Positions 1-64,000 of a stretch of 64,000 nucleotides of DNA are shown here, in pieces. Numbering within the stretch: the stretch's first letter is position 1; each line of letters opens with the position of its first letter. A model generated the notes under the pieces. That model saw nothing but the letters and a program-made list of their open reading frames with translations. It made no database searches and was not told the origin of the DNA. Origin of the DNA: Chlorophyllum brunneum (lineage: Eukaryota > Basidiomycota > Agaricomycetes > Agaricales > Agaricaceae); NCBI GenBank assembly GCA_963576785.1, contig OY756150.1, positions 1 through 64,000 of the forward strand, given 5' to 3'. The position numbers were made by a program, and so were the translations under genes.

Positions 1-118
1 ACCCTAACCCTAACCCTAACCCTAACCCTAACCCTAACCCTAACCCTAACCCTAACCCTAACCCTAACCCTAACCCTAACCCTAACCCTAACCCTAACCC
101 TAACCCTAACCCTAACCC
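1..118. repeat. Telomere, CCCTAA repeats
   Basis: About 19 perfect tandem units of CCCTAA run from the first base to about 118. This is the C-rich strand read inward from the end, so the window starts at a true chromosome terminus with the vertebrate/fungal-type TTAGGG telomere. The array stops abruptly at the sequence CCCAC and passes directly into retroelement coding sequence, with no subtelomeric spacer. Confidence 0.98.
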
Positions 119-119
119 A

Positions 120-1784
120 CTTTCCTATAGAGAAGTCAATGAGTTACAACTGACCAAACGTGTTGAGATTGAGGGGATCGTGGAGTGGTTGGAATCTTCA
201 TTCGATCACCCACAGTTACCGAAGTTCATCGGAAGTATGTTGGAGAAAGCCGCGGCGAATCCCGCCCGGCACATTCCGCAGTTCTATTGTATTCCGAAAA
301 TACATAAGAACCCCGTAAAAGGGCGGCCGATCCTGCCGTGCCATTCCGTTGTTCAAGGACCTGCCGGTAAATTTGTATCGAAAAGTCTTAAACCTGTTAT
401 TAAACAGGCGCCATTTATCATCCATGGATCCAAAGATTTGGCGATAAAATTAAGCAAGTTAAATCTTCCCCGCTATAAGCTGATAGACGGGAATGTGTAC
501 ACTTTGTACTTGATTAGCGGCGACGTCGTCGCTTTTTACCCACACGTTGACGTTGAGCTCGCTCATCAGATTGCGCGGGGGTACTTCGGCAAGTATCTCC
601 GAGAGGAGAAGTATCCACATGACGTTGTCAAGATGAACATGGAATCTATGCTATTCCAGAAATGTCTAGACGCGGCGGATTTAAACTTAATTATGCAGTT
701 CGATGGGAACTTTTATAAACAGAATCGTGGCTTAGCGATGGGCGTTGCGTCTAGTCCTGATCTGGCTAATCTCTATGGTGTATTCCACGAGTTAGATTTT
801 CCGTTTATAAATAATAATTCCCGTGTACCTTATTATGGAAGGTACATTGACGATTGTTTGGCTCTGGTGTATGCGGAGTCCGAGGAGGACGCCATCTCCG
901 AGATGTCCAAACTTAAGTTTGCGAACTGCGACATAGAATGGGTTAGCTCAGCTAGTCAAATGACTTTCCTGGACATGTTGTTGTTCTTCGATGAGAAGAA
1001 TAGGCTTCAACATAAAGCCTACAGGAAACAGCTAAACCATTTTGAGCGCATACCATGGGTCAGTTTTCACCCACTTTACGTGAAAAGAGGAACCTTCCTC
1101 GGAGAACTGTCACGGGTCGCCACTTTGTGCAGCCGGTTCCCAGATTATCTGGAAGCTTGCAAAGATGTAGCTTGCATCTACATCGCACGTGGTTACCCCG
1201 TCGGTGTTGTTAACTCGTGGTTTAAACAAAACTACAAAGCACGTTGGGAATCGAGGTTGAGAGAGACCCAAGTAGCACGGGCAGACGTGCTTGTGCTTAA
1301 AAGCGAGTATAACCCCGCATGGGATTATGTTAACGCTCAACTTCTTGAGGAACACATAAAACAAGGTTGGCTCAGCGCTTTGCAGCAATGGGCTATCACT
1401 GATTCGGATCTCCCACGGGAGATTCGACAGCGTGAAACCAGTCGGGTACCTCCGTACCAGTACGAAGCCTCGCACGCCGGCGCGCCGCCTTCTGGGGCCG
1501 CTGAGCATTTGCTTGGCCTAGGAGCGTATGGGGAATACCTTAGATTGGATAAGACTTCAGTTTTTGACAAGCGTGTGATTGTGAGCAAGAAGCGCACGAT
1601 TAATCTCTTTGACTTGTCGGCGATTTGGAAACGCCGTGTTCTTGAATTAACTGATGAAACTATATTTTATGATGACGAGACGGATATCGCCTATCATCGC
1701 GATTATGATCGCAATGTTTCATCGGGTACTTTTCCAGCTATGGACACCGGAGCTGATCCGGAGTACTATGGTCTCACGCAGTAA
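120..1784 (+). CDS. Penelope-like reverse transcriptase, 5'-truncated by the telomere
   Basis: RNA-directed DNA polymerase of the Penelope-like class. Residues are counted from the GTG at 180. Seen in order: the RPI fingers motif near 49, motif A with GDVVAFYP (Asp115), motif B with GLAMGVASSP near 184-193, motif C with YIDD (222-225), and a downstream TFLD motif. The C-terminal 200 or so residues show no GIY-YIG endonuclease. The frame is open upstream of 180 and continues without a stop through the junction into the telomere repeats, where it would read Pro-Asn over and over; no convincing native ATG is present. The true N terminus was therefore lost when the 5' end was truncated and capped. 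The RT core itself has no internal stop. Confidence 0.92.
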   Translation, partial: LSYREVNELQLTKRVEIEGIVEWLESSFDHPQLPKFIGSMLEKAAANPARHIPQFYCIPKIHKNPVKGRPILPCHSVVQGPAGKFVSKSLKPVIKQAPFIIHGSKDLAIKLSKLNLPRYKLIDGNVYTLYLISGDVVAFYPHVDVELAHQIARGYFGKYLREEKYPHDVVKMNMESMLFQKCLDAADLNLIMQFDGNFYKQNRGLAMGVASSPDLANLYGVFHELDFPFINNNSRVPYYGRYIDDCLALVYAESEEDAISEMSKLKFANCDIEWVSSASQMTFLDMLLFFDEKNRLQHKAYRKQLNHFERIPWVSFHPLYVKRGTFLGELSRVATLCSRFPDYLEACKDVACIYIARGYPVGVVNSWFKQNYKARWESRLRETQVARADVLVLKSEYNPAWDYVNAQLLEEHIKQGWLSALQQWAITDSDLPREIRQRETSRVPPYQYEASHAGAPPSGAAEHLLGLGAYGEYLRLDKTSVFDKRVIVSKKRTINLFDLSAIWKRRVLELTDETIFYDDETDIAYHRDYDRNVSSGTFPAMDTGADPEYYGLTQ

Positions 1785-2624
1785 TTCGCCATTAACTGCC
1801 CCTTTCTGATGCCTAGCTCAGACGGAGGGGGTGGGGCTGAAGAGCGCAGCAGAGCGTGTGTGGCGGTATTGGTCCCGATCTCGATACTCATCGGGTAGGA
1901 CATGCTTCTATGGCACCGAGTAACCGGCGCCGAAGGCCCTAATGCGGGCTGAGTGGATATCGGATACTATCCACGTGGGAGTGTGTGAATTTGTGGGCGA
2001 GTAACGGCCCCTCACCTTACGTCGACGCCAGGGTATGGATACCAATTGGTTAGAGGGGCACAAGCCTCTTGCCGTCCCGGGAAGGACGTTAAAATATAAA
2101 CGAGGAACTGGGAACCCGCGCCGGGGAAAACGTCGGCGTCCCTATGGGTAGACGTCGCATAGATGTCGAAAATAAGTTCCATATTTGTCAACCAACATAC
2201 CCCTCTGTCCGATTTATCTGTGACTGTCACACCTGGGGAAGGGTGCGGGGACGGCCCTTAGTGATGTAAGCGTGGGACAAGCCGCACAAGATGGCCTCTG
2301 TCCGTGCGACTAGAAACGGGGATACGAAGCCGTAGTTTAGTACCTGGACTCGTGACTTTTGCAGGGGAGCAGGCCTATTTCGGGGGCTGCTGAGACCCGC
2401 TGGTGCTTTCGCGTATCGTTTCGCGTAGTTCCATGGCCGGCCACGGCCTTAAAGGATATAAGTACCCCGGGTAGTTCCCGGTGAGAAGTTTATCCGGACC
2501 TTTAGATGGTCACCGGCGATGCCTAAAGCTCGGCCGGTGTATTGTTCGTGAAGATATTCATGGCGGTACGTACTCTATCTACTTCGAGTAAGTGGGGCAG
2601 CTTTCTAACCAGTTGGCAGTCATA

Positions 2625-2700
2625 AAAATTCCCACCCAACCCTCACCCTCACCTAACGGTGCCGCTTCGCGGACGGGTTTCGGGATTGGGTGGGAATTTT
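2625..2700 (+). other. 15-bp inverted repeat (hairpin) in the retroelement 3' region
   Basis: A perfect 15-nt arm (AAAATTCCCACCCAA, 2625-2639) is matched by its reverse complement at 2686-2700, with about 46 nt between them. The loop contains C-rich CCCTCA units and a short GC-rich inner stem (GCCGC..GCGG). It may be a structured 3' UTR element for RT recognition or a folded barrier; the role is inference. Confidence 0.75.
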
Positions 2701-2982
2701 CACTTTAGCAGATCAAAACTACGAAGATAATCTATTTTTAGAGTACACGTTTACGTAAGCAACATTACGTAAGGAGTCACGTGAGTGCTCGGTAAGCATG
2801 TTTGTCGCTGTTTACAATTTGATCCGATCAACGGAAGCTTCGGAGCTCCGTCGGACCCGAGTAACTATTTTTAGCACGCCGATTCCCATGGAATGTCAAG
2901 GAATGACAGCTGTCAACTGTCACATCGTGGGTAGAGTGGACTTAGAAGTCCTTCTATCTTAAGAACAAGGTAAAATAAACAA

Positions 2983-3056
2983 GTGCAAAGCGCCTGATGA
3001 GCTGTATATAACAGCGAAATCCTTGTGGGCTAACCCCCCACTCGATTGCGTTGCAC
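2983..3056 (+). ncRNA. Type I hammerhead ribozyme
   Basis: All core parts are present. Stem I is GTGCAA (2983-2988) with TTGCAC (3051-3056), plus CGC (2991-2993) with GCG (3048-3050), leaving an AG bulge. The core CTGATGA is at 2994-3000. Stem II is GCTG (3001-3004) with CAGC (3012-3015) around a TATATAA loop. GAAA is at 3016-3019. Stem III begins A-T, T-A, C-G (3019-3021 with 3044-3046) and continues after an internal loop as GTGGG (3025-3029) with CCCAC (3037-3041). The cleavage triplet is ATT, so the cut is predicted after 3047. Hammerhead ribozymes are known in the terminal repeats of Penelope-like elements and are thought to process their RNA. The ATT triplet is allowed but is not the fastest (GTC). 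Confidence 0.88.
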
Positions 3057-3088
3057 TACCAGCTCGTCAACTGAGTATCTCCACTATC

Positions 3089-3108
3089 AAACCCTAACCC
3101 TAACCCTA
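3089..3108. repeat. Internal telomere tract at the retroelement 3' junction
   Basis: Three CCCTAA-phase units (AACCCTAACCCTAACCCTAG) sit between the retroelement and LTR-like sequence. They mark the older chromosome end onto which the element was added; a part may be copied from the 3' end of the element RNA. Confidence 0.93.
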
Positions 3109-3430
3109 GTATTTTATGTAGTATGACTTATCTATGTTACAATATGTATATAAACCCCATGTAGCAGACCTAAGTTCTGCATCTTGTTCAATCGAACAAC
3201 TTCTTCACCATTGCCTATCTCTTTGAGTACAACACCTCAACCGATCTCATCGACTTTAGCCTCTATTCAACTGACGTTGATCGCTTTATCAATAATATCT
3301 GCCTATCCGAATTACCTTACTACAGGTATCAGATAGAAGCTTATTATCTCAGTGAGTAGACCCTACGTTCTCTCCCACTGTGTTTACTGCTGCCCCCAGC
3401 AAACAACTTGTTACGGTCGTTTCCTCAACA
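3109..3430 (+). mobile_element. LTR-like fragment truncated by telomere repeats
   Basis: The segment ends in CAACA exactly where acireductone dioxygenase homology is interrupted (compared with the copy at 59169). It has a TATATAAA box at about 3149-3156 followed by C/T-rich transcribed-looking sequence, like the promoter and R region of a fungal LTR. Read in reverse it starts TGTTGAGG, the usual LTR terminus. The other end is missing and is replaced by the telomere tract at 3108. No retroelement coding sequence is present. LTR identity is inferred from termini and position only. Confidence 0.5.
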
Positions 3431-3614
3431 GCGGGAATGACAAGGAGGTCTCCAGGTTTGACATAGAGACGAATCCAAGCGTCTGAAGGCGTTTCTATCA
3501 ACAAATAATTAGGATGATATTTACTTTGATAGTGCGCCTCTGTACACACCACGGATGTCAAAGAATCCGCTTCCATCAAGGATGTATCGGGTTTCTTCAT
3601 CCCCATGCATATGC
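3431..3614 (-). pseudogene. Acireductone dioxygenase fragment, cut by the LTR-like element
   Basis: On the minus strand, exon 3614-3550 encodes [19 protein letters not shown], with the H-x-H-x3-E metal-binding signature of acireductone dioxygenase (methionine salvage). After a short intron, exon 3494-3431 encodes the strand with PGDLLVIPA. The reading then breaks exactly at the LTR-like boundary, before the fourth ligand (the His of YHRF), so this copy cannot make a working enzyme. The 5' exons are absent. Confidence 0.88.
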
Positions 3615-4874
3615 CTGAGCATACAGATGATTGCAACGAGGGCCGAATTCGAGAGCGACAACGGAGGGGACGGTATCGTAGTAGTGGGTGCGGTTATCAA
3701 AGGTTCCTCTAGACTCGGGAACGAGTGGAGGAGAAGGAACCCGAATCGACGTCGAAGCTAACGAAAGAGCTGCAGGCGAGACGTACGGAACGAAGGCAGA
3801 GGTATCCACCTTGTCAGTTGAAGGCCCAGTGAGGCCGTGGTCTCCCTTCTTGGTTGTCGTTGATCGCAAGCTGCTGTGCTGTTTCGGGTGTGGAGCAACA
3901 TAAACGATTTTTTCGGCGGTGTCTCTGGTCATCGAAGTTCAAGTGAAGACTTGGGTGGCGTCTATGACGAACAAAGGGCCTTTCGCCTTCCCAGACTGCA
4001 ACGAAGCCTTCGGTTGTGAAGTGACTTGAGGTTCGGCCATATGGTTGCTGGCCTTCACTTTGCGTTAGATCGTAGCTATGCTGTGTCAGTGACACAAGCA
4101 ATTTACCCATATCGTTAAAATCAATCTCCTCCTCTTCACCTTCAGAGGATGACGAGGAGTCCGGTTTACGAAAGGGGTCGATAACTCAACACGACTAGAA
4201 CCAACTATAAATGAATGGGAGACGCACCAGCTTCCTCCGCGACGGGTTGCAAGATTTCCTCTTTCTGCTGGAACAGAAAAGGAGAGTGTTGTCCTCGGAG
4301 AAACTTGATCGACCGGAGGAGGGGTCTTGAAGCCAAGAGGAGCGTCGAATTTGGACCGAATTTGGTCGGCCTCGATGCTACCAATGTGCCCAGGCCTCGT
4401 CCCCGTCTCGGTGAATATTCAACGCCCTCAGCCTCGTCCCCTTCCGCGCGGCGCCTCATTGCCACGCAAATCACTGCCGCCATAGCTTCTTCTTCCCCGC
4501 ACATTTCCATTAAAATTGTGGTTATATCCGCGATAAAGCATGATTAAAACCCCTACCGCGTCCTCTTCCACCCCCTCAGCGTCGTATGCTCCCTTGTACT
4601 TGACGATCCTGTTGCGGATTTGACGCTACAACTCAGCATTCAGCACTTGTCCCATTTTCCAGCACAGATACATACAATCAACATACATCCCGACAGTAAA
4701 ATCCAGATCTTCCTGCAGAAACGACGATCCTGGTGATTTTGGTCCCTGGTGATGTTGTCCTCCTCCCCTTCCACTGCACCCACGTCTGCCTCACCCTCGA
4801 AGGAAAGGCGGCATGTAGCTCTGTGATCCACCGCCCGATGAGTTCTTATTCTTTAATTTACTCATTGAGTAGGT
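3615..4874 (-). pseudogene. RG-rich hypothetical gene, left decayed copy
   Basis: Counterpart of 57727-58985. It starts MSKLKNKKSSGGG with an RG/RGG-rich stretch, followed by a second RGG-rich stretch, a Ser/Glu-rich segment (DSSSSSEGEEE) and a segment beginning MTRDTAEKIVYVAPHPK. The parts lie in different frames with stops between them, and introns do not obviously join them, so I read it as a decayed gene. RGG boxes usually bind RNA, but no known domain follows, and I do not recognise the family. Confidence 0.6.
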
Positions 4875-5376
4875 AGGAGGGAGTGAAGTGAGCAGTCAAC
4901 CTGAGTCGCGTCATGTGGGTATTTGGCCTAGAGGGTGATGGCTAGGCACTAGGGTTCCCACTGACAGCTCCCGTTATTGGTTTTGTGATCTCCCAGGTCA
5001 AGAGGCAGCGGCAACAATGGGCCCACACTGATTTACGGTGAACGCTCTCTGTGGTGCGAGAGCGTTGGTGGTTGTTGCACGCGAGTAAGTCACAGGAGCG
5101 ACAGGTTGACAGGAGTAGGATCGTCATCCCAAACCTAATTTTAACAAGGGTTCAGGCAATTAGAAACAACAAACATTTAGTGACACGATCACGAAACGAC
5201 CACATACGTTCTTCAAGCACTCCTAGGAGGGGTTCTGAATATCACGAAGAAGTCGAGCACCCATGCAGGCGCGGTCGTCCAACGAAGAACCGTGTTCCCC
5301 CCCAGAACCACACTGTACATTCCTTCTCAAACGGGTCGGTCGCCACCTGATGTTGAGTAATGTTAGATTCTGTGTT

Positions 5377-6020
5377 CAATGTCGGAATTGCTGTCTGGCT
5401 TAGAGGAACTTTCACAACTGGAGTAGGATCGCTGGCTGGAGGAGTGCTGGGGATCCTCACCTCTGAATATCCAGTTTTGACGCATCGGTTGAAACTCTTG
5501 TCATATAGCTTACGACGATCACGGTCTCGAACCGAGGGTTCGAGCGTTGTCGTTCGACGCCAGGAGACGTCATGGCCGGAGTCGTATTAGAACCCGAAAT
5601 CGACCTTCGTACTGCAATACGTTGTTGGGAGACAGAACCGCCTTGGTCAAGGAGGCCAGCTCCCTGGAGGAAAGTACTTTCCACGGGAGGAATGGCGATT
5701 AAGAATGGGTGAAGTTCGCAATGGCGACCTTTAGGGCCGGCTGGGTTACCCAGATCTGATAGGCAAGGTCGAAGAAGGTATCCGATTCCTAAAATGTGGG
5801 CTTGAGTGCGTATCAGAATAAAGCGAAGAGCTCGACAGAGTTCTTTACCCGTCATCGAAAGCTTTCCCATCTTTCAACTCGTATCCGTGTAACCGATTGG
5901 CGAAAGAATAGAGTGGGCGATTTTGACGGTATATCCAGTTGTGGAGGGGTTACGAATCGCAGGAACAGGGAAGGTCCTAGTGATGTGGGACGTAGTTTGA
6001 GGCCTGAAAGGTAGTCGCAC
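5377..6020 (-). repeat. Block related to the third repeat copy (61915-62480), inverted
   Basis: Read in reverse complement, this stretch resembles 61915-62480: shared runs include the segment ending CTTTCGCCAATCGGTTACA, a stretch encoding FLQGAGLLD followed by VSQQ, and a stretch encoding SNTTPAMT. The match is interrupted by insertions and deletions and no frame stays open across it. It extends the left arm beyond the part kept in the right arm (which starts at 57226), so the ancestral unit was at least 2.6 kb. Product unrecognised. Confidence 0.7.
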
Positions 6021-7155
6021 CAGCGCGTCAGTCAGGATACCATTAAGCGAAGAAGGCTCCACACCTTGTAGGTGGTACGTCCAAACCACGCCGTCGTGGG
6101 CAAATGATTGATCGGGGATCGGCTACTAGCTTACCGTCTGAGAAAGTGAGCAGCCATCTACAAGATTAATGTTATATCCAGTGTTCATCGTTTTCATCTG
6201 TTACGAGAGCGAGACTTTCGGATGTGCAATCGCAACATGTGGACCGAAAATAGCGGAGGGATATGCACCATCCTCGTGCAAGGAACAGGGAGTTCGAAGC
6301 CATTTCGCGCCTGCCTCAGAACCCCTCGACTAGGACTTCCACGGAGGCCCCTGCGCCAGAAGACCCCTCCACTCGGATCACTTGCGACATCGAACCACTC
6401 CGGTGTGTTGGAACGGGTGCGCAGAAGCCACAATTGAAGAGCGCGACAAGAGTCCAATACCTGACCGTCGGTGATAAACGATAGCTGCGGAATAAAGGGC
6501 CGTGGCGGTAGCCGAGATTGCCCCGCCAAAATTTAGCAAGTGTTTCGCTGTGCGGACTGATGCGGTTAAACGCTCAACACGTCGTTGACAACCGGAATTG
6601 AGTTTTCCCTCCCTCTATCCCACTACCTACGATACAGCTTTTCGAAGCGCGTTGACAAGTTTCAGCGAAGGCTCTTCCATCAAGCTCCAGGGTGGGAGAA
6701 GCTCACAGCTACCCGGAACTCGTGTTCACATCAAACAAGGGGTTAGTATTTAGTGCTTTGGCCAACGCGGAGAAGATCCACTAACAGTGTGTAGGCCTAT
6801 CCCTCATTTATCTTCCTAAAGACATTTAGTAGTTTGATTGCTTCGTTTCAGTAGCCTTTTTATTCCTTGCATCGGGTGCCCCTTTATCGCCAATCACACA
6901 TATGACAGGAACATGTGGAAATGTGAATGACCTAGGATTCTTCTTCCTTCTCTGGTCCATCGATAGATATGCGGAAATCATGCAACCGAGCCACCATCCG
7001 GGTCGTGGGAGGAACGTGCTGGTTGCAATTCACCGCAATTAAGTTGGTCCGTTCGAACAGGTGTTCGCCGGGACAGCTGTTGGATATATAATGCAACCTC
7101 GGGATTATTTTCAACAATTCTACCCACACAGCTCTCCCTCACCAGAGTTCACACG
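6021..7155. other. Intergenic, probable promoter of the first DUF3533 gene
   Basis: No supported gene is seen. A TATATAAT box at 7085-7092, about 65 bases before the ATG at 7156, with a pyrimidine-rich stretch after it (TTCTACCCACACAGCTCTCC), looks like a core promoter. The rest shows nothing recognisable. Confidence 0.45.
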
Positions 7156-9150
7156 ATGACCTTTGGTGACAGCTCCAACGACGACAGTCCACACTCCCGC
7201 GTCCGCGACGGTCAGAAAATCGGCGTTGAAATCGCACCAGATCCACCAGCCGCTCGACGAATCTCTTCTGAAGGATTTCCTGGCCCCCCGCTCTATAAAT
7301 GTGAATTTTTTTCTCGAAATGTTGCCCTGGCCTCGGCGCGGAAGCTCTATTTCAAGAAATACATCGCCGGTGTCATATTGACTACGCTTTTCATCTTTAC
7401 CATCTTTTCGATATTCTGGGGTGCCTTCTACCGAACCCCAGCCAGCGCACTTCCCGGGTGGATCATCGTATGTGCCTCAGTTGACTCAAAGTAACCTTGT
7501 TAACCCTCGCTAAGGATTTCGACGGGGGCTTTGTTGGTCAAAATGTTGTTGCTGGTTTGACGGCGCGAGATCTACCTCCCGGGATAAGTTGGACTGCCCT
7601 CCCAGCTGGGCAATTTCCCGGTGGCGTTGATGAAGTATCTCGTGCTGTGGCTGAGCACAAGATTTGGGTAGCAGTAACAGGTGCGTCTAATCTTTGTCAT
7701 CCCTCCTCATCCTTAACTGATAGCCCCCAGTAAATCCGGGAGCTTCGGACAGACTCACAGCGGCGTTGACGTCTCCGAACGCCGCATACGATGGCTCGCA
7801 AGCAATTTCCGCGTTCGCCATGGAAGCCCGAAACGAGAATGCTTTGTTAGTCCCTTCCATTCCCTCCCCCCTCTCATTCTTGTTCATGTTGATGATGCCA
7901 CTAGTCGCGTCGTACTTCGCCCGACGGTGAGCCCCAGCAATCAATCCTTTGAAGATATACCAAACTGTGATAGATTGAACCCACGCTATCAACTATCTCC
8001 GCACGTTTCGCCTCTCAACTAGCCCAAACCCTCAGCAATTCGCCCGTTGTCCCACAGCTACTGGCTAATTCGCCCCAAACCGTGACAGCACCGATATCGT
8101 TCCAGTTAGTTAATCTGCACCCCTTCGACCAACCGCTGTGCGTACCAGCCAGACCTGCCGTGCTAATACCAACACATCCCGGACTAGTGCCAACGTCGTT
8201 ACATTCACAGGCCTGATCTTTATGCTAATCTTAGCATTCTTCGTTGCGGTGCGTTGCCCTCTGTTTCACCATGTGACCCTTATTCAGCTGACTTGACTAC
8301 TCGGTAGATGATGGGCAACAGCGCCCGCGAAGCCACGAAACTTCGCAGCTTATTAAAGTTCCGATCTCTGATGATACTGAGGTTCTCTAGTTCGGTGACA
8401 GCGTACTTCCTCCTCTCGGTTCGCTTCTCCTCCCGTCCATTCACAGCCCGCGCGCTCACGCCATCAACAGCTGTTCTACTCCCTCCTCGGCTTGGCCTTT
8501 AAGCTTGATGTCAGCCGAAAGTAAGAACCCTTTCGTAGCCCCACCAAGAAAGTTTGAGTAAATTTGGACCCTGTAGGTTTGGACATTCCGGATTCCTCGT
8601 ATTCTGGATGTTGAATTTCGTGTTTATGTGTGCTGTGTAAGTCGTTCGGCAGGTTTCTAACTCCGCTCGTTGACGTTTTGCAGAGGTTTGGCTATAGAGG
8701 CAATGTTAAGCCTGCTTACGGCCAAATTCGTTCCCTTCTTCCTGCTGACGTGGATTATGGGTACGTGGTTTATCTATTTTTATTACGCACCCGTGTACCA
8801 ACCACCCCAATCGTCACCAGTGAATGTCGCTATCAACATCTACCCGATCGAGATCCTACCGATCTTCTACCGCTATGGCTATGCCGCACCATTTTACAAC
8901 ATTTCCAGGGCAGTACGGACGATTCTCTTTAGTACGAAAAACGAAGGTACGTTGCCCGTGAAGCGAGGATGCGACGACGACGCATGGTGTACTCACTCCT
9001 GTCACAGTCGGTTTTCACTTTGGCGTCCTTATCATTTGGTCTGTCATTTCATGCGTCACAACCATCCTCTTTCAGTTTTTGGAAAGGAGGCGGGATATTG
9101 CGGCCACAAAACGAGAGCAAGAGATTGAGCAGGGAAAGGCCGAGAGCTGA
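7156..9150 (+). CDS. DUF3533/SNG1-family multispanning membrane protein, copy 1
   Basis: Integral membrane protein of the DUF3533 (SNG1, nitrosoguanidine-resistance, YhgE/Pip-like) family. Seen: a cytosolic N terminus, a first membrane helix (VILTTLFIFTIFSIFWGAFY, residues about 75-95), the family-typical DFDGGFVG after intron 1, WVAVT followed by VNPG, then EARNENAF, and later exons with several hydrophobic helices and a conserved YGYAAPFYNISRAVRTI segment near the C terminus. The last exon starts after CACAG at about 9007 and ends at TGA 9148-9150, with an RRR/EQEIEQ-type charged tail. At least seven short introns. A paralogue follows in tandem. The family is linked to membrane stress and drug resistance in yeast; substrate unknown. 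Confidence 0.85.
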
Positions 9151-10157
9151 GGTGGAGAGGACTGGAATCAGCTACTTTATGCTGGACTAATTATATTATT
9201 CGAGTGATAATACTAGACTTCTGTACCTGTCACTACACAGCTCCACCTACATAACTCCACTGCAATGCGCCGGCTTACCCGGTTCTTCCTGATGTGCTCC
9301 TGCCCATCAATAGTTCCTTATTTACAGAGGATGCTCATTGGGTAAACCACTTTGATGATCTTGACTCGACAGATCCGGCTTCCAGAGAGCACCGATTAGT
9401 AGTGCCATACGTATGACTCTTCTCGAGACCACCCGTCTGTGAAACGAGGATAAACGTTATTCAGAACAAGCCGCAGAGATCCGAGGCGTCATGGTGCGGT
9501 CGGTACTCTTCCACTAGCTCAAGCAGACCGTCTGCAAACAGGAGAAGTCAAGCCTTGACAACCAATGACAACATGTTCCACGCTAAGATGATCGTTACCA
9601 CTGCTTGTAGTTTGTGCGGTAGATCCGCTTCTTTCGTAAAGCACTGATTACTGAGGTTCCTGGCCTCGACGTGCCTTTGCGTTCTGCTCGTTGAGCTGCT
9701 CTCATTCTATCCGTAGTCGTCGATTTTCACTTTAAACCGTCTAGGTCGTCAGTCCCGACTTTCGATCGCCGATCGCCGACCCACTGCGCTGACAAAGAGG
9801 CTGAAGCAGCGGATAAGTATCTGGGTTTCATACCGATAGAAAGCTACCTTCCGGTCTTTAGGAGGGATGCATGTGGCGGTAATTGATTTCATCTGACGTC
9901 GAAGCCAATTTACAGGGAACCTGACACAGAATGACCCACCTGTACAACTTAGACGCCGCGGTTAGACCGACCCGTACCAGCTCCGTTTGGGATGCGTACT
10001 CCGAGATGACACTCCACAGCTGACTATTCATCGGTCTCCCCACTGCTTCATAATGGGGCTCTTGGTTACTCACAAACTCATCTCTCTCCCATAAAGTGCG
10101 CTTTGTGCCACATCCCACATCCTCACTAACTTACCTTCGCAACTTCGTGACGTCGTG
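9151..10157. other. Intergenic between the DUF3533 paralogues
   Basis: About 1 kb with no frame that matches a recognisable protein. It must include the terminator of the first paralogue and the promoter of the second; no clear TATA box is seen close to 10158. Confidence 0.4.
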
Positions 10158-12220
10158 ATGGCTCAAGAACATCGACTCACGCTAATAATCTCTTCGGATT
10201 CGGATCGTGAATACGATCAAACCGCCAACTTGAGCACACCATCGATACACCGGACATTCGAATACGATGTACCTTCACAATTCCAATTCGATGTACCTTC
10301 ACAAGCACACCTCAAGGAGAAAGGGGTGAGGCAGCTCGAGGAGACAGGGACGAGGCAGCTCGAGGAGAAAGGGGTGACGCAACTCGAGGAGCAACCGCCG
10401 AGGCACCTAGAGGTCAATTTCCCCGGGACTGCATTCTTTTCGAGACCAGAACCAAAGCCCGGATTCTTTACGAAGACGGAAGCAATGACGAGAGCGAGGA
10501 AAACATATTTAAAAGTATTCCTCAGTGGTGCCATGATCATCGTCTTTATGATATTCTCCGTGTTTCCCATTTATTGGGGTTCGCTGTGGAAAATCCCTGC
10601 TCACCCTCTGAGTGGATGGCTCGTGGTACGCTATTGGTTGGCCCGTCTGAGCTATGAGAAGAAATCTGACTTCCTGATCCAGGACTTTGATGGCGGCGAG
10701 GTCGGAGCATTCTTCGTGCAAAATATCGTGCAACACTCAGACCCCAGAATCACATGGTCGGTGAAAACCCATGACCAAGTCCCTAGTCCCGAGGCGTTGG
10801 AATATGACATGACGGAAGAGCGGGCGTGGATGGCTATCGCTGGTGTGTTCCTTTATCTCCACTCTGCATGAGTATTCTAAATCACCTTATAGTGAATCCT
10901 GGTGCTTCAAGTCGGCTTAATGCGTCGATTCAGGACCCAAGCATTCCATATGATGCGAGTCTTGCTGTGACAGCCTACGGAGTTGAAGCTAGAAATGAAA
11001 ATGCTTTGTGAGTGGCTACGACTCTGTCCTTCGGTATGGTGCCACTAAACGATCGACTCTAGCCGCTCTTTGCTTCACCCGGCAGTGAGTCGACTCTTCG
11101 TTGATACCCTAACTAAGTGCTCACATTATCCAGGTTGTCCAAACATTAGATATATTATTTCAACAATTCACTCTTCAGCATACACAACGTGTCGCTTCGT
11201 CTGTCTCGGCGACATCACTAGCAAACATTGTTTCAACTTCACCACAACTGGTCACTGCTCCCTTGAATTATAAGTTCGATAATGTTCGTCCCTTCGATCA
11301 ACCTGTGTAGGTGTTTGTTGCTCTAGACTGCTCTGCGTTCTCAACTCGTGATTAGCGCTTCAGCAGCTAGTTTCGTGGGCTTAATTTACATCTTGATTCT
11401 TTCGTTCTATATTGTCGTAAGTATTTATTTGCCCTGTCGGTTTGTCACTTCTCCTAAACCACTATCCATAGATGATCGGAGATGGCGCGCGCAATGCTTC
11501 TGGTTTATCCAAGAGTCTACCATTGGGTGCCCTAGTACGGCTTCGCCTCATATCATCCATGTCTGCATATTTCGTTCTTTCCGTGAGTTCCGCAGGATCA
11601 ACATTAAAGTATTTTCGCTCACGTCGCCCCCCTATAGTTGATGTATTCACTCGTTAATCTTGCTTTCCTAACCGACTTTACACGGCATTTTGGAAAGTCT
11701 GGTTTCGTGGTTTTCTGGATGCTTAACTGGGCTGGGATGGGGGCTGTGTACGTGAACGCTTGATTTCCATCTTTTTCCTCCACTAACATCGGAAAACAGG
11801 GGGCTGGCCCTCGAAGCTATCGTAACACTCCTGACAGTTCGTTTCATTCCATTCTTCATGTTGTTCTGGATTATTTGTAAGGATACTCCACCTACTCCGT
11901 GACAATACCGTGCTGATATGGTATAGGTAATGTCTCTGTGTGTGTGTTCCCCATCCAAACCCTTCCGAAAATATATCATTACGGGTATGCTGCACCGTTC
12001 TACAACGTATCCCAGGGGTTTAGGACGATTGTTTTCAATACGAAGAATCAGCGTAAGCAAGCTACAGTTACTTTTTCAACATCATTTGTGCTCATTTTTG
12101 CGCTCTGCAGTTGGTCTCAACTTTGGTATCCTCATTTCATGGATAATTATATCCTGCATCACCATGCCGGTCTTTCAATGGTGGGCTATGAGGAGAGACA
12201 GACGCGCAGCGAGGGTGTAA
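10158..12220 (+). CDS. DUF3533/SNG1-family multispanning membrane protein, copy 2
   Basis: Paralogue of the preceding gene with the same order of motifs: first helix around VFLSGAMIIVFMIFSVFPIYWG, then GWLVV, DFDGGEVGAFF, WMAIA joined to VNPGASSRL, YDASLAV and EARNENAL, then helix-rich exons and HYGYAAPFYNVSQGFRTIVF before the last exon, which ends WWAMRRDRRAARV at TAA 12218-12220. ATG 10158 is preferred to the in-frame GTG at 10155. Unlike copy 1, its N-terminal cytosolic region is long and carries an imperfect tandem repeat (QLEEKGV type). Introns are about 50 nt. Same direction and same architecture point to a tandem duplication that has diverged widely. Confidence 0.87.
10309..10420 (+). 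repeat. Imperfect tandem 33-nt repeats in the N-terminal region
   Basis: Four successive degenerate units encode xLEEKGVRQ-like 11-residue blocks (LKEKGVRQ, LEETGTRQ, LEEKGVTQ, LEEQPPRH). The first units share nucleotide runs such as AGGCAGCTCGAGGAGA. Likely a charged, flexible or coiled extension subject to copy-number change. Confidence 0.8.
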
Positions 12221-12624
12221 AATTTAGGAAATACATTCTACTTCTTGTGTGTCACTGCTCCCAGCTGTTCTGGATCAATAGCAGGGATGGACTTATTATA
12301 TACCGTTAAAATTTTTGATTATACTACCAGCATCTAGACATACATACATACACATTATTACTTACGGCTGTATACTGCCTACAATAATGAAAGGTCATCT
12401 GCACTTGGTAGTTCAGTAAACGTGCGAGAACTGCATATTCAGCGACCGATAGAACAACAAAACGTCGTTGGCAGAACTCGTACTGGAATATTTGTGACTG
12501 TGATGTTACCCGCCCCAATCAGGAAGTTTGATGGGCCAAAGCCGAGCTGCATACGACAACAAAGCCAACGACCAAGCAATCTCATCTCTTCGTCCCCGCC
12601 GTCCCTAGCACCCATCCCGCTCAA
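12221..12624. other. Intergenic upstream of the P1 gene
   Basis: No gene. The last 60 bases are pyrimidine-rich (CTCATCTCTTCGTCCCCGCC), as is common just before ribosomal-protein start codons in fungi. Confidence 0.4.
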
Positions 12625-13200
12625 ATGGTGAGCTACACCCTCTCCACGTCGTATCCGACGATGCCCTGTGGTTTTTCTGGAAAAATTCTCAACTTCTGGG
12701 CTGGATGGCTCGCAATGACACTGGATGACGAAACTGGTTGACTGACTACTATCCTTCATTTTCTAGGCCACGTCAGAACTCGCCGCTACCTACGCTGCCC
12801 TCATCCTCGCTGATGATGGTGTTGAAATTACTGTGAGCTCGAACTTCTTCTACCTCCAGATATCCAGATCCAACTTCTATCCTAGTCAGACAAGATAACC
12901 GCGATTACAAATGCTGCGGGCGTTGACCTTGAACCCATCTGGGCAACCCTTCTCGCCAAGGCTCTTGAAGGAAAGAACGTGAAGGAGCTTCTATCAAACG
13001 TTGGCTCTGGTGGTGGTGCTCCTGCCGCTGCCGCACCGGCAGCTGGTGCTGCATCTGGTGGTGCCGCCGCTGAGGCACCCAAGGAGGAGAAGGAGGAAGA
13101 GAAGGAAGAATCAGACGATGATATGGTACACCCATATTTTTTTTTCCATCTCGAATTCGGCTAACGGGCTTTCCTCCAGGGCTTTGGTCTCTTCGATTAA
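12625..13200 (+). CDS. RPP1: 60S acidic ribosomal protein P1
   Basis: Component of the ribosomal stalk, which pairs with P2 and recruits translation GTPases. Four exons: a 3-nt ATG exon (12625-12627), 12767-12832, 12886-13125 and 13180-13200. The product begins [20 protein letters not shown], has an alpha-helical dimerisation part, an Ala/Gly-rich hinge, an acidic stretch, and the conserved stalk tail with SDDDMGFGLFD. The start codon standing alone in the first exon and the last seven codons in a separate exon are both clear from splice borders. Length about 110 residues, as usual for the family. Confidence 0.95.
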
Positions 13201-15303
13201 AATGCCACTTTTATCACCTCTTTGCTGTATTCGTTACATAGCCTTCCTAAAAAAAACTCTGAAAAGCGGCACCATTCTCTCCACTCTGAGCAACTCATTT
13301 CGCACTCGACTTATCTCCTGTTGGTTCCCACATTTCCTGCACAAGACATCGACATCAAGATAAATGGCCTTAGAATTCCAATCCGATTGGGCAACCGTAT
13401 GAAGGCTTTAGGGAGGCGGCCACTCGTGGCATCCCGCTTGTCTTACCCTCTTCTCCGTCTCTTTGTTGGCGAGCCGACACGATCGGTGGGTCGATGAATT
13501 GTTTGACCCTTCAGCACATTTTCCAGATATCGATTCGCCGTTAGGCATCGTCCGCCTGAGGTCAGGGCGGAAGGAGGATATGCGATCAAACTCACCCGGC
13601 AAGTTATCCTACACTGAAGGTCCCACTTACCCTGGGAGGTATATGAGCTTGATCCCTCGCGTCGCAGGGCACTATTCCACGAAGTGCTCAACCACTATCC
13701 ACATCGAACATCGAACCATTACAATCATTACTTGCTCTTCACCAGCACGTATAGAAATGAACATTGCTATCAGAGGAAGATCGCCAGTGTCTCAATGTTC
13801 GAAGCTATTTGCGATTAAACTGTAGCTGGGCCTAGACTTCCTTGTGTTGTAGTGTAGCGAAGGAACTGCAGGCAGTTTTCGCATTACATTGAATGCTGAG
13901 CAAAAATTTGGCTTCCCAAAACATTAATGTCTACCCAGCCTGTAATGGACGACATTCCGAACTCAGAGGTCGACCCTTGGGAACCCTGCAGCCTCTTCTT
14001 CGGGTTTTATCTTTAACCCCACCTGATCAAAGGATCTGGGTGGTCCACACAACATTCCCAGATACCCTACCAGTATCCACTGTGTTTTGTCGCGGCGCCC
14101 AGCCACCTGTTTCACAGCGCCGTGTCCTCCAGTCGTATGTTCGCAGTTCCACTTCTGAGGGGTCCGTGTACGTAAAACTATCCACAACATGTATCTGGGT
14201 CTGATCCAGATCAAGCCAACAACCCAATGTGATCCTCCAACCGAGGTCCCCATCCGGTCCGAGTCGTTGAACACCCTTCAACGGCTCCCAGATAAACTCA
14301 ATTCGAGGCTGTGTCTGAACATGCTCAGGACTTCATTCCATTGGTTTATCGCCCTGACCACACGATGAGGGAGTGCACATGGTGCAAATGGGCTTTCCCG
14401 TCAGGGTTAACCAAGACGCAACCTTGCCTGGTTACGCCACCTTCGACCACGCCTGCTCCTTACTCCGTCTTCACTTTGCCGAGAGGGATTCATTGCGGCT
14501 CCTGAACCATGCACTTCCAGATGCATTTTCTATTGATAGGGTACAATTCTTGGTTACCATTCGTCCCATCCGCGTTGCATCTGTTCCGTAAATGATTCTT
14601 CTCACTCTTCGTGCCACAACATCTTAAGATAGAAGAGCACCTAACCGGTCCAGCTATGTTATCACCGGCCGAGGATGAAGAAGATCTGAGCTGAACTGAC
14701 ACGCCTGCGCCACTGCCTTCAGTGGTACGCATCTGGCTTCGCGGTCTAACCACATTCCCCAAATCTTTTCATCACTAAATCGTATCTGAGCTACACACTT
14801 GTCTGATAGATGGCTTGAGGAGTACAGGGGAAAAGGTGGAAACGCCAAACTCCAGGAACTCGTTTTTATCATCTGCAAAATCATTGCGAATAGCTCGCAT
14901 CAGTCCGCCGCATGCCAGATTCAATCCAGCCAACCTGTTAACCTTCAAGCACACACTCTTGGACGACTTGCTCAACCATCCCTACCTCGACTTCATAAAT
15001 AATCATACCGCTCTGTAATCTTCACCGCCGATAGCTTCCGCTGGTCTCCGTGGCCTTGGATCTGTTCGCCCTTTGACAGGAAACCTGCTGATTGGCGACC
15101 GCAAAAGCCGGATACCAAAATTGACAGATGGCCGATATCATGTTCGGCTATTAGGAGCGTAGATAACAGCGTACTCTAATGTCCAACCCGTCTCTAATAA
15201 TACCACTACGCAGCAAAATACACATGATCCTTCTAAATTGATCTGTGGGTCGTAATTATAAGATAAGGTACTCTGATCCTACTGGATGGCGGCATCACCA
15301 TCT
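13201..15303. other. 2.1-kb stretch without a recognised gene
   Basis: Only short unsupported frames are present on both strands; none shows a domain or splice structure I can defend. It includes the terminator region of the P1 gene and of the convergent zinc-cluster gene. Some conserved-looking frames between 13900 and 14600 could be remnants, but no family is recognised. Confidence 0.4.
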
Positions 15304-17300
15304 CTACATGGTTAACATTGGGTTACCATGGAGCAAACTCGACATTTCCTTGACCTCGCAATCTAATGAACCAGCTGTATCAATATCCAGATGTCCTAGG
15401 GGAAGGCGTAGCGGGAACATACTAATATAGTAGCAAGAATTAGAGTATATCGCAAAGGATGAAATTCCTTTCTGCAGTTGGCGGCGCAGTGGGTCTTCAC
15501 CCTGGCTGGGATAACTCCCCGACCAGGATGATTGCGTCGCACAACGAGTGTTGAGTTCCTGGAAAAGAACATCGAAGGCTGCTCGCCAGGCAAACTGCGT
15601 GGAACAACATATATCAATGCTATCAATCGCAGTATTGGGTTTAACAGCACGTACCCCGATAATAGGATTAAGGAAGCCCAAGTTCCACGAGGCACCTGCC
15701 AAACTCATGCTGTTGTTGAAGATTTCTTGGGCGCTGATGAGCCGTAATTGGTGTGCCTCAACGTCACCTTGGGTGGCGGCAGAGCCATGGAGCTCTAGCA
15801 ATGCAGCGTCCAAGAGAGTAACACCAATATAGGCAGTCCGTATGACGTCAATACTTGGGTTTCGCAGCCACGTTTCGAATGGAGGTAAGGAGGCTTTGAA
15901 GTTCATGGCGAGATTGCGAAAGTAACGGGAGTTGTCCACATATTCGTTACACTGTTTATTAGACAGCTCTGACAGGGCGATAAGTTTACGGAATCGTCAT
16001 ACAGGGTGATGTTCGCACCTATTATTGACGTTCGCGATAAAACCCGTGCTCGCTCGAAGAGAAAAGCCGCTTTTACGAGTATTGTTTTACTGGTGAGACT
16101 CTCACCACGGCTTTCTGTTCCCGTGAGAAAGCTGTTGAGAGTTAAGCCTTCCCTTTGCTCGCATCGATAAAGCCCCTAACAGGCACAAGGGAATGTTAGC
16201 GCAATCGGCACATATTGATTTGATTGCATACTGTTTCATATTCCTCGATTTCCCGGGGCATTGGTGTGGTTAACCCACTCGCAATCGTAGAATATGCAAT
16301 GTTCGGATTGTAGTTCAAAACTCCAGCCCATATTTTATCCAACGAGAAAATTGCCCAACAAGCGTTAACTCGTTCTCCTTCCTCTATGTCATCCACTACT
16401 GGGGGTAACGTCGACTCTGGTGGATTACGGGTTCGCATTCTTTGGATGCCAGAAGCTTTAGCAAGGGAATAGGCGGAGCTCGTGTGGTATTTGCCTTCCA
16501 TATCCCTTTTATTGGCAAAGAAGAAGTGCGAAAGGAGGACTTCTGCTTGGATGACATGTAAGCGATGCTTTGGTTGCGTCGCTGTAGACGACGTATCATG
16601 AGATAAATGTTGGATAGACAAGTCTAAATACGTGTTTTCGTGTCTTTTCAATTCAGGGTCCTGACTGAGATGTATCCCAAGCAGGTACATTACAGACAAG
16701 AGCGAGGGTGATGGACGTAGTTCGTGGCCTACTGGACCAGGGAAGAATACTGCATTCCTGAATCTTCCGGGGTGGAGAAAGAAACCGTACTGCGACGCAT
16801 GTGCCAGAAATATATCCGTCCTGAATCGAAATCATGGAGAGTCAGTAAGAAATAGAAAGAAAGCAAAAAAAAATGCTTACAGTCTCTGCTTGATGTGCTG
16901 AGGAGGTTCCTGGAAATCAGGACTAGGACGACGGTCAGGGGAATTGCTGGGCGCATAGGGCTGCTGCAGCGTCACATTTTGTATAGGTTGGGAAGGCATC
17001 TGAAGATCGCGGAGTCGCGTTTGAAGCCTTTGAATTTGGTCTTCGAGCATCTGAGAGGTGGATGGCCCTGAACCACTTGTATACTCGCAGTCTTCGGCCT
17101 TATCCGTTCGCATACAGGAGCCACAGATTGGTTGAACCCCATCACATTTCTACATAAATATCATAAGTTCTTCAACTGTCTATAAAGTGGGGGCGTCATA
17201 CCATTTTTCGTCGACGACAATTTACGCAGGCTTTCCCTTTCTTGAGGATGGGCTGGCCAAATGGACTTCCGTCGGGAGGGGATGAGCGATTATGAGCCAT
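15304..17300 (-). CDS. Zn2Cys6 fungal transcription factor
   Basis: Minus-strand gene from ATG 17300 to stop 15304. The first exon starts MAHNRSSPPDG and, after a 50-nt intron inside the DNA-binding motif, gives ACVNCRRRKMKCDGVQPICG plus SCMRTDKAEDC, the C-x2-C-x6-C-x6-C-x2-C-x8-C zinc cluster that binds two zinc ions. A coiled-coil-like linker (MLEDQIQRLQTRLRDLQ) follows for dimerisation. The downstream exons resemble the middle homology region of fungal regulators, for example SVMYLLGIHLSQDPEL, GKYHTSSAYSLAKASGI and NACWAIFSLDKIW, and the last exon is a long helical region. Target genes are unknown; it is divergent from the thymidylate synthase gene. Confidence 0.88.
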
Positions 17301-17940
17301 TTGTCGGGTCGATGAATGCTTGTGAGTTTGAAAAACCAGGTATGGCGTTCGGTGGCTGCGTATGAGTATTTATGCATTTCTTAGCATAGTCACTTGACGA
17401 GACCGAGTCAAATCCACAAAGCAAGCAAGGATAGTTTTCCGGAGATGTCGCTCTTTTGCAAATGACGGGCTATGAGATCACCTGGAAATCGAAGGATGCA
17501 GTGACTCACGAAGTCCTCGGTATCGTTTACACCGAACGTCAAAGTGGCCATACCTTAGATCTACTGAATCGAGTAAAAAGATGAACGTTTCAGGTAGACT
17601 CATAGCTATTAAGACCGCAGTGATGGGCCAGGGCAGTGCTAGCTGACGGAGAAATTTGTTCTCGGGACGACTTTTAGCCCCCGAAAAAGCTGTTAGCCAT
17701 GACTGCGAATTGAGCTCGTCACGGACGCGAAGATGGTGGTTGCTCGCTGAAGCGTACTTCGAGTCAGGTGCCCGGCGTGACAGTAATTTCGGGTCATGTG
17801 CGCTGTCGTGGCTGAGTCATACTGTGCTAACAATACAGTTAAACAAATATAGGACTTGCTGACCGGGCAATACAATTGAATTTACTCTTAAACCAAGTAT
17901 GTAGTGGCGAGGAGCTCTTGTTTTCGAGCCAATGTCACGA
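17301..17940. other. Divergent intergenic region, zinc-cluster gene to TS gene
   Basis: About 640 bases between divergent genes with no coding support. The part near the thymidylate synthase start is described separately because it carries cell-cycle-type sites. Confidence 0.4.
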
Positions 17941-19048
<1,108 letters not shown>

Positions 19049-19417
19049 TGTCGGATATATATTACCCCAGGTTCACTGTCATTTAACCCATACCTTGTAT
19101 ACGCGTGTCACTCCCTGTATATGTACATATTTATTGGAGCACTCTGGAACTTCATTTTTTTGCAAGGTTTTGGACCCGGACGCAAATAACCTTAACGCAA
19201 GAAGGCATTGACCGCTATTCTCGATTAAGTACAACTTAGTAAGTATCCGTTGCCCAAGCTTCATAAGCCCTGAGTCAGCAAAGTCGAGGCTACTTCTCGA
19301 ACCTTCCCAGGTGAGGTAGCATTAGCAAGAGGTGAGCGACACGTGATTGGGAAGTGATCGATAAGACAGGAAATGGAATGTGAGACAATCCAACCCTACT
19401 TCCCATCTACACCCACA
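19049..19417. other. Intergenic between TS and MnSOD
   Basis: 369 bases with the TS 3' end and the SOD promoter; no gene. An in-frame ATG at 19373 would add 15 residues to the SOD and is not favoured. Confidence 0.4.
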
Positions 19418-20185
19418 ATGGCCCACGTCCTCCCTGACCTCCCCTACCCCTACGATGCTCTCGAGCCCTTCATCTCCCGCCAGATTATGGAGCTTCACCA
19501 CAAGAAGCATCACCAGACTTACGTGAATGCCCTTAATGCTGCCGAGGCCGCATATGCCAAGGCGAGCACCCCCAAAGAGCGCATTGCCCTCCAGGCTGCT
19601 CTCAAGTTCAACGGTGGTGGTAAGAAAGACACTAAACACAGCTTTTTCTCGCTGCTAATATCTCGTTGTTCAGGCCATATTAATCACTCTCTTTTCTGGA
19701 AGAACCTCGCACCGGCTAAGGGTAACGGTGGTAAACTGCAGAGCGGTCCTCTTCTAGATGCCATCAACCAAACGTTCGGCAGTCTCGACAACCTGAAGAA
19801 GGAATTCAACGCTACCACCGCTGCCATCCAAGGATCCGGTTGGGGCTGGCTCGTGCGTCATTTCGTCAAGCATTGATAAAAATAGACGACTGATGTCAGC
19901 GATATTCAAAGGGCGTCAACCCCTCCACCAAGCGTCTTGAAATCTCCACCACTCCCAACCAGGACCCTCTTCTCAATCTCGTTCCCATCATTGGCGTCGA
20001 CATCTGGGAGCACGCCTTTTACCTTCAATACCTCAATGTTAAGGCTGACGTAGGTGTCTTTTCGTAAACGTATATCCTTTCGTCATCCTGATCCCGTGCA
20101 GTACCTCAACGCCATCTGGTCTGTCATCAACTTTGATGAGGCCCAACAACGCTATGTTGAGGCCATTAGCGGCAGCAAGCTTTGA
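19418..20185 (+). CDS. Manganese superoxide dismutase
   Basis: Converts superoxide to hydrogen peroxide and oxygen. Starting at ATG 19418 it reads [20 protein letters not shown]; metal ligands are seen in [12 protein letters not shown] (first His), HINHSLFW (second His) and [11 protein letters not shown] (Asp and His). GSGWGWL and the QDPL segment are also present. Four exons with introns after GGG, GWGWL and KAD. It ends [10 protein letters not shown] at TGA 20183-20185. No mitochondrial targeting peptide is visible from this start, so it may be a cytosolic MnSOD, which fungi are known to have; the alternative start at 19373 does not look like a targeting peptide either. Confidence 0.94.
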
Positions 20186-20577
20186 GTATGCTTAGCACCT
20201 GCGGCTGCAACTTGCTATGCTGAAAATCGGAAATTGTACCAATAATATGCACTTTGAATTGTACTATGTTCCTGACTGAACCGCATTACCGGTAAATGCC
20301 GCAAGTACAGAACTGGCGTTAAGGTTGTCCTCGCTAACATGTCTCCTTCAACGCAGCGTTCCTTCGGTTCATACCTCCAGTGGAACTCGCCGGTAATGCA
20401 GACTTTAAAGAAGAAACGGAACGCATCTTGGCATGTGTCTGACGCCAGTGATATTGATCCAAGTCCTTAAACTGGCAGCCATGAGGACGATTGCAAGGGA
20501 GATCTAGATCATTTCGCCCTAGCCCTAAATGACCTCGCTGGTTAATTACAACGGTTCCTCGTCCTCTCACGACACTC
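20186..20577. other. Intergenic between MnSOD and the double GTPase gene
   Basis: About 390 bases; nothing coding seen. Confidence 0.4.
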
Positions 20578-22452
20578 ATGTCTGACCCCGAGTTCGAGAA
20601 CATTGGCCTTCATAACAGGAAAGTAGTCCTGTGAGTAGGAACTGACTGGTCGTGGAATACGTTATAATGATGTAATTAGTGTTCTAGGGCTCACAGGTGC
20701 AGGAAAGACTTCAGTGAGTGATTATCCTGTATCTAGTGGCGAATCCCCACCCTTCTCAGTTCATCCAAAACCTCGTCCCCGAGCACAAACGGGATGAGAC
20801 GTTGATTGGATCATCGATGGAGCCAAAAACTCTCGATGTCACTGCGCATCCTGTCGAAATCGATGGAGAGACTGTCATTCTAGTCGACACTCCAGGCTTG
20901 GGCGGAGAAATTGACGTGTTCAGCGAAGTTGGAAAATGGTTGGCCCGGAAAGATCGCATGTGGGTAACAGGAGCTCGCAGTGATGAGTTACCTACTGATT
21001 TCTTGATCAGAGGCAGTCGCACGGTTCATGGTATCATACTCTTCTATTCTATCAAGCAGAACCGTATACCCACCACCATGACGACGTTAAATCTGAGGAA
21101 AGAACTGGGGAAACTACTTGACGCTTCGCCGGATTCAAGTTTTCCGTTCTTTCGTGTCACTGTTGCGACAACTAATTGGGTATCGGAGTTTTCGGAGGAT
21201 GGGACATCGGAATCAGAATATACCGACGACATCAATGCTGACCAGATTGCCACCGAGACCATGCTGCTCGGAACTTGGGCACTTTTAGCGAAGCAAGGCA
21301 TGACAATACAGCGATATCCGTATAATGCTCAGAAATGTGCAGAGGCCACTATCTTGGCTCTTATGAACGTAGGTATATATGATCGTTGTCGATCATCAGG
21401 TGCTCATTTCGTTCTTAGGCGGAACCTCCTGATTCGAAGATCATCAGCGCCCGAGATCGCTTAATCATCGCGTGCGTCGCTCACGGAACCTCCCCACCCG
21501 CGAACTCCTTACACACTTTTGCAGCGTCATCGGCGCAGCACAAGCCGGCAAAAGCTCTGTGAGTCATTCTAACAGGAACGGCTTTCATTACTCACACCCT
21601 TCAAGTTCATTGGGCATCTGACAGGCGATAATTCGGCAATCGATGAGACGAGGCCAGTTTATGGTATAAGTGAACATGAGATTACTCAAAGCGGGGAGAA
21701 TATCATTTTGCTCGATACACCTGGCTTGGACGCTCGTCCAGATAGAGAAGCCGTCTTCAAGTTGATTTTAAATTGGTTGAAAAAACAAGCAAAGTAGGCT
21801 TCGACTGTGTGTGATTGACTCGTCGTCCTAACCAAAATTTCATTTCTAGACTCATCCGTCAACCGCGGCTGTACCTTGACGGAATCGTAGTCGTCCACCC
21901 TCCACTGATCGAAGGAAAGCCTACAGAGATGATTAGTCAGACGTTCTTGTTCAATCAAGTCAACGTGCTGCTAGGCGGACTGAGAGGAATTCGGGATAAG
22001 AAGGATGAATATGCTTATAGGCGTCTTGTCCTTGCCACGAGCATGTGGGATAAGGAAGATGATACTGCGATGGCGGAAAAGGAGGGTACCATCAAGGGGC
22101 AAAATTGGAACATCATGCTCGCGGCTGGGTCGCATATGGTGCGTTTCGACAACACACCAAAGTCTGCTCGCCGTATAGTAGAGTTAATCGTGGAAGAAAA
22201 AAAATCGAGGGATCCGCTTTATCAATATCATACGATGATGAAGGAAATTTCGGATATAGTACGTGTGATATGTTTATTCGTTCGATCTCAAGGAGGTTGA
22301 CAGGAGTACAGAAAACGGAAGTAGAAAAAGTTCGTAGAGCGATTGTTGCGGTACGCGAAGAACAGGCTTTACTTCGTGAATCCCAAGATACACTCTCTCA
22401 GATCCCCGACTTGGATAAATTGATTGCAGCCGCAACAGTCGTGAAGAATTGA
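20578..22452 (+). CDS. AIG1-like GTPase with two tandem G domains
   Basis: Two complete AIG1/IMAP-type GTP-binding domains join in one spliced frame. The first has P-loop GLTGAGKTS and DTPGLGGEID; its exon ending ALMN splices through SARDRLIIAV into the second P-loop GAAQAGKSS, with DTPGLD and a TSMWD guanine-specificity motif. The first domain has TTNW at that place, so its nucleotide specificity may be lost. Splice borders throughout are GT..AG and keep phase, including inside each P-loop. The C-terminal exon (KTEVEKVRRAIVAVREEQ) is a likely coiled coil. Such GTPases are expanded in basidiomycetes; function unknown, and membrane or immune-like roles are known only for animal and plant relatives. 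If the joining intron (about 21472-21524) is not used, these would be two genes. Confidence 0.8.
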
Positions 22453-22560
22453 TATAGTAGCAGGTAGCGTCCTTTGTAGAAAGTTCGACAAACGTCTTCT
22501 ATATGTACATGACTGTCCAACTAATTCAATGTGGTCGTTCCAGAACTGCTCAAACGAGAC

Positions 22561-23700
22561 CTATTCATCCGTTTCAGCAAGCGTGTCATGGTCAAGTTTC
22601 ATTAGGGTCACGTACCACCTGTAATTCTGCCTCTTCAATTTATGAAGCAAGTTCCCAAGCCTTCCGGAAACCTTTTTCTCCTCAGCGAGTACTTGCTTCA
22701 ACGTTTCACCCTGCCTTCCATCCGGGGCCTGCACCAAAGCCTGGAGTTTCTCCATCAAACGCTGTTGTTCCTGATAAATCTGCTCCATCGTATTCAACGC
22801 CTGATCAGCGTCTAATTCAAGTTCTTCTTCAGGTTCTTCATGGAATACGCTATCCAAAATGGACGGTAAAGGAACGTCTTCGTTCGTCCCCCCAACAAGA
22901 GGATTCAGTACATCCCAAGCCGACGAACCACTACGCCTGAACCGACAAACCGTCGACCCTCCATCAAGAAACCTCTTCCAAAATATTTGCTTCAACTGTT
23001 CTTCTCGTGAAACTGCGATAGGGTGATCGATTTCATCCCACATCGTCGTGACAAGTAAGATTCTCTTCGGAGCACCCTTCTTTCCGACAAGTTTTTCGAA
23101 TTTGTTGATATGGGATTGAGTAGCGACAGGCATTCGGTTATCGGTAATACGATGAAAGAAAAGTATAGCGCTGAGGTTGACCCGATTGCCGCTAACGTCC
23201 TTAGTATCAATCCAGATCAATTTTCAACATCATATTCCATCACTCACCCAGCGCTTTGGGCTTTCAACCATTGAGTGAGGAGGTTGAGAACTCGATTAGG
23301 ATTTTTATCGGCAAGGTCATATCCCGGCGTATCAACAAAGACCACCACTTTACCATCCGGGCGAACTTTTTCGTATGTGTCGATGGAATCCGTGCAAGAC
23401 GTGAGAAGATGACCTATATTGACATTTTGACCAGTGGCGTGTGCGATGAACTGTGCATAATATTAAATACCACAGACGCATATCCGTACAGTGGAACATA
23501 CCGAGCTCTTCCCAACGCCAGAGGGACCCAGCAATCTTATGATCTGCGTTTATTTAGACTGTAAGGAAAGGTAGGATTATCCTCACGCTATAACGAATTT
23601 ATCAGCCTTAGGTTCGTCTTCCTGGCCTTCTGTGGGCGTTTCTTTGGAGTTTTGACGGCTTCTGGGCTCGTCGTGGTCTTTTGTTTGCGCTCTGAAGGGC
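22561..23700 (-). CDS. AIG1-like GTPase, single G domain, convergent to the double one
   Basis: Minus-strand paralogue whose stop lies about 108 bases from that of the double-domain gene. Reading from 23700: an acidic/charged lead (KETPTEGQEDEPKADKFVIA), P-loop GPSGVGKSS split by an intron as in the paralogue, then TGQNVNIGHLLTS, VVVFVDTPGYD, LNLLTQWLKAQ, and after another intron LSAILFFHRITDNRM, LVTTMWDEID (G4-like TTMWD) and a helical, Glu-rich tail (EEPEEELELDADQALNTMEQ, then repeated heptads to 22561). The 5' exon and the start codon are not certain. Function not known beyond GTP binding. Confidence 0.82.
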
Positions 23701-25930
23701 TTTCAGCTTGTTAGCATCTGTTAAATTAGTAGAAATCAACACCTTTACCAAACGAAGAAAAGTACTCGCTCTCGACCGCATATTTGTGATAGGGCTACGG
23801 ACAGGAAAGTATGAGTGTTGCGACTATAAGGTTAAGACTCAGTGACACGCCTTGAGGGGCTCCCTTCAGGTGTTGTGATATCGTCGGAGTCCCCTATTGG
23901 GTTATGGTGGGTTTAGCTAACACCCCCGGGGGGGGGGGGGGGTAAGTAGGCCTACGTGTGTGTATATCGTCTATGTTGAAGACTCTGAGCGCTGGGTCCA
24001 ATATATCAAAAAGTTGCCTTACTCAATCCCTGTTTCGTCTGGGCTCTTGTGAAGAACATAGCTCGTACGACGAGTTCAGCTGGGGATTCCACGCGCAATA
24101 GCCAAGCAAAGGGTCAGAAAGCCCAATACAAGTACGATCACAAGGAGATAGTACAAATTCCCTCAAACCAGCGAAAGCCTCTTAAACCTCATCCTCATGC
24201 CATCCTCATGAACGTGTCAGCATGATTTAGGAGAGCCGTCGCCTCATGTGTAAACACGTTGACGTGCCGCACTTGTAATACATATTGCTAAGTTCGTGAT
24301 CGCTCATTGAGTGATTCGCAGCACTATTCCGATATGTACTAGGACGAGAATTTCTAGAAAAGCATGAGGTAAAGAACTTGTGGCCAACACACGTACAGTA
24401 TATCGATTCATAGAAAAGCTAACACATTCTAGAGGCGAAGTCGAATGGCCCTGACTGACGACCGAAACACACACCTCTCTTTCACATATGAGATTAAATA
24501 GTGGATTGTGGTGGGGTGACAGTTTAAGGCACTCTGACGCGTCGAGTGAGTCGATTCGCGGACTGAAGAACCCACCCGGAAGAGTGTGGCTCTGGTGACC
24601 CTTCAACTTTAATATCTTATCTTCCTTAAACTCGACATCACGTTCACGAGTGCCTTCGTCATAGCCACGTCAGGGTGTCCCGGGAAGGCCCACAAGTTCC
24701 ACGTTGACCCCACCGCAGTCGGAAAGATGTACTGGGGTTTGAAAAGTGAGGAGGTGATCCTACGGGGTTCCAGTGCTCATCACCCGGGGTCACAGTGCAC
24801 TGAGAATATTGGAAAATGTACTTTAGACGGGAATGTCAACCCTTTGCCAGCTGTCACCTCGCTCGACATTGACCTGGGTCTACGCTTCTGTCAACTCATG
24901 ACCAAGATGCTCCATGAGCTCTATTTACCACTGCAGTCATGCTCGACTAAACAGGTTCGTTCGGTTCTTTGACAACCACTGAAAGCCCGTTTTTGATGGC
25001 ACAAGATTCGCGGAGTCTCGTATTGTTGTTCGAGTGAGTGGGGGGTTCATATAAATGTCTGTTTGGTTACAATTCAGCATCTTTCTTCCAAAGCAGGGGA
25101 AGGTTTTCGCGTAAGAAAGGGAGTACAATATAGTTCTTGGGGAGAATTTCAGGGAACATCGCACAAAAATTGAGAGAGAACCCCGCCGCCAGGGACGTAG
25201 TGATACCCTCTGTCGACAGTACTCCACGGACCGTTGTCAGCACAAGATGATTGAGCTTGGATGAACTCGTGATAGCCACACAAGTATTATCTGCTTCGAA
25301 CGACGTCAGCATCCAGAGCTACAAGGAACCATAATAGTGTACGTGAGAAGAGACTGCTACTGCATGATGATATCTCCACCTTCGGCGTCCTATCTCCTAC
25401 ATATTTGATGATTGTAGTGGATTTAGTTCCACTCCTAATGGGATAAATACCATCCGCTCTTCCCGGAGAGTAGGAAATTCTCTCATCCATTCTTATTGGA
25501 TCGCCCAGAATTCACTCAAGCGTCGGGAGAGCGAGAAGACGGAGATCTATTAATAACCCAGGCATACTGCTAGCGTCAATCAACGCAGCATTTTCGTAGT
25601 GGCCCCTCATGCTCCGTATTGTGTATATTTCTCAGGTTGCCAAGGATTTGATCAAACTTCCGACGTCACAAGGTTTTGTACCCGCGCTGCCTCCCTGGAG
25701 AAGCCCGTATATCCACCTGTTTATACGTGAGTACCGTCGCTTGAGGCTAGGGATCGACACCGTTTAAGCGTATAATACAGAGCTCTCCATCGCCACGAGA
25801 CCAATGTGTTGTTGTTCGCATAATGGCTTTGGTTAGAGAGACACGCTGACATACTTGACAGCAATACTAAGTAGCCTATATATAAGATCATCCACGGAGA
25901 GGACAGCTGCTCCAACCCCACAGAGTAGAG
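23701..25930. other. 2.2-kb intergenic region
   Basis: No supported gene; only short frames without domains. It includes a 15-base G homopolymer at 23928-23942 preceded by five C. A TATATAAG-like box (25877-25885) lies about 50 bases before the start of the MFS gene. Confidence 0.4.
23928..23942. repeat. Poly-G run
   Basis: 15 consecutive G after CACCCCC. A simple homopolymer; its length is prone to sequencing error. Confidence 0.9.
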
Positions 25931-28501
25931 ATGGCTGTCGACCCACCAACTTCCCCCGTGAACGAGAAACCGGACTCTCAGGTCGAGACCGTAAGTTCTA
26001 GGTCTAAATCTGATAACCTCGACTTTGGGGGAGAAGCATCCCTTCCACCTCCACCCCAATTATCGTCTGAGGAGGAAAGGCGACTATGGAGAAGAATAGA
26101 TCTAAGGCTGATGCCTATACTGGCACTCATGTATCTGATGTCGTTTATGGATAGGGGTAAGCAAACTAGCTAGGCGGACGATAAAGATACATTATTCACA
26201 TTCTGTTCCTTCAGGAAATATTGGTGCGGACAATCCACATCTACCGATGTTCAGGGGCTAACCCCAACACCCAGGAAATGCCCGATTGCAAGGCTTGACG
26301 GCGCAATTGGGATTGACTAGTACTCAATACAATATCGCCTTGGTACGCTCGAATGGAAGTCGAACTGAAGGACAGCTGAATAAAGTTCCGTCCGGTAGAC
26401 CATGTACTTCATCGTGAGCGCCTCCTTACGGAATTTTGAGTTGCTTTTGAGATGGCCCATAGCCCTATTGCATTTTTGAATGCCCCGCGAAGTGAGGCCT
26501 CACTTGGACATCACGACTTCTCACACTCACCTTACGGTACAGTCTCGTGCTGAAACGATTCAGACCATCGAGGTGAGTGTAAATAACGTATCGACAGAAA
26601 GATGATAACAACCTGCGATGGTTAGATGGCTTCCTGGAATCACGGTGAGATTACATACGCCCGCAATTTCATTTATGCACGTACTCATCAGATTCTTACC
26701 AGCTGGTATGGGGCGTCATCGTGTATGCATGTCATGATTGTCCAGTGTCTACCGGAAAAACTAATGGGAATGACATTCAGAACTCTCATGGGATTGGTGA
26801 AAAGGTGACTGGTCGGCACCCATGTCCTCGCATTCCTGACCTCGACCCATTAGTTACCCTGAACTTGTCGGAGTCCGGGTATGCCTCGGGGTTGCCGAAG
26901 CTGGCCTGTTCCCAGGCGTAGTATATTAGTCAGTGCATAGAGTCTATTCTTGACCCTTCTACTGACGCATGCTCATTACTGGTCATCACGTAGTTTGTCA
27001 ATATGGTATCCCCGCCACATGCTCCAGCTCCGAATCGGGCTGTTCTTCGGTGCTGCCTCCTTGGCAGGTGCATTTTCAGGCCTGCTGGCCTACGGTATCG
27101 GCTTTATGGGTGGAACAGGTGGGAAATTGGGTTGGTCGTGGATCTTTGTGCGTGTTTCGCCCTCTGTTTAGAAATGAGGCCTGAGCAGTCATCAGATCCT
27201 TGAAGGCATTGCAACTGTCCTCGTTGGTTTATTCGCTTTCTTTGGTGCGGTAACCCTCTCTCGGATAGGTTCTACCTGGCAATTTGCTGATCAATGATCC
27301 CCTGGTTGTCCAGTCTTGGTCGACTTTCCTGCTACAGCGGGTTTCCTGACCCCCGAAGAACGTGCATTCATAATCTGGCGTAAAAGTGAGCGGAAATATT
27401 TGGGGGTGATACTTACGTGTGACTAACCCAACACGAGAATATGACAACTCTTCCGTTGGCGAGGAGGAACACTTTGAGATGCGACACTTCTGGGCTGCTG
27501 TCTGCGACTGGCAAGTCTGGCTGCATATTTTAATATACATGTCTCTCATTGCACCTCGTACGTCTTTGTCAAATTCTGCCCATGCCTTATGTGACCATTC
27601 TCCCTCAGTCTACGGCATCACCTTGTTCCTGCCGTAAGTTTCTAACTTCAAATATTCACACACTCGTTGCTGAGGTTTGAACCCTCCCTTAGGACAATCA
27701 TCAACTCGTGAGCTCGTTCAAATTTCTAGTGATTTCATTATTGACAAGTTAGCACATAAGGTTCGGTTACTCCCCCGCTATCAGCCAGCTACTTACAGTT
27801 CCTCCTTACGTGGTTGCCAGTAAGTAACACCAGTCCCATTGATGAACGCTGCTGACAGATCAAAGCTATTATATTGTATATTTGGGCCTATTATTCCGAT
27901 AAGACTCAAAAACGGTACCCTTTCATCCTCGCGGGACTCGTATGCTGTCTTATCGGGTTTGCGATCAATATCTCAAATGTTCCCCGCGGCGTCAAGTACT
28001 TCGGCACGTTCTTCATTGTGGCAGGTAGTTACGCAGGCTTCCCTGGGATAGTGGCATGGTAAGAGGTTTGGCTTGACGAATCAGAGGGTGTGTCGTCAAT
28101 GATGTTTTAAAGGCTCGGAAACAACCTTGCGGGACAATACAAACGTGGCATCGGCATGGCAATGCAGATTGGAATTGGAAACTTTAGTGGAGCGATTGCA
28201 TCGAATATCTATCGCTCGCAGGATAGTCCTAGATTCATTATTGGGCGTGAGTATGGTGCTCCCTTCTATTCCTACTTTTACTGAGAACGGTGATTTTGAT
28301 TTGGCAGATGGAGTTGAGCTCATGTTCGTCGGCATTGGTTTTATCTCTCTTCCTATCGCAGTAATCCTATATACCCGGATCAACAAAAAGCGTGACGAAA
28401 TGCAGCGACAAGCGCTCGAAAATGGGGAAGAGAACAAGTACACAGCTCAGCAGCTTCGCGAGATGGGTGATCGGGCCCCCGATTTTAGGTACACTCTCTG
28501 A
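25931..28501 (+). CDS. MFS permease, allantoate/nicotinate (anion:cation symporter) type
   Basis: Plasma-membrane transporter of the Dal5/Tna1-like branch. About a dozen very short introns interrupt it, and the frame is restored at every junction I checked: LWRRIDLRLMPILALMYLMS, DRGNIGNARLQGLTAQLGLT, STQYNIAL, ECPANLVLKRFRPSRWLPGI, VIVTLMGLVKSYPELVG, VRVCLGVAEAGLFPGVVYYL, SIWYPRHMLQLRIGLFFGAA, WIFILEGIATVLVGLFAF, DFPATAGFLTPEERAFI, YIWAYYSDKTQKRYP and AWLGNNLAGQYKRGIGMAMQ, ending APDFRYTL. These match the family's conserved segments across 12 helices. Reading without introns gives the false impression of a broken gene. The substrate cannot be decided from sequence; small organic acids or vitamins are usual. 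Confidence 0.9.
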
Positions 28502-29674
28502 ACTGTGGCTGCTGTTTCAATTGTAGGGTCCTGTGAAAAATTTTCTTCACAAACATGTTCGAATCTAATATATTACCACATTGATCCAAAGATGATGCCA
28601 CATTGCCATCACGGAAGAAACGTTTGTGATTAGTCTTTAATTAAGGAAAATGAGGTCTTGAAAAGTTCCTGTTCATCCCCTTCAGATCAGTACCATTATC
28701 CGACACCGTGGTTGCACTGATAGGGCTTGAGGGTATGCTGAAGGAAAATGCCCGTTACCCATTGAGATTAATAACACCACTTAGCACTTTCTACCTGGCT
28801 TGTTTCTTCCATCCACTAAGAATCACTGATCGCACGGTGCGGGTGGGTTACTAAGGTAGAGGTCCAAGTCGCTGAGAAGGGAACCTTTCGAGAAGAAAGC
28901 TAAACCGAACGAGAGCCGCACCGAGCAACGTGGGGTAACTTGAACGTAATGGACGGCAGCGACGATCACCAAGATTGAAGCCATAAGGAGCTACAAAATC
29001 GGAGCTACAAAATCCCATGTACTGTAACTTCAGTCGCCATCTGAGAACAGCTCATCGTTACAATACCATTTGGTACCACCATCGTCCCGTCTGAGTTGGC
29101 CAATAGTAGGTTTGTTATGTTACGTTGTTGATAACAGTTCTATCAGATCTGTCCAAACGCTTGAGAATGATAAAGAAGGTATAATAGATTCTCCGTCTCT
29201 CGAACCGCTCATATCGTGCGATCTACGCCTTCTTGGGGGGGAACTTCTGAGGAGGGACCCTCGCAAGCAACCAATCTGTCAAGAAGGTATCGTCACTAGA
29301 CGTGGACTTCGGTCATTAACTGCCAATCCGACCATAGATATCGCGTCTGTGCAATGTGGCCGACCCCAAATGCTCGATCCCTGCAGGTGCACCAAAACCC
29401 TGAGTACATTTGACAAACCTAGCTTGTTGCCACCTTTCTCTATTAGGATAGACCGCCATTGTGCAGGCACGGGACGGCTTCTGAGATCTGGAATGCTCTC
29501 CTTTTCAAGAATATCCCCGTGCAGGAGTCCATTGGATAGTACCCGGCATCCCAATATAATAAGGGACCCACAAAGGGATATTAAAGAGCTGGTTTAAAGC
29601 GTCGCTGTTCCGACGAAGCCACTTGAAGACTGCCCATACTAGCTTTTCCTCTTACCCCCCACACTAGCACCTCG
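28502..29674. other. 1.2-kb intergenic region
   Basis: No recognised gene. A direct repeat of GGAGCTACAAAATC occurs twice in a row near 28987-29014. A 175-codon frame (29070-29597) has no recognisable domain or codon pattern and is not called. Confidence 0.4.
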
Positions 29675-31103
29675 ATGGAACAGGACCCGATTCAGAAGCT
29701 ATCAAACATCTTGGCCGCCCAGGAGAGGCGGCATGAACCCTGGACGTCTGGTACCGTCAACCTCTCGGGACCTGACTCAACCTTGTTTTTCAAATGCATG
29801 GATGGATCTTCGCGGTAAGGCGTGTGAAGCCGTACCGACATTGATTAGCTGACATTTGTATTCAGTCACATTCAATTGGGCTCGACCACCGACGCTGACA
29901 TCGAGGCTCTTGTTGGTGCCTGTCAGCCTGCCAGCTCTGGTCGAGGGAACAAAAATGTTTTTGACGAGACATATCGCAAAGCACTGAAGCTTGACGCCGG
30001 GGAATTTTCCTGGATATTCAACCCAAACTCTGAGCATTTCCTCGTAGAGCTCGCACACGGGTTTTGTCCTTGGGATCACGCGGAGGGAGGTATACGACTT
30101 GAGCCCTCCAAGCTTAATATATATGGTGAGGCCGTCGTTGACTCATGGTGGCATCATCGATAACGATCTTACAGGGGAGGGCGGGTTTTTCAAAGCCCAC
30201 AAGGATACCCCTCGAGCAGACAGCATGTTCGGATCCCTCGTCTTTGTACTTCCGATAGACCACATAGGCGGGAATTTAGTTCTTCGTCATCGTGGACGCG
30301 AGTTTAACTTTGACCCTCCATCACCCGTCCTCAATACTCCAGCAGTGACAGTCCCATACGTTGCCTTCTACAGCGACGTGGAGCACGAGGTGCTGGAGGT
30401 GACTTCCGGCAACCGCATCACCATCACTTTCAATATTTATTTCGATCCAACCCGTACTTTCCAGTTCGTCCCGGCCCCTCGCACAAAACTTCCGGGAAAT
30501 CCATTCTCCGAGGCTTTGAGTGCACAACTACGTGACGCCTCCTTTATCAGCTCACGCGAATACTTGGGCTTCGGTTTCGAGTACACCTACCCAAAACGCG
30601 CAGACGAGTACGAGGATAATCTTGTTCGGTACTTGAAGGGACCGGACGCATTCTTGTATCGGACTCTCGCTGAGCTTGGTCTCAAACCTTCCCTAAGGTA
30701 TTTGTACCGTTCCGAATATGGTTCTTGTGATTTCTGGGTTATGCGGGAATACGTTATCAGCGGCCGAGACCAAGGAGAGGCTTCCAGTGAAACGGAGCTT
30801 GACTATTTGCTGGAAGATACAAAAGCTCGTATAGTCTGGGCAAAAGGAAAATCCGAGGAGTCCACTGCTGGAGGCGATCGTGCTGTTTACCGGCGTCACC
30901 CTTGGTTTGGTACCTACTTCGGTGACGTTGAGCACTACAGATCGCGCACTGCTCAAGTTGACTGGGTCACGGAGCCTAGTGACAACCTAGTGGGAATGAC
31001 CAAACGGGTTGAGCTTGGCAACGAAGCCGCGCACGAGGTTTATTACTACGGAGTTTGTATTCTCGTCGATCTCGGCGAGGTGGCCCTTCCTACCTTGGTG
31101 TAG
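29675..31103 (+). CDS. 2-oxoglutarate/Fe(II)-dependent oxygenase (P4Hc-like)
   Basis: Three exons; the start MEQDPIQKLSNILAAQERRH at 29675 is joined through SSRHIQLGSTTDADIEAL and KLNIYGEGGFFKAHKDTPR. The iron site is visible as HKDTP (His and Asp) and SDVEHEVLEV (second His), with the 2OG-binding Arg/Thr likely in TSGNRITITFNIYFD. The segment GSLVFVLPIDHIGGNLVL is typical of the large basidiomycete family of these proteins. The C-terminal 250 residues are a less conserved extension found in the family. Substrate unknown. Intact; it converges on the esterase gene at 31399. Confidence 0.87.
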
Positions 31104-31398
31104 CATCTTCGAAGGCAATTATATCCATCACCCAAATACTATACTTTCATGTGGGTCAGCAAGGAATGACGGTTGCCTCAAGGCCATCGGCTAGACATTC
31201 ATGTTTTCGGCTTTTACGTATCAGCCTCCTACTTGACTGCCTGAAGTTGAGCCGTGCTTATGGAAGTCTATTCTTCTCTTCCGAAATTTCACCTTTCTGA
31301 TCCTGTACTGACATTTCAAGATCATTGAATGTTCATACCCATCATATATTACGGAATAGGTCATCATAACTTACGAATCAGCACTACAGGGACCAACA

Positions 31399-32802
31399 TC
31401 ATAAAGATATAACCGATACAACCCTCGTTTCTTTGCACTGCTTCCACACGTCTCCAACATAGTCGGCCATGATTCGCATAGTTTGTTTGGACGGGTGACT
31501 TAAAATGGCTCAGTGAGCCACCCTTGCAAAAAGTTTTTGTCAACTCACCCAGGGATCCAATAAAAGTAATGATCAGGATCGTCGCACATTCCAATCGTCG
31601 TACACCCCAATTCTGCGGTGCATTGCGTGCAGGAATCAGTGCTTGTGTACCCAAAAGCCTTGAATCCAGGGGAATCTCCGAGAACCCCATCCCAAATATT
31701 GGCGAAATTAATGTAAGAAACGTCAAGTTTCACAGGATCAGCGGCGCCCTTGATTTGGGCCCCACCTTGGTGGAACTGGCTCAATCCAGTGAAAATTGAT
31801 TGTTTGAATGCTTCGCCTGAAGGTACCGTCGTTCCTCGTCCGTAAACATCTAACACCATAAATTTCCGTGCGTTTGTGGGCGGGGCTGCGAGTATCTCAA
31901 TTTGGTCCAGGAGAGCCTGCGCAGCCTGCGGCAGATGATCGCCGTCGACTGTGAGAATATTCAATGGTTAGATGACCCTCCACAGGGGTTCAGGGCACAC
32001 AAACTGACTGAGGGATGCGAGGTAATCACTATGGAAATGTTCAATGGAAGCTCGGGCAACCAGAAAAGACGGACATACTTGATGCCGAAAAATATGCTGT
32101 ACAAGGTCGTTTCTGGATCTAGGGTGTTATTCTGGCCAAGGAAGGTATCCACTATCATATCGCTTGAGAAAATCCAGCCGGCATATTCAATCGACCCTCT
32201 TACTTTGACCCAGAAAATCAACCTTGCGTGGGTTGCTTGGCCACAGCGACAGGTCTATACACGCTCCTGATTGCTATTTCCGGGGTGAACATCAGAAAGA
32301 AACCTGAACCGAAACCAAAAAGCTACGCTCACAGCATAGTCCATGATGGTTGCCTTGACATCATTCGCGACTTGCTCTACCCAAGTCAGCCCATTTGTGG
32401 ATCTACCACCTGCCAGAGGACTTGGGGGTACAAGGATAGGTGGATCGAGCGGAGAGCCATCTTGCCTTCCACTATCAGTGTAACTATCCTGTGACCTGGC
32501 GTTAAAGAATGCTAAGGGAGATACCAGACGAAGTTTCCGCTTACCCCAAATGATACTATCGTTTTGATCTGACCGCTATCGATCCCTGCATTGATGTCGG
32601 CTGTGTCTCCGAAGAGTTGGCCACATTGGGGACCAATTGCGAGATGAATTCCATTATTATCGGGAGGGAGCGGAAGTGGTTTCTGATCGCCGTTTCCGGG
32701 TCCAACAGGACTACGTGGTACGTGACTACCCACGACTGTGACTGCCGCGGACAGAAGACGCGTGAACGCGATGATAATGGCCAGGACGTCTAGGAACATC
32801 AC
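31399..32802 (-). CDS. GDSL/SGNH esterase, carbohydrate esterase family 16-like
   Basis: Secreted-type acetylesterase-like protein. From ATG 32802 a hydrophobic leader (MFLDVLAIIIAFTRLLSAAV) is followed by the region ending TIVSFG; an intron splits the nucleophile motif, which after splicing reads FGDSYTDSG with the catalytic Ser. Later exons give NGLTWVEQVANDVKATIMDY, a VDGDHLPQAAQALLDQI helix, KFMVLDVYGRGTTVPSG, CDDPDHYFYWIPG and, after the last intron, HPSKQTMRIMADYV, which supplies the catalytic His. It ends VVSVISL at 31399. Predicted to deacetylate plant cell-wall sugars outside the cell; the middle exon borders near 32000-32290 are uncertain. Confidence 0.82.
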
Positions 32803-34460
32803 TGGAGGGCTTTAATCAGTGTTGTTCGTTGAGGGTTCAGGTTCAGCAGACAGAGGGAACCGTTACACAGAAGCTAACAACTGACCGACTGTTAAGAATG
32901 GGGATGTATATATACGGAACTAGTATCGTATCATTCACACGGTTTGTTGCTACCAATTCCACAGGGAGCCGAAAAAGGCGAGCGCGCCTCGTCCGCAAAG
33001 AAAACAAACGTAGGACATTAGCAGTCAGCCTAAATATGATTCTCTACATTTTCCCTTGGGCAGGGCACGGACAGATGTTCTTCTGAAAGAGTAGAGCGCC
33101 TCGGGTTGCCTGATTAGTCTCCTCAAAGCAAGTTGACGATCCATGCGACGGTATGGTCACAGGATCGAATCCAGCTCATGGAATTTTTCGCGTTGACCCT
33201 CTACTAGCTATCCTTCGATTGAACAGGACTTTTGTGCTTTTCTTCCTGCTCGTTATTTCAGTCACTTGCGGCGCATGGCCTTTTGTTCGATGTCCGTATG
33301 ATGGAACTCTCAACGTCCCACGAATAAATAGAGGCCGTCTATCATTCATGGTATATTTAGCGCTGAGCTATTGAGCTAACAATGGGATCAAGACAGTTAA
33401 AATGGAGCCGAAGACACACGAAAGGAATGGGTATATACATATCCTTATGCCGCCTGCTCGCTCCCGTTAAAAAACGTAGTCTCATTCGAAGTCGGCTGAG
33501 TTCTTCGTGGTCCGTATTTTCGGACCATACCTTTTGCCAACACCCTCGATTTTGGTCACTGGAATCACCTCGTTTATAATTACCTCGTGGTGTGGTTGTA
33601 TTCTTGGAACAATATTATCGGACTGCTCAGGGCGTGTGGATCCCTTGCTGCTAACCCGAAACAGTCTCATTTCGTAGGATTGTGGCCATGATACATCTGC
33701 AATACCATCGAACCTGATTCTGTTGCCTATGTTCCCTTCTTTTACATTGTCACCAGACATTACTCGTCTCAATGACCCCCGGCATGATGTCAGGTCAGGG
33801 GGTTCTGTTCTAGATTATCCTATCTCGACTTGATCCCTGAGTGAGGTAATATGGGCCCACCCGGTTTCAGCTATTGGCAATAGAAATTAGTGTGCGGAAC
33901 GCATTCCCGTAAGGGAGCAATAGTAGGGGCACGGCACGACACGAAGATGCACATGCACCCGGAGTGAGTGGATGGGTCAAGGGAAGAGCTTTGCTCCTTT
34001 GGTGCTACAAGTAATAAAGGGTTTTACGTTACAATGCAAACCTATCCTCCTTGTCGTGGCACAGTGCTGGGGAGAGATATTTCTGCGAGTAGATGCCCCA
34101 GCACTTAGAATATTGACTAATTGACGGGCGCGTAAATGGGTGTTTACCACCTCAGCAGCTTCTGCAGCTGCATCTTCCCGGAACCTCACCGACCCCGTAA
34201 TCCAAAGGATAAAGGGGAAAACCTGGATTGGTCTGCGTGCAAAACATGAGTTAACTTGGCATGGGATGGGTGGGTGTGTTCAGAAGCATGTTCCCTTTTG
34301 CTAAAAGTTAAGTTCCTTTAGGCAAGGCGGCAATCCCAGCCGAGGAAATAGGTGAACGTTGTCAACTGCGTGTTTGCCCGTTGTGGGTAGTCGTGAATGT
34401 CACACAGTCACAGGGTCACTAATTTTTCGTCTGACGCCGTCCTGCCATCTAATCACCAGC
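32803..34460. other. 1.66-kb divergent intergenic region
   Basis: Between the divergent esterase and YTM1 genes. TATATATA-like sequence at 32907-32914 lies about 105 bases upstream of the esterase start. No supported gene. A GGATCGAATCC at 33164-33174 resembles a tRNA B box but no tRNA fold surrounds it. Confidence 0.4.
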
Positions 34461-35957
34461 ATGTCGTCCTCAAATTCTGCGCAAAGCACCCAGCAGCCTG
34501 TGGTATTCACCACACAGACGCAATATCCGCTTCCTACCCAGAAGTATATGATTTCGACATCATGGAGGCGATACCACCTCTCGCAATTGGTCAACAAAGC
34601 TCTCGCACTCACACAAGCCGTACCTTTTGATTTTATAGTTCGGGGTGAGATTTTAAAAACCAGCCTGGGAGAATGGTGCGCGGAAAATGGTGTGGGTGAG
34701 GTACGGTGGTTCCATTTGTTTTAAAAGTGTTGGTGGTATAACGCGTTTTGAAAGTTCAGGAAGAGACTCTAGAGATTGAGTATGTCGAGTCGGTGCTACC
34801 TCCTCAGAAGATGTCGGATTTCCCGCATGACGACTGGGTGTCCAGTGTGCTATGTGACCTACAAGGGTATGTGCTGTGGTTTACCGTTGTCAGATAACCA
34901 CAAATTTGTATTTATCCAGGTATCTCTTGACCGCGTCATACGATGGCCATATCCGCGCGTTTGACTATTCCAAAAACGTAGTCGCGGCTGCACCAATACA
35001 TGGTGCACCTGTCACTTCACTGGTACTCGTCCCATACCCCAATGCCGACGATTCAACATTTACAATAGCGGCATCCTCCCACGATTTGACCGCTTCAATA
35101 TCCCAACTCAAATTCGACACTAATGCGAAACCATCGAATAACAAAGTCCTCGCGACACTGCACCTCCACACTGGCCCCCTCTCGTCCGTGTCCTCGAACA
35201 TTTCCGGTACCCACCTTCTGACATCATCTTGGGATGGTTTAATTGGACTTTGGGACACTACAGTTCCTTCGACCGATGAGGTTCCCGAGCCAGAGAGTAA
35301 TGACCGGGAGAAGAAGAAACGGAGAAAAGTGGAGAATGAGTTAAAACCGCGTCGGAAAGCACCCATCAATGTCCTCAAAAGTCATACTGCACGCGTATCA
35401 AAAGTCGTGTTTAGCCAGGAGCAAGGCGCACAAATGGCGTACAGTTGCGGTTTTGATTCAACAGTACGGGTATGGGATACCGAAAACGGTGTTTCAACGC
35501 ACACAATCGTATGTTTCATCATCTCGTACGGATTCGTTCCTGGTTGGCTCATACTTTGTCGCTTTATGAATAGGCTGCTGCAGAAAAACCGTTCCTCGAT
35601 CTTGCTGTGTCATCAAATGGCCATCATGCACTCGCGACGTCTACAGACCGCACTTTGACACTATACGATCTTCGGACCTCATCCGTTTCCACCTCTGCTT
35701 CCGGTACTTTCCTTCACCCAGCAACCCCTTCCTGTGTCGCCCTGAGTAAAGCTGAAAATCAAGTGGTCACCGGGTCTTATGACGGTGTTGTCCGCCTATG
35801 GGATTTGCGGAGCACGAAAAGTGCGATGGCGAGTTTCAAGGCATGGGATGGGACTAAAAAGGTTCTAGATGTGGATTGGAAGAGGGGAATAGTTGGTGTT
35901 GCGGGAGAGGGTGGTGTAGAGGTTTGGAAAGTAGGAGAAGAAATCAACAAAAATTAG
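34461..35957 (+). CDS. YTM1: Ribosome biogenesis WD40 protein Ytm1 (WDR12)
   Basis: Subunit of the Nop7/PeBoW complex needed for 60S subunit maturation in the nucleolus. The N-terminal NLE domain is seen in QPVVFTTQTQYPLPTQKYMI and LSQLVNKAL; it binds the Rea1 MIDAS domain. WD repeats follow: YLLTASYDGHIRAFDY, THLLTSSWDGLIGLWD, YSCGFDSTVRVWD, ALATSTDRTLTLYDL, VVTGSYDGVVRLWDL and a last blade ending GVEVWKVGEEINKN. A basic insert (REKKKRRKVENELKPRRK) between blades is typical and acts as a nuclear/nucleolar signal. Four exons; start ATG 34461 (MSSSNSAQST). Confidence 0.93.
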
Positions 35958-36903
35958 TTGTATATGGAAACAAGAATTCTTTGCGGATTGGTGTGCGGAG
36001 TGAAGTCATAATCTTTCTTGTCCGTGGGCCCTTCCCATCCTTCACCCTTGTCATCTCACAAAACGATATGGATGGACGTTTTGACATTTTGGAGTATCGG
36101 TCAAATTTTTGAACGTGCTGTGATAGCGAGCGCTGACTCCCAGAGCTCAATCGAGGTTTACCCACCCACATCTAACTACGTCTAAATTTCTTTTCTCACT
36201 CACCGTTCCCGTGATCGGATAGTCATCCCAAGTGAGGCATACCAGTCGTGACTGACAACAGTACACTGGCTGCTCATATTGAAACAGCCTCAGGAACCAC
36301 ACGTATCACTGCCATCCCTAGACAGCGATATCTTTGATTCCCACGTCAAGATGGGCGCCAGTGTGATATCTACCTGTTGACAAACGACAATCATCGAAAT
36401 GCCCTTAGTGACGCTCCACACCAAAAATACACAAGCAGAACGTCTATTGGTTGTATGAACCTTACCCCGCCTTCCGCCAAGCCTGTAGCCTATTTTTTTT
36501 TTTTAATTTCGGCGCTAGACTTGCACGTTTCTCTCAGGTCAAATTCGGTTGGACAGTGCGCGCGTACGCTTCATCAAGGATGCTCATTGCTGATATTGGG
36601 GTTTATAGTTGGAATAGGGAAGATTTCGGAGTGAGGCAGTAGCGCCAGCCGTCGTTCAAGAGATGTCAGTCAGTCAGATCATACAGGTGAAGAGTTCCAT
36701 CTATCTTTGACTTCAGGGATCCTTATCCTTCATACTTTTAGAAAGTTCATGGAGAGTTCTTAATCGCACATTAAGACCCATTCACTTCATCAAGAAAATC
36801 TCTCTGGTAGAGTTGGACCGTAAGTATACTACACCAGACGTAAACTATCATCCAAATTAATTAAATCTTGCAGATTCTTTACTTTCTTTTACTTTCGAAC
36901 AAA
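35958..36903. other. Intergenic before the HET-like gene
   Basis: About 950 bases without gene support. The bases just before the start are pyrimidine-rich (TTTACTTTCTTTTACTTTCG); a TTGCAG at 36868-36873 could be a 3' splice site of a 5' UTR intron. Confidence 0.4.
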
Positions 36904-39465
36904 ATGCAGTCTTTTCAAACAGATCCGCTCCTTCCGTTCGCAGAAAAACGAATACCTACGCTACGAAAGGCGTGGTCCACCGTCACCACACACGCACGGA
37001 TCGGTCGTCTAATTCGTGAAGATGAAGGCGTCCGAGGTCCTCTTTGGTTCGGGTCTGACCCAGCTAGCCCTTATCACGTCCTTGCCAACGTCCTTCGTCT
37101 TATATGTGCCATACTCATGGCACCCGCGTGGATGTGGTTTATACCAAGGAACCAGGAATGGTTTAAAAACAAGTTCCTTCGACGGTTTTTCTGGCCACAC
37201 GAACTTCCTCAAACACCTGAATCTATACTTGTTGCTGGTTCTAGTTCCCATTCCGGCACGGATTCTACGTGGAGTACAGAGAAGAAAGGAGAATACGCTG
37301 CGAGTCCGTCAAAGCCGAGGTGGTTGATGGAGGTCCAGTTTCGTGGAGAGGAAATTGCAGGTCAGCGACAGGTTCGCTATGAAGATGTTAAAAGACGTGT
37401 TGAAGACGGGGGATATACGGCTATCAGCTATCCAATGAAGAGTGCTGAACAATTGTTCACCGAGTCTGGTTTGCGTTTGGATCCTCAACCCGAGTATCAA
37501 TCAGCTTCAGGGGGAGGGGTGAAGTACAATCTTAGGAATCGGAAGAAGATCACGCAGGCTGTATTGAACGAGTACGCTAGAGCTCGAACGACGAGTAAAG
37601 GGAGGACAGACGGAGTGGAGTATGTGTGGTTGGATGAGTTATGTCTCACGGATGAGGGCGTAACGAATGAAGTCGAGGCGCGAGCCCAGAGGATTCTGGG
37701 TTTAGGACAACTGGCAGATATATTCCGAGCTGCGAGGAGAGTTGTTGTGTTTTGCCATATTACCGATTGCAACCATACAGGGATCGAGTGTCCTTGGGGC
37801 AGTAGATTATTCACGCTCGCCGAGGTGATGCATACGTCAAGAATCCTACAGATGACGAGGACATACGAGTCTGACGAAGATGAGGCTCACGTCGTCAGTG
37901 TCCTCACTGCTATGACTGGTCAAGATTTTCGTACCGACATTATGGCCAAGGCGGCGGAAGCCAAGATGTGGCATCTCTACAACATAATGCAACACTCAAC
38001 GCATTCTGGCGGTATCTCGTGGCAGTCTGTTATTCACTCCCTCATCCTCGACGTTCTACGCCGCGATGAAGCTGATAACTCCACGTCTCATAATTTTGTG
38101 GGCAAAGCTCTGAATGGTCTCCTACCTCGCGGAGCCGACCCGGCCGATTTACAAGGTACCAACGGGTGGGCGGATTTGGCATGGTTGTTGGAGTTGAACC
38201 AAGGGTATTATAATGCCGCTATGCTCACTGCTGTGTGTAAGCTCGCAGACCCGGAGGTGAATGGGTATAGATGGTGGGGAAAACCAATCACACCAAAGGA
38301 AGGATCCGAGCGTCTCGAACCACTCGTCACCGCCACCCCCGCTAAATTCCGCGACGAACTTACCAACTCCACCGTTCCCGTACTTTCGCTCATTGGACCA
38401 CAGGTGATTGACTTGGATCACATGTTTCAACGTGATTCTGGAGCATTGGAGCGTCAACCCGAGATGGAGGCTCTTCGTTTCTGGGGACTCGTTGGTTGGT
38501 TCGTTATCTCAATCATTGGGTTTATTTTGGTGGCGGCTATTGGAGGCGCTGGTATAATCATCTACTGGGTCTCGAGTATACTCTTCGTCGGACTCCAGCT
38601 GGTGGTTGGGACGATCTATGTGGAGAAAGATAAATGGGTTGTGATTGAAGATTGGCAAGCACCAGGACACGACGCTTATCGCCTCCTTCAGTCCCGGGAT
38701 CCCACTTACACGAGAAAAATCGAATGGGATTATTCGAAACAGCTGATACCGAAATGGGAGGTCCCGCACATGATGGAACCAAGGAAAAATCGAGGAGCCG
38801 TCAATCCCTATCCCGTAACATTGATCGACCTTCACACAGGCGTGTTTGTGAAAACGCTAGTCACGACCCGACCGAACAGTATGGCACCACTTGCAATTCA
38901 TGGGAGTGGTATTACGTGCATGCTCCTGGATCGTGATACTTCTCTACAAATGCCCACGATTTCAGTCAAAGCGGGAATGACGAACCTTCCACCGCGTGCT
39001 CTATCGCAAACGAAACGAGTCGGAAATGTGTACGTTGGAGGGAATGCCTTCAAACAAGGGAAAATTCGGATTTCCTTTGGTACTTGGTTGCGCGCAACGC
39101 TCTCGGGTGTGGATGTAGACGACGCAAGAAAACATGCATCTGCCGCTACGCGACTCGCAAAAAAGGCTGATGATTTGGAGATGCAAGATGTGTCGTTGGA
39201 AGGTGATCTTGGGCCTGTATTACAGCAGACCGTTAGTTTCTCTTCGACCGCACCAATACTCAAAGCCAAGAAGCTTCCATATAAATCCGGGACGGATTCG
39301 TCGAATGGTACTGTCGTTGCCATCGATCCTGCAGAATTCGGTGGGAAGGGAGATGACTCGGTGGAGAGTGATATATCACTTGCGGGGATGCAGCCGCCTG
39401 CTCGATATCGTGGGATCCCGAAAACCCAGTGGTTCCCAGACAGGAGCGGAGCTAAATATGTCTAA
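36904..39465 (+). CDS. HET-like domain protein with membrane segments
   Basis: A single 853-codon exon from ATG 36904 (MQSFQTDPLLPFAEKRIP). A hydrophobic segment VLRLICAILMAPAWMWFI lies near residue 70, followed by blocks that resemble the fungal heterokaryon-incompatibility fold: GGYTAISYPMKSAEQLF, then VEYVWLDELCLTDEG (compare the xxIWIDALCINQ block) and LADIFRAARRVVVFCH. Further on, WFVISIIGFILVAAIGGAGI and a second hydrophobic run (about residues 535-580) predict two membrane helices before a C-terminal domain. HET proteins act in self/non-self recognition; here the match is to a divergent basidiomycete family and the function is inference. Confidence 0.7.
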   Translation: MQSFQTDPLLPFAEKRIPTLRKAWSTVTTHARIGRLIREDEGVRGPLWFGSDPASPYHVLANVLRLICAILMAPAWMWFIPRNQEWFKNKFLRRFFWPHELPQTPESILVAGSSSHSGTDSTWSTEKKGEYAASPSKPRWLMEVQFRGEEIAGQRQVRYEDVKRRVEDGGYTAISYPMKSAEQLFTESGLRLDPQPEYQSASGGGVKYNLRNRKKITQAVLNEYARARTTSKGRTDGVEYVWLDELCLTDEGVTNEVEARAQRILGLGQLADIFRAARRVVVFCHITDCNHTGIECPWGSRLFTLAEVMHTSRILQMTRTYESDEDEAHVVSVLTAMTGQDFRTDIMAKAAEAKMWHLYNIMQHSTHSGGISWQSVIHSLILDVLRRDEADNSTSHNFVGKALNGLLPRGADPADLQGTNGWADLAWLLELNQGYYNAAMLTAVCKLADPEVNGYRWWGKPITPKEGSERLEPLVTATPAKFRDELTNSTVPVLSLIGPQVIDLDHMFQRDSGALERQPEMEALRFWGLVGWFVISIIGFILVAAIGGAGIIIYWVSSILFVGLQLVVGTIYVEKDKWVVIEDWQAPGHDAYRLLQSRDPTYTRKIEWDYSKQLIPKWEVPHMMEPRKNRGAVNPYPVTLIDLHTGVFVKTLVTTRPNSMAPLAIHGSGITCMLLDRDTSLQMPTISVKAGMTNLPPRALSQTKRVGNVYVGGNAFKQGKIRISFGTWLRATLSGVDVDDARKHASAATRLAKKADDLEMQDVSLEGDLGPVLQQTVSFSSTAPILKAKKLPYKSGTDSSNGTVVAIDPAEFGGKGDDSVESDISLAGMQPPARYRGIPKTQWFPDRSGAKYV

Positions 39466-39909
39466 CAAAAATATGCTATATCGCAGTATCTTCTTCCGGG
39501 TCTATTGCCAATCGGTCGTTACTCTACCCTGTCATGTATGATTCATTAATTTATCCACCCTCAAGAGCTTCGCTCATAATTATTGATTTTCATCTCTCCG
39601 TCGATTGTACCAGGTCCGAGTTGGGTCTGTCAGTTAATTCGGTCAAAACTTGTGGTGAGAAACAGGGACCGCCGTCGGATCATTTCAGCAACAAGCTCTG
39701 GTAAGGATATGGTTGGGTCAAGCTATGTTCATGATCAGTAGGTCGTTATTGGGAGTGTGGGTGTCACGGTCACCTGACAAGAGACCAACCAACTTGGCAG
39801 AGTGCTGATGGCTTGATGCAGGGTTCTCAAGTCGACAAGTGGACCTGAGATCAGAATAGTAAAGATAGGTACACCTACCCCTTCCCTTCTATCTACATCA
39901 GCGCTAACC
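39466..39909. other. Intergenic before the phospholipase C gene
   Basis: About 440 bases; no gene. Pyrimidine-rich sequence (CCCCTTCCCTTCTATC) precedes the ATG at 39910. Confidence 0.4.
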
Positions 39910-42900
39910 ATGCCTTCCATCAGTAAAGCCAAGGACAAGGTTTCTCGAAAAGCACACCGCCTCTCTGCGATGCTGCCAACGCAACACTCTTCTACACCTG
40001 AACCGCCTGTTGGACCGCCCAGATGCACACCGCCATACATTGCTGCGGATGGGACCGATTTGTCGATACCAGAGGTCCTCCAGCGCGGGACTGAGATGGT
40101 AAAGATATCGGACAAGAAACAGAAACGAGTTGTTTTCAGGCTCGACCCTGACGAGGGTCAGATTCTGTACAAATCTAGGAAGAGAGGCATTGGTGTGTCT
40201 TATTCTCTATACTGTCGTCCTTGTACTGACCTCGTTCCAGTTCCTATCGAAGCCATCAAGGAGATGAGAACGGGCGCGAATACGTCATATTATCGTATCC
40301 AATTCTCTGCTCCAGAGGATTGGGAATCTCGCTGGTTGACCGTCATTTATGTCGTTGACGGAAGCTACAAGATACTACACATGATTGCTGATACTCGCGA
40401 TGTGTTCAAACTCTGGGAAGTCGCTCTGAGGAAGCTACATACGGTCAGGCAAGGTTTAAAAACAGGTCTCGGGAATGTCGATTTGAGGCAGACAATCTGG
40501 GAGAGGCAATATTGGAAAGGGGCGGACGCAGAAGGAGACCACAAACTCGATTTTGATAATGTGAAGAGGCTCTGCAAGAGGCTCAATGTCAGCTTGACGA
40601 CGCCACAGTTGGAAAAGATGTTCCGGGTAAGTGTTTTATTTTAGATACTCGTTGACAAAGCCGATTCACGCGGAAGAGTAGGACCTCGATTCCAAAAAGC
40701 GAGGTTACCTTGACTTTGTGGAATATCAAACGTTCGTCAAGGAGCTTAAATATCGTCCCGAGTTGAACGCAATTTATGGGAGAGTTGGGGAGAAAGGCAA
40801 GCTCGATTATGCAGCGTTCAGGAACTTCATGGTCGAAACTCAGAAGGTCCGTTTGATCTTAACCCTGCTCGTTGTTTGGCTTAGAAATCTTGCAGACTGT
40901 CCTGCCGGAAAACGAGCTCAAGTCCATATTTGTCAAGTTCGCACAAGCAGCGAACTTCTCGGACGATATAACCCTCTCACTCGATCAGTTCTCTTCCTTC
41001 CTCCTCTCACCCGACAATGCCGTCTTTTCCGAACATGGGAAATCAGTTTGGCAAGATATGACCCAGAGTCTATCGGACTACTACATCTCTTCTTCGCACA
41101 ATACTTATCTTGTTGGTCACCAACTCGTCGGTGTCAGTACTATCGAAGGTTATATACGGGCGCTCCTGCACAGTTGTCGCAGCGTCGAACGTAAGTATTC
41201 TGCTCCAGTGTGTTGACTTCCCCCGCTCACAAACACCATGGGTTATTACGTAGTGGATATATACGATGGCGACGACGAGCCGATGATCTACCACGGCAAA
41301 ACCTTCACTTCCAAGATCTCCCTGCGAGACATTTGCCAGGCGATTCGCAAATACGCATTCATGACCTCTCCATACCCTCTCATTATCTCTGCGGAGGTGC
41401 ACTGCGGACTAAATGGGCAGGAAAAGATGGTCGATATCCTGACGGAGATTTTTGGCGCGAGTCTGATACAAGCTCCGGTGGGGAAGAGACCAATACTGGA
41501 AAAGTTACCGAGTCCTGAGCAGTTGAAGTACAAAATTCTGTTCAAGGTATGCCTGATCTTGCCCAGGTTGCCACCCGAATCTGTGTTTACCCTACGTTTA
41601 GGCCAAAAATCTATATATTGTTGAACAAATGGCTCTACTCAAGGCTCAACGCGACATTGAACAAGCCCAGCACCGCGAGGACCGCATTAGTTCTCTCCTC
41701 AGCTTTACATCGTCTTCCGAGTCGGAGTCGGAATCAGAGGATGATAGTAGTGGGTTGCGTCAAGAGCTCAAGACCAAATGGCGTAAATTCCGTCATAAGA
41801 AAGCTTCGCCGAGTTCGATTCAAAGCCCACCCACAACCTCTGATGCATCACTTTCCCCGCCTGCCACCACTGGCGTTTCCGCCGATACCACAAAGGCAAA
41901 AATGTCTTTCCGTCTCGTTTCTTTACTAGTATACACCGTCGGTGTCAAGTGTCATGGTGTTGGACCAAACTCGCCAGTCTCCTATTCACCCGAGCACATG
42001 TTCTCTCTTTCCGAAAATGCAGTTAATCGGTTGATGAAATCCAGTGTGGTCCTACACGAGTTGATCAAACACACTCAGAAGAATTTGGTTAGGACTTATC
42101 CGAAGGGCATGAGGGTTAATTCGACAAACTATGAACCACATCGGTTTTGGGCCGCAGGAGCACAGGTCGTGGCTATCAATTGGCAGACATTTGGTGAGCG
42201 CATCATTTTCATTTACGTTTTGAATTATGGTTAATTAATTCATTGCATTGCATAGACCGTGGATATGCGATTAATCAAGCAATGTTTCAGCGTAATGGGA
42301 GGTGTGGATATGTTCTCAAACCGCTCGCTTTGAGATCAACTGGGGAGAACCTGCTAAACAAACACACACGACATTTCTTGGACGTCACTGTAAGCTATCC
42401 CCGATTTTTTTCGACAAGACCATGTACTGAGGTAGAGTTTTTGTCGTAGATAATCTCAGCGCAGCAGCTCCCTCGCCCTCGGGATAGTTCTGGACAAGAG
42501 ATTATCGAAGACTCAGTCGTCGATCCTTACGTCGAAGTCATACTACACATCCCAGACTGGGCGACATCACCTTTCTCGCTGTCCTCACGTCGTGAATCTA
42601 AACCAGCAACTGACGTTACATCGACATCGACCCTCACTTCGAACGCCTCCACTCCTTCAGCAACTTCTTCAGCCAGACGGGTAGCTTTCCGTACAAGCGT
42701 CATCAAGAACAACGGTTTTAATCCACTCTGGCAAGAAGAATTATCTATCCCGTTCGATCGTGTTGGTGGTCCTGATGGTGGAATGAACAACTTAATTTTT
42801 GTCGAGTTTGCGGTGAGGCAGGGTGGTGATAGTGAAGACGATGAACCTATTGCAGTGTACTGTGCACCACTGGGCGTAATCGAACTCGGTACGTTTCCTT

Positions 42901-43048
42901 TTTTCTTTTTTTTTTTTTTGTCCAATCAAACATTATTCTGATTTAAATAAATGCAGGGTATAGACATTTGCCATTGTGTGATATGCAGCTTGCGCAACAT
43001 ATGTTTTCTACGTTGTTTATTAAGAGTGTGATACGTGATGTTGATTGA
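39910..43048 (+). CDS. PLC1: Phosphoinositide-specific phospholipase C
   Basis: Cleaves phosphatidylinositol 4,5-bisphosphate to diacylglycerol and IP3 for calcium signalling. Domain order from the spliced reading: a PH-like domain (VVFRLDPDEGQILYKSRKRG to VFKLWEVALRKL), EF-hand-like repeats (GDHKLDFDNVKRLCKRLNVS; DLDSKKRGYLDFVEY), the catalytic X box with YYISSSHNTYLVGHQL (active-site His) and YHGKTFTSKISLRDICQAI, an acidic/Ser linker, the Y box (SFRLVSLLVYTVGVKCHG, MRVNSTNYEPHRFWAAGAQV, CGYVLKPLALRS), and a C2 domain (LDVTIISAQQLPRPRD; FNPLWQEELSIPF). It ends LFIKSVIRDVD at 43048. Ten or so short introns; one near 42894 has a long T run. Intact. Confidence 0.94.
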
Positions 43049-43837
43049 GATTGATTTGGATTGGGATGATGGTGGAGATTTACATTTTTCTGTAACATCG
43101 AATATTACTTTTTCTGCGCATTCTTGAAGAGCGAGGGATTGGGTTGTATAGCGAAAGCCTGACGAGCGCGATCGAGTCCAGCAACCATTATGCTTCTAAC
43201 CGAAAGGGGTTGACCAGCGGCTCGAGACGGGGAAGATTTGGGGGAAATTATCCAGAAATCAGAGATAATGATGATACAACTTAAGGAATCCAACGAAAAC
43301 TTGTCATGTTCCACTGCCTACTACTACTGGGGAAATACTACTTAGGTATATGAACAGAAGGTTGGCCAGTTCTAGAAATATGAAAGAGATACAGGAGAAT
43401 TTAAATAGATGAACTAATTAGACCGGAAAAGTGGTATAAATTTTTCAAGGAACATAATATAGACAACAGTTGAATAGGTAGCAACGGATAGATAATGGTT
43501 TTATACTTTTAAGGTAGAAACGGAGGATTTGATTATGATAATGACCGGACATGATGGGCACTCCGAGGTTTGTGATCCGAAATAGGCCTTGCAGACGACG
43601 CGAGGGTTCAACGTTCAGAGGTGACCGGAGCCAGACTTCCTCCAGTTGACTTACTATTGTATATCGAAAACATCAATGGCCAAATTGATGGTAAATACTC
43701 TGAACAATCACCTTGTTGTTTGGGGAAAAATCTCTAGAAAATATCGAGATGGACTTAGATACCCACAGTTAGACCGTCAGAGCTACTCGCTGGCTTGTCA
43801 TTATCAAAATAGAACTAGTAGAGTGAACACTATTGGT
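43049..43837. other. Intergenic between PLC and the zinc-cluster gene
   Basis: No sure gene. A 69-codon minus-strand frame (43314-43105) ending SIMVAGLDRARQAFAIQPNP and a basic tail could be the end of a small gene, but no start region or family is recognised. Confidence 0.35.
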
Positions 43838-45239
43838 CTACGTGATATCAGGTTTGTTCTTCGGTCTCTTATGCTGCCCGCGACGCGATTCGGTCGGGTA
43901 TTCACACTTGAAAAGACGTCTGGCGCACTGACTATTTAGATAATTTTAAATTAGAATACTAAAGTAAGTCGAGATAGCTGTCGCTTACTTGCAGGTTTGA
44001 TCTGGGCTCGATTCCGACGGGCGGCCACAAGCTATTTTTCGTTCGCGACAGAATAAACACGCGAGGCCAAGTTTCTTTCCCGTCGAGGACCTATCAGGAG
44101 AAAAGGTACTTCTCCCAACACCAGACGGTGGTGGGATGTGTTTCGGGGCTGGGACCCTGCCAGTCGCCCCGAGTCGAGATCTCACAGAAAGTGGTGCAGA
44201 GTTCCGAACTCTAGTTCCTTTGCATTCGTTCAACGTGGTTAAGGGGGCACCACCCGTCTCCTTCATCGATTTCTTGTGAGACCAGTCACCTGTCGATATC
44301 AATGCTCGAGCGCTATCGTCGAGTGTCCTCTTGTGTTGCTTCGCCTTTGTCGGGACCTTCTCTTTCTTACGCCGTTCGACGCTTATCGGCCTCTTCGACT
44401 TGGACGTGGTTTCGTCGTTGGGTACGGATAGCGTGTCCATGTAAGCCAAATTGGCGGATAGTTCAGAGTATTTAGAGTGTTGGTCAGGTAGTAAGCTGGT
44501 GTGTTGCACCATTGAGAATTCAGGGCCATCGAGGGGATCGTCGTCAGAGGTAGAAGGGAGGTGGAATGATGTTAAAGACATCCGATACAGCTCCTCAGAG
44601 CCAGGAATCATGATGAGGGGATCGTGTACTTCAGAGGCTGATGAGGGCACCGTAGAGTTGGGCTGACAATGTAGGTCCATCACGGGCACGGCCTCCGGAA
44701 TTTGATAAGGGGTAAGGCCGGCCTATGGAACATAAAGTTAGTTAAAACCACCGTATTCTTGCAGCACGCCACTCACAACATAGTAGTGGTCACTCCCGGG
44801 CAGAGGACAGTATGCGTGGTCGGAATTTACATTTTCTAGCCACAAAGTCGTCGAACCCTGGGCGCTAGAGAAATATGCATTTTGGCTCCGGCCGCCGAAG
44901 CTACTGGTATCCGCGTAGCCGAACGGCTTCCCCTCGAGATTGTAACTATAAGTGACACTGGTAGGGTTGGAAATGCCCTGCGTAAACAGAACGGATAAGC
45001 AACGCGTAAGAGACCGCAAACAGTTTCCATGTACATACCTGTGTCTCTTCAAGTCCCAACTCGTCGACATAGGTAGACCAGGTGGTGTTTCCCTCGGGCT
45101 CACCAGCCGTGGAGTGACTACAGAGAGGTATGTCCATCTGCTCCTCTTCAATACCCAGGGGAGAACGGGGGGTTATGGGTTCGGGATAGGGTGGGCGCAG
45201 CGGGATTAGAGACCGGCGAAAGGGAAATGGAGCGAACAT
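43838..45239 (-). CDS. Zinc-cluster (Zn2Cys6-like) protein with a C-terminal DNA-binding domain
   Basis: Starts MFAPFPFRRSLIPLRPPYPE at 45239. Exons give ELGLEETQ joined to GISNPTSVTYSYN, then HYYV joined to AGLTPYQIPEAVPV, followed by a long Ser/Pro/Lys-rich region. The zinc cluster is at the extreme C terminus: ACLFCRERKIACGRP before a 50-nt intron and TCNQCARRLFKCEYP after it, giving C-x2-C-x6-C, then C-x2-C-x6-C after a longer loop. It ends RRGQHKRPKNKPDIT at 43838. This C-terminal placement is known in a family of basidiomycete regulators. DNA targets unknown. Confidence 0.8.
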
Positions 45240-48200
45240 TGACTACACGAATATATAAGCACTTCACCAATACGAAGCGTCGTTGCTTCTGCCACGAGGC
45301 TGTCATTTAAGGTCGCATTTGCACCAGATCATCATCATAAAGGTCGATTGAGAAAGGGTTGTGGCAAGCAGGTCAGAGCACCCGGGGCAAAGATTAGTTC
45401 CAGCTTCGATCCTAGGCTTTTTTTCACCATCGGGTTCTGCGAACAAACAGGAGAAGGAACACCTTTCTTGGCTAAAATGATTTCCGATCGTAATCTGGAT
45501 TACGCACCCCAATTCACAGTGATGGGAGGAAGTGAGCTTTCGATTCGGGTCACCCACAGGAAAGGAGGCGAGGGCATGCACAAGGCAGTCTGTTCATTAA
45601 TTCCTTGAGGCTTTGCAGCGTTAACTAATCAAAGATTAATACCTGTACTAAGGGATATGAAGGTTGGGCGAGAAGCAGTATTTTTTCCATAAAAAAAGAA
45701 CTATATTGGCTGAAGATGCGACGAAAGCTGCGCGCCCAGTCCGCAGTATGGATATGTAGGAAGCATGAAAGGCGGACCGCTTGACACTTACAGGAGGTTC
45801 GTTCTCTACGAAGAGAACACCTGGCAATCGTAAGGACCTTGTCTTACCAGTGTGAAGTAGTCACGGAGACATTGTCAATTCGAACGCCACCCGTTCCATG
45901 CAAAGAATCCGATGGAGGGCCCTAGCGAGGCGAAAGAGCCCAGTGTTCGATTCGGCGATCAAGCCACAAATTGAAGACCGTTCAATCCAGTCATGATCGT
46001 CGGACCATAAACGCCGAGGATAACTGGTTCGGGGAACTTACCCCTGTTCATTCGACTCAATCTCCCCTCGAAGGACATGGAGAAAGTCCTACTCGTTGTT
46101 CCGAGGACGCGTATATTCCAGGCACTAGAGCGCCACGTCCACGTTGACATCGGTACTTCCGCACGACATGAGGCTCACACTCCTATACACATGTCCAATG
46201 CTCCAAGGAAACTCATGTCAAACAAACTATATAGTTCAAACCCAGCGAAGGGTAGCACAGGGAATGCTTCTTTTCGTCCCACAGGGTCTTCGAGCGCGAT
46301 ATCGCTGGATGATGACCTAAGGTACCCAAACACCCTTAGCCTTAGCGTGTGCTAATTATATTCTCAGGGTGTCGTTGGTAGTACTGGGAAAGTTGCATAT
46401 TTGGGGTGCTAATGAGATTGTACCTAAGCAAGACGTACGAGGATCATGGTTGGAATTGGGAAGGTCTTCTGTCCGGGAACCGTGCGGTACGAGTCCTCCC
46501 AGGTGCTGTTACGTTTGGGACTATGTGTGATAAGGACACCAAGTAAAGCGAAAAACATATTCTTCGGAGTTTGAACTCAGTTGAAACATTAAACTCTCGC
46601 TAGGGCTGGTCTGCACGCGGGGTACTAGTTGCGGATGCGTTTCCATGTGTAGCAACTGATCTCCACGTAGGTTACTGTCGTTTGTGTCTTTCTGTCTAAA
46701 AAAGTTGGTGAATGTCGTAAGACGGAGGCAGTAATCATGTCACTACTATATTGGTTTATTTCCGATGGGAGGAAATTCGGCACCTTCACAACTTTCTATG
46801 TCGCCAGCAATCTTTGAGCGCTGGATGCAGGGTCCAACTATACCGCGAACAGAAAACAGTATATTACATGCAACGGCATGCCGGACTGCGATGAACCTTC
46901 TCCTCGATCCGTTGGGACAGCCCGGGTTGAAGATCGGTCCTATGTCCCAGAGCGCGAAGGGTCAAGGGTGATGACAACACCAGAGTTGAACGTAGTCAAG
47001 CCCCTTGCGTCGGTGTTCTACGAAGGAACAAGCCCTTGTTTATGACTGGACGGCCCATCAACGACTAATTCTTAGATAAGTGGACTCAGAGGGATTGGCA
47101 GAAAGTTCAGGTAGTGATTCTGTCCACTGCATTTCAACAAACGGAACAGCGCCTTTTTTTGGGAGTGTGTACTAGTAGAATTAATGTTACAACTCATGTA
47201 CCTCGAGTTCGAATAACGGAAGTGAGAATGACGCTCCTGGCGAATCCATGCGTACTTGGGAATGTCAGTCACTTTACTGCAATCTCCTTGAATTTACCCC
47301 TGGCCCTCCCCCTCAAAAATACAACGTTCCAGATTTCAAGTGAGTAGGATAGTCAACGAATCGACCTCTCGCAGGAGTGTATTCAGACACAACGAGCCAG
47401 GTTTTACGGGCATTGATACGATGGATGAGGGGAGGATGTGTTGGATGCGGTGATGATCATTTTGCGAAGTGTCCCATGGGCACTTTCACCAATAGGGTCA
47501 AGTCCAATGGAATCTGGGTCGGCGGCTTCGGTCGGCGAACCATTTTCGGGCCCAACCTCTCAGCAGAATCCTAAGGACAGAAAGACAAGGTGTGGTTTCG
47601 GCAAAAAATGCGAGGCATGTGGAGGGTGTGGATGTTAAGGTCTATAGAATCGGTTCTGTGATGCTGCTCGATGTACATGTTGATTGAGAAGTAATACAGA
47701 CTTCCCTATAGGAGTTGCACGCATTCGATATGCTTTCCCGGTCATTCCCGAGGACCCTCGTTGAATGTGGAATTTGTCGCCCTGTGGCGGCCCGGGCAGA
47801 TAACAAAAATAAACGACACGCTTGGACATCGCGCCCTGCGGATGCCGAAGAGTAGAGCTGAGGCGCCATTACGGTCAGAAGAACACACCAAAGAACAGTA
47901 GGCAGCCGGCGAGATAGGCCGCGAACCAATGTGTGGTCCTGCTAGCGGCTCATGAGACCAAACCCAAATTGTGCTCATAAACCGAACTGAAGCGGATATC
48001 GTAAGTATATGTTTTTGGTCGCAAACAAAACCTTCGCAAATAATTACTTACCATAATCTGGTCGCAGGAGGATTCTTCCCATCGTTTTCTCAGGCGTCCA
48101 AGGTTCTAAACCGTCGAACCATTTCATTCCCGATGCGAGGAGTTGGTACGGGACCTAGATAACGTTGACCTGGTCTTTTGTATAGAACGTAAATGATAGA

Positions 48201-49924
48201 AATTATCACGGTCTTGACCTAAATTAGTTTGCCGTTTTCCTAGGTCGTTACGAGCTCTGGAGGAATGAATTCAAACACTGGGACACCACCTGACTATCAT
48301 GTATCACCAAGTCTTGCCTGATGATCAGGATGGGCCCAGAGCCACCCTGCCCAGCCAATGACACCCAGCGACACATGATGATTTGTAGGTTTATACCCCG
48401 CTCCAGGTTCCAAATACGAGATCAGGGTTTTCTGAAAATTTTGCAACGTCGTTGAAGGGTGAGAGGACTCGAACTTGAGCGCATGGTTCTCCCGGGGCTG
48501 GAGTCGCAAGTCGCCAAGTTCAGGTATTGGCCGCCTGGCCAAATCGCATCGCAGAAGATTGCAGGCTCGATCACCGCAGTGGTCATGACCTCTTCTTTAC
48601 TCGCATTTTGCTTAAAAATCCCACAGGAAATTTTTAGATAGACCAATCATACCCGACCTCGCCGAGCCCAAACTAGCCGCCAGGCATGCAGGCAGTTTTC
48701 CGGGCTGATTCGGTGGTTGTGTTTATTTGGTTCTGGTGCAACTTAGCGCTCCTTACCGCCTTCGCCTGTTACTGGATTACCAGCAGCCCTCGGTAGATTG
48801 ACGCTACGCCCAGCTTTCACTCGAACACATACCGTCCGGTATTCAACAATACTCCTCTGTCTGCTTACGATGATCCAACTGAGTCCGGACAGAATATGTG
48901 CATTCTGCGTTCGACGGGGAAAAAGGGCTTGGATTCATAGATTTGATGCCTTGAGAACTTGGACGCTTCTACGCGAAGATGCATGAGGCTACACTAGGAG
49001 AATAAATATTTCATCCTCAGGTTTCAGCTGGTGGCTACTTCATGCGGGATGGACGACATCTGGGAATGCGTTTCGTCATGGGGTTAGAGGTCTTCAAAGT
49101 CACTGAGGACAAAGTTTAACATCATGAATCTTCACCCGCTCATGTGCGACGTCGGGTGGAGCAACAAATCACATTTGAGGGCACAGAACCCCGCGTCAGA
49201 TACGTTCTCCTCCGACTCTGTTTAACTATGCACCTCTTACGTTGTATATATCTTCCTCTATATTCCTTTCTGTAATGTGCAAACTAATCCAACACGTCAT
49301 ACCACGGGGCGAGATTTCAAGCTAGGCCAACGAACCAAACCTTGATGGAAAAAAAAAGAAACACTCAAGCGCTCCGCGACTTCACTTTCATCCTCCCAGC
49401 TCTCACATCAAGGTACCACTCAGTGCAGTAGTGAAAGCACCAGGTGGGCCAGTGGTATTGTTGAGTGCGGAGAGGAAATACCTTGTATTCTTTCACATCT
49501 GCACCGATACCTAGCGACATTCAAATCCTACCGCGGATTTACTTACCACTCACGCCTCTCCTGGACGAGACCCGGGCTGTGATTTGCTCTTCAGGATTTG
49601 GTTTTATATCCGAAAACTTTTGGGTCGGGCTGTTGAAATCTTGGTTGATGTATTGGGGAAGGATACGTCTATGGATAGTTCTGTTTCACCCAAAGGGTCA
49701 CGTTGACAGGCATGCCTAATTTGAGTTGGTGGAGCTAATTGACGCCCAGGAGTGTACCTCATGAATTGGTCGATGTGAGTGACTTCGTTACGACTCTCTC
49801 TTCCTGTCACCGATTGGATTGTAGAAATTCCCCGTTATGAGAGACGGGCGATTCATGTATACATGTAGTCTCGACGAATATATATATATTGGACATTCGC
49901 ATTGTTAATTACATTTCATTCATG
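45240..49924. other. 4.7-kb gene-poor stretch
   Basis: No gene can be supported. Short frames occur on both strands. One at 47377-47574 has a CVGCGDDHFAKCP run that resembles a CCHC zinc knuckle, but nothing else of a retroelement or nuclease surrounds it. The stretch may hold old decayed elements. Confidence 0.45.
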
Positions 49925-49980
49925 AGCTCTTCCAAAGGTTACAGTTCGAACCCTTAGTACAGTTACAGAGATCATAAAGA
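49925..49980 (-). repeat. FunK1 3'-flank repeat, copy 1
   Basis: About 55 bases running from GCTCTTCCAAAGGTTACAG to CAGTTACAGAGATCATAAAG, shared with 50391-50449 and 56268-56323. Each copy lies just beyond the C-terminal end of a FunK1-like reading frame on the minus strand. Confidence 0.85.
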
Positions 49981-49997
49981 AACATGTTACAAGCGAT

Positions 49998-50275
49998 TTA
50001 ACTGGTTTCGGCTTCGGCTTTGGCTCTGGAATCTATAATATCTTCTTCGTTCTTTTCGTCAAAATACCTCATTACCTGACGACGAATGGACGACTCCCTG
50101 TTTGTTTCCCACATCTCCACAATGTGCGAGAACTCTTGGCGAACCGCTTCGGGGTCCTGTTCCACCCACGTAAGTTCTTTGTACTCGGAGGACTCTTTGA
50201 GGTGACAAAACCTCATTTTAATCCATGCTTCGACAGCAATAAACTCCCGGCGATGAGAGATGTGCCTTGTCTATC
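49998..50275 (-). pseudogene. FunK1-like kinase C-terminal fragment
   Basis: Minus-strand reading REFIAVEAWIKMRFCHLKES followed by VEQDPEAVRQEFSHIVEMWE and a Lys/Glu-rich tail ending at 49998. It corresponds to the C-terminal helix region of the neighbouring kinase-like gene (compare LFVAVEEWLDTRFRSLRHDY there). No kinase core precedes it, so it is a leftover of a tandem duplicate. Confidence 0.65.
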
Positions 50276-50390
50276 TGTGATTGTGTTTGCAAGGTTTGAG
50301 GAGAGGGTTCGGTGAGCTTGGTGATAGGTTATTCGGTGTTCGTACATATGTGTAGTCTCGACAAATTTATATATATCATTCGTATCGCCC

Positions 50391-50449
50391 GTTAGCTCTT
50401 CCAAATGTTACAGTTCAAATTACTAGCACAGTTACAGAGATCATAAAGA
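50391..50449 (-). repeat. FunK1 3'-flank repeat, copy 2
   Basis: Copy with TAGCTCTTCCAAATGTTACA at the start and the invariant ACAGTTACAGAGATCATAAA run at the end; adjacent to the 3' end of the FunK1-like gene at 50488. Confidence 0.85.
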
Positions 50450-50487
50450 GTCGTGTTGGCGGAGAGATTAGAACCAACAAATTAGAG

Positions 50488-51371
50488 TCATTGAGCAGCC
50501 GCTACATCCCGCATATATTCCTTTAGGCTTTGCTGCTTGAAATGCCGGTGCACCTTGGAACTGACAGACCCCCTCTTCTCCCCTTCCCATGCACTCACAA
50601 TGTACATGAATTCGCACCAAACAATCTCTGGCTTTGGCTCCTTCCACTCAAGCCCGTATTTCTTGTAGTCATGCCGGAGAGAGCGAAATCTCGTGTCAAG
50701 CCATTCTTCTACCGCGACAAAGAGGTTCCAATAGCCCTCAAAGCCCTTCCGGACCTTGAGTTTTTGAAGCCTGGTGGATCTTTTCAGGTTCAGATTTCGG
50801 ATAACCGTCCCATGCCATTCATACCGCTCCGATCGCTGCTTATCCCAGTCGATGCAGATGTACGCCAGTACCCAGTTGAACGACTCAAGATCGAACCGAT
50901 AACGACGAGAATCACGGAGAGGTTTTTCATTCACCTCTGCTATGAGTAGCTCCAAGGCCATGAATGGAATCGTTCCGGAACGATGGGAGCTGTATTCGAT
51001 TTCACTGCGATCTACTGCAAGGTCCCAGTCATTCAAAACACCTTGATATTCACACTCGTCCGACGCTTTGCCATGACCACCAGACGACACTGGGTGGCAC
51101 ATAATATCCCAGACGCTAATGTCCCCATATTTGAATCCCCTCTTCCATAACTCGAAATGACCTACAAGGATGTCAGATTGGCTCAGTCAAAGTCTCAGTG
51201 ATTCCAGGACTCACGTTCTATGCATTGTCTCCAGAGTAGAAAGACCAGCTCAGCGTCCTGTGGGTCTTTTGTTATCATCTCGAAGTCCACAAGAGACCCC
51301 AAAGTGATTAGCCGTAATGACTGCATGTCTTGTCCAGCCTCTACGAATGGCGCTACCTCTGGACTAAGCAT
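50488..51371 (-). pseudogene. FunK1-type protein kinase, C-terminal half
   Basis: Fungal-specific FunK1 kinase-like protein. From ATG 51371: MLSPEVAPFVEAGQDM, DPQDAELVFLLWRQCIE, then after an intron RGFKYGDISVWDIM, the equivalent of the catalytic HGDIS loop but with Tyr instead of His. GVLNDWDLAVD supplies the metal-binding Asp, and HRSGTIPFMALELL and RYRFDLESFNWVLAYICIDW are family-typical. It ends EYMRDVAAAQ at 50488. The N-terminal lobe with the ATP-binding loop is not found upstream, so this is a partial gene. FunK1 kinases are numerous in mushrooms; targets unknown. Confidence 0.75.
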
Positions 51372-51479
51372 TCCAGGCGGGCGGATATGCTTCGAGCTCG
51401 TATTCCTTGGGAGGGTAAGGATGAAGCAAAGATTTCTTCTCTGTGATCTTCTGAGTCCTTGTTGACCTTAGAATCGGGG

Positions 51480-53210
51480 CAAGGCTGTATGTGCGAGCAC
51501 GTCCCCGGGTAATTTGTGGTCGTGCGGAATGCACGACATAGACTGAGGCAGCGAGGTTTTCCCGTGATCCGAGTCAGATTTCCGGGTTTGCTCTCCGGCA
51601 TAGGCCCTAACGTCACAATTTTTGAGCTCAGCTCTCGCCTATGTGCGCTCTCATGCCCATGTACCGCCCTCCCCAATTCATATGTGCCTCACATTCCAGG
51701 AGAAGTACTTCTGGGTATATATCAAGTCCTCACCTGCACGTTATCAAGCCCCCACCGCCAAGGCACTCTTGGTCTTGGGCCTACCAAAATACTCTCCTGT
51801 TCAAGTTGTCGGTTTGCGTTTCCAACCTGGAGTATATTCATTTCGTCAGCAAAAGCACCAGAGGGAGGTGTGGGAATGATTTGAGAGAAGAGCCGCTTAT
51901 ACGGCTACCCGTTAGCAGTGCAAAGGACTTGATGTTGAAGGGGCAACGTTAGGTTCGGAAAAATGTATCCGCCTCGCTACATAGGTGTCACGACTGACGG
52001 TGGTCCAGGGCAACAGTGAACACCAGAGAGCTCCAACGCTCAGCGACGGATCAGCATACAAAACTACGGCCCCAGATGGGCGTCAAGTCAAGCCACCATT
52101 CTGGGGCAGTAAACAAGGTCCAGCCACCTCAAAAATATTCGTTCGACTTGCGCAACATGGCCTTGTTACCATTTCGCGTTCTAGTTCATCTACCCAGTCT
52201 GTCCCCCTCTCTGGTGGGCTATTGAATGACGGTATGCCCAGCCTTCACCTAGATCCTTCGAGCCTTTAATCGATAGCGTACACGAAATGCCCGCATTCTG
52301 TCCTTCCGCAAGAACGAGATGAGGATTATATGATGAGTTGAGAGTTGTAGTACTGATCGCGGTAGTGGTGGAAATGGTGGAGATTGTAGTGGGGGCTAGG
52401 AATAGGATTCGAATGACCAGGGGGTATAAATCGGATGGTGGAAGTTGGAGTTTCTGTACGTCACCCTATTCAATCTCTTGCTGTAGATGAAAGATTGAGA
52501 ATACATTGAAAACCATTTCTCAAAACTGTACTTGCAGTCCTGACGCTGGTCCTCGCGAAAAAGATTCAAGTTCAAATGCCGGAATCAGTCAGATGGAGAG
52601 GAGGTTTGACTCCTTGATTAGATTTACTAATGCACAGGTTGAGCACCCACTTGGTCGCTCTGACCTGTTATGATAACTTACATGGGGAAGGGGGGCTAAG
52701 GTTGACCTGACCGAAGATTTAGCCACCAATTTGGAGGAACTTCGCAGCGATATCAATCGATTGTTGAAGGTTTCCCGTTGGATCTGAGCTACGTGACTAT
52801 CGACAATCAAGGCAGGTGTTTATCAGTTTCATCATGAACACATATTGGTCGGCGTATACTGTTTACCCGCGCACAGCCCAAGAAGCCCCAAATGTTCTGT
52901 TGTCCCCCGCACACCACTATCACCTACCTGCCACCCACCCCTGATAGTAAAGAACTATCTCCCGAGTGTCCGCAGCTTCATATTCGAGGGAGACCAGTTT
53001 GCCACCTGAGATATTCCCAGGAGCTCTACCCGGTGTGGGCCTATTTGCGATGTTGCCATGTATTCAGAGCTGACGCAATGAGTTGGGGGATCCAGGGCGC
53101 AGCAGTGAACCAACTCATTCCCAGTCGATCAAGATGGGTTCGTTCAAGTCTGCTATCGTCGTTTGGAGATTCTGACCACGATTTTCCGCTCAGGTAGATT
53201 CCAAACACCT
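51480..53210. other. 1.7-kb stretch without a recognised gene
   Basis: Overlapping short frames in 51516-52269 occur in all three forward phases, none with a known domain. Nothing else is supported before the NACHT gene. Confidence 0.35.
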
Positions 53211-55280
53211 ATGGGAACTGGTTTTGGCATGCAGGGATTCTTTCCCAATTCTCACGACCTGGTTTTAAACCAACCAGTCATGTACAGCATCAATGAAACC
53301 AGGGAAAAAGGTACGAGTGTGAATGAGTATGATGTTTGGGTCCAATCTCTGATATCATCTAGTCCTGCAATGGCTCGCTAATTACACAATATCCGGAGCC
53401 GAATTCGATTCTGATATACGTGACCCTCCCCCTCGCTGTCATCCTGACACCCGCATCGAGATCTTGGATCGCATTCGCCAGTGGTTCGATGACCCTGATG
53501 TTGCCTATCAATTATTTTGGCTATTTGGTGCTGCCGAGGTCGGGAAATCCGCGATCGCCCAAACTCTCGCAGAGGAGCTTTCAGCATCATTCAGGCTTGG
53601 TGCATCGCTCTTCATATCCCGACAGAACAAGTGCCACGAACCCGCTCACGTCTTCCCGACGCTCGCTTATCAGCTGGCTGTCAGAAATCCCTTGAATTCC
53701 TGAGACAGAGGATGATCGCCGACCCCAAGCTTCTGGAAAAGAGCATGGAGCACCAGTTCAATCTCCTCCTTGTCGAAACTTTTGTTACCTTACATCTGGG
53801 ACTTGAGCAGCGTAGCTGGGTGATCTTGATAGATGGACTCGATGAATGCAAGGGTGAAGATGCGCAAATTAATATCATCAAGTTAATCAGCCACTTCTCA
53901 CGACAGCATCCCACCGCTCCGCTCAGGTGGCTCATTGCAAGCCGGCCTGAAGCTCGTCTAAATCGAACGTTCAAGTCCGTCAAGGTCAAGGGTACCTTCC
54001 TATCACAGGAAGTTCCCGCGAATTCCGACGTAGCTTGTCCAGGATGTCGAGAAGTTCCTGCGTGCCAAATTCGACGACCTCCGAGAGAAATATGATGACC
54101 TTATTCCATGGGATGCTCCGTGGCCTGTGGAACGCGACATGGCTCAGATCGGTGCAATGGCATCTGGGTACTTCATCTTTGCCGCGACGGTCGTCCGTTT
54201 TGTCGATGACTCGAGTACTCGTAACCCTATTTCCCAACTCACAATTATACTTTCTGTTCCTCGCCACATTCAAACGCACCCCCTCTCGACTCTTCATGCA
54301 CTTTACACCCGGATTCTTGACACGGTACCCAAACAGGCCTTGCCGGCGTTGAAGTTGTTGCTTGGGTCTGAAATTGAGGACCCAAGATATGTTATTGACA
54401 ATGATGACAAAAATGATGTGGCCCCGCTCGTTTTTATGGCCACTTTACACGATCTCCGGCAGGACATGGTCTATGCCGCACTCTACAACCTTTATTCACT
54501 CATCAAGGTCCCACCGATTGGGGAATCTGGAATTCAGGGTATCCGGTTTTATCACGCATCATTCGCCGATTATTTCTGCGATCCTTCAAACGCGGGTGAA
54601 TATGCCATCAATTCCGATGAGCTTTTCGATCCAGTATGGCGACGTAGTTTTGCAATCATCCAGCGTACTCCACGTAGGTACTCGCTTCTCCTACAGAGTT
54701 GATGTTATTTCCTGAGCCAACTCCTCGGTCAAGGGATGTCACCGCATCCACAAGTCAAGCTATCCTGGGATATGGGGAAGGAGCTCACTGAACACTTGTC
54801 ACACGACATTTGGCGTCCGGCGCTTACGCAAGCTATCCACTTCCTTCCACCCGTTTGTTCGGGCTGTCATGGTCTGCTTCAACACGGCCATGTGCGCTTG
54901 AGTGACCATGAGCTGCAGGATTTCTTCGAGCAAATTGACTTCAGCGGACTTTCTCTCTATTTTGCTTCCCTCGGAACCAGTACTTTGTACGATTTGGCCA
55001 GGTGGCTCATGCACGACGTGAGGATCTCATCGACAGTTTGTTATCTACTGAACCCTATCCGACATCCCAGGTGCCTTCTATTCTTGTCAAAGCTGGCCTC
55101 GTTGAATCTGTCTCGCTCCAAGATCTAGACTTGAGTCGCGTTGGAGATAGGGCGCCTGCTTTCAAGTTTGACTGGATTTATCATGAAGTAATGAAGAAGG
55201 GACTCGGAAGCCGAATAAACTTGTGGGGAGCGCAGGGGTTCAGCAATGCCCCAGCCAAGGTGAGCCTTCTTGATGCATGA
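53211..55280 (+). pseudogene. NACHT-domain NTPase, frameshifted
   Basis: Fungal NLR-like STAND NTPase. From MGTGFGMQGFFPNSHDL the N-terminal FFPNSHDLVLNQPVMY segment typical of basidiomycete NACHT proteins joins after an intron to LANYTISGAEFDSDIRDPPP and HPDTRIEILDRIRQW. The Walker A is LFGAAEVGKSAIAQTLAEEL, with GAAEVGKS where most have GPAGVGKS; Walker B is SWVILIDGLDEC, and LRWLIASRPEARL is the sensor-1-like block. The frame shifts at about 53695, after LAYQLAVR, into the frame of RMIADPKLLEKSMEHQF with no possible intron, so the gene is broken there. A 50-nt intron (GT 53991 to AG about 54040) then leads to DVEKFLRAKFDDLREKY. The C-terminal region holds no clear repeat domain. Confidence 0.78.
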
Positions 55281-56267
55281 GTTCCTTCGTGTAGGTGTCG
55301 AGTTCATAACATTTACAGGCACCTTATCACCCATGGCGTGGAAATACTCGTCCTCCAGAACAACTGATATCCGAACTGAAAGAGCTTTGCGAGGACTCGA
55401 GAGTCTGTACTCTAGTGGTTGGATCCAACCCGGATAAAAGATGCCTGTTTGTATGTACTGAGCCCACAGAGTCTCAGTCCGGAGTGTTTTATTATGTACC
55501 GTATTATGGATAGATGGTACTAGGTATCCTGTTCCACCTCGTACTGACAGTCCTCTCATCTTGTTCCTATCCTTGTAACGACATGCCTCTTCCGGATGTA
55601 GAATACAATGACAACCAGAGCAGGTTTGCCAAACAGGCGAAATCCGCGCCCTGTCTGATATTAAATGCATTCTACCTCGAGCAAGTTCAAATCGAACAGG
55701 ATTGACACCTAAAAAACTCTGTTGAGATATCTATCCCTCTTCGAAACTTGTTTGCTGGGACCGGCGCAAGTTTTGGTGCAGGTTGGAACTCGATTCTTCA
55801 GCGCGAGGGCATTCTCTCTGGCGCGGAGGAAGTGTTCTTGTTGGTGACCTGCTTACCAGAAGGCGACACAGACAAGCGTTCGCTCGTTGTATCATCAGAA
55901 TCTATCCAGGTCTGTTCATCTAGGATGGGGCTACTCTCGTTCTTGGCTGGTGCAATTAGCAAGAGATAAGGTTTGTATCAGAACAGAACTGCACATAGCC
56001 TCATCCTTTGAGTCAATGAACTTGATTTCAATAGAGGTTGGTGCTCCGGCATTGAATATACTCGGAATGTCAAGACCTGCCACAAAGCTTGCATGCATTC
56101 CGAACTCGGAGGTTTTGGTAGATGACAAGCAATGTACCCAAGTGTATCAGTCCAAGTGGTATTCGGTGAGTCCAAAGTCATTATTGGGTTCGTGCTCGAG
56201 TAGGAAACCAACTGAACTCTGGCCATTTTCTCCGCTTTTGTATTATTCATCACAGTTTTGTTTGTTA
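55281..56267. other. Unassigned stretch between NACHT and FunK1 remnants
   Basis: A plus-strand frame (55748-55969) reading LFAGTGASFGAGWNSILQRE and a later one (MNLISIEVGAPALNILGM) look protein-like but have no recognised family. They may be the tail of the broken NACHT gene or a separate remnant. Confidence 0.35.
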
Positions 56268-56323
56268 GCTCTTCCAGAGCTTGACTACTAGTACGGTTAC
56301 AGAGATCATAAAGAGCCATGTTG
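56268..56323 (-). repeat. FunK1 3'-flank repeat, copy 3
   Basis: Third copy (AGCTCTTCCAGAGCTTGACT to GGTTACAGAGATCATAAAG), beside the 3' end of the FunK1 remnant at 56400-57104. Confidence 0.85.
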
Positions 56324-56399
56324 ATGGAAGCCAAATGATTTACTCGGCTTTGGCTCTGGAATCCCTGATAGAAATGACCTAGGAGGATGCCAGGACAAT

Positions 56400-57104
56400 T
56401 CGACCTCAGGTATGAAGGTGTCCGAAACTCACATTCTATGCATTCCCTCCAGATCCCAAAGACCAACTCAGCATTCTTCTTATATTTTACCAACTCCTGC
56501 AACTCCACAAGAGGTTCGAAGGCGATTATATGCAAAGGCCGCATTTTGAGGTCTTTGTCCACCAATTTGAAAATGGAGTTGTTCACCGTTGGTGAGATGT
56601 TCAAGGAGCCGTAAACTTCCGGGAGACAGCGAATCCAACGATTGTCAGTCAACTTCTCCGGGCATGGTTGATGATCTCTTGCTCTGGCCTACGACGAACC
56701 ATTTAATAAGAGGCTTTTATGACAGTCCACTTTTTGTCCTTCTCGTTCCCAGAAGGTTCATAAATGCCATCATGAATGCTGGTGCCACGCCCCAAAACTA
56801 CCAGCGCTGACCTCTGTTTGCGTTTTGTGGCATAAAACACTATCTTTCCCCCTTCATCCAACGTCACTACGACAGGGTTTTTGAACACATCGCTACCTTT
56901 GTCGCGTTTTCCCCCATCCTCCGCCATTAACTCTTCGGGGCATGTCTGGTATTCAACAGTCGTCCATAAATCGACTGTCGGATCAATGTCGGGTATGATC
57001 CCCCAATCTGCTTTGTCGAAGCAGTCCAGATGGCCAGAAAAGCAATTGTCCTGATCATCCACACATTGCGGGCCTAGTATCCATGTCTCTCTTGGATGAG
57101 ACAC
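56400..57104 (-). pseudogene. FunK1-type kinase, broken N-terminal half
   Basis: Reading from 57104 toward 56400: FDKADWGIIPDIDPTVDLW, VFKNPVVVTLDEGGKIVFYA, then SALVVLGRGTSIHDGIYEP (nucleotide-binding-loop region) and WTVIKASY. After an intron or gap comes DNRWIRCLPEVYGS in a different frame from EQEIINHAR, which indicates a one-base shift near 56660. KNAELVFGIWRECIE then corresponds to DAELVFLLWRQCIE in the gene at 50488-51371. The catalytic half is missing. It stops about 120 bases before the inverted block begins at 57226. Confidence 0.72.
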
Positions 57105-57225
57105 ACAAAGTGATGTGCTTCTCAGATTTTGCCTTGGTGCTGGAGAATTGTTCAGATCGGGCTATTGAAATTTTGTGTGACAGACTGGAAAAGACTGTGT
57201 TTGTGGGTGATTCCTGTTTCACCTC

Positions 57226-59169
57226 AACACAGAATCTAACATTACTCAACATCAGCCGGCAACCGACCCATTTGAGAAGGAATGTACAGTGGTTCTGGGG
57301 GGGAACATGGTTCCTCGTTGGACGACCGTGCCTGCATGGGTGCTCGACTTCTTCGTGATATTCAAAACCCCTCCTAGGAGTGCTTGAAGAACGTATGTGG
57401 TCGTTTCGTGATCGTGTCACTAAATGTTTGTTATTTCTAATTGCCTGAACCCTTGTTAAAATTAGGTTTGGGATGACGATTCTACTCCTGTCAACCTGTC
57501 GCTCCCGTGACTTACTCGTGTGCAACAACCACCAACGCTCTCACACCACAGAGAGCGTTCACCGTAAATCAGCGTGGGCCCATTGTTGCTGTTGCCTCTT
57601 GACCTGGGAGATCACAAAATCAATAACGGGAGCTGTCAGTGGGAACCCTGGTGCCTGGCCATCACCTTCAGGCCAAATACCCACATGACGCGACTTGGGT
57701 TGACTGCTCACTTTGCTCCCTACTCAATGAGTAAATTAAAGAATAAGAAGTCGTCGGGCGGTGGATCACAGAGCTACATGCCGCCTTTCCTTCGAGGGCG
57801 AGGCGGACGTGGGTGCAGTGGAAGGGGAGGAGGACAACATCACCAGGGATCAAAATTACTAGGATCGTCGTTTCTGCAGGAAGATCTGGATTTTACTGTC
57901 AGGATGTATGTTGATTGTAGGTATATGTGCTGGAAAATGGGACAAGTGCTGAGTGCTGAGTTGTAGCGTCAAATCCGCAACAGCATCGTCAAGTACAAGG
58001 GAGCATACGACGCTGAGGGGGTGGAAGAGGACGCGGTAGGGGTTTTAATCATGTTTATTGCGGATATAGCCACAATTTTAATGGAAATGTGCGGGGAAGA
58101 AGAAGCTATGGCGGCAGTGATTTGCGTGGCAATGAGGCACCGCGCGGAAGGGGACGAGGTTGAGGACGTTGAATATTCACCGAGACGGGGACGAGGTCTG
58201 GACGCATCGGTAGCATCGAGGCCGACCAAATTCGGTCCAAATTCGACGCTCTCTGAGCGCCTCTTGGCTTCAAGACCCCTCCTCCGGCCGATCAAGTTTC
58301 TCCGAGCACAACACACTTGTTTTCTGTTCCAGCAGAAAGGGGAAATTTTGCAACCTGTCGCGGAGGAAGCTGGTGCGTCTCCCATTCATTTATAGTTGGT
58401 TCTAGTCGTGTTGAGTTATCGACCCCTTTCGTAAACCGGACTCCTCCTCATCCTCTGAAGGTGAAGAGGAGGAGATTGATTTTAACGATATGGGTAAATT
58501 GCTTGTGTCACTGACACAGCATAGCTACGATCTAACGCAAAGTGAAGGCCAGCAACCATATGGCCGAACCTCAAGTCACTTCACAACCGAAGGCTTCGTT
58601 GCAGTCTGGGAAGGCGAAAGGCCCTTTGTTCGTCATAGACGCCACCCAAGTCTTCACTTGAACTTCGATGACCAGAGACACCGCCGAAAAAATCGTTTAT
58701 GTTGCTCCACACCCGAAACAGCACAGCAGCTTGCGATCAACGACAACCAAGAAGGGAGACCACGGCCTCACTGGGCCTTCAACTGACAAGGTGGATACCT
58801 CTGCCTTCGTTCCGTACGTCTCGCCTGCAGCTCTTTCGTTAGCTTCGACGTCGATTCGGGTTCCTTCTCCTCCACTCGTTCCCGAGTCTAGAGGAACCTT
58901 TGATAACCGCACCCACTACTACGATACCGTCCCCTCCGTTGTCGCTCTCGAATTCGGCCCTCGTTGCAATCATCTGTATGCTCAGGCATATGCATGGGGA
59001 TGAAGAAACCCGATACATCCTTGATGGAAGCGGATTCTTTGACATCCATGGTGTGTACAGAGGCGCACTATCAAAGTAAATATCATCCTAATTATTTGTT
59101 GATAGAAACGCCTTCAGACGCTTGGATTCGTCTCTATGTCAAACCTGGAGACCTCCTTGTCATTCCCGC
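57226..59169 (+). repeat. Right arm of the 1.95-kb inverted duplication (pairs with 3431-5376)
   Basis: Reverse-complement partner of the left arm with only scattered substitutions (for example SVVCTEAH against SMVCTEAH). The homology starts inside sequence next to the FunK1 remnant and ends at 59169 only because the left arm is cut there by the LTR-like fragment; this arm continues with the rest of the acireductone dioxygenase 3' end. Confidence 0.93.
57727..58985 (+). pseudogene. RG-rich hypothetical gene, right copy
   Basis: Starts MSKLKNKKSSGGGSQSYMPP followed by FLRGRGGRGCSGRGGG, then LQEDLDFTVRMYVDCRYMCW. A second RGG-type run (FNHVYCGYSHNFNGNVRGRR equivalent) lies in another frame, then a DSSSSSEGEEEEIDFNDMGK region and RDTAEKIVYVAPHPK. 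Frames change between parts and stops intervene, so it looks decayed, although some breaks could be introns. RGG stretches suggest an RNA-binding ancestor. Family unrecognised; copies occur at 3615-4874 and near 62540-63340. Confidence 0.6.
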
Positions 59170-59388
59170 ATGTATCTACCATCGCTTTACCCTCGATGAG
59201 AAGAACTATATCAAGGCATTACAGCTGTTCCAAGTAGGAACCTGTTGATTGTACTACCTATTTGTTGATGGATCGGATTTACGTTTGGCTAGGCTGAACC
59301 TAAATGGGTTCCACATAACCTCGGGGAGGCGACAGATGCTAACCCCAACCGCGTTGGCTACCTCAAGACTATTGGTGTTGGAGTGTGA
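58986..59388 (+). pseudogene. Acireductone dioxygenase, 3' exons only
   Basis: Three exons with good borders: 58986-59050 ([19 protein letters not shown]), 59106-59233 ([18 protein letters not shown], then [20 protein letters not shown]) and 59293-59388 (AEPKWVPHNLGEATDANPNR, then VGYLKTIGVGV and stop). All four metal ligands (H-x-H-x3-E and the later His) and the normal C terminus are present. The 5' half of the enzyme is absent: a 3' splice site (CTCAG, 58981-58985) opens the first exon, but upstream lies the RG-rich sequence. It is therefore a gene fragment carried within the duplicated block. The family acts in methionine salvage. Confidence 0.85.
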
Positions 59389-59857
59389 GTTTCCGGCTAC
59401 GCGCCTTAAAATCCTGTATGAATTACTTGGAACTCTGTTCATGTGAAGATGAAAAATACAGCACCTGCCTGTGTGATTCGGCACTTGACTTCCTACTCAG
59501 TGTTCAAAGCATAATGAACTGCACCAGCGAGGAGTCATGTGGGGTTTCTGATGAAGTGAGGTTTCTGTTACGACAACACTCTTCGCACCTGTGTCAAGGT
59601 TTTCCATCCGTACACAAATATCACACTTCCCTCTTTTTCACCAGCTCGAGTCTGTCATTCCAACCCTCCCTCTTCCCCGGCCAACCTGTCTCACCACAGC
59701 ATGACTTTTATTACTGTAATGTACAGGGCCACAAAGGGCGAACTTATGCGTGTTTCCAGACTTGCCTTGGAATATGACACACTTCGGAATTTTCCGAGTG
59801 AGAGCTCACGTGTTACATCAACCGCTACTAGTACTATGGTCTCTCGCCACTTCTATC
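59389..59857. other. Intergenic before the HNH gene
   Basis: About 470 bases with no supported gene. Confidence 0.4.
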
Positions 59858-61622
59858 ATGTCTGGCGTCGGTGCCACTCCTGACGACGCCCAGGTTGCCT
59901 TTATATCACAGGAATCCCAGAAAACCGGGAAGGCCTTGTATTGCGCCAAGTGTCACTGCGAATCCTGCGACGATGTAGCTAAACAACTCAAGATCCCCTT
60001 CTACCCGCGCTATGCTTGCCCGAGCTGCGAGGGCGAGAAGGATACCTCAGGAGACTACAGGCCAACGACTCCAATCAGGGCGAACTCTAAGTCCAAGAAG
60101 GAAGCCCTACCAACACCCAATAGCAGGATCACGACTTCCTCTGTCTCCCCAGGCCAGAAGGAAAAGGCTGATGTCAAAGCTCTGGAGGCGCACCAAGGAA
60201 ATTTACCGTCTGAGACGAAGCGGTTCTGTGCCATCACTCTGATGAACGAGCAATCAGACGGGCTTCAATTGTGTCATGTCCTTCGTAGAAGGACTCCTCT
60301 TGAAATAGTGCGTGTTTGACCTTGTTCGCCTCCGGAAGGTCTTTCTGAATTTCCTTAAGATTCGTAGACTGGAATATGCATGGGGCATTCCCAGTTTCCA
60401 TGTGGATACCTCCTATAATCTCTTTCGATGTTCGTATATCCTCATTACGTCTCTATATATGAATGCCCTCTAATGCAATGTTATAGTGACTGCGACCTTG
60501 CATCTTGCGTTTGACTCTGGTCATTGGGCCCTTGTCCCCAGCTCTGAGCGGCTGATGAGAAATTTGGACAAGGTCAAATTTTCTCCAAAGAAGTCGATAG
60601 AGGTAAGCCCATTACAGCCTGGAAGCTCTGCAAACCATTGTTCATTCGTCTTTGGGTGCAATTCATAGGCGCGTTTCAGGAAGGAAAAGCGCTTTAACTA
60701 TACCTTTGTCCCCTTTCCAGCGTTTAAGACGACTATTTTCCGGCTGGTGGGCAGCTCAGACGTACATGAAAACCGACGCTTCAAGCGCTACACCTATCCC
60801 TCATATACCCGTTTCCCAGAGCTCTACCTGCACATCCACCCGCATTTCGTTATCTGTAATTTTGCTCAGAAGGTTAAGGAGCTTAGGAGAATGACTGGTA
60901 ATGAGTATCAAGGGTGGTTCAAAGAATGGAATGCTTACATCACCTCGTGTGAGGAACTCTATGATAAATGGATCTCTACGCCTGCTCTCCCACCCTCTCC
61001 AGTGGCGTCGACGAGTAACGATGGGGCTGGTCGTGATGGATCTGACAGCCGACGAAATCCTCGCGGTCAAACGTCCAATGATGGCCGTAGACAGGACGGC
61101 GGTGCCGATAAAGGCGGCGGCTGGGAAGGATCGAGTAGTGAAGGATCCGGCGATGACAGTGGCGATGATAGTGGTTCGGACACATCTATGGAAGATAGCG
61201 ATATTGATCCTACCTCTGGTAACATCGACAAACTAGTTCACCCAATCGATTCCATCTCCCAAGCCACAACCAACACCCAACACAACGACAAAAATACAAA
61301 CACCAGTAACAACGCTCTTGGTGTGAGCGAAGTTTTCGACGAAGTTGGACCGGGCTTGGGAGAGAGGATTAATGCTTGGTTGGATGGTGTCGAGGTAACG
61401 GACATGGTGGACTTGGATTTGGAGGAACAAGCTTCGCCTTTACTTCCTTCCGGAGCCGACCAGAAAGATGTTGATATCGACGCCTCCCAACCGGTTACTG
61501 GTGCCCTTCGTGATAACATCTCCGATGGATCCGGGACCATGGTCCACATGGGCGAACAGGTCACTTTCGATAAGGGAGTGCCGATGGAAGGAGTGGTTTC
61601 GACTATACCATTCGTTTCGTGA
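59858..61622 (+). CDS. HNH_2-type nuclease-domain protein with an acidic C-terminal tail
   Basis: From MSGVGATPDDAQVAFISQES the N-terminal exon has a Cys-rich stretch (YCAKCHCESCDD and YACPSCEGEKD), which may bind zinc, then a basic/Ser linker. The nuclease-like core is split by introns: RFCAITLMNEQSDGLQLCHV, LEYAWGIPSFHVDTSYNLF, LHLAFDSGHWALVPS, matching the basidiomycete HNH_2 layout in which a His (LCHV), an Asn (SYNLF) and a His (LHLAFD) form the site. The last exon has RYTYPSYTRFPELYLHIHPH and then a Gly/Ser/Asp-rich tail ending STIPFVS. The intron border near 60430 is unclear, so the frame there is not proven. Role unknown; it lies between two repeat blocks. Confidence 0.72.
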
Positions 61623-61914
61623 AAATGTAACAAGTTACCATTGCGAGGTCTTTTATTATTCAGTTCAAGTTGTTGCTGAAAGCACCATAAAACAAGTATT
61701 CTAGCCCCGTGGTTGAGAACAATTACTATGATAAAGTTGAGTGTGCAGTATAATATGACGAAAGTGAGCATTTTTTATACCAGACGCCCGTGGCTCCGTA
61801 CACAAATATTCCTTCCTGCCGGGATCTAGCCTATCCTTGGAGCGAGGCCCACCCCCATGATTTAAGAGGGTTTTTTCAGTTAGGGTGCCAGTCAAGGCAT
61901 GGTTCTGGTAAGCA
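61623..61914. other. Short intergenic stretch before the third repeat copy
   Basis: About 290 bases after the HNH gene; nothing recognised. Confidence 0.35.
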
Positions 61915-63340
61915 CAGGTGTGACTGGCCTTTCAGCCCAACGATATCCTTCCTTGCCCGACTTTACTGCAACACCCCCTGTTCCTGTCATTTGTAACACC
62001 TAAACCTTGCCACAGGATTGGACAAAATCATCCACTTTATTCTTTCGCCAATCGGTTACATGGATACGAGTTGAAGGAGAGAAAAGCTTACGATGACATG
62101 TAAAGAATTCTGTCGAGGACTTCGCTTTTTTTGATATGCACTCAACGCCACATTTTAGGAATCAGACACCTTCGACCTTGCCTATCAGGTTGAGTACAAA
62201 CTTTCGCACCGCGATCCCTCTAACCAACGTCGGATAACCCCAGCCGACCCTAAAGGTCTAAAGGTCGCCATCGCGATATCTTCACCCATTCTTACTCGCC
62301 AACTTCTTCCAGCTTTCCTCCAGGGAGCTGGCCTCCTTGACAAGCACGGCCCTGTCTCCCAACAACATCTAGAAGCCATCACTCATGCTTTACTGCAGAA
62401 ACTCTATTTCGGTTCTAATACCACTCCAGCCATGACGTGGAACGACGACGTTCGAACCATCGTCGTAAGCCATGTGACAAGAGGAACACGATTCCTTGTT
62501 GGACGTATGTAGCCTTTGGGGGGAGGAGGACAACTGGGATGTATGCTGCTGATTGTACGTATCCGTTCTGGAAAATGGGACATTACGTTGCGATGAGGGC
62601 GCTGAATGATAAGTTGTAGCATCAAATCCGCAGCAGCATCATCAAGTACAAGCGAGTATACGACGCTGAGAGGTGGAGGGGGTGGAAGAGGACACGGTAG
62701 GGGTTTTAATCATGTTTATTGCGGATATAGCCACAATTTTAATGGAAATGTGCGGGGAAGAAGAAATTATGGCGGCAGTGATTTGCGTGGCAATGAGGCG
62801 CCGCGTGGAAGGGGACGAGGCTGAGGATTTTGAATGTTCACCGAGACGGGGACGAGGCCTGGGCGCATCGGTAGAATCGAGGCCGACCAGATTCGGTCCA
62901 AATTCGACGCTCTCTAAACGCCTCTTGGCTTCGAAACCCCTCCTCCGGCCGATCAAGTTTCTCCGGGCACAACACACTCTTTTTCTGTTCCAGCAGAAAG
63001 AGGAAATCTTGCAACCCGTCGCAGAGGAAGTTGGTGCGTCTCCCATTCATTTACCGTTGGTTCTAGTCATGTTGAGTATGAGACACAAGCGATGACGAGA
63101 CTTCTCATGCTCCCACTGCTGATCGCGTTGAGCGGATATTCCGTGGTGTTATCGACCCCTTTCGTAAATCGGACTCCTCCTCATCCTCTGAAGGTGAAGA
63201 GGAAGTTGAGGAGATATGGGTAAATTGCTTGTGTCGCCGAAACAGTGTGGCTACGATCTAACGCAAAGTCAAGGCCAGCAAGAACCTCAAGTCACTTCAC
63301 AACCGGAGGCTTCGTTGCAGTCTGGACAGGCGGACGTCGG
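61915..63340 (+). repeat. Third, internally deleted copy of the duplicated block
   Basis: Same orientation as the right arm. The first part (to about 62480) matches the reverse complement of 5530-6020. It then jumps, around 62484-62510, to sequence like 57300-57325 (GGAACACGATTCCTTGTTGG), and then to sequence like 57822 onward, so two segments of the parent unit are deleted. From about 62560 it follows 57920-58620 closely, with RGG-coding GGGGGRGHGRGFNHVYCGYS, and diverges at about 63337. Longer open stretches survive here (FLQGAGLLDKHGPVSQQHLE, LEAITHALLQKLYFGSNTTP), giving the best view of the ancestral protein. Confidence 0.85.
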
Positions 63341-63399
63341 TGTTGGTTGAGAACGTGGAGAGTGCTAGGGATGGGAGATGGGTTGGGATTGAGACGAAG

Positions 63400-63873
63400 A
63401 ATAGGACCGTTCATTTTTTTCCAATGACGAATTGGAGGACGTCTAGACACCGCTGAACATTTACAAAGGAATGTCGATGGGGTGGTGGGTCTTGAGATCT
63501 TCTCCTCGATACTTTGTCTGACGCTCTCCACGGTTTGTTGAAGTTGCGCCCCTTGTTCGTCGTCGACTACTAAAGACCAACCATACCACCCCCATCTTAT
63601 TCGTTCATCCGGGCGACGTCCGTATCCCCACAAGCTTACTCCCCCAGCCAGCCTCTAAATACACCAATCCCACCTCTTCCCCTCCAATGTCACCCGACTG
63701 TCTTCGTTGAGTCGGAAACGTTCAAGATTTAACCCAGTTGATGGAACTCTCTCCCTTCGTCGAATCGTGTGACCAACGTCCCTGCGAGCACCATAGCCTA
63801 TGATTGATATCATTAGGAATACAACGAAGCTTAGGGTTAGGTGCCGTTTCGTACTTGGATGATAACTCACCAT
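63400..63873 (-). CDS. Hypothetical protein with an N-terminal membrane anchor, possibly incomplete
   Basis: From ATG 63873: MVSYHPSTKRHLTLSFVVFL with a single hydrophobic helix (SFVVFLMISIIGYG), then VPSTGLNLERFRLNEDSRVT. A probable intron between about 63665 and 63635 leads to LWGYGRRPDERIRWGWYGWS and an acidic/Gln-rich helix (DDEQGAQLQQTVESVRQSIE). The 3' end is not clear. No family is recognised. Confidence 0.4.
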
Positions 63874-64000
63874 AATTAAAGGTGTGCGAGGTATGTATCG
63901 AAAGGGCGAGTCAATTTATTTATTTCCAAGAACACATTAAATTTCAGTTAAGAAACGGCGAAAAGCGTTCAGTACGAGCAGCGAGAGTATCAGCCTGGGT

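Follow-up and report, generated by a model that had tools for sequence, protein, structure and literature searches.

A probable endonuclease-minus Penelope-like element with a CCCTAA tail at chromosome ends of Chlorophyllum brunneum

Results

The left end of contig C12

The window is a stretch of 64,000 nucleotides of Chlorophyllum brunneum DNA (C12:1-64000, starting at the left end of that contig, C12L) in a 38.9-Mb assembly of 14 contigs, and all features described here lie on its forward strand. It opens with a terminal telomere tract, (CCCTAA)n, at 1..118 (Tandem Repeats Finder: period 6, 19.7 copies, 100% matches), which caps the truncated 5' end of a reverse transcriptase (RT) frame of 554 codons plus stop at 120..1784. 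This frame is in register with the 1015-codon copy on C8, and 2 bp (CC) at the telomere join are common to the tract and the C8 copy. Residues 1-381 of the window model, encoded at 120..1262, form the predicted palm, fingers and thumb of the RT and are followed by a C-terminal region at 1263..1781. Downstream of the frame, a 1.3-kb 3' noncoding region (1785..3091) varies less than four-fold degenerate sites in an alignment of nine copies; it contains a strong hairpin (2625..2700) whose C-rich and G-rich arms resemble telomere sequence, a type-I hammerhead ribozyme candidate (2982..3057) and a hypervariable linker (3071..3091) leading from that candidate to a CCCTAA tail. The tail, 17 nt in this copy, occupies 3092..3108 (CCCTAACCCTAACCCTA), confirming that the unit ends in a short CCCTAA tract, and unrelated flanking sequence begins at 3109.

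The first-pass annotation reported an RT frame with GDVVAFYP, MGVASSP and YIDD motifs that reads into CCCTAA repeats, and both motifs and coordinates were right: starting at window base 3, the frame runs uninterrupted until its stop at 1784. Open reading through the telomere is trivial: two frames of CCCTAA repeats out of three lack stops (PNPN, LTLT), and where the telomere falls in the third, as in the C11 right-end copy, stops appear. The same annotation found no GIY-YIG motif after the RT, which agrees with our Pfam scans: no GIY-YIG endonuclease was recognised in the 554-aa frame or the 1015-aa C8 copy, and in the whole assembly GIY-YIG is matched just twice, both times on C14, a 59-kb contig taken to be mitochondrial given these matches and its lack of telomere repeats. 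Three features go beyond that annotation, namely a hammerhead-like core, a CCCTAA tract that looks like the element's own tail and a 3' region that varies less than four-fold sites.

The RT and its relatives

Pfam RVT_1 matches to the protein were weak (E 0.031 for the 554-aa frame and E 0.063 for the 1015-aa copy). In the AlphaFold2 model of the window frame, the palm, fingers and thumb had a mean pLDDT of 83.9 and matched structures of telomerase and group II-type RTs; the VIA-align comparison gave a telomerase-like fold in which telomerase and group II intron RTs rank equally by Z, with little coverage past residue 381 and hence scarcely any of the C-terminal region. A model of the full 1015-aa copy (mean pLDDT 74.5) has long N-terminal helices. 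Searching solved structures with single protein sequences returned nothing relevant (one match, E 0.64, to a non-RT enzyme in one search and no match in another), while a profile search returned nine chains up to E 10 (best E 0.00019), named Drt, retron, group II-like or unnamed RNA-directed DNA polymerase; telomerase was absent from these nine.

Sequence searches recovered 394 RT relatives at E <= 0.001, of which the 120 listed show 35-56% identity. Among long relatives the closest found was P0241 from Agaricus bisporus var. burnettii, which is 50% identical over 95% of the 1015-aa copy and is sister to the element RT in our tree (support 100/98). An 854-aa query taken from window 36901-39462 likewise has its closest match in A. 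bisporus var. burnettii (63%), in keeping with an Agaricus-like host. Scans of seven long relatives at E <= 1, including two from A. bisporus, found no GIY-YIG domain, and no named Coprina sequence occurred among the relatives listed for the 554-aa frame or the 1015-aa copy. Measured against P0242 (A. bisporus, 1191 aa), in which the C8-copy match begins at residue 99, even the longest copy is missing about 98 N-terminal residues; none of 10 matches at E <= 1 reached the first 98 residues of P0242.

Copies at chromosome ends

A whole-assembly search with the 554-aa frame gave nine RT copies (9/9 candidates scored), on C1, C2, C4, C8, C9, C11 (both ends), C12 and C13, and a search with the 3' part gave 11 copies, comprising the same nine ends, a second copy at C1 left and a 474-bp stub at C9 right; both counts are lower bounds. 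All-ends comparison for the same element thus places every copy found at a contig end, within 5.1 kb of it. The orientation anticipated for end addition holds throughout: all nine RT copies have their 5' end outward, and all 11 copies of the 3' part have their 3' end inward. The longest copy, on C8, spans ~4.4 kb with a single frame of 1015 codons after the telomere and a missing 5' end, and no full-length copy was found in the assembly. Source copies may lie at the right ends of C5, C12 and C13, which lack a telomere tract; they may instead be confined to another strain, or no longer exist.

We examined 27 ends: 20 to 10 kb (one of them C14), C12 left through the window, and six right ends to 1 kb. 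CCCTAA tracts are present on 23 of 26 nuclear contig ends, the exceptions being the right ends of C5, C12 and C13, and C12 has another tract in its interior, adjacent to a run of N, with no element following it in the 264 bases examined there. Among the 24 telomere tracts, nine carry the element and 15 have no copy found by the whole-assembly searches. In 1 kb of each of the three ends without telomere tracts, and at C8 left, no Rfam family, rDNA included, reached its gathering score. Matches to the telomerase RNA-binding domain are present on C5.

The tail and its junctions

The CCCTAA tail begins 43-44 nt past the predicted ribozyme cut in all 11 copies, whereas its inner end varies. Perfect runs measure 9-23 nt, and the tail reaches ~17-29 nt when imperfect repeats, which occur inside two tails (C11R and the inner C9R copy), are counted by eye. 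In 216 kb of chromosome ends, interior tracts of at least two CCCTAA units number 12, of which 11 are element tails and one is a 108-bp tract on C4.

At all eight testable junctions (six chromosomal and two tandem) the tail adjoins non-telomeric DNA. For six of the nine chromosomal junctions (C11R, C2L, C4L, C13L, C11L and C9R), a paralogous subtelomere spans the break without telomere repeats, though the C4L paralog match is short (67 bp) and that for C2L is only 78%; the remaining three, C12L (the window itself), C1L inner and C8L, have no paralog. In both tandem pairs (C1 left and C9 right) a truncated copy directly adjoins the tail of its neighbour, and no longer telomere separates them. 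Few bases, at most about three by eye, are common to both sides of the junctions. Flanks beyond the tail differ between copies, and the nine element-bearing ends compared have no common flank directly past it.

The proximal tract had been viewed as a second telomere tract. Its description as short CCCTAA repeats stands, but its reading as a telomere relic does not: because the start is fixed in 11/11 copies, the tract is short in every one and it abuts non-telomeric DNA at 8/8 junctions, the sequences point to a 3' tail belonging to the element itself as its most likely identity, rather than to the remnant of an old telomere.

The proposed 5' truncation followed by telomere capping, by contrast, is borne out in nine of 11 copies, which are capped by a terminal telomere tract; the other two are capped by the tail of a second copy. 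Terminal tracts are ~97-118 bp long, except at C9 right, where 90 bp are followed by variant repeats. Truncation points differ in all 11 copies, and those of C4L and C13L, 2 bp apart, might trace to one event. The inner copy at C1 left starts with GTCCTACCCGAT-ACTC-ATCGGGTAGGAC, an inverted repeat of 12 bp around a 4-nt loop that replaces the C8-copy sequence; a free 3' end that snapped back and was extended would be its simplest cause.

The ribozyme candidate and RNA folds

A hammerhead-ribozyme-like motif is a candidate feature near the 3' end of the element in all 11 copies. In the window it consists of a CTGATGA core (2994-3000), stem II (3001-3005/3011-3015) and GAAA (3016-3019), with a predicted cut between 3047 and 3048. 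A descriptor of the three stems (I, II and III), written after the motif had been noticed, matches 11/11 copies, nothing else in 432 kb (27 ends, both strands) and nothing in 4.32 Mb of Markov-random sequence. Relaxing the core pattern gave one extra match each on C6 left and C4 right, outside the element, and both of those sites fail the three-stem descriptor. Rfam HH9 gave a weak match on 131 bases (14.8 bits, E 0.28; gathering score 52), and an Rfam scan of window 1-3600 at E <= 5 missed the motif. The hammerhead fold is not the minimum free energy (MFE) structure, as part of the core pairs otherwise.

In a sliding fold scan of the 3' region (16 windows), 2610-2759 alone stands out (z -4.47); three other 3' windows have z -2.1 to -2.7, and two of eight coding windows used as controls also reach z -2.5 to -2.8. 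The hairpin at 2625-2700 within it (MFE -42 kcal/mol) has z -6.29, reached by 0/200 shuffles, for a stretch picked after that scan. The distal C9 right stub has its truncation point at the start of this hairpin.

Selection among copies

All nine frames are open and free of internal gaps, with a pooled pN/pS of 0.09 (36 pairs) and 76 synonymous versus 29 nonsynonymous distinct variant codons. It is unlikely that the truncated copies are themselves the targets of such selection. Instead, the open frames, low pN/pS and excess of synonymous variants indicate that the copies derive separately from intact sources, rather than from the copying of dead truncated copies.

The 3' noncoding region is also constrained, since it varies less than four-fold sites counted in codons common to all nine copies (31/1285 variable columns versus 10/125; Fisher p 0.002) and does so with C2L left out (29/1285 versus 20/227; p 7e-6), although these p values are optimistic because the region's mosaic, haplotype-like variation makes sites non-independent. 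The linker is the exception: 7/20 of its columns vary among the nine copies, exceeding both the remaining 3' region (p 6e-7) and four-fold sites (p 0.003). Low-fidelity copying near a start site is the only explanation we offer for this hypervariability.

Discussion

An end-attaching element with its own tail

We are confident that these copies represent an endonuclease-minus Penelope-like element (PLE) that attaches to chromosome ends, with membership of the PLE clade itself made probable by fold, motifs and context. The fuller reading, which we regard as likely, is of a 5'-truncated, end-specific element of this kind whose copying begins in a CCCUAA tail, which uses broken or unfinished ends as primers and which is capped by telomerase. 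In such a scheme, the element RNA would end in, or contain, a (CCCUAA)3-4 tail downstream of the hammerhead ribozyme, and either a broken chromosome or an earlier copy left unfinished would supply the free 3' end that serves as primer. Reverse transcription would be primed inside the tail with few or no matching bases, proceed inward on the RNA and halt early, leaving a 5' truncation. The naked truncated end would then be capped by telomerase or, alternatively, prime the next element to give tandem copies. We lean only slightly towards its central step, in which reverse transcription starts internally, at naked ends, in a tail that the element itself carries. Because the paralogous empty sites stand in for the true ancestral ends without being them, short-lived healing by telomerase could have preceded attachment.

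The main competitor is standard telomere priming, in which erosion leaves only a few repeats of a telomere, or a break receives a few from telomerase, and the element RNA anneals to that G-rich overhang; the 17-29 nt tract would then be, at least partly, host telomere. This model is known for Terminon-type elements, according to the portion of PMC6431247 consulted, and it would suit a host with telomerase domain matches and inner tracts made of CCCTAA repeats with variable inner ends. We nevertheless judge it rather doubtful in view of the disparity between terminal tracts of ~97-118 bp and 11 inner tracts of ~17-29 nt. Uniform erosion over 0-110 bp would give a chance of ~6e-11, on a rough null and with lengths taken by eye. 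The identical tail start in 11/11 copies and the tandem copies lacking a longer telomere between them also count against priming on a telomere.

Other accounts fare worse. Spread through subtelomeric recombination or break-induced replication, without reverse transcription, could draw on the many blocks common to subtelomeres and on the mosaic 3' region, but appears very unlikely when the tail forms the inner boundary in 11/11 copies, flanks and truncation points differ, and purifying selection is strong among truncated copies. The idea that the element took part in end maintenance, advanced in the first-pass annotation, gained no support in the form given, and domestication or a required role of the kind played by HeT-A/TART in Drosophila seems very unlikely: the copies found are all at ends and show purifying selection, yet the host has telomerase RNA-binding-domain matches and no copy was found at 15/24 telomere tracts. 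An assembly artefact at the contig end is the least credible explanation, for although the assembly has faults (three nuclear ends without a tract, and one tract inside C12 by a run of N), the eleven copies differ in sequence, truncation and flanks.

Extending the preferred reading of a self-tailed, end-attaching element, we tentatively suggest that it could act as a self-contained chromosome-healing device that carries its own telomere seed, primes on any naked 3' end and tags breaks before telomerase, with the 1.3-kb 3' RNA doing this in a telomerase-RNA-like manner. This 3' RNA, which is constrained more strongly than synonymous sites, would be the healing part.

Comparison with known systems

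The element joins a known kind, the telomeric PLEs of the Athena/Coprina/Terminon type, and its junctions are unusually informative. Athena of rotifers and Coprina of fungi were reportedly described by Gladyshev and Arkhipova in 2007 as endonuclease-minus PLEs, with an RT lacking an endonuclease, a position at chromosome ends and 5' truncation by telomere repeats. The present element resembles them in having no detected GIY-YIG, its 3' end inward at chromosome ends, telomere-truncated 5' ends and head-to-tail stacking, bearing in mind that its longest copy lacks the N-terminus. The Athena/Coprina work of 2007 is cited in the relevant portions of PMC6431247 and PMC5718144. A close link between PLEs and telomeres has also been reported for Agaricus bisporus (PMC7473861), in the same host group as the element here; the part of that account compared holds no junction, tail, ribozyme or selection data, which are given here.

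As described in PMC6431247, the Terminons of bdelloid rotifers carry a 3' hammerhead motif, have telomere repeats in reverse complement after it and form 5'-truncated head-to-tail arrays at telomeres. Our element is similar in its ribozyme-like motif followed by telomere-complement repeats and in its truncated head-to-tail copies at telomeres; in these accounts, however, Terminons reach 40 kb with accessory ORFs, whereas the longest copy here has ~4.4 kb and one frame, its 5' end missing. In the Anolis PLE named PAc, reverse transcription starts at an internal AC-rich stem loop downstream of a hammerhead motif, shows no homology to target DNA and leaves a 'tail', as far as the extract of PMC11167929 goes. 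The internal start that we propose, downstream of a hammerhead motif and leaving a tail, is comparable, but from the same extract PAc has a GIY-YIG endonuclease and AT-rich sites, whereas the element here has a telomere-complement tail and, as its proposed target, a free end. We found no description of a fixed tail joined directly to naked DNA in the portions of the literature compared, and we claim no novelty in print for such joining.

HeT-A and TART are end-attached retroelements of the non-LTR class with the 3' end inward, and they stand in for telomerase. The present element is likewise end-attached with its 3' end inward, but its host, unlike theirs, has a telomerase domain match. Rather than a host without telomerase and with ends made of the element, we find the match on C5 and CCCTAA on 23/26 ends.

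Significance

A known kind of element can be seen with unusual clarity in this genome, where it was found only at chromosome ends (by searches that set lower bounds). Eleven nearly identical copies occur together in the assembly, with junctions that can be read, empty sites at paralogous positions and one end that probably snapped back, which makes the question of priming directly testable. Whether a telomere overhang is needed, or any broken end can serve as primer, bears on the relation between telomerase and telomeric PLEs.

The linker between the hammerhead ribozyme candidate and the CCCTAA tail of the Penelope-like element (window 3071-3091, and the equivalent site in the other copies) is hypervariable: across nine copies, 7 of 20 columns differ, mostly by C/T changes, while the noncoding 3' region outside it is almost constant.

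Elsewhere in the window, an 866-aa frame (36865-39465) has relatives in Agaricus and its relatives among proteins named heterokaryon incompatibility domain-containing, and minisatellite arrays with a 24-bp unit (10256-10413) lie within an open frame at 10095-10871.

Telomere repeats also occur away from contig termini. On C12, the contig carrying the window, a tract at 1860549-1860667 (118-236 of L050, the interior stretch read) has left-end orientation and lies immediately downstream of an N run, 277 kb from the telomere-less right end. The N run may be a gap or a stretch of withheld letters; if it represents a gap, the final piece of C12 has probably been placed back to front.

The left end of C4 contains a 108-bp interior CCCTAA tract (4559-4666 of that stretch, L024). 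When contig ends were compared, C3 right 1-508 matched C4 4559-5055, and the tract occupies the site of the terminal telomere in C3 right; outward of it lie 339 bp of other subtelomere and the Penelope-like element. The tract is apparently an old telomere covered by a later end rearrangement. On C9 left, a perfect inverted repeat, CTGACACCAG-GGGT-CTGGTGTCAG (L029 115-138), sits immediately beneath the telomere. Its arrangement may reflect a second snapped-back end (a free 3' end folded on itself and extended), in addition to that proposed for the inner element copy on C1 left, here without an element.
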